From positions 1 to 34,957 of the forward strand of contig JALSUU010000082.1 in NCBI GenBank assembly GCA_027071075.1: DNA of 34,957 nucleotides. Reading direction: 5' to 3'. Positions within the stretch are counted from its first letter, which is position 1, and each line of letters opens with the position of its first letter. Source of the stretch: Sulfurimonas sp. (GTDB taxonomy: Bacteria > Campylobacterota > Campylobacteria > Campylobacterales > Sulfurimonadaceae). The notes under the pieces were generated by a model. That model did not search any database and was not told the DNA's origin. It worked only from the letters and a program-made list of their open reading frames with translations. This document shows positions 1 through 34,957 of the stretch, one piece after another. The translations under genes were made by a program, and so were the position numbers.

Positions 1-92
1 TCTTGCACATTTCCTCCATCATTCTTTCCCTCACAGTTATTGAGTAACAATATAATTCCAAAAAAAAGCATCAACTTGACTATATATTTCAT
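1..92 (-). CDS. N-terminus of a lipoprotein (partial, runs off the window)
   Basis: The first 30 codons of a minus-strand gene are present; the rest lies before base 1. The peptide starts MKYIVKLMLFFGIILLL and continues NNC: two basic residues, a hydrophobic core and then Cys20, which reads as a lipoprotein signal peptide with a weak lipobox (LNNC). Residues after the Cys are hydrophilic (EGKNDGGN). A GGGAGA ribosome-binding site sits just upstream of the ATG. Too short for the function to be recognised. It lies downstream of the decayed gene at 206-437 on the same strand. Confidence 0.6.
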   Translation of the reverse strand, partial: MKYIVKLMLFFGIILLLNNCEGKNDGGNVQ

Positions 93-205
93 TATCTCCC
101 CTTCGTAAAATAGTATCTTATAAAAATGATACCATAATTTTTGTCATAATCAAAATAGCTAAGAAAAGTGTAAGGCATCTACCAAAGACTCTTGAGAATA
201 TCTAT

Positions 206-437
206 CTACATCCATTTTACTTTATCAAAAGATTCATAAAACTTTTCATCCCCAAAGTACTGTCGCATAGGGTCACGAAGTGCATAAAAAAAGTAACGCA
301 TTCACCCTATGAGTGGGTAGTTTATAAGAAGTTGGTTCTCTCTTTGAATAAATCTATCATAGATAAACAGAACAATTGATACAACTACAAAAAGAACCAA
401 AGATGCGTTTAATAAGAATATCAGCATGAATTTTCAT
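206..437 (-). pseudogene. Remnant of an FMN-binding glutamate-synthase-like gene (5' end only)
   Basis: On the minus strand from ATG at 427 one frame reads a hydrophobic membrane anchor followed by RFIQRENQLLINYPLIG, an in-frame TGA (302-304), then MRYFFYALRDPMRQYFGDEKF and ESFDKVKWM, then TAG (206-208). The pattern (N-terminal TM helix, NYPLIG, MRYFFY, DPMRQYF) is what I expect at the start of membrane-anchored FMN-binding glutamate synthase family proteins, which normally exceed 450 residues. Only about 72 codons remain. TGA could derive from CGA (Arg). The GGGGAG ribosome-binding site at 448-453 is well placed for the out-of-frame ATG at 437, so a one-base indel near the start is also likely. 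The rest of the family domain is missing. It follows the DoxX stop codon by only a few bases, so it was probably once in its operon. Nothing else is visible between 93 and 205. Confidence 0.6.
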
Positions 438-438
438 A

Positions 439-948
439 CTAGTTTTTCTCCCCAAAAATCAATCTATCAAGTGAAAACTTTCCAGCACCTTGAGTCAAAA
501 GAACGAGTAAAAAGATGATGTAGTATAGTGGCATCTCAAATCCATTTTGTAGCGTCACAATAGTCCCCATAACCTGTGTGCCATTTATCCAAGGGTCTAC
601 TACTTCACTACCCGCTTGCACCATTGCGAAACCATTGACACCATGAACAGTTGCAATCGCTACTAACATAATCACGATAAGTGGTATAGATATAGCACGC
701 GTTAAAAGTCCTAAAGTCAAAAGAACCACTCCACCTACTTCTGTACTTGCTGCCATATACGCATTCAGCGTTGGAAAAGGAATTCCCATAGAACCAAACC
801 ACATCGCAACAGAATCAATATCTGCCCACTTCATCATCGCAGGAGCATAAAAACTATATGCCACTATCAAGCGAACAGCAAGCAAACTCACCGATTTTCC
901 ATACTCACTTAAACGCGTAAACTCTTTATATATATCTTTGACACACAT
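439..948 (-). CDS. DoxX family membrane protein
   Basis: A 169-residue protein of the DoxX/DoxD-like family. It has four hydrophobic segments (about residues 20-40, 60-85, 86-110 and 135-155) and family hallmarks: RLIVAYSFYAPAMMKW near the N-terminus, the amphipathic SVAMWFGSMGIPFP loop, and GGVVLLTLGLLTR before the third helix. It acts in the inner membrane; DoxX proteins are linked to thiol/redox functions, but the reaction is not established for most members. They often accompany DUF692/DUF2063 RiPP loci (for example in Neisseria). Here the gene is about 2.5 kb away from such a locus, with two plus-strand chemotaxis-type genes between, yet its promoter (979-1010) has the same unusual layout. 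GAGGAG at 955-960 is the ribosome-binding site. A decayed gene follows. Confidence 0.85.
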   Translation of the reverse strand: MCVKDIYKEFTRLSEYGKSVSLLAVRLIVAYSFYAPAMMKWADIDSVAMWFGSMGIPFPTLNAYMAASTEVGGVVLLTLGLLTRAISIPLIVIMLVAIATVHGVNGFAMVQAGSEVVDPWINGTQVMGTIVTLQNGFEMPLYYIIFLLVLLTQGAGKFSLDRLIFGEKN

Positions 949-978
949 AACAAACTCCTCTATTTTTTTAATTTTTAG

Positions 979-1010
979 ATTGTATCGCTTCTGTGTGTAG
1001 TTTTTGTGTA
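979..1010 (-). promoter_or_regulatory. Promoter with 11-bp direct-repeat operator (DoxX gene)
   Basis: Read on the minus strand: TACACAAAAAC (1010-1000), TACACACAGAA (999-989), 4 nt GCGA, then the -10 box TACAAT (984-979). No good -35 box is seen; the repeats occupy that place. The expected start of transcription near 972 gives a leader of about 24 nt to the ATG at 948. The same 11+11+4+6 layout recurs at 5242-5273 and 8031-8062. Confidence 0.75.
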
Positions 1011-1137
1011 ACTGACTGAGTAGTACAACTATTATGAAATTTAAGCAATTTTGACTCTTAGCTTAGTTTTAATTTACCGTGAATATAAGCAATCTTTAGG
1101 CTTCAATTTGATACTATTTTCTTAATAAGGATTTTGA

Positions 1138-1434
1138 ATGCAAATTACTCATACGAAAATTGGTAATCTTTTAACTATAGATATCACTGAACATATAACG
1201 GGGATTCAGGAAGTTAGTGCTATTAGAACAGTTATACAAGAAAACAATGGATTTGATACTATAAAACTCAATATTGTGGATGCATTTGTTATTCCATCGG
1301 CACTCATAGGGTATCTGATGAAATTGACTAATATTGACAAAAAAAATATTTCTATCATTGCGCATCAAAAAGAACTAAATCAATTACTAATTGATCTTGA
1401 GCTTGATCAACTTTTTAGATTAAACCGAGGATAA
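1138..1434 (+). CDS. STAS-domain protein (anti-sigma-antagonist-like)
   Basis: A 98-residue soluble protein with the fold pattern of a STAS domain: beta strands at about 10-16 and 41-46, the stretch [11 protein letters not shown] (residues 50-60) in place of the SpoIIAA phosphosite loop and helix, then [23 protein letters not shown] as the last strand and helix. Ser54 is where the phosphorylated Ser of the family would be; the preceding Asp of the usual D-S pair is absent. The stop codon is one base before the ATG of the chemoreceptor at 1436, so the two are almost certainly co-translated. Role unknown; it may scaffold or report on receptor signalling. Assignment is by pattern, with no search. 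Confidence 0.65.
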
Positions 1435-1435
1435 G

Positions 1436-3406
1436 ATGAGTACATTTACTAAAAAAACTTCAATCAGTATGAAGATTCATATTCCTCTCGTAGCTTCTAT
1501 GGTTTTAGGCTTTGTTATGGTGGTTTTTATCGCTACTAGCAGTACAGACAAGGTAGAAGAGAATATCTATCAACAAGAGACTCTATCTATACAAAACTAT
1601 ATAGATGAAGCATTAAAAGAGAAATACTCTGTTGGTCTTACAAATGCAATTATGCTCTCAAAAAATGAAGTGCTTCTTGAGTCTTTAGCAGAAAACAACA
1701 AAGCAATGGCACTCACAGAAGCAAAAAAGATTGTGAAAGCCTTTAAAGATGGCACAAAATTTAAAAATGTCAAAATTCACATCCATGATAAAAATGTTCA
1801 CAGTTTTTTAAGAGTTTGGAAACCAACAAAAAATGGTGATGATCTTAGTGGGTTTAGAGCTACTATTTTAGAGGTAAAAAGAACTCAAAAACCTCTTGTA
1901 GCTATAGAGGTTGGAAGAGCAGGTCCTACTATTAGAGGTTTATCTCCAATGATAAAAGATGGTAGTTATATTGGTTCAGTAGAGTTTATGCAAGGTTTTA
2001 ACTCTATAGTTAAAGACACAAAAAAAACTATCAACTCCTCAACTCTTGTGCTCTTAAACAAAGATGCAGAATCAATTGCATCCCTTTACAAAGGTGCAAA
2101 CCAAACAAGAGTGGCAGGTTTACTTGTAGCACAAAAAGATGCAACAATTGATAAAAGATTTGTACAAGAGTTAGCTGGAAAATCATTACAAGATATTAAA
2201 AATGGTATTGTAATCGAAAACTACTTTGTGCGTTCAATCCCTATGAAGGATTTTAAAGGAAATGTTATAGGAGAGATAGTTGTTGGGAAAGACCTTAAAA
2301 TTGTACATAAAGCAGTAGATATTGCAACTAATTCTTTAGTGACACAACTTATTGCTATGGCTCTTATCGATTTTGGTGTACTTCTTATTGTGATATTTAG
2401 CATCAGTAAGCTTGTCAACACTCCTGTGCGTAATCTACTTGATGTTGTAAAAGATCTCTCAAAAGGAAAAGGTGACCTTACAAAGAGACTTCCTATCAAA
2501 TCCAATGATGAACTAGGAGAGGTTAGCTTTTATATCAATGAATTTATCCAAGTAATCCAAAATTTAACAAATGACATTAAAACTACAGCAGAAAAAAATG
2601 CAAAACTGAGTCAAGCTATCTTAAAAAATTCGAATCGACTTGATGCTATTTCAGAGAATCAACTTGGTTTTGTCAATAAATCAAATATTTTAACATCTCA
2701 AGCAAAAGATGATCTTGATATATCAGAAGAGCTTGCAAACAAAACTTCTCAAGATGTTATAAATAGCTATGGTGTTCTTGAAACATTAGAAAATGCAAGT
2801 ATAGCAGTTACTCAGATGGTAGAAGAAGATACTGATAAAGAGCGAGAATTAGCTGATAAAATTAGCTCTTTAGCAACTCAAGCTAATGAGATTAAAGATA
2901 TCCTCAATATCATAAAAGATATAGCAGATCAAACAAACCTTCTAGCCCTAAACGCCGCCATAGAAGCAGCACGCGCAGGTGAGCATGGTCGTGGATTTGC
3001 TGTTGTTGCAGATGAAGTAAGAAAACTTGCAGAAAAAACTCAAAAAAGTATTGGTGAGATTGATGCTACTGTTATGGTCGTTGTTCAAAATGTTCAAGAG
3101 ATTTCAGGAGAAATGAATCAAAATAGCAACAATATCAACGCACTAAGTAATCAAACAAACAAAATGATAGAGACTCTTGAGAAATCTAAAAATGTAACAC
3201 TCATAACAATAGATGCTTCAAAAGAGTCATCACAAAAAACAGTATTTATAGGTCATAAAGTCAAATCTCTTTTCGATGTAATGCAAGAGACAATGAAAGT
3301 TTCGCAAAATACTAAAAAGTTGTCCTCAGAACTTGAAAACTTAGGAAGAGAACTTGAGATTAGCAGTAAGTCTCTAAATAATAAACTTAGTGAGTTCAAA
3401 AGTTAG
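1436..3406 (+). CDS. Methyl-accepting chemotaxis protein with dCache sensor
   Basis: A 656-residue transmembrane chemoreceptor. TM1 covers about residues 13-32. The periplasmic sensor (33-300) looks like a double Cache domain of the dCache_3 kind: it contains [19 protein letters not shown] followed by GDDLSGFR and then [18 protein letters not shown]2 is about 303-322, HAMP about 323-375 ([22 protein letters not shown]), and the signalling hairpin tip is about 497-530 with [20 protein letters not shown], near-invariant in the family. It would pass ligand occupancy to CheW/CheA and so to the flagellar motor. No C-terminal CheR-binding pentapeptide is seen; the protein ends NNKLSEFKS. The ligand cannot be told from sequence. 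It is coupled to the STAS gene upstream and converges on the DUF2063 gene. Confidence 0.93.
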
Positions 3407-3482
3407 TAGCCATTGTTGTATTTGCCCTTTTATATCTACAAGCCGATTACTTTGAACTTATACACTCTTTTCAATTGGAGTT

Positions 3483-4187
3483 CTAAAGCGTAAGTATATT
3501 TTCACCGTGAAAGTGTTCCAAAATAGGTAAAAGGATTTCAAGGAGTTCTTCATTCTCTATCTCATACACCTCAGCAATCTTCTCTATACTCTGCATCGTT
3601 GATAGATTTGGCGTTAAAGAGAGTAAAAATTCCTCTATAAAAGGCGTAATTTCCTCATAAAGGACTTCTTCACTTTTCGCATTATAGTAAAAAAGAATAG
3701 TAAACTCACCACTCTCAAAAGCCTCTGGATTTGAATCAAAATCAGGATGATGCACTGGGTAAGAGAAGTGTCTGATATTTGCTTCTTTTGAAAAAGCATA
3801 ACTCTTTTGTAGTGAAAATGAGCTCTTTGTATGGTCGCTATACTTTTGCATAAACATCTCTATCTCTAAAAACTCAAACTCCAACAAATCAGCTAAATAG
3901 GGCATATCTAAATCATTTTTCTCTATTAAAAAAGCTTTAAACTCTCCACTCACTCTCCAAAGGATAGGTGTCTTTGCACCTACTTTTAAAAACTCATATA
4001 TGAGTCTATCAAAAGTTTCCTCACTCACCATCTTTTTAAAACGAGGATAGGCTTTCTCAAACACTTCTAAAAAGCGGTAGTAGACTAACTCGGTATAGAC
4101 TTCTATCGCCTCACTTGGCATCGATACTTCTTCTTGTTTTGTGATAGTGTTGATAAATCGTTTTTGTATACTCTGTTCTAGTTTCAT
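3483..4187 (-). CDS. bufC: DUF2063 / BufC-HvfC-type partner of an MNIO enzyme
   Basis: A 234-residue protein with the arrangement of the DUF2063 family: an N-terminal helical domain (about 1-95) with MPSEAIEVYTELVYYRFLEVFEKAYPRF and a C-terminal domain in which the chain is read in FYYNAKSEEVLYEEITPF. In bufferin and HvfABC loci this partner binds the DUF692 enzyme and presents the RiPP precursor to it. The gene overlaps the DUF692 gene by the 4-nt ATGA junction (4184-4187), so translation is coupled, and the gene order precursor-DUF692-DUF2063 is the standard one. The stop codon lies about 75 bp from the end of the convergent chemoreceptor. The role is taken from family and context; N-terminal domain confidence is good, the C-terminal part is divergent. 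Confidence 0.85.
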   Translation of the reverse strand: MKLEQSIQKRFINTITKQEEVSMPSEAIEVYTELVYYRFLEVFEKAYPRFKKMVSEETFDRLIYEFLKVGAKTPILWRVSGEFKAFLIEKNDLDMPYLADLLEFEFLEIEMFMQKYSDHTKSSFSLQKSYAFSKEANIRHFSYPVHHPDFDSNPEAFESGEFTILFYYNAKSEEVLYEEITPFIEEFLLSLTPNLSTMQSIEKIAEVYEIENEELLEILLPILEHFHGENILTL

Positions 4188-5011
4188 GAGTAAATCTTCT
4201 GCATATATCTGTACTCTTGCATCATTGATGCATAATCTGGAACATCATTATCTCTCTCTAAAAGCAAGGGTTTATCTACCCCACCCTCTTTGACATACTC
4301 AAGCAAATCCCATACTGCATCTTTTACTTTTTCACCATGTGTATCTATGAACAGATCCTCGCTCACTTCCATGTGTCCAGCTATGTGCATGTAAGCGATA
4401 TTTTCATAATCAATTTTGTCTAAAAAAGCTTTAGGGTCAAACTTATGATTGTGCGAATTTACAAAAACATTGTTCACATCTAAAAGAAGTTTTGCACCAC
4501 TTCTTTTTATAACCTCATTAATAAAGTCGGTCTCTTCCATCTCAGCATAAGGAACATAATAGTACGAAGCATTCTCTAAAGCAATACTTCGTCCAAGTAT
4601 ATTTTGCACTGCATCAACTCTCTCACAAATATAGTTAACCATATTTTCAGTCATAGGGAGTGGGAGTAACTCATACATCTGTTTGTTATCAAGGGTGCAA
4701 AAAGAGAGGTGTTCGGAGTAATACTCTATCTCATACTCATCTAAAAAACTTTTTAAATCGGTGAGAAATTTTTTATCCAAAGGAGTATTTGAACCAATTG
4801 AAAGGGATAAGCCATGTGCGACTATCTCAAAATCACTCACAATTCGTTCAAATGTTTTTCGGTGTTTAGCATGCATGTACATCCAGTTTTCAGGAGTAAT
4901 CTCAAACCAAGATGGCTTGAAATCATTTGCATACACATCATGCATAAACTCTGTTCTTAAACCTAGACCACAAGAGTATGGAGTCTTTAAAAGCAGAAAA
5001 TTTTGAGACAT
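4184..5011 (-). CDS. bufB: DUF692 multinuclear non-heme iron oxidase (BufB/HvfB/MbnB family)
   Basis: A 275-residue TIM-barrel enzyme that would convert Cys residues of the neighbouring precursor into oxidised heterocycles (thiooxazole or oxazolone/thioamide in studied relatives). Family metal-site residues are visible in order: H66 in VAHGLSLSIG, E100-H101 in YYSEHLSF, E146-N147 in ALENASYY, D178 with N180/N181 in LLLDVNNVFVN, H187/H189, H209 and H213 in YMHIAGH, D223 and H225 in IDTHGE, E252 in LLLERD. I take the start at ATG 5011: the protein then opens MSQNFLLLKTPYSCGLGLR, as in the family, 4 nt after the precursor stop and preceded by AGTAGAGAT. An in-frame extension up to 5146 is possible but would run through the precursor gene. 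Cytoplasmic. Confidence 0.92.
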   Translation of the reverse strand: MSQNFLLLKTPYSCGLGLRTEFMHDVYANDFKPSWFEITPENWMYMHAKHRKTFERIVSDFEIVAHGLSLSIGSNTPLDKKFLTDLKSFLDEYEIEYYSEHLSFCTLDNKQMYELLPLPMTENMVNYICERVDAVQNILGRSIALENASYYYVPYAEMEETDFINEVIKRSGAKLLLDVNNVFVNSHNHKFDPKAFLDKIDYENIAYMHIAGHMEVSEDLFIDTHGEKVKDAVWDLLEYVKEGGVDKPLLLERDNDVPDYASMMQEYRYMQKIYS

Positions 5012-5015
5012 ATCT

Positions 5016-5210
5016 CTACTTGCTACCGCACTTAGTTTCAGCTTTATCGCCACCACATTTTGAAGTAGGTGCTTTTTTATCGCTACCACATTTACCAGAA
5101 GCACCACACTTACTACCACCACACATACCCATTGAAGCACAACCACTTGCCATCGTCATAACACCAAGAACTGATGCACCTACTACTAACTTTTTAATAT
5201 CTTTTCTCAT
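5016..5210 (-). CDS. bufA: Cys-rich RiPP precursor with KCG motifs (bufferin/HvfA type)
   Basis: A 64-residue secreted peptide. Residues 1-23 form a signal peptide (MRKDIKK then a hydrophobic stretch) ending at MASGC, so Cys24 could be lipidated. The mature part is Cys, Gly and Lys-rich with KCG at C35, C41, C52 and C61 plus MCGG at C30, spaced by polar linkers. This matches precursors of DUF692 enzymes: export signal plus repeated (E/A/S)GKCG-like cores, as in HvfA, more than the DUF2282 type of bufferin. The DUF692 gene begins 4 nt after its stop. AAAGGAT provides the ribosome-binding site. The likely product is a modified periplasmic or lipid-anchored metal-binding peptide, most probably for copper; the metal is inference. 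Without modification it could still serve as a simple metallothionein-like protein. Confidence 0.85.
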   Translation of the reverse strand: MRKDIKKLVVGASVLGVMTMASGCASMGMCGGSKCGASGKCGSDKKAPTSKCGGDKAETKCGSK

Positions 5211-5241
5211 TTGAAAATCCTTTGTTTGTTTTGTTGGTCTA

Positions 5242-5273
5242 ATTGTAGCTACTGAGTGTGCAAAGTTTGTGTA
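5242..5273 (-). promoter_or_regulatory. Promoter with 11-bp direct-repeat operator (bufABC)
   Basis: Minus strand: TACACAAACTT (5273-5263), TGCACACTCAG (5262-5252), 4 nt TAGC, -10 box TACAAT (5247-5242), then about 31 nt to the ATG at 5210. The second repeat differs from the consensus at one half-site base (TGCACA for TACACA). Spacing equals that at 979-1010 and 8031-8062. Confidence 0.75.
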
Positions 5274-5284
5274 GTGATTTTTGT

Positions 5285-5312
5285 TTGTTATAGCATCATT
5301 ATATGTTATACT
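5285..5312 (+). promoter_or_regulatory. Candidate sigma70 promoter for the HD-GYP operon
   Basis: TTGTTA at 5285-5290 and an extended -10, TG-T-TATACT (TATACT 5307-5312), with a 16-bp spacer. Transcription would start about 20 nt before the ATG at 5337. It is divergent from the bufABC promoter; the repeat operator (5252-5273) lies just upstream. Confidence 0.5.
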
Positions 5313-5336
5313 TCAAAAGTTTAAAAAAGGAAAAAC

Positions 5337-6440
5337 ATGTTTCAAAACCACTCATGCAATATGAATAACACTGACTCTATTATTCGTTTTATCCTCTCCT
5401 TTATCATAGGTATTATCGCTATTTATACCGAGTGTTATCTCCTCTTTTTACTCAGTTTTATCATCGCTTATACTGCGGCAAAGCATTTTTGTTTTATCTA
5501 CTACTTTTTAAAAATCAATGAACGCTTTAGCTCGAAAAACTACTACCTTACTTTTTTACCAAAATACAACCCCTCTGCTGTTTTTATCTTTGACATAAGT
5601 GGAAAAGTTGTTTTTAAGAACGATGCCGCCAAAAGTACGCTTCCTGATGTAGAGGCAACAACTTGTCTTACTATTAAAGATTTTAAGTCTATCATCCAAA
5701 ACTCTCGTTGTGAAAACATTATATTTACAAATAGTGATGCAAAACACTATAAAGTAGAAATTCAAGGAATAGCAAAAGAGCAACTGCTTCTTGCATATCT
5801 CACAGATATCACTGAAATTATAGAACTCAATGATGCAATAGAGGAGACACAAAGAGAGGTCATCTATGCTATGGGTGAGATAGGCGAGACTCGTTCTAAA
5901 GAGACTGGAAACCATGTCAAAAGAGTTGCCCTCTATTCAAAAGAGTTAGCCATCCTCTATGGTCTCTCGGACAAAGAAGCAGATAAACTACAGATGGCTT
6001 CTCCTATGCACGATATCGGTAAGGTAGGAATTCCTGATGCTATTTTAAATGCACCAAGAAAACTCACAAAAGAGGAGTTTGAGATTATGAAAACACATGC
6101 CCAATTAGGTTTTAATATGCTCAAACACTCCAACAAACCCATCCTGCAAGCTGCAGCAATCGTCGCTAACGAGCATCATGAAAAATGGGATGGAAGTGGT
6201 TATCCAAATGCAAAAAGTGGTGAAGATATACATATCTATGGTCGCATCACTGCTGTTGCGGATGTTTTTGATGCACTTGGCAGTGAGAGAGTTTATAAAA
6301 AGGCTTGGAATTTAGAAAAAATTCTTGCTCTTTTTAAAGAGCAGAGTGGCAAACATTTTGATCCAGAGCTTGTAAAACTTTTCTTAAAAAATTTAGATAC
6401 TTTTTTAAAAATCAGAGATAAATTTCAGGATAAATTTTAA
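5337..6440 (+). CDS. Membrane HD-GYP phosphodiesterase with DUF2892-like N-terminus and PAS-like domain
   Basis: A 367-residue protein that should hydrolyse cyclic-di-GMP. Residues 9-60 look like a DUF2892/YgaP-type two-helix membrane unit: NMNNTDSIIRFILSF, a second hydrophobic helix, then AAKHFCFIYYFLKIN. Residues 75-160 resemble a degenerate PAS fold (PSAVFIFDISGKVVFKNDAA). The HD-GYP domain follows (about 170-360): ETGNHVKRVALYS, the HD pair at about 225-226 in SPMHDIGKVGIPD, HHEKWDGSGYP at about 280-290 and DVFDALGSERVYKKAW. All metal-site residues I know for the family appear kept. The stop overlaps the next start by one base (TAATG at 6438-6442). RBS AAAGGAAAA precedes ATG 5337. Signal sensed is unknown. 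Confidence 0.85.
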   Translation: MFQNHSCNMNNTDSIIRFILSFIIGIIAIYTECYLLFLLSFIIAYTAAKHFCFIYYFLKINERFSSKNYYLTFLPKYNPSAVFIFDISGKVVFKNDAAKSTLPDVEATTCLTIKDFKSIIQNSRCENIIFTNSDAKHYKVEIQGIAKEQLLLAYLTDITEIIELNDAIEETQREVIYAMGEIGETRSKETGNHVKRVALYSKELAILYGLSDKEADKLQMASPMHDIGKVGIPDAILNAPRKLTKEEFEIMKTHAQLGFNMLKHSNKPILQAAAIVANEHHEKWDGSGYPNAKSGEDIHIYGRITAVADVFDALGSERVYKKAWNLEKILALFKEQSGKHFDPELVKLFLKNLDTFLKIRDKFQDKF

Positions 6441-6805
6441 TGACTATAGCGCATTTCAAAATTTACTGTGAGATTGCTAGTTCTCCTCATGTACTCAGTC
6501 GTGCACTCAAAGTTTCTCTTATTGTCGGCACTCTACTCAACCTTATAAACCAGGGAGATCTGCTTCTCTCTTTAGAGCTTGAAAAATTGCACCTTATAAA
6601 AATTTCACTTACCTATCTCGTGCCATTTTGTGTTGCTACCTATACGGCAACCGCTTTAAATTTGGACTTTAAAATAGGCTCAAAAGCTGTTCTCAAAGCT
6701 GATTTAGAGTGTAAAAAATGTAAATATAAGATTCATATTCACAAAGATGCACTCATACCAGAGTGTCCACACTGTGGCATACAAACAAAATGGAGATTAA
6801 AATAA
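6440..6805 (+). CDS. NrtS-like membrane protein with C-terminal zinc ribbon
   Basis: 121 residues. Residues 18-73 match the small NrtS family (nitrate/nitrite transporter) in pattern: RALKVSLIVGTLLNLINQGD as the first helix, then KISLTYLVPFCVATYTA as the second. The C-terminal part (85-121) is not typical of that family: it carries two Cys pairs, C91-x2-C94 and C109-x2-C112, in a rubredoxin/zinc-ribbon arrangement (ECKKCKYKIH and PECPHCG). It may be a metal- or redox-sensing tail. The start and stop overlap both neighbours in TAATG junctions, so it is translated with the HD-GYP protein and the hydrolase. Transport function is inferred from family pattern only. Confidence 0.65.
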   Translation: MTIAHFKIYCEIASSPHVLSRALKVSLIVGTLLNLINQGDLLLSLELEKLHLIKISLTYLVPFCVATYTATALNLDFKIGSKAVLKADLECKKCKYKIHIHKDALIPECPHCGIQTKWRLK

Positions 6806-7668
6806 TGAAAATAGTCCTATTCGCACTACTGAGTATCACTCTACTTTTTGGTGCAAAAATTGAATTTGAAGTGCTTGGTTCTGGTGGCCCTGAGATAGAT
6901 GGTCGTGCAAGTACCTCTTACTTACTCTGGATAGATAATGAAGCAAAACTCATAGTAGATATGGGGAGTGGCTCTATGCTACGATTTGAGGAATCCCATG
7001 CAAAAATTGAAACCCTCGAAGCCGTTGTACTTACCCACTTACATATAGACCATAGTGTAGATCTCCCCTCTTTTGTAAAAGCAGGATACTTCTCACAAAG
7101 AACGAAAAGTTTAGATATTATCGGACCCGATGATAACTGGTATTTCCCATCTACAAGTGAGTTTTTAGAAAATCTTTTTGGAAGTGACGGTGCTTATAGA
7201 TATATGAAAGATGTTTTAGAAGAGAAAAATGACTCCTTCCAAATCATCCCTTTTAACATAGATGAAAAAACAACAAGAAAATATAAAAGTTTTACACTAA
7301 CAATGATACCCGTGCATCATGGAATAGTTCCAGCACTTGCAGTGCGTATAGATGTGCAAGGTAAAAGCATTCTAATAAGTGGTGACACAAACAATAAAAA
7401 TCACTCTTTAGAAAAACTTGCTAAAGGTGTTGACCTTTTTGTAGCGCACCATGCCATTCCTGAGTATGCACAAGGCTATGCAACAGAGCTTCATATGAAG
7501 CCAACAGAGATTGCTAAGATTGCAAAAAACGCACATGTAGAAGAAGTTTTACTCACGCATAGAATGAAAAGAACCTTAGGTGTAGAACAAGAAACAATGA
7601 ATATAATAAGTAAGGTTTACAAAGGAAAAGTAAGTTTTGCAGAAGATAAAATGAAGGTAGAGCTATAA
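6805..7668 (+). CDS. Exported MBL-fold metallo-hydrolase
   Basis: A 287-residue metallo-beta-lactamase-fold protein with an N-terminal signal peptide (MKIVLFALLSITLLFGA). Metal-site motif THLHIDH has H78, H80, D82 and H83; further ligands are in PVHHG, SGDTN and LTHRM. The layout resembles ribonuclease Z/arylsulfatase-like members, but here the protein is sent to the periplasm; substrate unknown. Start chosen at ATG 6805, which overlaps the previous stop (TAATG) and has TGGAGA eight bases upstream; the signal peptide then begins at residue 1. A longer in-frame start at 6763 would lie inside the NrtS-like gene and break the signal peptide. It converges on the orphan precursor gene. Confidence 0.88.
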   Translation: MKIVLFALLSITLLFGAKIEFEVLGSGGPEIDGRASTSYLLWIDNEAKLIVDMGSGSMLRFEESHAKIETLEAVVLTHLHIDHSVDLPSFVKAGYFSQRTKSLDIIGPDDNWYFPSTSEFLENLFGSDGAYRYMKDVLEEKNDSFQIIPFNIDEKTTRKYKSFTLTMIPVHHGIVPALAVRIDVQGKSILISGDTNNKNHSLEKLAKGVDLFVAHHAIPEYAQGYATELHMKPTEIAKIAKNAHVEEVLLTHRMKRTLGVEQETMNIISKVYKGKVSFAEDKMKVEL

Positions 7669-7688
7669 CAGAGTCAAACTCTGTTATA
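7664..7688. terminator. Perfect inverted repeat between convergent genes
   Basis: Arms TATAACAGAGT (7664-7674) and ACTCTGTTATA (7678-7688) with a 3-nt CAA loop. It includes the stop codon of the hydrolase and lies before the stop of the opposing precursor gene. No T tract follows on either strand, so it may act as a bidirectional terminator or mRNA-end stabiliser. Confidence 0.5.
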
Positions 7689-7705
7689 AAAGAGTGAGGG
7701 AGAGT

Positions 7706-8002
7706 CTATTTTCCCCCACATTTCCCTGCGCCACATTTCATCTTTGCTGGAGCTTTTTTCTCTCCACCACATTTTTTTACTATTTTTTCTGCACCACCGC
7801 ATTTACCAGCACCACACTTTTTCGCTACTTTTTCTGCACCGCCACATTTACCAGCACCACACTTCATCTTCTTCTCAGATTTTTCAGAAGCACCACCACA
7901 TTTACCTGCACCACACTTGCTTGATGCACTTAAACTAACTGCACCTAGACCTGTAAAAAGAGCTGCTCCAAGAAGTAAAGCTGTAAGATTTAACTTTGAC
8001 AT
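7706..8002 (-). CDS. Orphan Cys-repeat precursor with KCGAGKCGG modules (HvfA-like)
   Basis: A 98-residue secreted protein. Residues 1-27 are a signal peptide (MSKLNLTALLLGAALFTGLG, cleavage probably after SLSAS). The rest is Cys-Gly-Lys-Ala: four copies of KCGAGKCGG (residues 29-37, 47-55, 62-70, 89-97) and one lone KCGG (77-80), nine Cys in all, joined by Lys/Glu-rich linkers. The motif is that of DUF692-dependent precursors of the HvfA type, and resembles the precursor at 5016-5210. No DUF692 or DUF2063 gene adjoins it; the pair at 3483-5011 could act in trans. Its promoter has the same direct-repeat layout as that locus. RBS AAAGGA. The alternative is an unmodified periplasmic metallothionein-like metal sponge. 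Confidence 0.82.
   Translation of the reverse strand: MSKLNLTALLLGAALFTGLGAVSLSASSKCGAGKCGGASEKSEKKMKCGAGKCGGAEKVAKKCGAGKCGGAEKIVKKCGGEKKAPAKMKCGAGKCGGK
7712..7918 (-). repeat. Four coding repeats for KCGAGKCGG
   Basis: Repeat units lie at 7918-7892, 7864-7838, 7819-7793 and 7738-7712, separated by 18 to 54 bp of Lys/Glu/Ala coding sequence. The DNA of the units is nearly the same (complement of the recurring CCACCACATTTACC and GCACCACACTT stretches), so copy number could change by slippage or recombination. Confidence 0.8.
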
Positions 8003-8030
8003 TTGTATATCCTTTGTATAATTTGGGATT

Positions 8031-8062
8031 ATTATACATTAGTTTTGTGTAGAGTTTGTGTA
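8031..8062 (-). promoter_or_regulatory. Promoter with 11-bp direct-repeat operator (orphan precursor)
   Basis: Minus strand: TACACAAACTC (8062-8052), TACACAAAACT (8051-8041), 4 nt AATG, -10 box TATAAT (8036-8031), then 28 nt to the ATG at 8002. This is the cleanest of the three copies: the first eight bases, TACACAAA, are identical in both repeats. Confidence 0.8.
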
Positions 8063-8984
8063 CAGATGCTATAATGTTGAAAAATTATCCAAAGGTGTTC
8101 CCATTATTTTAAGTAAAAAATCTCTTTTAGAGCAGTTTCAATCATTTCACAAAGAGTTCAATCCAAAAACTATGGAAGATGCAGTAGAGAAGTTTGCTAT
8201 CTTTGGTGGTGTTGGATGGGGAAACCTAGATACATCTAAAGAGAGTATGCAACTCATAGAAGAGCTTATTCTTCCTGATTTTCGTTTTATTCGCAATGAT
8301 GTAACAGAACTTACAACAGGACTTCCTCTGCATCATGCTATTCTCACAGCTATTGCACTTGGGGATGGACGAACACATACTGCATACAGACGGGCAAATG
8401 TTTCTAAAGAGGTTGGCGATAAAGCTATTGAGGAGTTATGTGAGAGTGGGATTATACGCCTTGAGAAATCAAAAGCGACTTTTACATCTTGGAAAGAGAA
8501 TGAGAGTGTATCAAACAAACTTTACTTTACTTCACCCTTTTTACGCTTTTGGTTTGCTTTTATATCGCCTATATTTAAAGGTATTCGAGATGGGGATTAT
8601 AAAGAAATTCGTGAGCGATTTGCAAATAGAAAGAGTGAATTTTTACAACTTACCTTTGTAGAGTTAGCCCATGAACTTATCAAAATGAACTTTGTTGAAG
8701 ACCCTATTGTAGAGATAGGTGAGTACTGGGACAACAAGATTGAACTTGATATTTTTGCTACTACGGAGTCAGGGGAGGTAGTTGTTGGTATTTGTAAATA
8801 TACTACGACTAAAGTGAAAAAAAGTGAACTCACAAAACTTCAAGAGTTATGCAAAGAAGCAAAAATAGAAGCCGATATTTTTGTCATCGTGTCAAAGTCA
8901 GGTTTCTCAAAAGAACTCAAAAACTTAAAGTCTAAAGAAGTAAGATTCATCACGCTTAAGAATTTTCAAAAATTGGTCGCATAA
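8058..8984 (+). CDS. DUF234-type protein (start uncertain)
   Basis: The open frame gives 308 residues from GTG 8058. The protein resembles the C-terminal DUF234 half of archaeal-type ATPases, seen alone in Campylobacterota: a winged-helix region (HTAYRRANVSKEVGDKAIEELCESGIIRLEKS, broken here as HTAYRRANVSKEVGDK and EELCESGIIR), then FTSPFLRFWFAFISP and a nuclease-like part with WDNKIELDIFATTESGEVVVG. No P-loop ATPase domain is present. The true start is probably later than 8058, because a strong -10 lies at 8070-8075: the first good ATG is 8172, but similarity-like sequence (SLLEQFQSFHKEF) begins before it, so a non-standard ATT at 8103, behind AAAGGTG, is possible. Its stop abuts the next ATG (8985). 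Function unknown. Confidence 0.65.
   Translation: MYRCYNVEKLSKGVPIILSKKSLLEQFQSFHKEFNPKTMEDAVEKFAIFGGVGWGNLDTSKESMQLIEELILPDFRFIRNDVTELTTGLPLHHAILTAIALGDGRTHTAYRRANVSKEVGDKAIEELCESGIIRLEKSKATFTSWKENESVSNKLYFTSPFLRFWFAFISPIFKGIRDGDYKEIRERFANRKSEFLQLTFVELAHELIKMNFVEDPIVEIGEYWDNKIELDIFATTESGEVVVGICKYTTTKVKKSELTKLQELCKEAKIEADIFVIVSKSGFSKELKNLKSKEVRFITLKNFQKLVA
8067..8075 (+). promoter_or_regulatory. Extended -10 promoter for the DUF234-type gene
   Basis: TGCTATAAT at 8067-8075 is a full extended -10. The -35 region would fall in the repeat operator at 8041-8062, so a regulator that activates the divergent precursor gene may affect this promoter. Transcription would begin near 8082, downstream of the GTG at 8058. 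Confidence 0.6.
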
Positions 8985-9518
8985 ATGAGACAAAAAGTTT
9001 TACTCCTGCATGGATGGGGAGGGAGTGATTATCCTCATTGGCAAGCTTGGTTAGCAGGGGAGATAGCAAAAGAGTATGGAGTAGTCAGTTTTTTAAAGTT
9101 TAGTGACTTTGATACACCTAAACTTGCTGTTTGGAGAGAAGAACTGCTTCAAGAGTTAAAAGATTTTCAGCCAGATATAGTCATCACACACTCTTTAGCA
9201 AACACACTTTGGTTTCACTTATGCAATGAAAATATTTTGCCAGAAATACAAAAACTCTACCTTGTGGCACCACCAAGTAACAGTTGTAGTACTGAAGAGT
9301 TACAAGAGTTTTTTCCTCTCGCTCTTCCTAAAAAACTCTTTGCAAAAGAGGCGATGCTCATCACCTCAACAGATGATCCCTATATGAGTGTAGACGAGGC
9401 TAAAGCGATGCAGGAAAGCTTAGATATACCGATGAAAGTGTTAGAAAATGCAGGACATATAAATAGTGATAGTGGGTTTGGAGAGTGGCCGTGGATGCTT
9501 AAAGAGCTTCACTCTTAA
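8985..9518 (+). CDS. RBBP9/YdeN-family alpha/beta hydrolase
   Basis: 177 residues, the usual size for the family. It opens with VLLLHGWGGSDYPHWQAWL, the hallmark of RBBP9/YdeN serine hydrolases. The nucleophile is Ser70 in ITHSLANTLW, in place of the classical GxSxG. An acidic residue in STDDPYM (about 128-130) and His about 158 in NAGHINSDSGFG complete the triad. Cytoplasmic; substrate unknown. ATG 8985 directly follows the stop codon of the DUF234-type gene, so both share an mRNA. Confidence 0.85.
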   Translation: MRQKVLLLHGWGGSDYPHWQAWLAGEIAKEYGVVSFLKFSDFDTPKLAVWREELLQELKDFQPDIVITHSLANTLWFHLCNENILPEIQKLYLVAPPSNSCSTEELQEFFPLALPKKLFAKEAMLITSTDDPYMSVDEAKAMQESLDIPMKVLENAGHINSDSGFGEWPWMLKELHS

Positions 9519-9530
9519 ATAAAAATCCCT

Positions 9531-9743
9531 TTAAGCATACAAATCAATAGAGTTCTCTGATACAGTAGGTTTTACCTCTTGTACTTCAGAGGCAGTAAAA
9601 TTCTCTGCTTTTACTGCAGTTTCATCAACAACTGCCTTTGGTAATGAACTCTGTTTTTCCTCTTTTACAGAGCTTGGATCCAGTCTACCAACCTGAACAG
9701 GATTCGGAGAAGGTGACTGAAATAGATATTTAGCTACTTGCAT
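9531..9743 (-). CDS. Small protein of unknown function
   Basis: 70 residues from ATG 9743. A perfect AAGGAGG (9749-9755) lies five bases before this ATG, and TATAAT (9774-9779) lies 30 bp upstream, so I prefer it to the ATG at 9761, which has no ribosome-binding site. The sequence starts MQVAKYLFQSPSPNPVQVGR, has a Lys/Glu/Val-rich disordered middle and ends NSIDLYA. No signal peptide or membrane segment. The conserved-looking ends with a loose middle suggest a docking peptide, but I do not recognise it. It converges on the RBBP9-like gene 12 bp away. Confidence 0.6.
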   Translation of the reverse strand: MQVAKYLFQSPSPNPVQVGRLDPSSVKEEKQSSLPKAVVDETAVKAENFTASEVQEVKPTVSENSIDLYA

Positions 9744-9845
9744 AACATCCTCCTTCTTCATTTTATTTTAACAATTATAACACAAAAATTAATTTACCAT
9801 TATTAAAGTTTTGGATTAGAGTATAATTTTAGAAAAAGAGTTCCT

Positions 9846-10340
9846 ATGACACCTACACTGTACTTCCTTCGATCGAGTGAAACTAAAATTGTAAAAGATA
9901 TGATGCAGTATGCACACCCTCCACTACAAGAAAATGACATTTATAGTGAATTTTATGGGCTTAGTTCTAAAGACTTAGGACTTTATGCCCTAGTTGAAAA
10001 TAAAATTGCAGGGGCTATTTGGTGTCGAAAAATGTGCTTGGAGCAAAATGCCTCTGCTTTTGTTGATGATAAGACCGCTATTATGAGCATAGCAGTACTT
10101 CCTGAGTTTCAAAATAAAGGGATAGCAAAAGCGATGCTAGAGCAATTTTTGCAAGAGGCTGCTGCATCATTTGATGCACTAAGTATTGATAGTTATGAAA
10201 ATGAAAGATATAAGAATTTTCTTGAAGAATATGGTTTTTCACTTATTTTAAATAGTACAAAGATACTCTATAAAGAGCTAAAAAGAGAAGAGATTATTCG
10301 TCCTACAGATGGGTATGATTCGCGAAAGTGGATGGACTAA
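9846..10340 (+). CDS. GNAT-family N-acetyltransferase
   Basis: 164 residues. The acetyl-CoA-binding motif A is at about 80-98: IMSIAVLPEFQNKGIAKAML, with the Q/R-x-x-G-x-A signature as Q89-N-K-G92-I-A94. Beta strands before it (LYALVENKIAGAIW) and the C-terminal YKNFLEEYGF, the usual motif B region, fit the fold. Substrate unknown. The last 20 residues (IIRPTDGYDSRKWMD) extend past the usual domain end. Preceded by AAAGAG and an AT-rich promoter region; monocistronic as far as can be seen. Confidence 0.85.
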   Translation: MTPTLYFLRSSETKIVKDMMQYAHPPLQENDIYSEFYGLSSKDLGLYALVENKIAGAIWCRKMCLEQNASAFVDDKTAIMSIAVLPEFQNKGIAKAMLEQFLQEAAASFDALSIDSYENERYKNFLEEYGFSLILNSTKILYKELKREEIIRPTDGYDSRKWMD

Positions 10341-10428
10341 AGCGTAAGGCTTTACCTTCTTTTATAAGAACCTATGCTATCATTTAACATAAATTGTGTT
10401 CATATAAAATATAAAAACAGGAAAATAG

Positions 10429-10929
10429 ATGTGTAATTTTAACAAACAAAATGAAGAGACAAAAATGCTTATTCACCTTTTTATGAAAAAAGCAGCCCAA
10501 AATGTAGGGGGAACAAACTTCCTTTTAGGACTGCTAGAGGCTATGAAAAGCCATAAACCACATCCTTTGACATCAAGAGGGTGTCAAATAGCCTCAAACA
10601 ACACTATCATCAAGTGGAATAAAACCGTTTTTAAAGATAAGGTAGATGTTCTTGAGGAAATTTTAGCGCTGCATAGAAGCAGTGAAAACCCTGACTTTAA
10701 CATCCTCACTCACGACAATGCCAAAAAAAGAAAAAATATTTTAAATATGGTACGAACACTCACTCCACTTGAATTTGTAGTGACACCGCAGAACCCAAAT
10801 GATGGCGCTGGATTTAACTTCAAGGTATTCGAAGAGGTAAAAGATGACTCTGTAAAACTCAACCCTATCTTTATCGCTATTTTCTTCTGCAGTATTGAGT
10901 TTACAAAAAAAGCTTTAAAATATGAATAG
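10429..10929 (+). CDS. Unknown protein, 166 residues
   Basis: A soluble protein with no motif I recognise. The N-terminal third is helical (MLIHLFMKKAAQNVGG and FLLGLLEAMKSH), the middle contains LTSRGCQIASNNTIIKWNKTVF, and the C-terminus FIAIFFCSIEFTKKALKY is hydrophobic, possibly a buried helix. Four Cys, not paired as a metal site. AGGAAA precedes ATG 10429, and TGCTATCAT upstream could be a -10. Base composition matches the neighbours, so it is probably a real native gene. Confidence 0.55.
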   Translation: MCNFNKQNEETKMLIHLFMKKAAQNVGGTNFLLGLLEAMKSHKPHPLTSRGCQIASNNTIIKWNKTVFKDKVDVLEEILALHRSSENPDFNILTHDNAKKRKNILNMVRTLTPLEFVVTPQNPNDGAGFNFKVFEEVKDDSVKLNPIFIAIFFCSIEFTKKALKYE

Positions 10930-10957
10930 ACTTCTAAAACTCACTTTAAACCTCTTA

Positions 10958-10966
10958 TGCTATAAT
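10958..10966 (+). promoter_or_regulatory. Extended -10 promoter for leuC
   Basis: TGCTATAAT at 10958-10966, with AAGAGG as ribosome-binding site before ATG 11002. No convincing -35 box, common in this group. No leader-peptide attenuator is visible in the short leader. Confidence 0.6.
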
Positions 10967-11001
10967 CGCACTATTATTTAAACTTAAGAGGTTCATACAT
11001 T

Positions 11002-12261
11002 ATGGCTCAAACTATTACAGAAAAAATATTTTCACAGCATGTTGGTCGTGAAGTTTTCGCAAATGAAATCATCCGTTGTGACATCGATATGGTTATTGGT
11101 AACGACATCACTACTCCTATCTCTATCTCTGCTTTTAACCTAAGTGGCGCTGAAAAACTAGCAAATCCAGATGGTTTTTCTATTGTTTTAGATCACTTCA
11201 TTCCTGCAAAAGATATTGCATCAGCAAATCAAGCAAGAATCAGCCGTGACTTTGCAAAAAAGCATAAACTCAAAAACTTCTTTGATGAAAAGGACATGGG
11301 AATCGAGCATGCACTTCTTCCAGAAAAAGGGCTTGTAGTTCCTGGTGATGTTATCATCGGTGCAGACTCACACACTTGTACACATGGTGCTTTAGGTGCA
11401 TTTTCAACGGGTATGGGTTCAACTGACCTTGCCTTTGCTATGATTAGTGGAGGAAACTGGTTTAAAGTTCCTGAGTCTATTAAAGTAGTGCTTAGTGGAA
11501 AACCTGGTCTTCATACTACTGGAAAAGATATCATACTAGAGATTATCCGTCTTATTGGTGTGGATGGTGCGCTTTATAGAACTTTAGAGTTTACAGGTTC
11601 AACTATCGAGCACTTAAGTATGGATGATAGATTTTCTATGTGTAATATGGCTATCGAAGCAGGTGCAAAGAGTGGAATCGTTGCCTACGATGAGATCACT
11701 AAAGAGTTTTTAGCAGATAAAGATTTGGCGAGAGAACCTCGTATTCACTACTCTGATGATGATGCAAACTATGCACAAGTTCTTGAGATAGATGTTGCAA
11801 ACCTTGACCCAGTTATTGCGTATCCATTTTTACCATCAAATGGGCACTCAGTGGTACAGGCCGTTGCAGATAAGATAAAAGTAGATCAAGCTTTCATCGG
11901 AAGTTGTACAAATGGTCGTTTAGCTGATTTAAAAGTTGCTGCTGAGATTTTAAAGGGTAAAAAAGTACATGAGGATGTGCGTCTTATCGTTACTCCTGGT
12001 ACGCAAAAGATTTTAAGAGAAGCAAACCACCTAGGTTATATTGACATTATCGTTGATGCAGGTGGAGTTGTAAGTAATCCTACTTGTGGTGCTTGTCTTG
12101 GTGGATATATGGGAATCTTAGGTGATAACGAAGTTGCTATATCTACAACAAATAGAAACTTTGTTGGTCGTATGGGGAGTAGAAGCTCTAAGGTCTACTT
12201 AGCAAACTCTGCGGTTGCAGCTATCTCTGCTATTACTGGTTATATTACAGACCCTAGATAG
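11002..12261 (+). CDS. leuC: 3-isopropylmalate dehydratase large subunit
   Basis: 419 residues, the shorter aconitase-family form of LeuC. It interconverts 2- and 3-isopropylmalate in leucine synthesis, together with LeuD, which is not in this window. Visible hallmarks: DHFIPAKD near residue 71, IIGADSHTCTHGALGAFSTG around 118-137, GSCTNGR with the cluster ligand near C301, and PTCGACLGG with ligands near C361 and C364. These three Cys bind the [4Fe-4S] cluster. Cytoplasmic. The neighbours are not leucine genes, so the subunits are split in this genome. The short form is also found for homoaconitase and methylthioalkylmalate isomerase, so substrate is inferred. Confidence 0.93.
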   Translation: MAQTITEKIFSQHVGREVFANEIIRCDIDMVIGNDITTPISISAFNLSGAEKLANPDGFSIVLDHFIPAKDIASANQARISRDFAKKHKLKNFFDEKDMGIEHALLPEKGLVVPGDVIIGADSHTCTHGALGAFSTGMGSTDLAFAMISGGNWFKVPESIKVVLSGKPGLHTTGKDIILEIIRLIGVDGALYRTLEFTGSTIEHLSMDDRFSMCNMAIEAGAKSGIVAYDEITKEFLADKDLAREPRIHYSDDDANYAQVLEIDVANLDPVIAYPFLPSNGHSVVQAVADKIKVDQAFIGSCTNGRLADLKVAAEILKGKKVHEDVRLIVTPGTQKILREANHLGYIDIIVDAGGVVSNPTCGACLGGYMGILGDNEVAISTTNRNFVGRMGSRSSKVYLANSAVAAISAITGYITDPR

Positions 12262-12305
12262 TCTTCTGTAATCACGATAATATATATTTAAAAAGGAACT
12301 TTTAC

Positions 12306-13520
12306 ATGAAAAAACTTTTACTAATTCCTGCACTACTTAGTGCTACTTTGACTCTGGCTACAGAGTACAACTATGAACTCTCTCCAATTATTGGATACAA
12401 CTTTGCAGAGGGTAACTTGGGCATTAAAAATGATGGTCACGCCCTTGGTGCATTAGAGATGCAGTTTAACACACCAGAATCGAAAATTTCTCCAGAGTTT
12501 TCATTGCTTTATTCACCAAAAGTTAAGTATGAGAATGGAGGTAACACTAGATTTGTGCGTGGTGCCTTTAATGGAGTTTATAACTTTGATAAACAAGGTT
12601 ATATTGTTCCATTTACAAAACTTGGTGTAGGAATAGAACGGATTAGTGATGAAAACAGACACAACAAAACTGGCTTTTTTGCTGATGCGGGGGTAGGAGT
12701 AAAAGTACCTTTTACAGATAATCTTTCTATGAAACTAGAAGCACTCTATATGGCAAAAATAGCAAAGCATAACTCTATAGCAGATTCTAATCTTGTCACA
12801 ATGCTTGGTTTAACATATGCCTTTGGTAAACAAGCAGAAGAGAAAAAGCCTTTGCAAGAAGATACAGTAAGGGAAGAAGTTGTAGTAGTAGTTGTTGATG
12901 GTGATGATGATAATGATGGTGTTTTAAATTCTCAAGATAGCTGTTTAGAAACAAGAGCTGGTGTGAAAGTAGATGCACTTGGTTGTCCAGCAGTTTTAGA
13001 TAGTGACAAAGATGGAGTCAGTGACTCTTATGATAGATGCCCTAATACACCACAAGGTGATAAAGTAGATAGTGTTGGTTGTACAATAAATTTAGATATT
13101 GATAACGATGGTGTTTTAAACGACAAAGATATTTGCCCAAATACTGTATCAGGCGAGGCTGTAAATAGTGATGGATGTGCAAAAACAGTAACTCTTCAGA
13201 TTACATTTAAAAGTGCTTCTGCAGATATTGAAGCAAATTCTGCTCCAGCTATTAATGAATATGCAGATTTTTTAACTACATATACAAACTATAGTGCAAA
13301 AATTGTCGGATATACAGATAACACAGGAAGTAAAAAACTAAATGAAAAACTTTCACAAGAGAGAGCTAATCAAGTAAGAGCTCTTCTTATAGACCGTGGT
13401 GTAAATCCAAATCAAGTTACAGCACTAGGGCTTGGCTCAGCAAATCCAGTAGCTGACAATGCAACTGCAGAAGGACGAGCAAAAAATAGACGTATTGAAG
13501 CAGAACTTACAAGAAACTAG
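12306..13520 (+). CDS. OmpA-family outer-membrane protein with thrombospondin type-3 repeats
   Basis: 404 residues. Signal peptide 1-19 (MKKLLLIPALLSATLTLA). Residues 20-175 form a small beta-barrel, with alternating strands ending TMLGLTYAFGK. A linker (EEVVVVVVDGDDDNDG) leads to three calcium-binding TSP3-type repeats with DxDxDGV cores (about 200-295), each closed by a C-P pair. The C-terminal OmpA domain (about 297-400) has KIVGYTDNTGSKKLNEKLS and EGRAKNRRIEAEL, which bind peptidoglycan. It tethers the outer membrane to the wall, as OprF does. mobA starts at the next base after its stop, an odd pairing that may be simple gene packing. Confidence 0.92.
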   Translation: MKKLLLIPALLSATLTLATEYNYELSPIIGYNFAEGNLGIKNDGHALGALEMQFNTPESKISPEFSLLYSPKVKYENGGNTRFVRGAFNGVYNFDKQGYIVPFTKLGVGIERISDENRHNKTGFFADAGVGVKVPFTDNLSMKLEALYMAKIAKHNSIADSNLVTMLGLTYAFGKQAEEKKPLQEDTVREEVVVVVVDGDDDNDGVLNSQDSCLETRAGVKVDALGCPAVLDSDKDGVSDSYDRCPNTPQGDKVDSVGCTINLDIDNDGVLNDKDICPNTVSGEAVNSDGCAKTVTLQITFKSASADIEANSAPAINEYADFLTTYTNYSAKIVGYTDNTGSKKLNEKLSQERANQVRALLIDRGVNPNQVTALGLGSANPVADNATAEGRAKNRRIEAELTRN

Positions 13521-14093
13521 ATGATAGATACACCTTGTGTCATCTTTGCAGGTGGTAAAAGTTCACGCATGGGAGAGGATAAAGCACTCCTCCCTTTTGC
13601 TGGATTCTCTACACTTACAGAGTATCAATACTCACGACTCTCAAAAATTTTCAAAACTGTTTATATCTCTTCTAAAAGTAAAAAAAAGTTTGATTTTGAA
13701 GCTAATTTTATAGAAGATATCCAAACAGAAGCTCTCTACGCCCCTACTCTTGGCTTTGTTTCTGCATTTGAACTACTCAAAGAGGAGAAGTTTTTTGCAC
13801 TCAGTGTTGATGCACCCTTTGTAAACGATGCAGTAATCTACAAACTTTTTAGCGAAGATAGCGATTTATATGATGCAACTATCGCAAAAACCAAAGATGG
13901 TATGCAACCTTTATGTGGTATCTATCATCGTTCCTTAGAGTCTCAATTTATAAAGATGATAGAAGAGGATAGTCATAAACTTGGCTTTTTTCTTAAGAAA
14001 TCAAGAACTCATTTCACTCACTTTGAAAATACAAAACTTTTTTTAAACCTCAATCATCAACACGAATATCAAGAAGCCCTAACACTAATTTAA
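13521..14093 (+). CDS. mobA: Molybdenum cofactor guanylyltransferase
   Basis: 190 residues. MobA joins GMP from GTP to molybdopterin to form the bis-MGD cofactor. The nucleotide-binding signature is intact at residues 8-26: [19 protein letters not shown]. The metal-binding Asp is in ALSVDAPFV, and [13 protein letters not shown] matches the family substrate loop. The ATG is directly after the OmpA stop codon, without its own spacer, so expression follows the upstream gene. The product serves DMSO-reductase-type enzymes; SoxC itself, 3 kb downstream, uses the simpler Mo-molybdopterin cofactor. Confidence 0.9.
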
Positions 14094-14124
14094 GCAATAT
14101 CTATAATTGTTAACACCTCTTCGC

Positions 14125-14130
14125 TATAAT
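14125..14130 (+). promoter_or_regulatory. -10 box for moaC
   Basis: TATAAT at 14125-14130, 22 bp before ATG 14152. It lies inside the possible N-terminal extension of moaC from TTG 14107, which supports the later start. Confidence 0.5.
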
Positions 14131-14151
14131 ATTACAAAAAAAGAGCTTTTT

Positions 14152-14622
14152 ATGAACCTAACACATTTAGATGAGAACCAAAGACCGAAGATGGTTGATG
14201 TAAGTGACAAAGACCAAACGACTCGTGTTGCTGTTGCAAGTGGCATCATTGAAATGAGTCAAGATGCTTATGATGCAATAGTAAGTGAAAAAACAAAAAA
14301 AGGTCCTGTTCTACAGACTGCTGTTATCGCTGCTATTATGGGTGTGAAGAAAACGAGTGATTTGATTCCTATGTGTCATCCACTCAATTTGAGTGGTATA
14401 AACTGTGATGTTGAGGAGTTATCTAAGCTTCCTGGATTTAAACTCACAGTGACTGCGAAACTTACAGGTCAAACTGGAGTTGAAATGGAAGCACTTACTG
14501 GGACAAGTATCGGTCTCCTTACTATATATGATATGGTAAAAGCGATTGATAAGGGTATGATTATTAAAAATATACAGCTAGAAACAAAATCAGGAGGAAA
14601 AAGTGGAGATTTTAAACGATAG
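14152..14622 (+). CDS. moaC: Cyclic pyranopterin monophosphate synthase
   Basis: 156 residues, normal for MoaC, which turns 3',8-cyclo-GTP (made by MoaA) into cyclic pyranopterin monophosphate, the first pterin step of molybdenum cofactor synthesis. Typical sequence: [16 protein letters not shown] at the start, [12 protein letters not shown] in the middle, and [19 protein letters not shown] with the catalytic Asp, followed by [13 protein letters not shown] and KSGGKSG. Start at ATG 14152 gives [18 protein letters not shown], the normal N-terminus. The gene overlaps the DUF493 gene by 20 nt. moaA and moaE are not in the window. Confidence 0.95.
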
Positions 14623-14872
14623 TGATAAAAAGGTAGTTATTGAGTATCCTTGTAACTGGTGTTATAAAGTAATTGCGAGTGAAAAAGAAGCTTTAGAAGA
14701 AGCAATACATGATGTTATTGATGAGAGAGAGCATACACTAAAGGCATCAAACAAGTCTAAAACTGGAAAGTATGTGAGTATGAACCTCGATATGCTTGTG
14801 CATAATGAAGATGACAGAACCTTTATCTTCGAGGCTCTGAAAAAACACCAAAATATCAAAATGGTGCTCTAA
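14603..14872 (+). CDS. DUF493 family protein (HP0495/YbeD-like)
   Basis: 89 residues; a small ferredoxin-like-fold protein related to E. coli YbeD and H. pylori HP0495. It contains [15 protein letters not shown] at the start, then the helix with EEAIHDVI, the strand [17 protein letters not shown] and a last helix with [15 protein letters not shown]. It begins with GTG at 14603 inside the last codons of moaC, with AGGAGG (14592-14597) five bases upstream: a near-ideal site, so the start is well supported. Function unknown; the CNWC pair is interesting as a possible metal or redox site but is not catalytically proven. Confidence 0.82.
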
Positions 14873-14879
14873 AGGGAAA

Positions 14880-15926
14880 ATGATGAAAAATGAAACACTA
14901 GAAAAAAAAATCCGAGACATTTACAATAAAAGATATAAGACTGTTCATAAAAGAGTTGTTTCTGCTTTAGAAGAGGGTGCTATAGATAAAGAGGCGCTTA
15001 CTCTTGAAGATGTAAAAACTATGGCGCACACTATAATGGAGATAGAGACAAATTCTCTCAAAGAAGATTTAGAATCACTCTTATCGAAAAAAGAGATGAT
15101 TGAGCGAGAGTTAGAGAAAAAATCTGAAGAGCTTCAAAATGCAAAGTATGAGATTTTTAATGCCCTTGAGGATGAGTTTGAAGAGGATGAAACTGTTTTA
15201 ACAAAACTCCATCAGGTAAAACTGCAATCTATCGACCTTTATGATATTTTAAGTGAGATGGTTGAGTCTGCCGTTATTACTGCTCTTGAAAAAGATAGTG
15301 ATGGGGATATTAGTGAGTCTATGACTGAAGTTATCAAAGAGATGACTTTTGAGGCTATAAAAGAGGGTTCTCTTAATACTATTCGTATTAGAAAAATACT
15401 TTATACGATTCTTGCTACTACAGTTGAAGTTGCCGAAGCTACACCGACAAGAGCAGAGGAGATACTCAGTGCGACACTCAGAGGTATGCGTGCGGGACTT
15501 GTAAAAGCTATTAGTAGATTTAAGAAGCGTCTTGAATTTATGCCTGTTGAAGCAAAACATATTCTTATAGAGGATTATGATACTATCATAGAAGATCTTA
15601 ACCAAACAGATACACTCTTTACACAAGTTGTACTCACACAAGCGGGGGAGAACTCTCAAGCTACAAAAGATTTGCTCTTAAAAATCAATAAAGAGATGGC
15701 TTATGATTTAGAAGAGCTTATCCATATCTCTAAAGAAACTGCTGAAGTTATGAAAGAGCGATTCTCTTCATTTGCTAAAACAGCTGCGAAAAAAGCAGAT
15801 ATGGCACTCAGATCTCCAAAAGCACAAGAAGCAAAGAGAATGGGAATACAGGCCTTTGGTGTGGCAAGAGAGGCTCTTGGGAGTGCTCTTAAGTCTGCTA
15901 AAGATGCAATGGATAAAAAACAATAA
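14880..15926 (+). CDS. Large helical/coiled-coil protein of unknown function
   Basis: 348 residues, almost entirely helical and Glu/Lys-rich. A coiled coil is clear at about 55-100 (KEDLESLLSKKEMIERELEKK). Then come helices such as TFEAIKEGSLNTIRIRKIL and AEEILSATLRGMRAGLVKAI, amphipathic with small residues, and a C-terminal stretch FGVAREALGSALKSAKDAM that could lie on a membrane surface. No signal peptide and no true transmembrane helix. RBS AAGGGAAA precedes ATG-ATG. The gene follows DUF493 by 7 nt and precedes DUF2231 by 21 nt, so it is probably co-transcribed. I cannot assign a family with confidence. Confidence 0.6.
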   Translation: MMKNETLEKKIRDIYNKRYKTVHKRVVSALEEGAIDKEALTLEDVKTMAHTIMEIETNSLKEDLESLLSKKEMIERELEKKSEELQNAKYEIFNALEDEFEEDETVLTKLHQVKLQSIDLYDILSEMVESAVITALEKDSDGDISESMTEVIKEMTFEAIKEGSLNTIRIRKILYTILATTVEVAEATPTRAEEILSATLRGMRAGLVKAISRFKKRLEFMPVEAKHILIEDYDTIIEDLNQTDTLFTQVVLTQAGENSQATKDLLLKINKEMAYDLEELIHISKETAEVMKERFSSFAKTAAKKADMALRSPKAQEAKRMGIQAFGVAREALGSALKSAKDAMDKKQ

Positions 15927-15947
15927 AATAAAAACTAAGGATTTACA

Positions 15948-16550
15948 ATGATGTTACACCCAGCAACGGTTCACTTCGCAATGGTTTTACCCCTAGTCGC
16001 TTCAGTATTTGGAGTTATCTATCTTTTTAAAAAAACAGAGAGTATGTCAAAAATATCTTCTCGTCTCACACTTATAGCAGCTTTAGCGATGATAGGCGTT
16101 TGGTATACAGGGTCTCAGGCAGGACCATTAATATATGACTATTTAAGTGAAGCAGGACAGCATGAACTTGTTGAACATAAGGAGCTAGGTCTCTATCTTG
16201 CAATTGCTATGGGTATTATAGCTCTACTTAAAATCGTCGGTTGTAAAATGAAAAATTTTGCTATTGAGACACTTGCCATAGTTTTACTCCTTGGTGCAAC
16301 AGCAACAACATTTCTCCAAGGAAAACATGGAGGGGAGTTAGTCTATAACTATGGTACTCCTTTTAAATCTTATCTTATCATGGATACACTCAAAGATGCA
16401 GCTTCTGATGCACAAGAAGAAGAGGATGCAGCGGCAAAACTAGAGGTATATCAAGATGCGATTGAAGATATTAAAATGCATAGTGAAGAAGTGGATACTT
16501 TTTACGGTCATGATGCGGAAGCCTCTTCAGAGTCTCAAGAAGAAGAGTAG
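15948..16550 (+). CDS. DUF2231-type inner-membrane protein
   Basis: 200 residues. It starts MMLHPATVHFAMVLPLVASV, the HPxxVHF opening of DUF2231 membrane proteins, and has four transmembrane helices (about 8-26, 42-60, 82-100, 107-127). The C-terminal 60 residues are acidic (EEEDAAAKLEVYQDAIEDI, ending SSESQEEE) and cytoplasmic or periplasmic. His residues at the membrane face suggest haem or metal contact in the family, but this is not shown. The candidate antitoxin gene starts 8 nt after its stop. Confidence 0.78.
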   Translation: MMLHPATVHFAMVLPLVASVFGVIYLFKKTESMSKISSRLTLIAALAMIGVWYTGSQAGPLIYDYLSEAGQHELVEHKELGLYLAIAMGIIALLKIVGCKMKNFAIETLAIVLLLGATATTFLQGKHGGELVYNYGTPFKSYLIMDTLKDAASDAQEEEDAAAKLEVYQDAIEDIKMHSEEVDTFYGHDAEASSESQEEE

Positions 16551-16558
16551 GTACTTTT

Positions 16559-16690
16559 ATGTCAAAGCAAGAATCAATCGCTAAAATGCTTCAAGCCCTT
16601 GATGCATACAAAAAAGATAAAAGTAGTGCCAAGCCATTTTTTACAAGCATGAAAGAAATTTCTGCTTGGCTAGAAAAGAAGGCGAAATAA
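16559..16690 (+). CDS. 43-residue candidate antitoxin
   Basis: A short gene encoding MSKQESIAKMLQALDAYKKD, then KSSAKPFFTSMKEISAWLEKKAK. It is charged, soluble, and helical at both ends, as expected for a small antitoxin whose helix wraps the toxin. It ends in TAATG (16688-16692), giving translational coupling to the RelE/ParE-like gene. AGTAGG precedes its ATG. No DNA-binding domain can be fitted in 43 residues, so autoregulation as in normal type II systems is doubtful. The upstream partner could instead be an unusually short antitoxin of the CopG/Phd tail type. Confidence 0.6.
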   Translation: MSKQESIAKMLQALDAYKKDKSSAKPFFTSMKEISAWLEKKAK

Positions 16691-16959
16691 TGCAAATACT
16701 CTCCACAGAACTCTTTGAGATAGAGTTAAAAAAGATTTTAGAAAATTTTGCTTTGGAAGATTTTGAAGCAACAAAAAAGTTTAAACTCTATCTTGATACT
16801 ATTTTAATAAACATCCCAACAAAGGCACAAAAATATAAGAAATCAATTTACTTCGATGATGAGAATATTAAAGATATCCCTCACGAGGATTTCACCATAG
16901 TATTTTTCATAGACAATGAAAATGAGAACTACCTCATTTTAAATATATTACAAAAGTAA
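16690..16959 (+). CDS. RelE/ParE-family toxin-like protein
   Basis: 89 residues with the small alpha/beta pattern of RelE/ParE toxins: two N-terminal helices (FEIELKKILENFALED and DFEATKKFKLYLDTILINI), then strands KYKKSIYFDDENIKDIPHE, FTIVFFIDNENENYLILNIL. The motif of Lys/Tyr followed by S-x-Y-F and N-I-K-D-I corresponds to the usual 'yR.S.y...niR.i' block. RelE-type members cut mRNA and ParE-type members poison gyrase; which applies is not clear. ATG 16690 overlaps the antitoxin stop. The longer frame from 16666 would overlap the antitoxin more and is unlikely. Positioned between housekeeping genes without mobile-element marks. Confidence 0.75.
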   Translation: MQILSTELFEIELKKILENFALEDFEATKKFKLYLDTILINIPTKAQKYKKSIYFDDENIKDIPHEDFTIVFFIDNENENYLILNILQK

Positions 16960-16975
16960 CACTATTTTTAGTGTT
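16958..16975 (+). terminator. Candidate terminator hairpin after the toxin gene
   Basis: AACACTA (16958-16964), TTTT loop, TAGTGTT (16969-16975), followed by TCATTTTGT. Modest stem with a weak T-rich tail. It separates the moaC-toxin group from the sox genes. Confidence 0.5.
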
Positions 16976-17076
16976 TCATTTTGTAACTACTCACTCTACC
17001 AAAAAACAAATATCACATTCTTATCTCAGAAATAGCTTCTTTAGCTAAAATCATAAATATATACTTAAGCATAAAA

Positions 17077-17085
17077 TGGCATAAT
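17077..17085 (+). promoter_or_regulatory. Candidate -10 of the sox operon
   Basis: TG-G-CATAAT at 17077-17085 resembles an extended -10. It is the best candidate in the 213-bp gap before soxC and would leave a leader of about 80 nt. No clear operator or riboswitch is seen in the gap. Confidence 0.4.
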
Positions 17086-17172
17086 ATGCAGGTAAAAAGC
17101 TTTGTACTTTTAAATAGCAGAGTTATATATTCAATTTAAAAACAAGCAACAACAACCTTAAAAGGAGAAAAT

Positions 17173-18468
17173 GTGAACAATAAAGAATCTCAAAAAGTTC
17201 TAGATAGAAGAGACTTTTTCAAGAAAACAGCTGCATTATCAGTAACTGCTATTGCTGGAACATCCCTTGTTTCATCAAACGCAAGAGCAGATGATCCTGC
17301 GATTATGAACAATGTACCGTGGGGTCAAAAGTGGGGGGATCCAGTAACAGCAAACCGTTATGGAGTTCCTTCAAAATATGAGCATAATGTATTAAGAAGA
17401 AATACTAAGCTACTAGCTTCAGGTAACTTTAGAGCTTCTATTGCCGTTGCTCCTATTCAAGAGTCTATGGGAATTATCACTCCAAATGGACTCTTTTTCT
17501 CAAGAAGTCATGGTGGAGTAGCACATGTTGACCCTCATGAATACCGTTTGATGATTCACGGTTTAGTGGAGAAGCCTATTGTCCTTACACTAGAGCAACT
17601 CAAGCGTTACCCAAGTGTAACGCGTACTCACTTCATTGAGTGTCCAGCAAATGGTGGACAAGAGTGGAGAGGGCCACAGTTTAACTCTATTCAATTTGCA
17701 AAAGGTTTTATGTCTTGTGCTGAGTGGACTGGTGTATATCTTAAGACTATTTTAGCAGACTTAGGACTCAAACCAGAAGCACAATGGATGCTTGCTGAGG
17801 GTTCTGATAACTCTGAAATGGGAAGAACTATTCCTATTGATAAGGTTCTTGATGATGCTATGATTGTATGGGGACAAAATGGTGAAGCATTGCGTCCAGA
17901 GCAAGGATACCCAGTGCGTATTCTTCTTCCAGGTTGGGAAGGTAACTTATGTGTGAAATGGTTAAAGCGTTTAGAATTCTCTACTGAGCCTTGGTACTGT
18001 AAAGAAGAAACTTCTAAATATACTGACCTTAAGCCTACTGGTAAAGCTATACAACATTTCTATGCAAATGAAGTAAACTCTACAGTAACTTCTCCATCTC
18101 CTGAGATTGACTGGACACACCTTAAAGATGGTGATATTGTAGAGATTGAAGGTCTTGCATGGTCGGGAATGGGTACTATTAAAGGTGTAGATTTATCATT
18201 TGATGGTGGTAAAAACTATGTTGAAGCTAAGTTAAAAGGTCTAGTACTACCTAAATCTTGGACGCGTTGGTCTTACATTCATACATACAAAAAAGGTGAT
18301 GTTTTACAACTTACATCTCGTGCAATGGATGATGCTGGTTATATTCAACCAACTATTGACCAAGAAGTGAGTGTAATGGGTGTTGAAGCTGTCTATCACA
18401 GAAATGCAGTAGAGACTTGGGAAGTAAATGCTAAAGGAGAGGTAAATCATGTTCAAATTAGATCGTAA
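17173..18468 (+). CDS. soxC: Sulfane dehydrogenase molybdenum subunit SoxC
   Basis: 431 residues of the sulfite-oxidase family. With SoxD it oxidises the SoxY-bound sulfane sulfur in the periplasm, so that thiosulfate yields more electrons. A Tat signal is visible (RRDFFKKTAALSVTAIAG). The molybdenum ligand is Cys157 in HFIECPANGGQEWRG. Other family motifs: RSHGGVAHVDPHEYRL, EGSDNSEMGRTIP, LPGWEGNLCVKWLKRLE and the C-terminal dimer domain with WSGMGTIKGVDLSFDGG. It starts with GTG 17173, overlapping an out-of-frame ATG-TGA at 17171; AAAGGAG is placed for the GTG. It overlaps soxD by 20 nt. The family also includes SorA; the following soxDYZ genes decide for SoxC. Confidence 0.95.
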   Translation: MNNKESQKVLDRRDFFKKTAALSVTAIAGTSLVSSNARADDPAIMNNVPWGQKWGDPVTANRYGVPSKYEHNVLRRNTKLLASGNFRASIAVAPIQESMGIITPNGLFFSRSHGGVAHVDPHEYRLMIHGLVEKPIVLTLEQLKRYPSVTRTHFIECPANGGQEWRGPQFNSIQFAKGFMSCAEWTGVYLKTILADLGLKPEAQWMLAEGSDNSEMGRTIPIDKVLDDAMIVWGQNGEALRPEQGYPVRILLPGWEGNLCVKWLKRLEFSTEPWYCKEETSKYTDLKPTGKAIQHFYANEVNSTVTSPSPEIDWTHLKDGDIVEIEGLAWSGMGTIKGVDLSFDGGKNYVEAKLKGLVLPKSWTRWSYIHTYKKGDVLQLTSRAMDDAGYIQPTIDQEVSVMGVEAVYHRNAVETWEVNAKGEVNHVQIRS

Positions 18469-19594
18469 ATTAATAATTACAGCTTCTACAGCAGCTGCAG
18501 TTGCACTGTTTACACTTGGTTGTGGTGGTAGCACTGGTACAACAGAGAGTAAAAAAGCAAGTAAAATCAGTATCGATGGTGGTGTGTCTTACCCTGTTGT
18601 TAATGATAAAACAGGTCCTTACTATGTAAACCCTCAAGTGGCGCAAGATGCTCCAAAGATTTATAATGGTCGTGTTCCTACTGCTAATGAGTTAAAAGCA
18701 TGGAATAAAGATATTATGCCAGATGGAACAGGTTTACCAGAGGGTAGTGGTTCTGTTGAAGATGGTGAAGAGATTTATGATGCAAAATGTGTTATGTGTC
18801 ATGGTGACTTTGGTTCAGGTGGTGGTGGATATCCAGCACTCTCTAAAGGGAATGCATATGACCTACAAAAGACTTTAACTAACAATAGATGGAAAGACCC
18901 AGATGCTGATGGTCCGACTCGTGAATTTGGTTCATACTGGCCACAAGCTAGTACACTTTTCTGGTACATTAAAGATGGTATGCCTCATCCATTCTCTAAA
19001 TCATTGAGTGATGATGAAGTTTATGCTTTAGTTGCATATGTTTTAAATATCAACGAGATGGAGATTGATGGTGTAGAAGTTGATGATGAGTATGTTCTTG
19101 ATCGTGAGAAATTTTTAAAGATTAAAATGCCAAATAGAAATGGTTTTGAGCCAAATATAGATGGTCCAAATGCTCTTCCTGGTGTTCGTGCTTACTATGC
19201 TAATGCAAAAAACTTTGGTGCTCAGAATCTTAATCAAGGTGCTGTTCGTTGTATGAAAGATTGTCAAAAAGCGTCTGTGAAAACAAAAAGAATCAACGGT
19301 GGTATCACAGGTTTCTTACCTCCAATGAGTGATGTAAGAGATTTACCTGCAGTCAAAGAGGTAAAAGTTGATCCTAAAGAAGTATACAAAAATGCTTGTG
19401 CTATGTGTCATGATTCATATTTAGCTCCAGGTAGTGACGAGTGGGCTGGTTATGTAGCAGAAGGTATGGATACAGTGTATGCAAAGGCCATTAAAGGTAC
19501 TCAGGGTGGAATGCCAGCTAAAGGTGGAACTAGTCTTTCAGATGCAAACTTCAAAACAGTTGTTGATTATATCACTACTGGTAAAGTAAAATAA
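18449..19594 (+). CDS. soxD: Di-haem cytochrome c SoxD
   Basis: 381 residues. Electron-accepting partner of SoxC. Two haem-binding sites: C114-V-M-C117-H118 (KCVMCHGDFGSGGGG) and C317-A-M-C320-H321 (NACAMCHDSYLAPGS), with likely Met axial ligands in DGMPHPFSKSLSDDE and GGMPAKGG. The N-terminus (KLIITASTAAAVALF then TLGC) looks like a lipoprotein signal with lipobox TLGC, so Cys25 may anchor the protein to a membrane, whereas SoxC uses a Tat signal. A third cysteine pair CMKDC (about 268-272) lacks a His and cannot be a haem site. Starts inside the last codons of soxC behind GGAGAGG, so they are translated together. Confidence 0.93.
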   Translation: MFKLDRKLIITASTAAAVALFTLGCGGSTGTTESKKASKISIDGGVSYPVVNDKTGPYYVNPQVAQDAPKIYNGRVPTANELKAWNKDIMPDGTGLPEGSGSVEDGEEIYDAKCVMCHGDFGSGGGGYPALSKGNAYDLQKTLTNNRWKDPDADGPTREFGSYWPQASTLFWYIKDGMPHPFSKSLSDDEVYALVAYVLNINEMEIDGVEVDDEYVLDREKFLKIKMPNRNGFEPNIDGPNALPGVRAYYANAKNFGAQNLNQGAVRCMKDCQKASVKTKRINGGITGFLPPMSDVRDLPAVKEVKVDPKEVYKNACAMCHDSYLAPGSDEWAGYVAEGMDTVYAKAIKGTQGGMPAKGGTSLSDANFKTVVDYITTGKVK

Positions 19595-19608
19595 ACAAAG
19601 GAATAATT

Positions 19609-20070
19609 ATGGAAAGAAGAAAATTTTTAGGTATGGGTTTAGGTGCATTAGCTTTAGCTGTTGTACCTGCAAGCGTTCAAGCGGAAGATTGGAGAAAAGC
19701 AAAGCCAGCAGTGTGGACAGCAAAAACTGTTGATGATGCAATCAAAGCAATGTATGGTGATGTGAAGCTTATTGAGAGTGGTGTAACTATTTCTACACCT
19801 GATGTTGCAGCAAGTGGTGGTGCAGTTCCAATCAATATTAAATCAGATATAAAAGCAAAAACAGTAGCAGTATTTCAAAATGCTGACCCAGAGTCAACTG
19901 TAATCGTTTTTGATATTAACAAATACTCTATAATTGATTTTGACATCAAAGCAAAACTCAAGTCTGTTGGTGATCCTGTAACTGTAACAGCAGTAGTTGA
20001 AGGTCAAGATGGAAAATATTATATCGGTAATAGAACTCTTGATGTAGCACTTGGTGGATGTGAAGGTTAA
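19609..20070 (+). CDS. soxY: Sulfur carrier protein SoxY
   Basis: 153 residues. SoxY carries sulfur intermediates on a C-terminal Cys. Tat-type signal at the start (MERRKFLGMGLGALALAVVP, cleavage likely after Ala25). The mature domain has ISTPDVAASGGAVPINIKS, typical of SoxY. The C-terminus is LGGCEG: Cys151 is the carrier residue, but the usual GGCGG arm has Glu in the fourth position of the motif. The gene begins 14 nt after soxD, and soxZ follows. A second, canonical SoxY may exist elsewhere with soxXAB, as in related Campylobacterota. Confidence 0.93.
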   Translation: MERRKFLGMGLGALALAVVPASVQAEDWRKAKPAVWTAKTVDDAIKAMYGDVKLIESGVTISTPDVAASGGAVPINIKSDIKAKTVAVFQNADPESTVIVFDINKYSIIDFDIKAKLKSVGDPVTVTAVVEGQDGKYYIGNRTLDVALGGCEG

Positions 20071-20113
20071 TCCTTCACTCAAATAATTTTAAGAATAATT
20101 TTAAGGATAAAAA

Positions 20114-20428
20114 ATGGCTGATTTCAAAATAAAAGCAAAATTAAAAAAAGGCGTAGTTTCTGTAAAAGCTATGGCTAAACACGAGATGACTACTTATGAC
20201 ATCGCAAAAAAACAAACAGGTGATAGAGAAAATGCTAACTTCATTTTTCATATCACTGCAACAGTAAATGGTGAAACAGTATGGGAAGTTTCTACAAGTC
20301 AATTCCTCTCTAAAAACCCTATCTTCAAGTACAAATTCCAAGGAATTGGTAAGAAGGGTGATCATATCATAATGACTGCTACTGATCGTAAAGGTCATGC
20401 ACTTAAAGGTAAAGGAAAAATTAAATAG
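20114..20428 (+). CDS. soxZ: Sulfur carrier partner SoxZ
   Basis: 104 residues, the normal size of SoxZ, an immunoglobulin-like protein that forms the heterodimer with SoxY. Typical sequence: VKAMAKHEMTTYDIAKKQTG, then FIFHITATVNGETVWEVSTS, LSKNPIFKYKFQG and DHIIMTATDRKG. No signal peptide: it would be carried across the membrane bound to SoxY's Tat signal. TAAGGATAAAAAATG gives the start. A hairpin at 20463-20490 follows. Confidence 0.95.
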   Translation: MADFKIKAKLKKGVVSVKAMAKHEMTTYDIAKKQTGDRENANFIFHITATVNGETVWEVSTSQFLSKNPIFKYKFQGIGKKGDHIIMTATDRKGHALKGKGKIK

Positions 20429-20462
20429 TAACTCTTTTTAGACTTACTCACTAATTTTTCTG

Positions 20463-20490
20463 AGTGCAAAAGGTTTTTATCTTTTGCACT
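20463..20490 (+). terminator. Hairpin after soxZ
   Basis: Perfect 10-bp arms AGTGCAAAAG (20463-20472) and CTTTTGCACT (20481-20490) around an 8-nt T-rich loop. No T tract follows, so it may be a weak terminator or mRNA stabiliser for the sox transcript. The rest of 20429-20600 shows nothing else certain. Confidence 0.5.
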
Positions 20491-20600
20491 ACTTCACAGT
20501 TCTCTCTTCTCATAAAACCTAAATCATAATACTTTTACAAATGAATGTAGCAGAATATGAGAAAACATAAATTTTAAAAATCCATAATATAGAAGAGCAT

Positions 20601-21041
20601 ATGCAAGGTAAAGTACTACAACTTTTCATTACACACAATGATGCAGATAAAACAAGGGAGTCGGTAGAGAAGATTTCTGTTGATGAGTTTGGAATCAAAG
20701 ATGATAAATTTTATAACAAAAATCTTATGCGATCCATACTGATAACATCCTATGAGAGTTACAAACTCTCTCAAGAGAATAATATTTCAATAGAAACTGG
20801 CTCTTTGGGAGAGAATATTTTAATAGATATTAACCCTTATGACTTAAATCCAGGAGAGAGACTTACAATTGGCTCTACCGTACTTGAAATAACACAAAAT
20901 TGTACTCTTTGTAAGGGATTATCAACACTAAATTCTAAACTTCCAAAACTCCTTAAAAATGATAGAGGCATATTTGCTAAAGTAATTAAGGGTAGTTCTG
21001 AAATAGCTTTAGATGATAAAGTAGAAATTTTATCGTATTAA
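20601..21041 (+). CDS. MOSC-domain protein
   Basis: 146 residues covering a single MOSC domain (the C-terminal part of Mo-cofactor sulfurase). Features: GKVLQLFI start, DEFGIKDDKF in place of the usual GLxGDRH, GSLGENILIDI, and C123 region ITQNCTLCKGL with a CxxC pair, followed by LKNDRGIFAKVIKGS. MOSC proteins bind molybdopterin and transfer or carry sulfur on a Cys. Located directly downstream of soxCDYZ, where a role in Moco handling or in sulfur transfer is credible but inferred. Start at ATG 20601; the ribosome-binding site is weak (AGAAGAG). Confidence 0.8.
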   Translation: MQGKVLQLFITHNDADKTRESVEKISVDEFGIKDDKFYNKNLMRSILITSYESYKLSQENNISIETGSLGENILIDINPYDLNPGERLTIGSTVLEITQNCTLCKGLSTLNSKLPKLLKNDRGIFAKVIKGSSEIALDDKVEILSY

Positions 21042-21103
21042 TATATTTTATATATTTAAAATGGTAAAATCAACACGAAATAAATTAACACAAGGAAATG
21101 TAT

Positions 21104-22072
21104 ATGAAAAAAATATATACGCTGATACTCGCTGCATTAGTAGCATTGTCAATAGTTGGTTGTAACGCAGAAGCAACGCCTGCAAAACCTAAAAAAGTAC
21201 AAAATGTACAAGTTTACTCAACTCCAAACACTGATGGAAAAGTAACTACAAAAACAATCGAAGCTGCATTTGAATCAGTTGGACTTAGTGTTCCTGGTAA
21301 CAACGACATGAACAAGCCTTTCAAAACTAGATTTAATAAGGTAAACTACAAGGTATATAATTTAGCTATGTATATTAATAATGATTTAACTCTTAAATTA
21401 TTAAAAAAATACCCTAATTTTGGTGCTTTAACTCCACTTACTATGTCTATCTGGGAAGGTCCAAATGGATGTATGAATATCTCTACTCTTAGTATTGAAG
21501 GTATGGCTAGAGCTATCGGTATGCCTGTGAATGATCCAGATCTTATTGCTTATGCTGATTTAATCAAAAAAGCACTTAAAACTGCAATGCCACAAGGTTC
21601 ATTTAGAGACCTAGACTTTACAGTTAAATTTCCTAACAAGACACTTGCAACAAACTTTGTAGTAGATGTTGATCTTGATGGAGAGTCTCCTTCTGACTAT
21701 ATTGATGACTTTGAAGCTGAGTTTGAAGCTGAACTAGAGCCTTTAGGTTTCTTACTTCCAAACTACACAAATGTTCAAGAAGAGATTTTTGATGATGCAG
21801 GCTATACAGATGTATATGACTTCTATCACACTTACTCTATCTGTAAATTTGATGTAATTTTCCCAGTATCTAAAACACACCCAGAAGCTGGTGCTTGGGC
21901 TCCATGTTCTTTCTATCTTTACAAGAAGAAAGGTGAAAACAAAATGCACATGGGATGGTTATCCGTAGAAAACTGGATTACTACTCTTGATATTTCTGAT
22001 GATGCATCTACAAAACCTCTTCGTGAAGCACAAGGAATGATTGAAGGAATTATTAAAGAAATTACTGAGTAA
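21104..22072 (+). CDS. Lipoprotein with DUF302-like domain
   Basis: 322 residues from ATG 21104. The signal peptide is MKKIYTLILAALVALSIVG with lipobox IVGC at Cys20. The first half of the mature part resembles DUF302 (FESVGLSVPGNNDMNKPF and YNLAMYINNDLTLKLLKKYP then LTPLTMSIWE), the second half contains an acidic stretch SPSDYIDDFEAEFEAEL. Start: AAGGAA lies at 21092-21097, directly against the ATG at 21098 but seven bases from the ATG at 21104, so the second Met is favoured. Function unknown; DUF302 proteins bind small ligands in the periplasm and often occur in sulfur oxidisers. Followed by a strong hairpin. Confidence 0.75.
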   Translation: MKKIYTLILAALVALSIVGCNAEATPAKPKKVQNVQVYSTPNTDGKVTTKTIEAAFESVGLSVPGNNDMNKPFKTRFNKVNYKVYNLAMYINNDLTLKLLKKYPNFGALTPLTMSIWEGPNGCMNISTLSIEGMARAIGMPVNDPDLIAYADLIKKALKTAMPQGSFRDLDFTVKFPNKTLATNFVVDVDLDGESPSDYIDDFEAEFEAELEPLGFLLPNYTNVQEEIFDDAGYTDVYDFYHTYSICKFDVIFPVSKTHPEAGAWAPCSFYLYKKKGENKMHMGWLSVENWITTLDISDDASTKPLREAQGMIEGIIKEITE

Positions 22073-22080
22073 TTTTACTT

Positions 22081-22112
22081 TTTGTTTTAGCAGTTTTTAC
22101 TGCTAAAACAAA
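22081..22112. terminator. Bidirectional terminator between convergent genes
   Basis: Perfect 13-bp arms TTTGTTTTAGCAG (22081-22093) and CTGCTAAAACAAA (22100-22112) with a 6-nt loop TTTTTA. It stands between the lipoprotein gene and the PAS gene, which converge. The stem starts and ends in T/A runs, as in a shared terminator. Confidence 0.7.
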
Positions 22113-22146
22113 CTACTGACACAACAAAAGTTCTACACTTAAACTG

Positions 22147-22563
22147 TTACTCTGCTTCTCTTAACTCTTGATATAGAGTTATACAGCTATTTACATCATC
22201 TCGATTAGGGGTTCGTCTTACTGAAAGATAGGTAACTTCTCCATTACTATGAATGCGTCTTAAAACTGTCGCATGGACCCAGTAATATCCACGATCTTTT
22301 CTCATGTTTTTTACTATACCAGTCCAAAAACCTTTTGCTTGAATATCATCCCAAAGACCTTTAAAGGCTATGCGTGGCATATCAGTATGCCTTACTATGT
22401 TATGTGGTTCACCCATAATCTCTTCTAGTTTATATCCAGCTATTTCACAAAATATCTCATTCGCATAAAGAATAATCCCCTTAGAGTCTGTTTCACTTAA
22501 AATATACGCATCATCTGGGAAAAACCACTCATCACCATTCTCTTCTTTAAAAACTTTTGACAT
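22147..22563 (-). CDS. Single-PAS-domain protein (Aer type)
   Basis: 138 residues, one PAS domain of the Aer energy-taxis kind. Landmarks: DAYILSETDSKGIILYANE, CEIAGYKLEEIMGEPHNIV, RHTDMPRIAFKGLWDDI and GYYWVHATVLRRIHSNG. Aer PAS domains bind FAD; residues here agree broadly. There is no receptor or kinase output domain attached, so it may act by binding a partner, as seen for single-PAS Aer-like proteins of Campylobacter (CetB) with a membrane receptor. Its ATG follows the aroC stop by about 10 nt, so it may be in the aroC mRNA. Confidence 0.85.
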   Translation of the reverse strand: MSKVFKEENGDEWFFPDDAYILSETDSKGIILYANEIFCEIAGYKLEEIMGEPHNIVRHTDMPRIAFKGLWDDIQAKGFWTGIVKNMRKDRGYYWVHATVLRRIHSNGEVTYLSVRRTPNRDDVNSCITLYQELREAE

Positions 22564-22573
22564 AGTTAACCCC

Positions 22574-23647
22574 TTATTTATAGTATTTTCTTACTCCAGC
22601 CATCTTTGAACCCATATTAAGTAGTAGCATATCTGCTATAACTAAAGCGGCCATAGCTTCACATACTACCGTTCCTCTGATAGCTACACATGGATCATGA
22701 CGCCCTTTAAGTGAGAAATCAACCTCTGCATTCTCTGTCGTCACAGTATGCTGCGCTTTAAATATCGAAGGAGTCGGTTTAAAGTAAACATTGAGAACTA
22801 TATCTTCTCCATTACTGATACCACCGAGTATTCCACCAGAATGATTACTCTCAAAACCTGATGAGCGTATTGCATCGTTATTCTCTGAACCTAGAGTCCT
22901 AGCACTCAAAACTCCATCCCCTATCTCCACTGCTTTAACAGCATTAAGACCCATCATGGCATCAGCGAGTACACCATCAAGTTTGTAGTAGAGGGGTTGT
23001 CCTAAACCTATCGGTACGCCTTGAATAAGCACACGAGAGACACCACCAACAGAGTCATGTTCATTTTTTGCTTTAAGTATAGCCTCTTTTTGTGCCTCTT
23101 CCTTACTTGCATCAAGCGCGTAAATGATACTAGTTTTTGCCTTTTCATAATCAAAAGAGTCACTCTGTATTCCAGCTACTTCACTGATTCCACTCATTAC
23201 TTTTATATCAAGTTCATTTAACATGAGTTTTGCAATCGCACCAGCAGCAACGCGTGCCGCAGTTTCACGAGCCGAACTACGACCGCCACCACGGTAATCA
23301 CGCAAGCCATACTTATGGAAGTAGGTAAAATCAGCATGTCCAGGGCGAAACACATCTTTTATGTTTGTGTAATCTTTTGACTTTTGATTTGTGTTATAAA
23401 TTATCATAGCAATTGGAGTACCTGTGCTCAGACCTTCAAAAACACCACTGAGTATCTCTACTTTATCAGCCTCTTTTCTTGCTGTTTCAAACTCACTTTT
23501 CCCTGGTTTTCTACGATCTAATTCCGACTGTATATACGCTTCGTCTATTGTAAGTCCTGCAGGTACGCCATCGAGTAAACAGCCAATAGCAGTTCCATGA
23601 GATTCACCAAAAGTACTAAAGCGTAATTTCATTCCAAAACTATTCAT
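22574..23647 (-). CDS. aroC: Chorismate synthase
   Basis: 357 residues. Converts 5-enolpyruvylshikimate-3-phosphate to chorismate with reduced FMN as cofactor, the last step of the shikimate pathway. Signatures: FGESHGTAIGCLLDGVPAGL (11-30), RPGHADFTYFHKYGLRDYRG, GGRSSARETAARVAAGAIAK, NHSGGILGGISNG and GRHDPCVAIRG. The start codon overlaps the end of rnc by one base, the same rnc-aroC order as in Helicobacter. Cytoplasmic, essential in the absence of aromatic compounds. Confidence 0.97.
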   Translation of the reverse strand: MNSFGMKLRFSTFGESHGTAIGCLLDGVPAGLTIDEAYIQSELDRRKPGKSEFETARKEADKVEILSGVFEGLSTGTPIAMIIYNTNQKSKDYTNIKDVFRPGHADFTYFHKYGLRDYRGGGRSSARETAARVAAGAIAKLMLNELDIKVMSGISEVAGIQSDSFDYEKAKTSIIYALDASKEEAQKEAILKAKNEHDSVGGVSRVLIQGVPIGLGQPLYYKLDGVLADAMMGLNAVKAVEIGDGVLSARTLGSENNDAIRSSGFESNHSGGILGGISNGEDIVLNVYFKPTPSIFKAQHTVTTENAEVDFSLKGRHDPCVAIRGTVVCEAMAALVIADMLLLNMGSKMAGVRKYYK

Positions 23648-24327
23648 TATTTTTCCTCTTTGAGCATACTTACCGCTTCTTCTGCAGCTATCTGTTGTGC
23701 TATTTTTTTGCTCTTTCCAACTGCACGAGCATACTCTTTGCCCTCAATCAATACAGCGACCTCAAACTCTTTGAGATGATCTGGCCCACGACTTGCCATA
23801 ACTATATACTCAGGAGTGATACCAAATCTTGCTTGAGTTAACTCTTGCAAGGTTGTTTTAAAATCACGAAAGAGTGAGTCTAAGGAGATTTCTTCGTGGT
23901 TTGACTCTATAAGGTCAATAGCGATAACACTCACCACATCCAAACCAGCTTCAAGATAAATAGCGCCCATTACTGCTTCAAAAGCATTAGAGAGTAGAGA
24001 AGACTTTTCCCGTCCACCATTATTCTCTTCTGCATTAGAGAGTAAAATATAATCCCCTAAGCGTAGAGCTCTTGCAAGCTTATCAAAACCTGTCTCATTG
24101 ACAAGGGATGCCCGTATTTTAGAAAGTTTTCCCTCATCTGATTTTCTAAACTTTGTAAAAAGATACTCACCAACTATAAGATCTAAAACCGCATCGCCTA
24201 GAAATTCAAGGCGCTCATTATCGTAGGGCTGTTTATAACTCTTATGTGTCAGCGCTTCGATAATGAGCGATTTATCTTTAAATGTGTAATTTAACTGTTT
24301 TTCTAAAATCTCTATCTTTTTATTCAT
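23647..24327 (-). CDS. rnc: Ribonuclease III
   Basis: 226 residues. Cuts double-stranded RNA in rRNA and mRNA processing. The signature ERLEFLGDAVLDLIVGEYLF is at about 38-57, and the second metal-binding Glu lies in AFEAVMGAIYLEAGLD (about 114-128). The C-terminal dsRBD is FKTTLQELTQARFGITPEY ... KSKKIAQQIAAEEAVSML. AGAGGA is four bases before the ATG. In Helicobacter rnhA usually precedes rnc; here a TPR gene is upstream instead. Confidence 0.96.
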   Translation of the reverse strand: MNKKIEILEKQLNYTFKDKSLIIEALTHKSYKQPYDNERLEFLGDAVLDLIVGEYLFTKFRKSDEGKLSKIRASLVNETGFDKLARALRLGDYILLSNAEENNGGREKSSLLSNAFEAVMGAIYLEAGLDVVSVIAIDLIESNHEEISLDSLFRDFKTTLQELTQARFGITPEYIVMASRGPDHLKEFEVAVLIEGKEYARAVGKSKKIAQQIAAEEAVSMLKEEK

Positions 24328-24432
24328 TGTGTCCTCTTTTATAGTGAATCTTTCATGCTATTCATGTCTATCCTGCCCTCTTATCTCAATAAATTTTATG
24401 AGCTTTTAAAATTTCAATATACTCTTTACAAA

Positions 24433-25479
24433 TCACTGAAAAGAGTTATTTTCTTCACTAAAATCCTTATGATAATCTTTTGTCAAACTCCACTCCACTC
24501 TTGATGTATCTATAAAGTGACAAGAGGAGCATCTATTAAAAGAAAAAGGATAGACTTGCTTGCAGTTGTCACATACATACTCAAAATTAAGTGTTGCATT
24601 GGCTCTATTTTTAAGCTTAATTAAAACATCAAATTCAAATACTGCACTTGATTGTGCTAAGTTAATATACCCTTTGGCACTATAGAGTTCTCTTAAAAAT
24701 CCATTGTTTGAAATTATATCTAAATTCAAATCTTTTAACTCAAGGTTCCAAAGGATATCTACAATTACTTCACTCTTAGAACTATCAAAACTCTTCCATG
24801 CGAACTCTGGATTTACACGAAAAAGGTACTCATAGACTAAATATGCTAACTGGTGTGACTCTTTATAAACTGCAACTATCTCTATCGTTTTCTCTTCTGG
24901 CGTTGTGTTAAGATTATGTAATATATTCATTAGCTTGAGATAAGTTGTATCTAAAGATATATCTTTATTTAACTCATCAAGTGGTTCTAAAACATCTAAC
25001 GCTGCCTTATAATCTCGCATATATTCATACACAAGTAAAAGATAACTCAGTGCCTGAGGTGTTCTCGGATTAACTTTTAAAATCTCTAAAAATATCTGCT
25101 TAGAACGCTCTAAGAATCCTGCTTTAAAGTAAGTCTTTCCAAGTAAAAACATAGTCTCTTTCTTATTCTCATAACTCCCTACATTTAACATCTCATTGTA
25201 AATCTCTATACTCTTTTCAAAATCACCATTTTTAGAGTAAGAGTGTGCTAGGAGTAACCACGATTTCTCGGAAAGCTCCCCCTTAGAGATAAGAATATTT
25301 AACTCACCTTGAGAAGGGAGGGTATTAAACTGCTTTAAAAACCTATCTAAATACCTTGAATCTTCAATACGCTTATACCGACTCCACCAATAGGAGAAAA
25401 AAGTAATCATAAAAATGATAACAAAGAAGATAATAATCGAAAAAAGAGGATCACGAAACTCTATAAAAAAACTACTCAT
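24433..25479 (-). CDS. LapB/YciM-like TPR protein
   Basis: 348 residues. One N-terminal membrane helix (11-29), TPR repeats from about 65 to 190 (SWLLLAHSYSKNGDFEKSIEIY and MFLLGKTYFKAGFLERSKQIF, each cut here), and a C-terminal rubredoxin-like metal site with Cys pairs in YVCDNCKQVYPF and NRCSSCHF (about 304-325). That is the same arrangement as E. coli LapB/YciM (389 residues), which anchors to the inner membrane and controls LpxC stability and so lipopolysaccharide amounts. Sequence similarity was not testable here. The stop codon of the next upstream gene and this start share a base (25479), so they are co-translated. Confidence 0.78.
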   Translation of the reverse strand: MSSFFIEFRDPLFSIIIFFVIIFMITFFSYWWSRYKRIEDSRYLDRFLKQFNTLPSQGELNILISKGELSEKSWLLLAHSYSKNGDFEKSIEIYNEMLNVGSYENKKETMFLLGKTYFKAGFLERSKQIFLEILKVNPRTPQALSYLLLVYEYMRDYKAALDVLEPLDELNKDISLDTTYLKLMNILHNLNTTPEEKTIEIVAVYKESHQLAYLVYEYLFRVNPEFAWKSFDSSKSEVIVDILWNLELKDLNLDIISNNGFLRELYSAKGYINLAQSSAVFEFDVLIKLKNRANATLNFEYVCDNCKQVYPFSFNRCSSCHFIDTSRVEWSLTKDYHKDFSEENNSFQ

Positions 25480-25946
25480 TACTCATACACCACCACTGCA
25501 TAATCATCTTTAAGTCTATAAAAAGTTGCATCAACACTCAGTTCCAAATCTTTAAGTTTTCCAAGCTGAATGAGTGAATTTTTACCGACTTTGATACCAT
25601 TTTCACGAAAAAACTTTTTTATATTGACAAACTTTACATCCTCAACAAACTTATACTCAAACTCTTTATGAAGCCTCATCTTATCATAGGAAAATATATG
25701 TTCATTTACATGGAGTTGATCTGATGCAAACTTAATAGGAAGATACCCAGAAAGATCTGTTAAAATTTCTTGAATATGAAGATGTTTAGGAGGAAGTGTA
25801 TCTTTTTTTACAAAGATATATTTATTGTTGAGTTTCATATTTGGTGTATTTTTCCAGTATTTATACGCTGGGTTTGATACACCAAGTTTTGAGGAGACCT
25901 CTCTCCAGAGCCAAAAAGAGTTTAATGTACTTGGTAAATGTGACAT
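25479..25946 (-). CDS. Unknown protein upstream of the LapB-like gene
   Basis: 155 residues from ATG 25946, which follows AGGAG by 10 nt; the longer reading from 25976 has no ribosome-binding site. Soluble, basic, no signal peptide. It contains FWLWREVSSKLGVSNPAYKYW, which reads as a helix-turn-helix-like N-terminus, IKKFFRENGIKVGKNSLIQLG in the middle and ends DATFYRLKDDYAVVVYE. I do not recognise a family. Translation is coupled to the TPR gene at 25479. A role in envelope control with that gene is possible but only by position. Confidence 0.6.
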   Translation of the reverse strand: MSHLPSTLNSFWLWREVSSKLGVSNPAYKYWKNTPNMKLNNKYIFVKKDTLPPKHLHIQEILTDLSGYLPIKFASDQLHVNEHIFSYDKMRLHKEFEYKFVEDVKFVNIKKFFRENGIKVGKNSLIQLGKLKDLELSVDATFYRLKDDYAVVVYE

Positions 25947-26011
25947 AACTTTTTCACTCCTACTATTAAATCTCATATAATTTGAACAAATCCAAATTAT
26001 ACTCAGTCACT

Positions 26012-26097
26012 AAAGCTTTGCCTTTAGGCAAGAAAGGAGTTATGACTCCTTCAAAGTCTCTTGTGGTAAAGATTATATAATCTTTTAGTTACAAGAG
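26012..26097. repeat. Cluster of three hairpins between two minus-strand genes
   Basis: Three inverted repeats in a row: TTGCC-TTTA-GGCAA (26018-26031), AAGGAGT-TATG-ACTCCTT (26034-26051) and CTCTTGT...ACAAGAG (26058-26064 with 26091-26097), the last enclosing the perfect 18-bp palindrome AAAGATTATATAATCTTT (26068-26085). They follow the stop of the YeiH-type gene on the minus strand, so at least the last could be its terminator; the others may be a dispersed repeat or a leader structure for the gene at 25946. Confidence 0.6.
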
Positions 26098-26112
26098 CCC
26101 TTAAAGAGGTTT

Positions 26113-27222
26113 TTAAAAAATTGCAGTAATTGTTTTTGTAACGACAAATCCACCAACAACAAGCCAAACAAACATACTTCCTGCTGTATAAAGTGGTGCA
26201 AGACCTAGACCTTTAAACTTTGCAAAGATTGTTCCCATACCAAGTGCTGTCATAGCCATTGTAAGTAAGAATGTATCAACTTCATTAATATTTCCAATAA
26301 TTGAGTTAAGAACTACTGCCGTATCAGAAAGAGTGTCTGCTTTGAGTCCAAAGTATGTTACGAGTACAGAATAAAATCCTGCCATACCAACAAAGTAAAC
26401 TGCAAACCAAGGAATAGTAAGAGTTAAGCCATTACCAGCGCCACCAGCTTTTTTCGCTTGCATAGAGAGGTAAAGACCAAGAACGATAAGCATAGGAGCA
26501 ATCATAATTACACGAGTCATCTTCACAATTACTGCTGAGTTTGCCATCTCTACTGGAGCACCTTGCACTGAAGCAGGAACTGCAACAACTTGTGCAACTT
26601 CATGGATAGTACCACCTACATAGATACCGAATTGTTGTGGTGTCATATGTAAGAATCCTGTAGCAGGTTCAATGATAGAAGCATAAAGTACAGGGTAAAG
26701 GAACATAGAGATAGTACCAAAGAGAACAACCATAGAGACAGCTACTGCTGTTTTATGACCCTCAGCTTCAAGAACTGGCTCAGTTGCAAGAACTGCTGCT
26801 GCACCACAAACGGAAGCGCCTGCTGCTGTTAGCATTGAAGTATCTCTATCCATTTTAAATACTTTCATACCTAGGTAAGTACCTATAAGAAAAGTAGTTG
26901 AAAGCATGATAAGTGAAACCATAAATCCGCTCATACCAACATCCATAATCTGTTGAAATGTTATACGAAAACCGTAAAATACAATTGCAAAACGAAGAAT
27001 TTTCTTACCTGAGAAAGTAATACCTGTTCCCCATTCACTTGGGATATGTTGATGCAAAGTATTTGCATAAAAGATACCCATAACAATACCAATAACAAGA
27101 GGTGATATACCCAAAGCCTTTACTGGTGCTAATCCTGCAATCATAGTTGCTGCTGCTGCGAAAATAGCAACAAATATGATTCCAGAGATAGTACCTTTTC
27201 TATTTTCTGCTGAAAATGCCAT
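26113..27222 (-). CDS. YeiH-family putative sulfate exporter (UPF0324)
   Basis: 369 residues with about ten transmembrane helices. Family signatures: GISPLVIGIVMGIFYANTL near the N-terminus, GTGITFSGKKILRFAIVFYG, AAGASVCGAAAVLATEPVL and GGTIHEVAQVVAVPASV. The UPF0324/YeiH family is annotated as a putative sulfate exporter; direct proof is limited. In a sulfur oxidiser that makes sulfate, an exporter of sulfate or of a sulfonate fits, though sox products form in the periplasm. Alone in its transcription unit, with a hairpin cluster after it. Confidence 0.88.
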   Translation of the reverse strand: MAFSAENRKGTISGIIFVAIFAAAATMIAGLAPVKALGISPLVIGIVMGIFYANTLHQHIPSEWGTGITFSGKKILRFAIVFYGFRITFQQIMDVGMSGFMVSLIMLSTTFLIGTYLGMKVFKMDRDTSMLTAAGASVCGAAAVLATEPVLEAEGHKTAVAVSMVVLFGTISMFLYPVLYASIIEPATGFLHMTPQQFGIYVGGTIHEVAQVVAVPASVQGAPVEMANSAVIVKMTRVIMIAPMLIVLGLYLSMQAKKAGGAGNGLTLTIPWFAVYFVGMAGFYSVLVTYFGLKADTLSDTAVVLNSIIGNINEVDTFLLTMAMTALGMGTIFAKFKGLGLAPLYTAGSMFVWLVVGGFVVTKTITAIF

Positions 27223-27280
27223 TATAAACCTTTATAATTTAGATAAGTAATTAAACTATGAGTGCAATTATAGCAAAATA

Positions 27281-30200
27281 TTATTTTACTTCTATTTCCA
27301 TTTTAACTTTTACATATTTACTGCCACTCTTTTCTTGTTCTAAGCCAAGTAAATAAGTAATTCTATCTGCAGAAATAAATTTTTCGTTTACGAGATAATT
27401 CATAATACTTTTTACTCGCGACATTGCTAAAGCTTCAAGTTCTTCTTTTGTCACATGCTGTATATTTATGCAGAGATCAATTAAGGCACTCTGGTAGGCT
27501 CTTTTAAATTCATTATCACTCAATTCTTTATGTAACTTATCCTGAAGCGCTTCTAAAACTGCATCATCCCCTTGCTCTGTATAAATATCTTCTAAAAGAT
27601 CTATACTCATTGCACTCTCATGCTCCTCTCTATTTTTAAGACCACTCTTATGCATAACAATATCTATAAGCTTCTCTAATTGGAGTGCTTTCCTATCATT
27701 CACTTGATCATAAGAAGAGAAAATTTTCAGTGATATTTTTGGTTTTTTCATTAAAATTTTTGCAATTATGTCTAATTTTTCACGCTCAGGAGGGGATATG
27801 CTCGCACCACCTCTTTCAAAATCAATAAACTCCAATTTTTGTGCATCAAAGCCCATTACCGAACCAAGAAATTTAAATGGAGATGTAACAGCCTTAGAGA
27901 TAATACCTCCCAAAGTTTTTAAAACCAAAGGTCCATACTTAAAGTCTGGTGCATCAACATTTCCCTCTACAGCCATATCCATATCAATAACACCCTCATT
28001 ATCTTCAAGCAGACCAAAAACGAACCCTAAAGGCAGAACAGTAATATTTTCATCCTCTACCTCTTTACCTAAAACAACCTTTTTCAAAATAACATTGTTT
28101 CCACCACGAAGTTTAGAGTTTAAAATATCATAATTCAAATCAAGATACAATTTTCCAGAATCAATCTCATGCCCTGCAAATGATGCACTATAGCCACTTA
28201 GAGAGTTCAAGTTAAGATTTTTAAAGTTAAAAGCTAAATCAGTATACTCTTTAGGGTTAGCACTATCTACACTTCCTTTAAGTCGTGTTGATCCATACTT
28301 ATCTACATCTCCACTGATGTTGACATACATTGTCCCATGTGCTGTATTTGAGAGCGAATAAATAACACCATTGAGATTATGAATATTTGTATGAAACTTT
28401 ATAGGTATTGAGTAATCTGCAAACTCTGCACTTCCTAGTGATACATTAACTCTACTAATATACATAGGGAAAGTTGCACTCTTTTTTTTCTCTTTTTTAG
28501 TATCTGATTTTTTTGTTAACTGAGAAAAGTTAAGTACCTTTTTTTTATCTATTTTGGCTTTTACATAAAAAGAATCCACATCAAGTTCGTTCACATAGAG
28601 TCTATTTGGTGAGAGTTCTAGTGTGAATGCATCTGTTTTTACTTCACTCAGGGATAAGAGGAGAGTATTGTCAAGACTGCTATTTACAAAAAGTGAATTC
28701 AAATCAAAACTACTCTCAACTCTTAAATCGGGCTTCTTTTTACTCGGTTTATACTCTGTTTTCCCTTTTAAAGAGAGCATACCATCTCGTATCTTTACAA
28801 ATGCACTCTCTTGAACATAAGGATTAAAATTTTGCAGTGCTATATCTTTTATGATAAATTTTCCTTTTTGTTCTAGGGGAGTATGTTGTAGTTTTCCTTT
28901 AGTTTTTACAGTTCCAGATCTATTGATACGCATAGAGGTATCGTATGATAACCAATGATTTTTTCTACTATCTATATTAAAGAGATTTATATTTATATTA
29001 TCTACTATCTGCTCTGTTTTCTGCTCTAATGAGTTATCTACAAAAGCTAACTTAGCCCCTTTTAAAGCAAAATGTTTTACCTGAGTAAGATACTTACTCG
29101 GACTCTTTTTTTCTACTTTTTCTTTTTTTGGAATAACTAAATCATTGACATTTAAAGTAGCATCTTTATACTTTTGAATATGTGCATCTAAAGCATCTAC
29201 TAAAACATCTCCAACTCTCAGTTTTTCCTCTTTTGTATCTAGTGAGATTTTAGAGATTCTAAACGCTTTAAAACTACTCAATTTCTCCTGTGAATTTGCC
29301 TTTAGCATAGAAAAATCTTTTAAAGTAAGGTTTGCATCTTCTACATCAAGATAAACTTTTGAATCCTCTTTGTAAAGTCTACTTGCAACATTAAAGCCAG
29401 CAGATAGGCTTTTTAAATCAAGGTTATACAAACTCAATGCTTTCTTAGCCTCAGTATCGATATAAGGTTTAAAATCTATTACATTAAAATCAGACAATGA
29501 TGTAAGCGCATTAATCTCTAAATTTTTATGTGCGATACTCCCTTTTGAGAGCAGTTTCGCCTTCTCATTTATACTCATAGAAAGTTCATAGAAAAATGGC
29601 TTTTCTCCTTTAAGTGTCACATTGTGAAGGTTTAAACTCAAATCTTTCACTCTTGATGTCACCGATGGTTCTATATACTTATCATTAAATACCAAGCCTA
29701 TTTTCGACAATTTTACTTCATTGACTAAAAGTTTCCACTCTTTTTCACTGCTATTATTCTCTTTTGATGATGCAGTGTTTACCTCAACATACCCTTGCCA
29801 ATCAATAGAGCCGTTTCTATCTCTCTGAGCCTGAACTTGTAAGCCTTTTAACTTTACTAAAGGAACTTTAATATCTTGTGTCAATGGCTGAACCCATGCA
29901 TCAGCAACAGCAAATCTCTCAAGCCTTAAGATATCTTTGGATCCACCTTTTGGAATAACTCTTAATTTTTCTAAAGTGATATCAATATCATTTATAGTGG
30001 TCGCATTTATATCATCTGCATTAAAAGCATAATTTGCGTGAAAAGAGAGTTTACCATCCGCTACTTCAATATTTAACATATCTTTAATGTACTTATATTT
30101 TGTATAGAGTTTACTCGCTTGGATATCTAAACTTCCATCAACTTTGAGTGGAGCAAAGCCTCTAATATTTGACTTAAAGTCAATAAATCCACCATCTTCT

Positions 30201-30787
30201 ACTTTAGAGTAAAAGCGTACTACTCCATCACTAGAGTTAAGATCTGCCGTATCTATATCTTTAAGAATAAATCCAATATCATGAAAAGAAGATTCAAATA
30301 GATCTTTATGTGTGAAATCTTTGTAAACTAATAGACCCTCTTCTACTTTTAATCTTTTTACGATGAAGCGTAAAGAATTTGTACTCTCTTGCGTTTTTGA
30401 ACTCTCCTTTGGTGAATCATTAAAAACACTTAAGAGATTAATCTTTTTATCTTTACTATAAACTACAGATATTTTCGGTTCTTTTAAAGAGAGTTCTTTT
30501 ATCTTAACAGCACCCAAGAGTAAAGAAGAGGGGTCAATATTTATCTTAAATGATGTAAAAGAGAGAAGAGGTTTCTTCTCTGAGGAGAGTGTTCGTAAAC
30601 CCTCTATATCGAGGGTAAAGATATATGGATTAAAATATATATTCGCTATTTCAATTTTGGATAGAGAAGTTTTTTCATCAACAAACTTAACAAGCTGTGA
30701 CTTGATAACAATAGGAACAATAAAAAATCCAAATAGAGAATAAAAGAGAAAGAAGTATAAAATTATTTTTTGTAAACGAGTAGACAC
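27281..30787 (-). CDS. DUF748/AsmA-like giant envelope protein
   Basis: 1168 residues. One N-terminal membrane anchor (8-28), then a very long periplasmic part made of repeated beta strands with DUF748-type motifs such as LDIQASKLYTKYKYIKDML, LRVGDVLVDALDAHI and FKNLNLNSLSGYSASF. The last 170 residues (from PPEREKLDIIAKILMKKPK) form an alpha/beta end with DRKALQLEKLIDIV and TKEELEALAMSRVKSIMNYL, typical of the C-terminus of DUF748 proteins. AsmA-like proteins of this size bridge the two membranes and carry phospholipids to the outer membrane. Starts with GTG at 30787, six bases after CTGGAG, which lies in the hairpin at 30788-30822. Likely in one mRNA with ccoG upstream. Confidence 0.85.
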   Translation of the reverse strand: MSTRLQKIILYFFLFYSLFGFFIVPIVIKSQLVKFVDEKTSLSKIEIANIYFNPYIFTLDIEGLRTLSSEKKPLLSFTSFKINIDPSSLLLGAVKIKELSLKEPKISVVYSKDKKINLLSVFNDSPKESSKTQESTNSLRFIVKRLKVEEGLLVYKDFTHKDLFESSFHDIGFILKDIDTADLNSSDGVVRFYSKVEDGGFIDFKSNIRGFAPLKVDGSLDIQASKLYTKYKYIKDMLNIEVADGKLSFHANYAFNADDINATTINDIDITLEKLRVIPKGGSKDILRLERFAVADAWVQPLTQDIKVPLVKLKGLQVQAQRDRNGSIDWQGYVEVNTASSKENNSSEKEWKLLVNEVKLSKIGLVFNDKYIEPSVTSRVKDLSLNLHNVTLKGEKPFFYELSMSINEKAKLLSKGSIAHKNLEINALTSLSDFNVIDFKPYIDTEAKKALSLYNLDLKSLSAGFNVASRLYKEDSKVYLDVEDANLTLKDFSMLKANSQEKLSSFKAFRISKISLDTKEEKLRVGDVLVDALDAHIQKYKDATLNVNDLVIPKKEKVEKKSPSKYLTQVKHFALKGAKLAFVDNSLEQKTEQIVDNININLFNIDSRKNHWLSYDTSMRINRSGTVKTKGKLQHTPLEQKGKFIIKDIALQNFNPYVQESAFVKIRDGMLSLKGKTEYKPSKKKPDLRVESSFDLNSLFVNSSLDNTLLLSLSEVKTDAFTLELSPNRLYVNELDVDSFYVKAKIDKKKVLNFSQLTKKSDTKKEKKKSATFPMYISRVNVSLGSAEFADYSIPIKFHTNIHNLNGVIYSLSNTAHGTMYVNISGDVDKYGSTRLKGSVDSANPKEYTDLAFNFKNLNLNSLSGYSASFAGHEIDSGKLYLDLNYDILNSKLRGGNNVILKKVVLGKEVEDENITVLPLGFVFGLLEDNEGVIDMDMAVEGNVDAPDFKYGPLVLKTLGGIISKAVTSPFKFLGSVMGFDAQKLEFIDFERGGASISPPEREKLDIIAKILMKKPKISLKIFSSYDQVNDRKALQLEKLIDIVMHKSGLKNREEHESAMSIDLLEDIYTEQGDDAVLEALQDKLHKELSDNEFKRAYQSALIDLCINIQHVTKEELEALAMSRVKSIMNYLVNEKFISADRITYLLGLEQEKSGSKYVKVKMEIEVK

Positions 30788-30822
30788 GATAAACTCCAGA
30801 GTATTTATACTTGGAGTTTATC
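30788..30822 (-). promoter_or_regulatory. Ribosome-binding-site hairpin before the DUF748 gene
   Basis: Arms GATAAACTCCA and TGGAGTTTATC (30788-30798 and 30812-30822) pair perfectly over 11 bp; an inner AGTAT/ATACT (30800-30804, 30807-30811) extends the stem past a one-base bulge. On the minus-strand mRNA the 3' arm contains the GGAG ribosome-binding site and ends directly at the GTG start. No T tract, so it is not a normal terminator. It could block translation unless opened. Confidence 0.6.
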
Positions 30823-30843
30823 CTTTTTCAGGTTAAAGAGTGA

Positions 30844-32286
30844 TTATTTAGCAGCTTTTACAACACTCTCTTTTGGATAGATAAAAATCGATTTTCTAAT
30901 AACTGAGATCTTTTTACTCTTCTTGCCATCTTTATCAAAAGCATAGGCATGAATGGTAATAGGGATAATAGTATCTTTTCTTACATCATCCACTAACATT
31001 TCTGTTGTTCTTAGCGTTACCACTTTTTTCTTTTTAGCACCTGGTGTAGCATTAAAAGGTTTTGATGGTTTAATAATTTTAATTTTTCCTTCCATCCCTT
31101 TAGGTGGTATAACATCAAAGTAGAACTTCATAGGCTTATTTTGTGTGTTTTGTAGTAAAAACACATAAGAGTTATCTACTCGTACTTTTCCATCACTCAG
31201 TGCTTTTGTAGAGTAAAGACGCGTCTCTTTATTGATATTTAAAAGCATATGCTCTTTTTTACTTCCCATCAAACCTAATATAATAGTAATACCCACAAGC
31301 AGCGCAATATACGCTAAAACTTTCGGACGGAAATATTTCGTTTTTCCCTTTTGGTCTACTATCTCATAATCACTAGACCATGTTACAAGAGATGGTTTTC
31401 CAAGTTTACCCATAACAGTAGTACATGCATCAACACACTCTAAACAGTTGATACACTCCAACTGCAGACCTTGACGAATATCAATGTGTGTCGGACATAC
31501 AGTTACACAAGATTCACAAGTAGTACACTCTGCTTGTGGCTCCTCAACTTGAATCTCTTTTTGTTTTGTAAATTTTTTCTTATGACCCTCATATATATGT
31601 CCCCCTCTATGCTCATCATAGAGCGCCATAACAGTATGCTCATCATATAAAACAGACTGTACACGCGAGTAAGGACAGACATAAATACAGAAGTTCTCTT
31701 TTAAAAATACTATATCATAAATCAGAAAGAGTGCCACGCCTAAAACAAATCCAATCATAGTCATGTGATCAGCAGGATTCGCCATATACTTGAAAAAATC
31801 TTCAGGAGGGACAAAGTACCAAATGAAATCTGCACCAGCAACTACAGCTAAAAGAGACCAAATAAGTACAGCAATAACTTTTTTTACCTTGTTCTCAGGT
31901 TTTGACATATCAGGTTCTTGCTGTTTGTTTTTAATACGCTTACGAAGTTTTAAAATCTTTGTCTCTATTAAATCTCTATAGATGACACGGAAAACAGTTT
32001 GAGGACACATCCATCCACAAAAGACACGCCCACCAACAACAGTCATACCAAATATTCCTAAGAAAAGTAACATCAGTAAAAATGGCATTAAATACAACTC
32101 TTGCATATCAAACTGCACAAAAGCTAAATGCAACTTCATCTTATCAAAGCTCAATAAAAAGAAGTGATTTCCATTTATTACTATCCAAGGAAGCACTAAA
32201 GAGATTATAGTTGCTGTTACATACATATAGTAGCGCTTTATTCTCCAAGGGCTTTTTATTTTAAAATCTTTTACTGCTTTACTCAT
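30844..32286 (-). CDS. ccoG: cbb3 oxidase accessory ferredoxin-like protein CcoG
   Basis: 480 residues, the CcoG/FixG/RdxA family. Helps assemble cbb3 cytochrome oxidase, as a membrane copper reductase. Five or so membrane helices; conserved CGWMCPQTVFR (about 88-98) and CIYVCPYSRVQSVLYDEH (about 203-220); two [4Fe-4S] sites in CTTCESCVTVCPTHIDIRQG and LECINCLECVDACTTVMGK (about 250-290); and a C-terminal periplasmic IG-like domain (360-475) ending IFIYPKESV. RBS GGAAGGAACC before ATG. The ccoNOPQ genes are not in the window. Copper-related function may link it loosely to the predicted metal-peptide regulon, though no shared operator is seen here. Confidence 0.94.
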   Translation of the reverse strand: MSKAVKDFKIKSPWRIKRYYMYVTATIISLVLPWIVINGNHFFLLSFDKMKLHLAFVQFDMQELYLMPFLLMLLFLGIFGMTVVGGRVFCGWMCPQTVFRVIYRDLIETKILKLRKRIKNKQQEPDMSKPENKVKKVIAVLIWSLLAVVAGADFIWYFVPPEDFFKYMANPADHMTMIGFVLGVALFLIYDIVFLKENFCIYVCPYSRVQSVLYDEHTVMALYDEHRGGHIYEGHKKKFTKQKEIQVEEPQAECTTCESCVTVCPTHIDIRQGLQLECINCLECVDACTTVMGKLGKPSLVTWSSDYEIVDQKGKTKYFRPKVLAYIALLVGITIILGLMGSKKEHMLLNINKETRLYSTKALSDGKVRVDNSYVFLLQNTQNKPMKFYFDVIPPKGMEGKIKIIKPSKPFNATPGAKKKKVVTLRTTEMLVDDVRKDTIIPITIHAYAFDKDGKKSKKISVIRKSIFIYPKESVVKAAK

Positions 32287-32424
32287 TCAGGTTCCTTCCT
32301 TATATCTATATTTCACGAATTATACCCAATAATAAAAACAAATTCCCTTTAAAAAAGAAAAACATCTATAAATTTAAGTAATTTTAATCATTTGAATATA
32401 TTATGTGATATTTTTGTTATAAAA

Positions 32425-33600
32425 TTACCAACCAAAACCTAGCTGCGCCATATATCTTCTATCTTCTATTGTCGTATCTAAAGTACCTATCTCTTCTTGG
32501 TATGTAGCGAGATTCAATTTGAAAAGACTCAGTTCCATATTTAATCCTGCTGTATATGCACTTTGGTACATACCAAGATTCAGGGCTGTACTAAAAAAAG
32601 TGCTATCAATTAAACCAAGTCCAACCCCAAGGCGAACACGCTTCATTACATCACTATCAGTATAATCTTTCCATGTAACATCACCTGAACTATCATAAGT
32701 ATATTGACGGATTGTATTTGCATTAAAAGCATCCACATAATCTGCAGCAATTACTAACTTATTCATAAAAGATACATCTGGAGTTATAGAGGCACCAAAG
32801 TTTACAGTCGTTGGTTGTCCACCATAATTATTATCCATAGACATTGATCCAATGTTCATAACACTCATTCCAAGTGCAGGATGCCAAAAGTTATTTGGCA
32901 GAGGATGATAAGTTACCCCTAAATCTACTCCAAAGCCACTTGATTGCTTTTCATACTTTGCTCGTAGTTTATCTACGAGTTCTAGCATATCATTACTATT
33001 AGCAACATCACTAGCACTGAGAGTACCTTCATAAGACTGTTGCATAATAAATTTGGCACCAACACCGATATCTATTCGTCCATAATCAGTATCAAAAGGT
33101 TTTGCAGCACCTAAAACTATACCACCATATCCTCTTGAACTCGATGCGATTATACCATTAGAATCATTTGTATGCGGCTGTAAGTTTGCATCTGTAGCAG
33201 CTAAAAGACCTACACTCCAAGCAAATGCATCAGAATTTTTAGAGACTGCAGTATAGTTATCCACTGAATAATGGAAATGCTCTCCATTATACTTTTCTAA
33301 AACTTTTATCACATCCTCAACTTTATTTGCACCATTAAGGTCATTTGCAAAGTCTAAGGTTTGTGCTGTTGCAGAGAGTCCAACACTTAAAATATCAACA
33401 ACAAATCCATCCTCTTTTTTTATATCTGTCAGACCTGCAGGATTTGAGAAAACAGATGTCGAATACGCGCCCACAGCTACATTTGTTCCACCCATTCCCA
33501 TAATTCTTGGATCTTTATAGAGATAAGCAAACTCACCACCAAGCGCCATTAATGAAGTTGTAGCACCAAGTAGTGCTAATGTTACTATCTTCTTTTTCAT
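32425..33600 (-). CDS. TraF/FadL-like outer-membrane beta-barrel protein
   Basis: 391 residues. Signal peptide MKKKIVTLALLGATTSLMA. The mature N-terminus EFAYLYKDPRIMGMGGTNVAVG and SVFSNPAGLTD match the TraF-like/FadL-superfamily outer-membrane proteins (the 'MGGA..A...D..A.F.NPAGL' block). Alternating barrel strands follow (YGGIVLGAAKPFD, GFGVDLGVTYHPL), and the C-terminal residue is an aromatic Trp (YMAQLGFGW), typical for outer-membrane insertion. Thirteen bases separate it from the lipoprotein gene upstream on the same mRNA, so the two may work as a pair. Transported substrate unknown. Confidence 0.82.
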   Translation of the reverse strand: MKKKIVTLALLGATTSLMALGGEFAYLYKDPRIMGMGGTNVAVGAYSTSVFSNPAGLTDIKKEDGFVVDILSVGLSATAQTLDFANDLNGANKVEDVIKVLEKYNGEHFHYSVDNYTAVSKNSDAFAWSVGLLAATDANLQPHTNDSNGIIASSSRGYGGIVLGAAKPFDTDYGRIDIGVGAKFIMQQSYEGTLSASDVANSNDMLELVDKLRAKYEKQSSGFGVDLGVTYHPLPNNFWHPALGMSVMNIGSMSMDNNYGGQPTTVNFGASITPDVSFMNKLVIAADYVDAFNANTIRQYTYDSSGDVTWKDYTDSDVMKRVRLGVGLGLIDSTFFSTALNLGMYQSAYTAGLNMELSLFKLNLATYQEEIGTLDTTIEDRRYMAQLGFGW

Positions 33601-33613
33601 TTTTATTCCCTTT

Positions 33614-34627
33614 TTAGTTATTTCTATTTAAGAAATCAATTACTACTTGCTCTGTAATCTTTCCTGTTTTTGAACAAGAACTTCCATTAAACGAACCATC
33701 AATTAAATCACACTTAAATTCATCTACATTTGATTGTACATCACTTGGAGCAACCGTTTTGACTATACCTAAACCATCATTGAGTGTGTCCACTAAAACA
33801 CTCGCAGTAGTAGTGTCTTTAGAATTTCTATCTTCATTTAAAGGACAAGGGTAATAGCCTGGTACTTTTTGAGTTGTTCTTGCAGTAAAATCATTATTTG
33901 GACAATACCCTACTGTTAATGTAGTAGAAGGGCTATTTTTTGTAAGTAAAAAATCATTTGCTTCACCATTTACCGTAATTTCAAGAACTCCATATGTTTT
34001 TTGTGACTGAGTAAATGTTACATCTCCTTTTGGAGAGAGCGTACACTCCGCATCCACTTTCGATGCCGCAGTAGTATACTGCATAGCACAAACAGATGCT
34101 TTTAACTTTGGATCTACTTCACCCGTAGAGAGTTTTGAGAGATTATCTGTTAAAAGATTAATCGTTTCTGCCGCCTTAGTGGTTAATGTAAGCCCCATAT
34201 AAAGACAAACATTTTGTTCAGAAGTACTTAATATTTTACCTGAAACACATGCATCATTTACAACTTTTGTAAAGTATACAGATGCTTGACTCAAATCAGA
34301 AAAAGCATTAGGAGAAGGGTTGTCTCCAATAATGGTTTTAGTGTAGTTAGAGAAAGCATCTCCCGCACCAATAGAATCACTTGAAGCAAATGCACTTATA
34401 ACATTAGAGATAGTAAAACCAGCTTTCCCCATATATGCAGAACCTAACATCAAGTTAACATCAGCATCAGCACTATCTTTTGGTAATTTATCTATAACAC
34501 CTACAAAATCTTTTTTATCTAGCATCTTCTGTACTGCAAGATAATTCTCACCTTCGCTATCTCCTCCACAACCACTCATTAATAACACGAATGCAGAGAG
34601 TGAACTTAATAATACTTTTTTCATCAT
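33614..34627 (-). CDS. Lipoprotein paired with the outer-membrane protein
   Basis: 337 residues. Signal peptide MMKKVLLSSLSAFVLLM with lipobox MSGC (Cys20). The mature part begins GGDSEGENYLAVQKMLDKKD, then shows weak TPR-like helices (VNLMLGSAYMGKAGF), and carries four Cys pairs outside it. No known family. A TATAAT (34646-34651) and AAGGAG (34634-34639) before ATG-ATG mark a good promoter and start. Gene order lipoprotein then barrel suggests an envelope complex. Confidence 0.7.
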   Translation of the reverse strand: MMKKVLLSSLSAFVLLMSGCGGDSEGENYLAVQKMLDKKDFVGVIDKLPKDSADADVNLMLGSAYMGKAGFTISNVISAFASSDSIGAGDAFSNYTKTIIGDNPSPNAFSDLSQASVYFTKVVNDACVSGKILSTSEQNVCLYMGLTLTTKAAETINLLTDNLSKLSTGEVDPKLKASVCAMQYTTAASKVDAECTLSPKGDVTFTQSQKTYGVLEITVNGEANDFLLTKNSPSTTLTVGYCPNNDFTARTTQKVPGYYPCPLNEDRNSKDTTTASVLVDTLNDGLGIVKTVAPSDVQSNVDEFKCDLIDGSFNGSSCSKTGKITEQVVIDFLNRNN

Positions 34628-34645
34628 AGTATGCTCCTTACTTTA

Positions 34646-34651
34646 ATTATA
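34646..34651 (-). promoter_or_regulatory. -10 box for the lipoprotein operon
   Basis: TATAAT on the minus strand at 34651-34646, 18 bp before the ATG at 34627. Start of transcription would be near 34640, giving a very short leader. No clear -35 box. Confidence 0.5.
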
Positions 34652-34718
34652 GCACAATTTCATTTTAGACTCTTTTTAAAAGCCTCTTTTATGCTCTAAT
34701 TTGCTAAAATAAGCTCAC

Positions 34719-34724
34719 TATAAT
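34719..34724 (+). promoter_or_regulatory. -10 box for metH
   Basis: TATAAT at 34719-34724, 19 bp before the ATG at 34744. The leader is too short for a cobalamin or SAM riboswitch. Confidence 0.45.
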
Positions 34725-34743
34725 TTAAGCAAAAGATTTACAT

Positions 34744-34957
34744 ATGAATACAAAAAACTATATCTTAGAAACTATAAAAAAACGCCCTCTTATTATTGAT
34801 GGGGCGATGGGTACACAACTCCAACAACGAGATGACAAGATTCCTAAAGAGGCATGGGAAGGGAATGAGGGTTGTAATGAACTTCTCAATGTTACCGCCC
34901 CCGATATTATGGAAGAGATTTTTCATGCCTATCTAACCGCAGGTGCGGACCTTATCA
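34744..34957 (+). CDS. metH: Methionine synthase, N-terminal part (window ends)
   Basis: The first 71 codons are present. The homocysteine-binding domain starts with LIIDGAMGTQLQQRD and then CNELLNVTAPDIMEEIFHAY and LTAGADLI, as in cobalamin-dependent MetH. The zinc-binding Cys residues and the folate, cobalamin and activation domains lie beyond the window. The enzyme methylates homocysteine to methionine. A BHMT-type or MetH split form with the same N-terminal domain cannot be excluded, but NVTAPD is typical of MetH. Confidence 0.88.
   Translation, partial: MNTKNYILETIKKRPLIIDGAMGTQLQQRDDKIPKEAWEGNEGCNELLNVTAPDIMEEIFHAYLTAGADLI

Follow-up and report, generated by a model that had tools for sequence, protein, structure and literature searches.

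A putative copper-responsive operator of tandem 11-bp direct repeats at three dispersed Hvf-type transcription units of Sulfurimonas sp.

The window, a stretch of 34,957 nucleotides on contig JALSUU010000082.1 of Sulfurimonas sp. that was analysed at its full length, carries Hvf-type genes in three minus-strand transcription units with plus-strand genes between them. The DoxX-family gene (439–948; Pfam DoxX) encodes a member of the HvfX family of copper-binding RiPP maturation proteins (NCBIfam NF050144, 132.5 bits, cut-off 80). The MNIO operon begins with an ORF for a signal-bearing Cys-rich KCG peptide of 64 aa (5016–5210), which matches no family model and, judging by its sequence and position, is a probable HvfA-like precursor. 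The operon also encodes an HvfB-like MNIO/DUF692 enzyme (4184–5011; PF05114, 1e-94) and an HvfC-like DUF2063 partner protein (3483–4187; PF09836); the HvfB (NF003818) and HvfC (NF050145) models are the best matches for these two proteins, with scores of 334 and 91 bits that lie below the curated cut-offs of 360 and 142 bits, respectively. The HvfA family is represented by a KCGAGKCGG peptide of 98 aa (7706–8002; NF050137, 36.4 bits, cut-off 19.5), which has its own transcription unit and shows the HvfA precursor features, namely repeated KCG motifs and a signal peptide, the latter judged by eye. The protein families are those of the HvfABCX/oxazolin and bufferin systems (PMC12452194), HvfA and HvfX by scores above the cut-offs and HvfB and HvfC by best model; unlike the single gene cluster of those systems, three transcription units under one regulator box are found here. 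No single hvf cluster or operon was found in the window; since stand-alone precursors are known, such clustering is not a strict requirement for HvfABCX genes (PMC12452194).

Each of the three units is preceded by a minus-strand site that exactly matches the pattern TRCACA-N5-TRCACA-N9-TAYAAT. The first site (979–1010) reads TACACAAAAAC-TACACACAGAA-GCGA-TACAAT, with repeats at 1010–1000 and 999–989, the −10 element at 984–979 and a predicted +1 A at 972. The second (5242–5273) reads TACACAAACTT-TGCACACTCAG-TAGC-TACAAT, with repeats at 5273–5263 and 5262–5252, the −10 element at 5247–5242 and a predicted +1 A at 5235. The third (8031–8062) reads TACACAAACTC-TACACAAAACT-AATG-TATAAT, with repeats at 8062–8052 and 8051–8041, the −10 element at 8036–8031 and a predicted +1 A at 8024. 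Read letter by letter, all three sites have the layout of the original prediction, in which two 11-nt repeats and 4 nt precede the −10 element, while the proposed common core TACACAAA has to be replaced by the strict core TRCACA, as the second repeat of the 5242–5273 site begins with TGCACA. The predicted lack of a −35 box at these promoters was also borne out. A conserved −35 element is often missing from promoters of Campylobacterota, so this lack is weak evidence. As predicted, the window contains no fourth copy, even with three mismatches allowed.

The geometry and the +1 positions were derived from 121 aligned sites, in which the predicted +1, a position unconstrained by the search pattern, is A in 77% of cases, and the start codons lie about 30 nt downstream of the −10 element. 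Counted from the predicted +1, the repeats occupy −38 to −17, i.e., the −35 region just 5' of the −10 element. The repeat spacing is nearly invariant across the family sites: the N5/N9 spacing is retained in 53 of 60 relaxed-spacing matches, and the 5-nt gap, which sets the period of the tandem direct repeats at 11 bp, in 57 of the 60. PhoB/PmrA-type activation likewise uses a pair of 11-bp direct repeats placed in the −35 region of sigma-70 promoters. The present sites share this tandem arrangement and differ in the repeat itself, TRCACA, and in their copper-type targets; the TGTCA-type pho box and phosphate genes of a Pho regulon were not found, and TRCACA repeats with copper and redox targets were found instead.

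Outside the window, a fourth exact copy is present in this genome on contig C46, along with a one-mismatch copy on C5 (dsbD) and a two-mismatch copy on C123 (multicopper oxidase). Of 200 genomes of the family that were scanned, 52 carry exact sites, about 107 in all. Compared across these sequences, the box marks copper-defence genes in many related genomes; its targets are crdA-tolC-czcBA, the CopA ATPase, multicopper oxidases, DsbD, MsrAB, MsrPQ, thioredoxin-like genes, HvfX/DoxX, HvfA-like KCG peptides and a GMC-oxidoreductase operon. The box precedes crdA-tolC-czcB-czcA in relatives, e.g., at L060–L062, L085, L087, L094, L095, L099 and L101, and in many relatives it also precedes the counterpart of the 98-aa peptide. 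At the orthologous promoters, the box is kept at DoxX, at the KCG peptide and at the MNIO operon, the last in four of the five MNIO-bearing genomes of the window's genus, two of which have a one-mismatch box. In the MNIO operons of other genera (g6, g9, g14 and g17), no box was found in the flanking DNA examined with up to three mismatches, so that MNIO control by the box is limited to the window's genus. The term "RiPP regulon" used in the original prediction therefore holds for the RiPP genes as members and is too narrow in scope, since most relatives have the KCG peptide, often behind this box, and DoxX without the MNIO enzyme; the regulon comprises copper defence and periplasm repair.

The box is very probably that of a single copper-sensing two-component system. 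We consider it probable that the three window sites are activator boxes of one OmpR/PhoB-family, CusR/CrdR-like regulator of the copper and periplasmic stress response, the likely candidate being encoded on contig C119 of the same genome (G000:C119:4429-5082), and that this regulator switches on HvfX, the HvfA-like–HvfB–HvfC operon and HvfA. The paired candidate sensor kinase (G000:C119:3288-4436) would sense excess copper, and the phosphorylated regulator would bind the two direct repeats and recruit sigma-70 RNA polymerase to the −10 element in place of a −35 box. The three window units would then be induced together with dsbD, the multicopper oxidase and the GMC-oxidoreductase operon elsewhere in the genome, and the KCG peptides would buffer periplasmic copper. 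With one box at all three units, a copper-binding peptide appears to be induced jointly with its helper enzymes in spite of their scattered gene positions.

Copper as the signal is suggested by the target genes and by the kinase region between the membrane helices, in which Met63 and His119 are conserved, and His62 often is. Known systems offer two comparisons. CrdRS of Helicobacter pylori, also from Campylobacterota, combines an OmpR-family regulator with a transmembrane kinase and induces the crdA-crdB-czcB-czcA operon (crdAB/czcAB) with copper (PMC9696931). The likeness is one of targets and regulator type; the present regulon further includes MNIO/Hvf peptides, HvfX, GMC oxidoreductase, DsbD and Msr, and its exact box is absent in 226 of 230 genomes from other Campylobacterota families. 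For the CrdR binding site, PMC9927306 contains no binding-site terms. The CusRS and HprRS systems of Escherichia coli, which respond to copper or HOCl, likewise target RND copper efflux and msrPQ, the latter being induced by CusSR with copper; their box is the inverted repeat CATTACAAAATTGTAATG, unlike the 11-bp direct repeats found here (PMC9302797). HprR and CusR act through a common box, and HOCl is a much stronger inducer of msrPQ than copper is (PMC9302797). Together with the presence of MsrA, MsrB, MsrPQ, DsbD and thioredoxin-like genes among the targets, this leaves some room for a less likely reading, in which an OmpR-family regulator responds mainly to an oxidised or chlorinated periplasm, as HprSR does, or to another soft metal such as silver, and the copper genes make up no more than a part of that response. 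However, the recurrent transport targets (crdA-czcBA, CopA, multicopper oxidase and HvfA) are of the copper type, and the conserved Met and His residues of the sensor region also favour copper.

The operator was predicted to be of the OmpR/PhoB type, and this agrees with the finding that a single response-regulator clade adjoins the sites. The C119 regulator has a winged-helix Trans_reg_C domain (PF00486) over the cut-off and an intact receiver, with D8, D9, D50 and K100 invariant in 21 homologs. Its closest solved relatives include PmrA/BasR, and its scores against the NCBIfam models of the Cu/Ag regulator and HprR fall far short of the cut-offs. Of 21 regulators located close to sites, 15 are related to the C119 regulator, and these form one clade with 100/99 support; in other genera, regulators of this clade also lie under the box, and in 11 loci it is found 7–47 nt upstream of the regulator gene itself. 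At an identity of at least 53%, the regulator occurs in 41 of 52 site-bearing and in 10 of 148 site-free genomes, a co-occurrence that partly reflects shared ancestry; seven of these ten site-free genomes have sites with one or two mismatches. Adjacency, co-occurrence and the boxes at regulator genes make the C119 protein the likely activator. In the window's own genome, its gene adjoins no site, and a strict box at its operon is ruled out, the best upstream site being a weak one with four mismatches. The genome encodes 16 clear OmpR-type regulators, and five members of the genus have sites and only a sister regulator with 43–49% identity, and the box may thus serve several regulators. That the true binder here is a paralog of the C119 protein is nevertheless rather improbable: at the threshold applied, no sister turned up in the genome of the window, the autoregulatory boxes and adjacency point to the C119 clade, and the other 15 regulators show no such recurrence next to sites.

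ECF sigma and NrsF genes are frequent in bufferin clusters (PMC12452194), and the TRCACA elements could accordingly be recognised by an alternative (ECF) sigma factor, or form the site of a dyad-binding metal sensor of the CueR/CsoR type. Both are very unlikely, given two equal repeats of direct, not dyad, symmetry with a fixed 11-bp period, a sigma-70 TAYAAT −10 element and the same box at response-regulator genes. As for a chance or compositional origin of the repeats, TATAAT-like hexamers alone should be common in a window of only 35% GC, but such an origin is practically ruled out by four exact sites in the 2.4-Mb genome versus 1.9e-3 expected (2.7e-5 in the window; first-order Markov model), a mean of 0.47 sites in the dinucleotide-shuffled window with three mismatches allowed, no match of the reversed pattern in the 200 family genomes and the rarity of the box in other families, so that random sites do not commonly carry the pattern.

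A literature search found no described copper regulon for Sulfurimonas or Sulfurovum, and a search by title and abstract found no study of MNIO genes under two-component control. The present analysis supplies an operator, a promoter geometry, a candidate sensor and regulator and a target list for copper defence in these genera, and it would connect RiPP-type peptides that bind copper with a two-component system; in the known bufferin clusters, by contrast, ECF sigma genes are frequent. The peptide occurs without MNIO in most relatives here, versus 67 of 2583 genomes in the published survey (PMC12452194). It is conceivable, though we hold it somewhat short of an even chance, that in Sulfurimonas and its relatives the HvfA-type KCG peptides are copper-induced periplasmic metal binders that act unmodified or are matured by a non-MNIO enzyme of the same regulon. 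If so, the box, the peptide and HvfX would form the core, and the MNIO RiPP pathway would be an accessory gained by a small number of lineages, that of the window among them. As KCG peptides often occur where the modifying enzyme is missing, the need for modification of Cys-rich peptides can be tested by comparing sister species.

The three minus-strand promoters at 979-1010, 5242-5273, and 8031-8062 have the layout given in the original prediction: two 11-bp repeats beginning with TRCACA, four nucleotides, and TAYAAT. They precede the HvfX/DoxX gene (439..948), the HvfA-like-HvfB-HvfC operon encoding the MNIO (DUF692) enzyme (3483..5210), and the gene of the HvfA KCG peptide (7706..8002). HvfX and HvfA score above the curated cut-offs; the HvfB and HvfC models are the best-scoring ones for their genes, with scores below the cut-offs. 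The proposed genome-wide search revealed that the box is not common at random. A first-order Markov model built on the window predicts 2.7e-5 chance occurrences of the exact box for the window itself and 0.0019 for the whole 2.4-Mb genome; four exact matches were found in this genome, a draft of 285 contigs from which genes could be absent. These are the three window sites and C46:3170 on another contig; the latter precedes a 64-aa ORF, after which come genes for a protein like gluconate-2-dehydrogenase subunit 3 and for a GMC oxidoreductase. Near matches lie upstream of dsbD (C5:1336, one mismatch) and of a multicopper oxidase gene (C123:28490, two mismatches). The reversed pattern has no match in this genome.

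Of 200 family genomes searched, 52 carry the exact box, with about 107 sites in all; none carries the reversed pattern. When the spacing was freed (repeat gap of 2-10, -10 gap of 5-14), 53 of 60 matches retained 5 and 9, and 57 retained the repeat gap of 5. Sampling 249 genomes across the class turned up sites in only 4 of the roughly 230 that belong to other families, and these 4 come from two families. This rarity, the constancy of spacing, and the lack of reversed matches show that the box is no by-product of AT-rich sequence.

As expected if the sites are conserved, the box in relatives also precedes DoxX/HvfX, the KCG peptide, and the MNIO operon. The genes immediately 3' of the sites in relatives belong to few families: besides DoxX/HvfX and KCG peptides, these are copper-type genes (crdA-tolC-czcB-czcA, CopA-type ATPase, and multicopper oxidase), redox genes (DsbD, MsrA and MsrB, MsrP-MsrQ, and thioredoxin-like proteins; naming of the Msr and thioredoxin-like members comes from reading their sequences), and a GMC-oxidoreductase operon with a conserved 62-aa leader ORF. 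This ORF (61-65 aa, MCIPHGA...EKGDPDFVDER...) lies between the box and the gluconate-2-dehydrogenase-subunit-3/GMC-oxidoreductase genes (L006:3283-3477; also loci L067, L068, L072, L118, L124, L126, L127, and L130) and matches no family model. In Sulfurovum-type genomes, small secreted proteins of the MKKLVLASILALGLGLGFAYADGEK type (L232, L233, L235, L241, L250, and L280) are encoded downstream of the same box and show no match to the regulon proteins of the Sulfurimonas family; it is possible that they are new copper-induced periplasmic peptides.

MNIO genes were detected in 16 of the 200 family genomes, KCG peptides in 64, and HvfX above the cut-off in 92. By hand count from the lists, 51 of the 64 KCG-peptide genomes have no detectable MNIO, including the single-contig genomes G117, G138, G140, and G142; the exact share is uncertain, as the HvfA model is short (29 positions) and drafts can miss genes. 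KCG peptides look similar whether MNIO is present or absent. In a published survey, 67 of 2583 genomes had EGKCG precursors but no MNIO (PMC12452194). Of the five genus members with MNIO, four have the box ahead of the MNIO operon, two of these with one mismatch. Thus, the dispersed RiPP regulon originally proposed fits the window, but it forms part of what is, judging by the target genes, a wider copper regulon with an optional RiPP enzyme. A second KCG peptide type is lipoprotein-like (MKCGAGKCGANMFDGNSAL...KKKKNILSQMRE..R..CV; L069, L070, L072, L075, L081, L099, L100, and L119) and differs from the signal-peptide type of the window. A metallo-beta-lactamase-fold gene (6763-7668) adjoins the KCG peptide gene in the window and in L067, L107, L111, L119, and L120; a Lactamase_B_2 gene has been reported in CxxxxC-type MNIO clusters (PMC12452194). 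Divergent from the KCG peptide promoter are a DUF234 gene and a serine-hydrolase gene (8058-9518), a pair adjoining sites in many relatives (L070, L080, L102, L107, L111, and L119).

Alignment of 121 distinct sites revealed an A 7 nt past the -10 box in 77%, a position left unconstrained by the search pattern, and start codons about 30 nt past the -10 box. Transcription would be expected to start at this A, which is present at all three window sites (972, 5235, and 8024, read from the sequence). Counted from this predicted +1, the repeats would span -38 to -17, the slot of a -35 box. In PhoB-type activation, repeats occupy the place of the -35 box.

The genome encodes 16 clear OmpR-type regulators. 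For 15 of the 21 OmpR-type regulators in site-bearing loci, the nearest relative among these 16 is the regulator on contig C119 (L015), which has an intact receiver domain and a kinase gene directly 3' of its own; the 15 form one well-supported clade (100/99). Orthologs of the C119 regulator (at least 53% identity) are present in 41 of 52 site-bearing versus 10 of 148 site-free genomes (p = 5e-23, a statistic that ignores shared ancestry), and in 29 of 32 versus 3 of 19 when only HvfX-possessing genus members are compared. Seven of the ten site-free, regulator-bearing genomes have sites with 1-2 mismatches near the regulator or its targets. Sequence surrounding the regulator in the named-genome set, 0.96 Mb in total, contains 104 sites at up to two mismatches versus 0 for the reversed pattern. 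In 11 loci, mostly from Sulfurovum and other Campylobacterales, the regulator's own gene has the box 7-47 nt upstream. A degenerate box with four mismatches (TTCACTAAAAACTCACAAGAATATACTATAAT, L133:6084, minus strand), 33 nt before the gene preceding the response regulator of the window's own genome, is possibly a weak autoregulatory site. Related boxes may be used by a sister regulator (43-49% identity within the genus), as it is the only one of the two in five site-bearing genus members; no sister was found in the window's genome at the threshold used.

Comparison of sequences across genomes establishes the box with its geometry and targets, as well as its tie to this regulator clade. In the kinases of the set, Met63 (98%) and His119 (92%) are conserved, His62 is often present, and the region lies between two membrane helices; this fits a copper or silver sensor, with these residues as putative ligands. 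The kinase would sense periplasmic copper or copper-linked oxidation; the regulator, presumably phosphorylated, would then bind the direct repeats and recruit sigma-70 polymerase, with joint expression of the targets expected. This resembles E. coli CusSR, through which copper induces msrPQ (PMC9302797). Copper also induces crdAB and czcAB through H. pylori CrdRS (PMC9696931).

On the Sulfurospirillum plasmid pSulSP (L287, 6453-12288), msrP and an msrQ-like gene come directly after the genes of a relative of the regulator and its kinase. The only boxes there have three mismatches. This module is divergent from a GMC-oxidoreductase pair and flanked by Tn3 and IS21 elements; from this context, the copper module may be mobile.

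Follow-up and report, generated by a model that had tools for sequence, protein, structure and literature searches.

The locus described here belongs to the captophorin/oxazolin kind, as a variant particular to its lineage. Within the window (the whole stretch of Sulfurimonas DNA that was analysed, 34,957 nucleotides), a KCG precursor gene, P1, an MNIO (DUF692) enzyme gene and a DUF2063 gene form a real three-gene unit, not a chance arrangement. We think it likely that this unit is a cassette of the captophorin/oxazolin type, and that maturation by the MNIO is an optional addition to a KCG-based copper-handling system which also functions in the enzyme's absence. The features on which the argument rests are collected in Table 1.

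Table 1. Genes and sites of the window, with the basis of each assignment
Feature	Position	Strand	Basis
P1, precursor, 64 aa	5016-5210	-	lipoprotein-like signal, then MCGG, SKCG, GKCG, SKCG, TKCG
Lipobox A-S-G-Cys24 within P1	5139-5150	-	lipobox pattern and codon position
MNIO (DUF692) enzyme, 275 aa from ATG	4184-5011	-	PF05114, 317 bits
DUF2063 partner, PME1/HvfC-like	3483-4187	-	PF09836, 43.3 bits (cut-off 27.2)
P2, second KCG precursor, HvfA-like, 98 aa, nine KCG, ordinary signal peptide	7706-8002	-	NF050137, 36.4 bits (cut-off 19.5)
HvfX-family DoxX membrane protein	439-948	-	NF050144, 132.5 bits (cut-off 80)
Decayed FMN glutamate-synthase-like gene remnant	200-427 (lower end approximate)	-	visual comparison of its translation with the intact L116 gene
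Exported Lactamase_B_2 metallo-hydrolase, adjoining P2	6763-7668	+	PF12706, 61.3 bits
SoxC, cytochrome c and SoxY-like protein in tandem	17173-20070	+	SoxC 578 bits (over 420); SoxY-like 88.8 bits (under 125)

The three genes follow one another on the minus strand in the order P1-MNIO-DUF2063, which places the precursor directly upstream of the MNIO. Only 4 nt (5012-5015) separate P1 from the MNIO gene, which in turn overlaps the DUF2063 gene by ATGA (4184-4187); AAAGGA precedes the P1 start. P1 is not a chance reading frame, because five of the 200 family genomes have a P1-type precursor in front of an MNIO, and because the change between the G000 and G156 copies is mostly synonymous (seven synonymous and one non-synonymous codons of 64). 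A first-pass annotation had predicted a tightly coupled RiPP-type operon of an MNIO and a KCG precursor, and the trio is indeed there, at 3483-5210. The DUF2063 partner that it named is also real, but lies almost wholly outside the interval 4184-5210 to which it had assigned the locus. Its attribution to a sulfur-oxidising campylobacterium agrees with the SoxC match and with the nearest named relatives of the organism, which include Sulfurimonas sp. MAG313. The P1 lipobox, P2, HvfX and the mostly MNIO-independent KCG proteins of the family were absent from that annotation.

P1 had been described as a secreted precursor of 64 residues. Its length and four KCG motifs stand, but its export signal resembles that of a lipoprotein more than a plain secretory one. 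Of its six cysteines, four belong to KCG motifs, one to MCG(G) and one, Cys24, to the lipobox. The lipobox pattern (PS51257) was matched by all five P1-type precursors (defined by an E value under 1e-15 among the 200 family genomes), but not by P2. The Ala at -3 is a weak form of the lipobox and counts against this assignment; even so, P1 is likely a lipoprotein. No Pfam or NCBIfam family model, the HvfA model included, matched P1. All five genomes with a P1-type precursor also have an MNIO, in contrast to those with P2-like proteins; P1 thus goes with the enzyme, and P2 is independent of it.

The MNIO exceeds the PF05114 cut-off of 25 bits many times over. It scored 334.2 bits against the NCBIfam HvfB model, under the equivalog cut-off of 360, and the DUF2063 protein scored 91.4 bits against the HvfC model, under the equivalog cut-off of 142; both scores, like the lack of a family match for P1, count against a captophorin/oxazolin-type reading. 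The methanobactin enzyme model MbnB gave 53.6 bits, under its equivalog cut-off of 325. Its conserved residues are H66, H101, E146, D178, H209, D223, H225, E252 and D254. Those that we take to be metal ligands, placed by analogy with MbnB together with the alignment, are conserved with the proposed base Asp254 over 101 MNIO rows, bar one odd and one truncated row, and the metal site is thus intact, as the first-pass annotation had said. The nearest solved structure is 3bww (E 2.6e-55), which belongs to an MNIO-PME1 locus (PMC13097082).

In a tree of 65 rows, the Campylobacterota MNIOs lie on one side of a branch with support of 99/94, recovered in 100% of 200 bootstrap trees, and the P1-type enzymes form one clade (100/100). 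The phylogenetic check that the annotation had proposed came out in its favour: the enzyme groups with MNIOs beside KCG precursors and DUF2063, apart from non-peptide enzymes. Entry of the MNIO from another phylum was considered and rejected, the Campylobacterota MNIOs being one clade. Because the family needs two to three label changes on this tree, loss of the MNIO or its transfer within Campylobacterota, or both, may have occurred.

The kept metal site and the grouping of the enzyme with other KCG-linked MNIOs of Campylobacterota make conversion of Cys to 5-thiooxazole the best reading of its chemistry, and published chemistry backs a captophorin-type interpretation (PMC13097082, PMC13419390). 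The three-gene set probably makes a copper-binding modified peptide. In the mechanism that we propose, the MNIO-DUF2063 pair would recognise P1 through its signal peptide, prior to export, and would carry out a four-electron oxidation of the cysteines in the KCG/MCG units of P1, yielding 5-thiooxazoles. Exported P1, as a likely lipoprotein, would then be anchored in the envelope via Cys24, where it would hold Cu(I). The cassette would sit inside an older neighbourhood of KCG protein P2, HvfX and flavoenzymes, which most KCG-bearing members of the family appear to keep without an MNIO.

How general the enzyme is can be judged from an identical set of 200 family genomes searched with every query. 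An MNIO was found in 16 of them; DUF2063 was found in 14, all MNIO-positive, and in none of the 184 MNIO-less genomes. P2-like KCG proteins are far more widespread (114 of 200). Every one of the 16 MNIO genomes also carries a KCG protein, and 98 of the 114 KCG genomes have no MNIO. The curated NF050137 model matched in 64 family genomes, 51 of them MNIO-less, and in none of 14 controls. Because KCG proteins are so common without the enzyme, MNIO maturation looks optional in this family, as judged from gene content. Most of the genomes are drafts, and some MNIO absences may be gaps. As a general explanation, however, assembly gaps were rejected: the independent gene DUF2063 is absent too, and 20 of the 98 MNIO-less KCG genomes, assembled in one or two contigs, agree. 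Such contiguity is not reached by any of the 16 MNIO genomes. HvfX, counted strictly over its cut-off as five controls match weakly, occurs in 92 family genomes, and 87 of these have a KCG gene (odds ratio 52, p 1e-25, kinship uncorrected). HvfX goes with the KCG protein, not with the MNIO.

Across the class (249 genomes), NF050137 matched in 14 genomes and an MNIO was found in 13 (11 over cut-off); seven of the 14 had no MNIO, five of them in the window's family and two in one other. A survey of complete genomes put precursors of this kind without an MNIO at 67 of 2583, which it calls 'very few' (PMC12452194). The Sulfurimonas-containing family is a concentrated exception to that survey and is not named in its main text, so far as that text is available. 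Among the literature matches listed, there was no account of MNIO or KCG proteins from Campylobacterota.

The same locus exists with and without the cassette. In the MNIO-less genome G001 the genes run Gluconate_2-dh3, Glu_synthase-type flavoprotein, HvfX, HD-GYP-like, metallo-hydrolase, KCG, DUF234 and hydrolase. The window matches this order, with two genes (1138-3406) and P1-MNIO-DUF2063 placed between HvfX and the HD-GYP gene. HvfX and P2 each lie 2.5 kb from the cassette; P2 orthologues are present in MNIO-less genomes. In MNIO-positive G191, the cassette is inverted and placed elsewhere in the same neighbourhood. We compared 40 MNIO-less KCG loci, taken from 40 of the 98 genomes by score and contig room. 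HvfX lies within 5 kb of the KCG gene in 35 of them, and in 23 it is directly downstream, on the same strand and within 300 bp. A KCG protein of copper type, kept with and without its supposed maturase, thus offers a natural series that asks what the modification is for. Because the same gene stands in the same place with and without the enzyme, the contribution of 5-thiooxazole to such a protein becomes testable between close relatives.

Two side observations concern this neighbourhood. The flavoenzyme-like remnant at 200-427 has one in-frame stop and is then truncated; relatives carry an intact gene after HvfX (the L116 counterpart scores 205.6 bits with PF01645), and it is intact in G191 and in several MNIO-less relatives. 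In loci L108-L147, from MNIO-less genomes, the KCG-HvfX pair is often followed, in operon-like fashion, by Gluconate_2-dh3 and GMC oxidoreductase genes.

KCG repeats also occur on or beside copper-handling proteins. KCG lipoproteins are neighbours of P-type ATPases that carry heavy-metal domains, or of RND pumps together with HMA proteins, in both MNIO-less and MNIO-positive genomes; all 12 rows inspected match the lipobox pattern, two of them being the same G039 gene. In MNIO-less G055 and G049 and in MNIO-positive G009, a cytochrome c with a KCG tail is flanked by an ArsR regulator and an ArsP_1-type permease, and in G055 this permease is an SO_0444 Cu/Zn exporter (394 bits, over 300). All three genomes show the gene order of the SO_0444 efflux cassette for Cu/Zn (ArsR, then cytochrome c, then permease), which in Nitratiruptor is strongly induced by copper and cadmium and was described without mention of KCG (PMC10092412). 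What sets the present versions apart is the KCG repeats at the end of their cytochrome c. A DsbD_2 membrane protein of MNIO-less G035 (L242 1871-2815, minus strand) has KCG repeats at its end and adjoins a COX1-type oxidase gene. Several of these lipoproteins and tailed proteins pass the curated model named 'HvfA family RiPP metallophore', a label that rests on the KCG repeats and is open to question where the known maturase is missing. We lean, by a small step, towards the view that, in the Sulfurimonas-containing family, the KCG repeat forms a copper-handling thiol module sufficient in itself, which would occur as free-standing exported proteins alongside HvfX, as lipoproteins by CopA/CusA pumps or as tails carried on cytochrome c and DsbD-like proteins. 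This module would function free of MNIO chemistry in most KCG genomes, and the MNIO cassette with its lipoprotein-like P1 would be an optional upgrade docked into an older locus.

Five of the KCG lipoproteins (L048 1489-1857, L250 3920-4300, L251 5079-5501, L053 1492-1875 and L064 95-472) share an NMFDG...KKKKNIL.QMR core. Most of these loci lie beside P-type ATPases or CusA-type pumps, which were not seen in L064. The KCG-tailed cytochromes found between ArsR and an ArsP_1/SO_0444-type exporter are at L240 1253-3045, L241 196-1976 and L055 994-2739; a further one, at L243 1965-2495, lies near a multicopper oxidase.

Does the enzyme make the same modified unit as its known relatives, and does it act on P1 only? 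The first-pass annotation noted that the cores of P1 differ from EGKCG, and suggested that the modified unit might differ too. The cores are indeed SKCG, GKCG, SKCG and TKCG, but they carry no pointer to a different unit: the residue at the E place is usually A, D or S in Campylobacterota, among sequences chosen by KCG content, and FonBC fully modifies DGKCG and makes a single modification in AKCGA and in GKCGT (PMC13097082). We therefore rejected the step from non-EGKCG cores to new chemistry. An argument for a different unit, and a point against the captophorin/oxazolin reading, comes from the enzyme itself, in which Thr20 and Asn255 replace Arg16 and Phe250 of EGKCG-type enzymes (FonB numbering; positions matched by motif and aligned rows, FonB's own sequence being absent from the comparison). 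Asn255 is lineage-wide: this place holds Asn in 24 of the 26 Campylobacterota rows with a residue there, whereas 61 of the 64 Pseudomonadota-set rows (one of the set being from Chlamydiota) have Phe. Position 20 is Arg in 15 of 27 Campylobacterota rows. In FonB, Phe250 contacts the KCG flanks and Arg16 pairs with the E of EGKCG, so that both govern residues around the Cys, yet mutants at either place still formed 5-thiooxazole (PMC13097082). Because of those mutants, we take Thr20 and Asn255 to adapt the enzyme to KCG motifs of the A/D/S type. Asp254, the base, is retained along with every metal ligand, and a different modified unit seems improbable to us. Arg at position 20 goes weakly with acidic residues before KCG (mean 0.41 in 14 loci against 0.19 in 12 without it; p 0.005, kinship uncorrected; L166 was dropped, its precursor lacking). 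A more serious possibility, towards which we are nonetheless somewhat disinclined, is that the one MNIO-DUF2063 pair serves both precursors and matures P2 in trans. A single MNIO was found in the window's own assembly (94.8% complete, 285 contigs), P2 has its nine KCG motifs and passes the HvfA cut-off, its signal peptide is of the LxLGAxL type of MNIO-linked precursors, and its start region is near-identical to that of P1, AAAGGA included. Several precursors per MNIO pair are, moreover, on record (PMC12452194). However, the persistence of P2-like proteins in the 98 MNIO-less genomes implies that P2 does not need the enzyme, and P1-type genomes own a separate, dedicated precursor.

The preferred reading, of a KCG system that works with or without the MNIO, also has to account for the orphan KCG genes of MNIO-less genomes. 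They could be decaying leftovers of lost RiPP pathways, as the survey proposes for its rare cases (PMC12452194), and some P2-like KCG matches do contain a stop. Yet dN/dS was 0.08-0.22 in all seven usable pairs (10 of 42 sequences), and the KCG gene is retained in nearly all HvfX genomes; orphan KCG genes are kept under purifying selection, which makes decay very improbable. An LxLGAxL-like signal-peptide core is present in 35 of 42 orphans, 18 of 23 MNIO-linked precursors and 20 of 246 background ORFs. Since in HvfA the Sec signal serves as the leader (PMC13419390), the common core suggests that orphans descend from, or share, the MNIO-linked precursor type. Could another enzyme, such as a flavoenzyme beside HvfX, modify them instead? 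Within 5 kb of the KCG gene in the 40 MNIO-less loci we counted GMC oxidoreductase 24 times, Gluconate_2-dh3 16 times and a Glu_synthase-type flavoprotein 10 times, but none of these is present in nearly all loci, and flavoenzymes also lie beside KCG/HvfX in MNIO-positive G191, implying that they do not replace the MNIO. The sites themselves speak against such a maturase. The residue after the Cys is small at a mean of 0.99 of sites in linked precursors and 0.87 in orphans, and 12 of 42 orphans against 1 of 26 linked precursors have a charged residue there, as a relaxed site predicts. Because FonBC does not process a Cys followed by a charged residue (PMC13097082), orphans look free of this constraint; the sets were chosen by KCG content, which partly builds in conservation of K and G, and the comparison is therefore indicative. 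We regard a second maturase as unlikely, and the orphan proteins as presumably unmodified.

Among known systems, the closest are the captophorins/oxazolin (HvfABC-HvfX of Haemophilus influenzae) and fontiphorin (FonABC). The window shares with them a Lys-Cys type KCG precursor with a Sec signal upstream of MNIO and DUF2063, the metal and base residues and a nearby HvfX. It differs in lacking EGKCG and an NPF...GYM-like region after the signal peptide, in having the P1 lipobox and Thr20/Asn255, and in its HvfB and HvfC scores. The gene-level features of a captophorin (MNIO-PME1) cluster are present: an MNIO with its metal site, an adjoining DUF2063 and an upstream Cys-rich precursor with predicted export. 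Of oxazolin/HvfABC proper, HvfX is nearby, but the adjacent precursor has no EGKCG and both enzyme scores fall under their cut-offs. As a candidate leader, an NPF...GY-type stretch follows the signal peptide in at least 25 of 39 Pseudomonadota-set precursors, variants being seen by eye among the 14 misses; the pattern matched none of the 24 linked or the 44 orphan precursors of Campylobacterota, nor any of 7 from Bacteroidota. NCBI names NF050137 (KCGExKCG_twice, HvfA family) as an oxazolone/thioamide-modified RiPP metallophore, and P2, like many orphans, scores above the curated cut-off, yet most positive family genomes are those without an MNIO. The bufferins Buf1 and Buf2 of Caulobacter likewise combine MNIO, DUF2063 and an exported Cys precursor, and a lipoprotein is predicted for about 16% of Buf2 (PMC12452194). 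In contrast to these, neither P1 nor P2 matches DUF2282, KCG repeats replace the Buf Cys patterns and the BufB model gave 278 bits, under 310. Finally, the Lactamase_B_2 metallo-hydrolase that adjoins P2 is recurrent beside KCG genes and also stands beside the MNIO cassettes of G191, G175, G009 and G145.

Follow-up and report, generated by a model that had tools for sequence, protein, structure and literature searches.

The window (the whole stretch of DNA analysed here, 34,957 nucleotides from a Sulfurimonas genome) carries a gene for an exported cysteine-rich peptide, KCG98, a separate operon, hvfABC, that encodes an MNIO (DUF692) enzyme, its partner protein and a short precursor, and the DoxX-family gene hvfX (Table 1). 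The original prediction described KCG98 as an orphan precursor, lying without enzymes of its own under an operator matching that of the DUF692 operon, and probably modified in trans by the enzyme pair of that operon.

Table 1. Genes and direct-repeat boxes at the KCG98 locus
Feature	Positions	Strand	Description
hvfX	439-948	-	DoxX-family membrane protein; NF050144 132.5 bits (cut-off 80)
Direct-repeat box TACACAAAAACTACACA	994-1010	-	before hvfX
hvfC	3483-4187	-	DUF2063/NGO1945_C partner protein; PF09836 43 bits
hvfB	4184-5011	-	MNIO (DUF692) enzyme; PF05114 317 bits (gathering score 25)
Short HvfA	5016-5210	-	64 aa, 6 Cys, one of them in a likely lipobox ASGC; own precursor of the MNIO operon
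Direct-repeat box TACACAAACTTTGCACA	5257-5273	-	before hvfABC
KCG98	7706-8002	-	98-aa exported HvfA-like peptide, 9 Cys, four KCGAGKCGG units and one half unit
Direct-repeat box TACACAAACTCTACACA	8046-8062	-	begins 60 bp before the start codon of KCG98
DUF234 protein	8058-8984	+	syntenic divergent neighbour of KCG peptides, used as landmark

The KCG98 peptide and the hvfABC operon

The KCGAGKCGG units of KCG98 start at residues 29, 47, 62 and 89, with the half unit KCGGE at residue 77, and their four KCGAGKCG motifs are the only ones found in the six reading frames of the whole window. Since the units differ in their codons, they do not stem from a fresh DNA duplication, and a recent tandem duplication was ruled out as the source of the repeats. 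By inspection, the N-terminus resembles a Sec signal peptide. KCG98 matches the NCBIfam model NF050137 (HvfA family KCGExKCG domain) with 36.4 bits against a cut-off of 19.5; its score for the HvfA equivalog NF050188 is 9.3 bits, below the cut-off of 95, and a Pfam search retrieved no DUF2282 (Buf1) domain. The open reading frame, the motif positions and the NF050137 match all agree with the predicted secreted protein of 98 residues with nine cysteines in KCGAGKCGG units and, judged by its sequence, KCG98 is an HvfA-type peptide. Structure prediction for KCG98, run with 12 orthologs, yielded a single signal helix and otherwise disorder (pLDDT 41, pTM 0.17); the beta-helix proposed for regular EGKCG repeats is not supported by the KCG98 model, which is too uncertain to count against it.

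As had been predicted, KCG98 has no adjacent enzymes: it forms a separate unit, 2.5 kb away from the MNIO and DUF2063 genes. The proteins of the hvfABC operon score below the cut-offs of the more specific models, narrowly so for the MNIO (334 bits for the HvfB equivalog PRK05409, cut-off 360) and more clearly for HvfC (91 bits for NF050145, cut-off 142). The window's genome (2.4 Mb, 285 contigs, 94.8% complete) contains one MNIO gene, and hence no second DUF692 operon was found in it. The short precursor looks lipid-anchored, as expected, given its likely lipobox. Together with HvfB (window positions 4184-5210) it is 98% identical to its counterpart in another genome, G186 (compared at locus L113), as compared to 71-93% for most of the flanking proteins.

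KCG motifs were also seen in two other types of protein. A second KCG family comprises lipoproteins of 115-141 aa with the pattern MKCGAGKCGANMFDG...KKKKNIL.QMR..D and three KCG pairs, which score 39 bits for NF050137 (loci L105:12832-13200, L106:3029, L113:95-472 and L003), and genome G227 encodes a c-type cytochrome-like protein (CASCH) with a C-terminal KCGAGKCG tail (L012:994-1587).

KCG peptides and HvfX in genomes with and without MNIO

Across 228 genomes of the family Sulfurimonadaceae, the peptide profile A1 had matches in 142, as compared to 16 genomes with MNIO (PF05114) and 14 with HvfC (PF09836); some of the A1 matches are related KCG proteins rather than strict orthologs, the strongest ones sharing the same signal peptide and neighbours. 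When only good genomes were considered (completeness of 90% or more, contamination of 5% or less), the peptide was found in 92, MNIO in 12 and HvfC in 11 of 139, so that at least 80 good genomes carry the peptide and no MNIO. The genomes compared are mostly MAGs; ten single-contig Sulfurimonas genomes (G086, G088, G093, G095, G098, G099, G103, G199, G200 and G218) contain the peptide and lack both MNIO and HvfC. Among 397 sampled genomes from across the phylum, by our own count, MNIO was present in 19 of the 32 KCG-positive genomes outside the family and in 2 of the 20 inside it, indicating that peptide and MNIO are uncoupled most strongly in this family. A survey in the literature counted 67/2583 assembled genomes with Buf_EGKCG precursors but no MNIO, and did not decide between unlinked precursors being modified elsewhere and staying unmodified (PMC12452194, Table 3). 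Our literature search found no paper tying Sulfurimonas to MNIO, DUF692 or DoxX peptides.

Where MNIO is missing, the KCG and DUF234 genes are divergently oriented, hvfX lies after the KCG gene or faces it, and hvfX is often followed by genes for a Glu_synthase-domain (PF01645) protein, a Gluconate_2-dh3 protein and a GMC oxidoreductase, giving the order DUF234 - KCG - HvfX - (Glu_synthase domain) - Gluconate_2-dh3 - GMC. Among 80 HvfX loci of named genomes (Sulfurimonas, Sulfurovum, Hydrogenimonas and others), 55 are flanked by a KCG-rich protein, on a loose criterion under which one of the 55 is a larger protein, and 3 are flanked by MNIO. The standing partner of KCG98 is HvfX, not DUF692. 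Since HvfX pairs with KCG peptides without MNIO in Sulfurimonas, its role is not confined to MNIO maturation; this near-constant protein must have an MNIO-independent role.

The MNIO-less genome G101 (two contigs, 100% complete) carries genes for HvfX, HD-GYP, MBL, KCG, DUF234 and hydrolase proteins in the order seen in the window (locus L104), the proteins being 55-70% identical. Missing from this locus are the methyl-accepting chemotaxis protein and hvfABC, which in the window separate hvfX from the HD-GYP gene. In the MNIO tree, the window's enzyme groups with three close relatives and with the enzyme of G227, a genome of another genus (100/100), apart from the other MNIOs of the family, and in the HvfX tree the window's protein lies among those of MNIO-less Sulfurimonas. 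The empty site in G101 and the two trees fit an insertion of hvfABC into an existing locus, and these comparisons suggest that hvfABC most likely joined the KCG/HvfX regulon later; alternatively, an ancestral MNIO may have been lost many times.

Two MNIO-less genomes carry, immediately upstream of hvfX, a gene for a Met-rich, Cys-poor relative of the short HvfA lipoprotein (L097:2236-2559 and L102:1460-1732). In G165 and G123, both MNIO-less, the short-HvfA relatives retain the leader and lipobox (MKRDIKKL..LGASVVGV..TSGC) and have 17-18 Met, with a single C-terminal Cys besides that of the lipobox, as compared to 4-6 Cys in the five versions from MNIO-positive genomes. The long KCG peptide that shares these loci in G165 and G123 has kept 8 Cys (eight CG units). 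The cysteines of the short protein thus seem to track MNIO whereas those of the long peptide do not, a comparison that is suggestive rather than proof because the two MNIO-less genomes are neither independent of each other nor closed (their completeness values are 84% and 96%, their contamination 5-8%).

The direct-repeat box and its regulon

An 11-bp direct-repeat box is common to KCG98, the hvfABC operon and hvfX. The sequence TACACAAACTNTRCACA occurs with zero mismatches before both hvfABC and KCG98, in line with the matching operator that had been proposed for the two, and with 2 mismatches before hvfX, a third copy that had not been mentioned. Overall, the window contains 7 box matches where 1.1 are expected. 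In its TACACANNNNYTRCACA form the box has five exact matches in the window's genome, namely at KCG98, hvfABC, hvfX, the paired genes for Gluconate_2-dh3 and GMC oxidoreductase on contig C46 (L049:3170-5651), and one site (C5:1336) near a gene that by inspection encodes a receiver-domain protein and for which we found no link to the regulon. The C46 pair, for which no link to metallophores is known, apparently belongs to the regulon. From a further box, on contig C181, no related gene was reached.

Of the 17 exact box matches in the window's genome and five MNIO-less genomes, 13 lie before a KCG, HvfX, hvfABC or Gluconate_2-dh3 operon by our own tally; within the five MNIO-less genomes, most exact boxes precede a KCG gene, hvfX or a Gluconate_2-dh3 operon. 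When up to 1 mismatch was allowed, a box within the preceding 130 bases was found in the MNIO-less loci for 23 of 38 KCG genes and for 37 of 66 hvfX genes, as compared to 28 of 848 other ORFs, which themselves include some regulon members (Fisher P about 1e-21 and 3e-30, respectively, values that overstate independence since the loci are related to each other). The start of the box clusters 55-64 bases ahead of the start codon.

Three MNIO-less genomes have the same two-component system next to their KCG gene (L107:6084-7878, L111:1-1362 and L116:2160-3993), and a 67%-identical version of its regulator is encoded in the window's genome on another contig, C119. This system is a candidate reader of the box; since no box was established at the two-component genes themselves, its part as the regulator stays a guess.

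Many Sulfurimonas genomes without DUF692 hold relatives with the same neighbours and box, so that the peptide does not depend on DUF692. The view of KCG98 as an orphan to be explained by the DUF692 operon is not supported, given that orthologs with this neighbourhood and box occur in many genomes without MNIO and HvfC, ten of them closed. The membership of KCG98 and hvfABC in one regulon stood; the dependence on DUF692 did not. The most fitting description of KCG98 is that of an HvfA-like peptide which is independent of MNIO and belongs to a KCG-HvfX regulon.

Maturation and function of the KCG peptides

We propose, with a probability of roughly 0.62, that KCG98 is an HvfA-like, cysteine-rich periplasmic metal-buffering peptide that belongs to an MNIO-independent KCG-HvfX module, to which hvfABC was added later. 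The module would consist of the KCG peptide and HvfX, usually with the Gluconate_2-dh3 and GMC oxidoreductase genes, under the one direct-repeat box, which is probably read by an activator of the response-regulator type. The peptide would most likely buffer copper or another soft metal through free cysteine thiols, with HvfX as its presumed membrane partner. In this lineage hvfABC, with its own short lipoprotein-type precursor and the same box, would most likely have been added to the existing locus, between hvfX and KCG98. The peptide is conserved, as are its gene neighbourhood and box, and MNIO and HvfC are absent from many of the genomes that carry it; the buffering function, in turn, is inferred by analogy with the oxazolin and bufferin relatives, the KCG lipoproteins adjacent to ATPases and the Met-rich variant.

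It is possible, although we would put it at somewhat under even odds, that both the short HvfA and KCG98 are substrates of HvfBC in trans, their KCG cysteines being converted to 5-thiooxazoles before Sec export. Such modification would be compatible with an MNIO-independent module and is not needed to explain the gene, making it a secondary possibility. The common box would bring KCG98 and the products of hvfABC into the cell together, and the genome offers a single MNIO. In addition, the leader motif LxxGAxL and the KCGAGKCG core of KCG98 recur in peptides whose genes directly adjoin those for MNIO in other genera of the family, a resemblance that makes trans modification plausible here. For FonBC, two repeats were needed, Ala in place of Glu was tolerated in single sites and AKCGA repeats were modified once, so that the KCG98 core is close to substrates accepted by related enzymes (PMC13097082); the signal peptide of HvfA, moreover, doubles as a leader that is read by the RRE partner (PMC13419390). 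However, the same leader and core persist in genomes without MNIO and are thus not evidence of MNIO recognition. The window's MNIO also sits on a long branch, away from the enzymes found beside KCGAGKCG peptides, and the leader of the operon's short precursor is only 35% identical overall to KCG98.

The signal peptide of the KCG peptides bears on a further possibility. When 25 MNIO-less loci were compared, mean identity was 80% over the first 26 residues and 64% over the rest, a figure lowered by the poor alignment of the repeats; in 268 of 300 pairs, conservation of the signal exceeds that of the mature part. The N-termini of control proteins (the secreted MBL protein, HvfX and Gluconate_2-dh3), taken from overlapping sets of loci, are 54-63% identical. 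Fourfold sites are only modestly more alike in the signal (58 vs 47%), which places the constraint mainly at the protein level, and the Sec-like N-terminus is equally conserved without MNIO. By analogy, the conserved signal of the MNIO-less peptides looks like a leader recognised by some enzyme. The KCG peptides of all Sulfurimonas might then be modified by a non-MNIO enzyme with the signal peptide as leader, perhaps one from the same regulon, such as the GMC oxidoreductase/Gluconate_2-dh3 pair, the Glu_synthase-domain protein or HvfX. We regard this as unlikely: although the signal is conserved beyond the mature part and the control N-termini, and redox genes lie at the same locus under the same box, the module contains no enzyme of known peptide-modifying activity, only HvfX is near-constant, and the identity of the repetitive mature part is depressed by its poor alignment. 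Less likely again is the fuller scenario, in which maturation by a non-MNIO enzyme of the regulon, guided by the signal, is the rule in Sulfurimonas and the MNIO operon represents a second, later route.

Sulfurimonas are sulfur oxidisers, and redox genes belong to the regulon; instead of being a metallophore, the KCG peptide might therefore, with HvfX, carry thiols or persulfides in the sulfur or redox chemistry of the periplasm, a reading to which we assign a low probability. DoxX proteins have indeed been tied to sulfur and oxidative stress (PMC12452194), but the HvfA/oxazolin relatives bind copper (PMC13097082, PMC13419390), and the replacement of Cys by Met in the short protein would suit Cu(I) binding. 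The lipoprotein relative of the second KCG family, moreover, adjoins a heavy-metal P-type ATPase in G095 and G103; in G086, a relative of G103, the P-type ATPase beside the KCG gene is of another, by inspection cation-transporting, kind, which weakens this link. That the KCG peptides of MNIO-less genomes are functionless relics of lost MNIO systems, as the MNIO genes in several genera of the family might suggest, is highly improbable, and we rejected it because these peptides are intact, box-controlled and conserved in ten closed genomes with their cysteines kept.

In published surveys the uncoupling of precursor and MNIO is rare, whereas here a whole genus keeps the peptide, HvfX and a dedicated box, mostly without MNIO and HvfC. 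MNIO-less Sulfurimonas isolates, among them S. indica NW8N with the peptide at its locus L183, therefore offer a setting for studying the action of the bare peptide and of HvfX, and the NCBIfam names given to KCG proteins ("oxazolone/thioamide-modified RiPP metallophore") exceed what is known.

Among known systems, KCG98 resembles the HvfA/oxazolin of Haemophilus influenzae (Buf_EGKCG class; captophorins such as fontiphorin and gonophorin) in its Sec signal peptide followed by KCG repeats, its NF050137 domain and the nearby HvfX homolog; it differs in having AGKCG rather than EGKCG, in the irregular spacing of its repeats and in the absence of MNIO and HvfC from its transcription unit and from most ortholog-bearing genomes. 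With the bufferins Buf1 (DUF2282) and Buf2, which the literature ties to MNIO, DUF2063, DoxX and copper stress, and for which stand-alone precursor genes have been described, it shares the character of an exported Cys peptide, but it has no Pfam DUF2282 match and a different Cys pattern. The window's HvfX, in turn, resembles the HvfX/DoxX proteins of MNIO clusters in scoring above the NF050144 cut-off; unlike them, the HvfX of Sulfurimonas pairs with KCG peptides without MNIO, and the MNIO-less genomes of this genus thus separate HvfX from MNIO chemistry.
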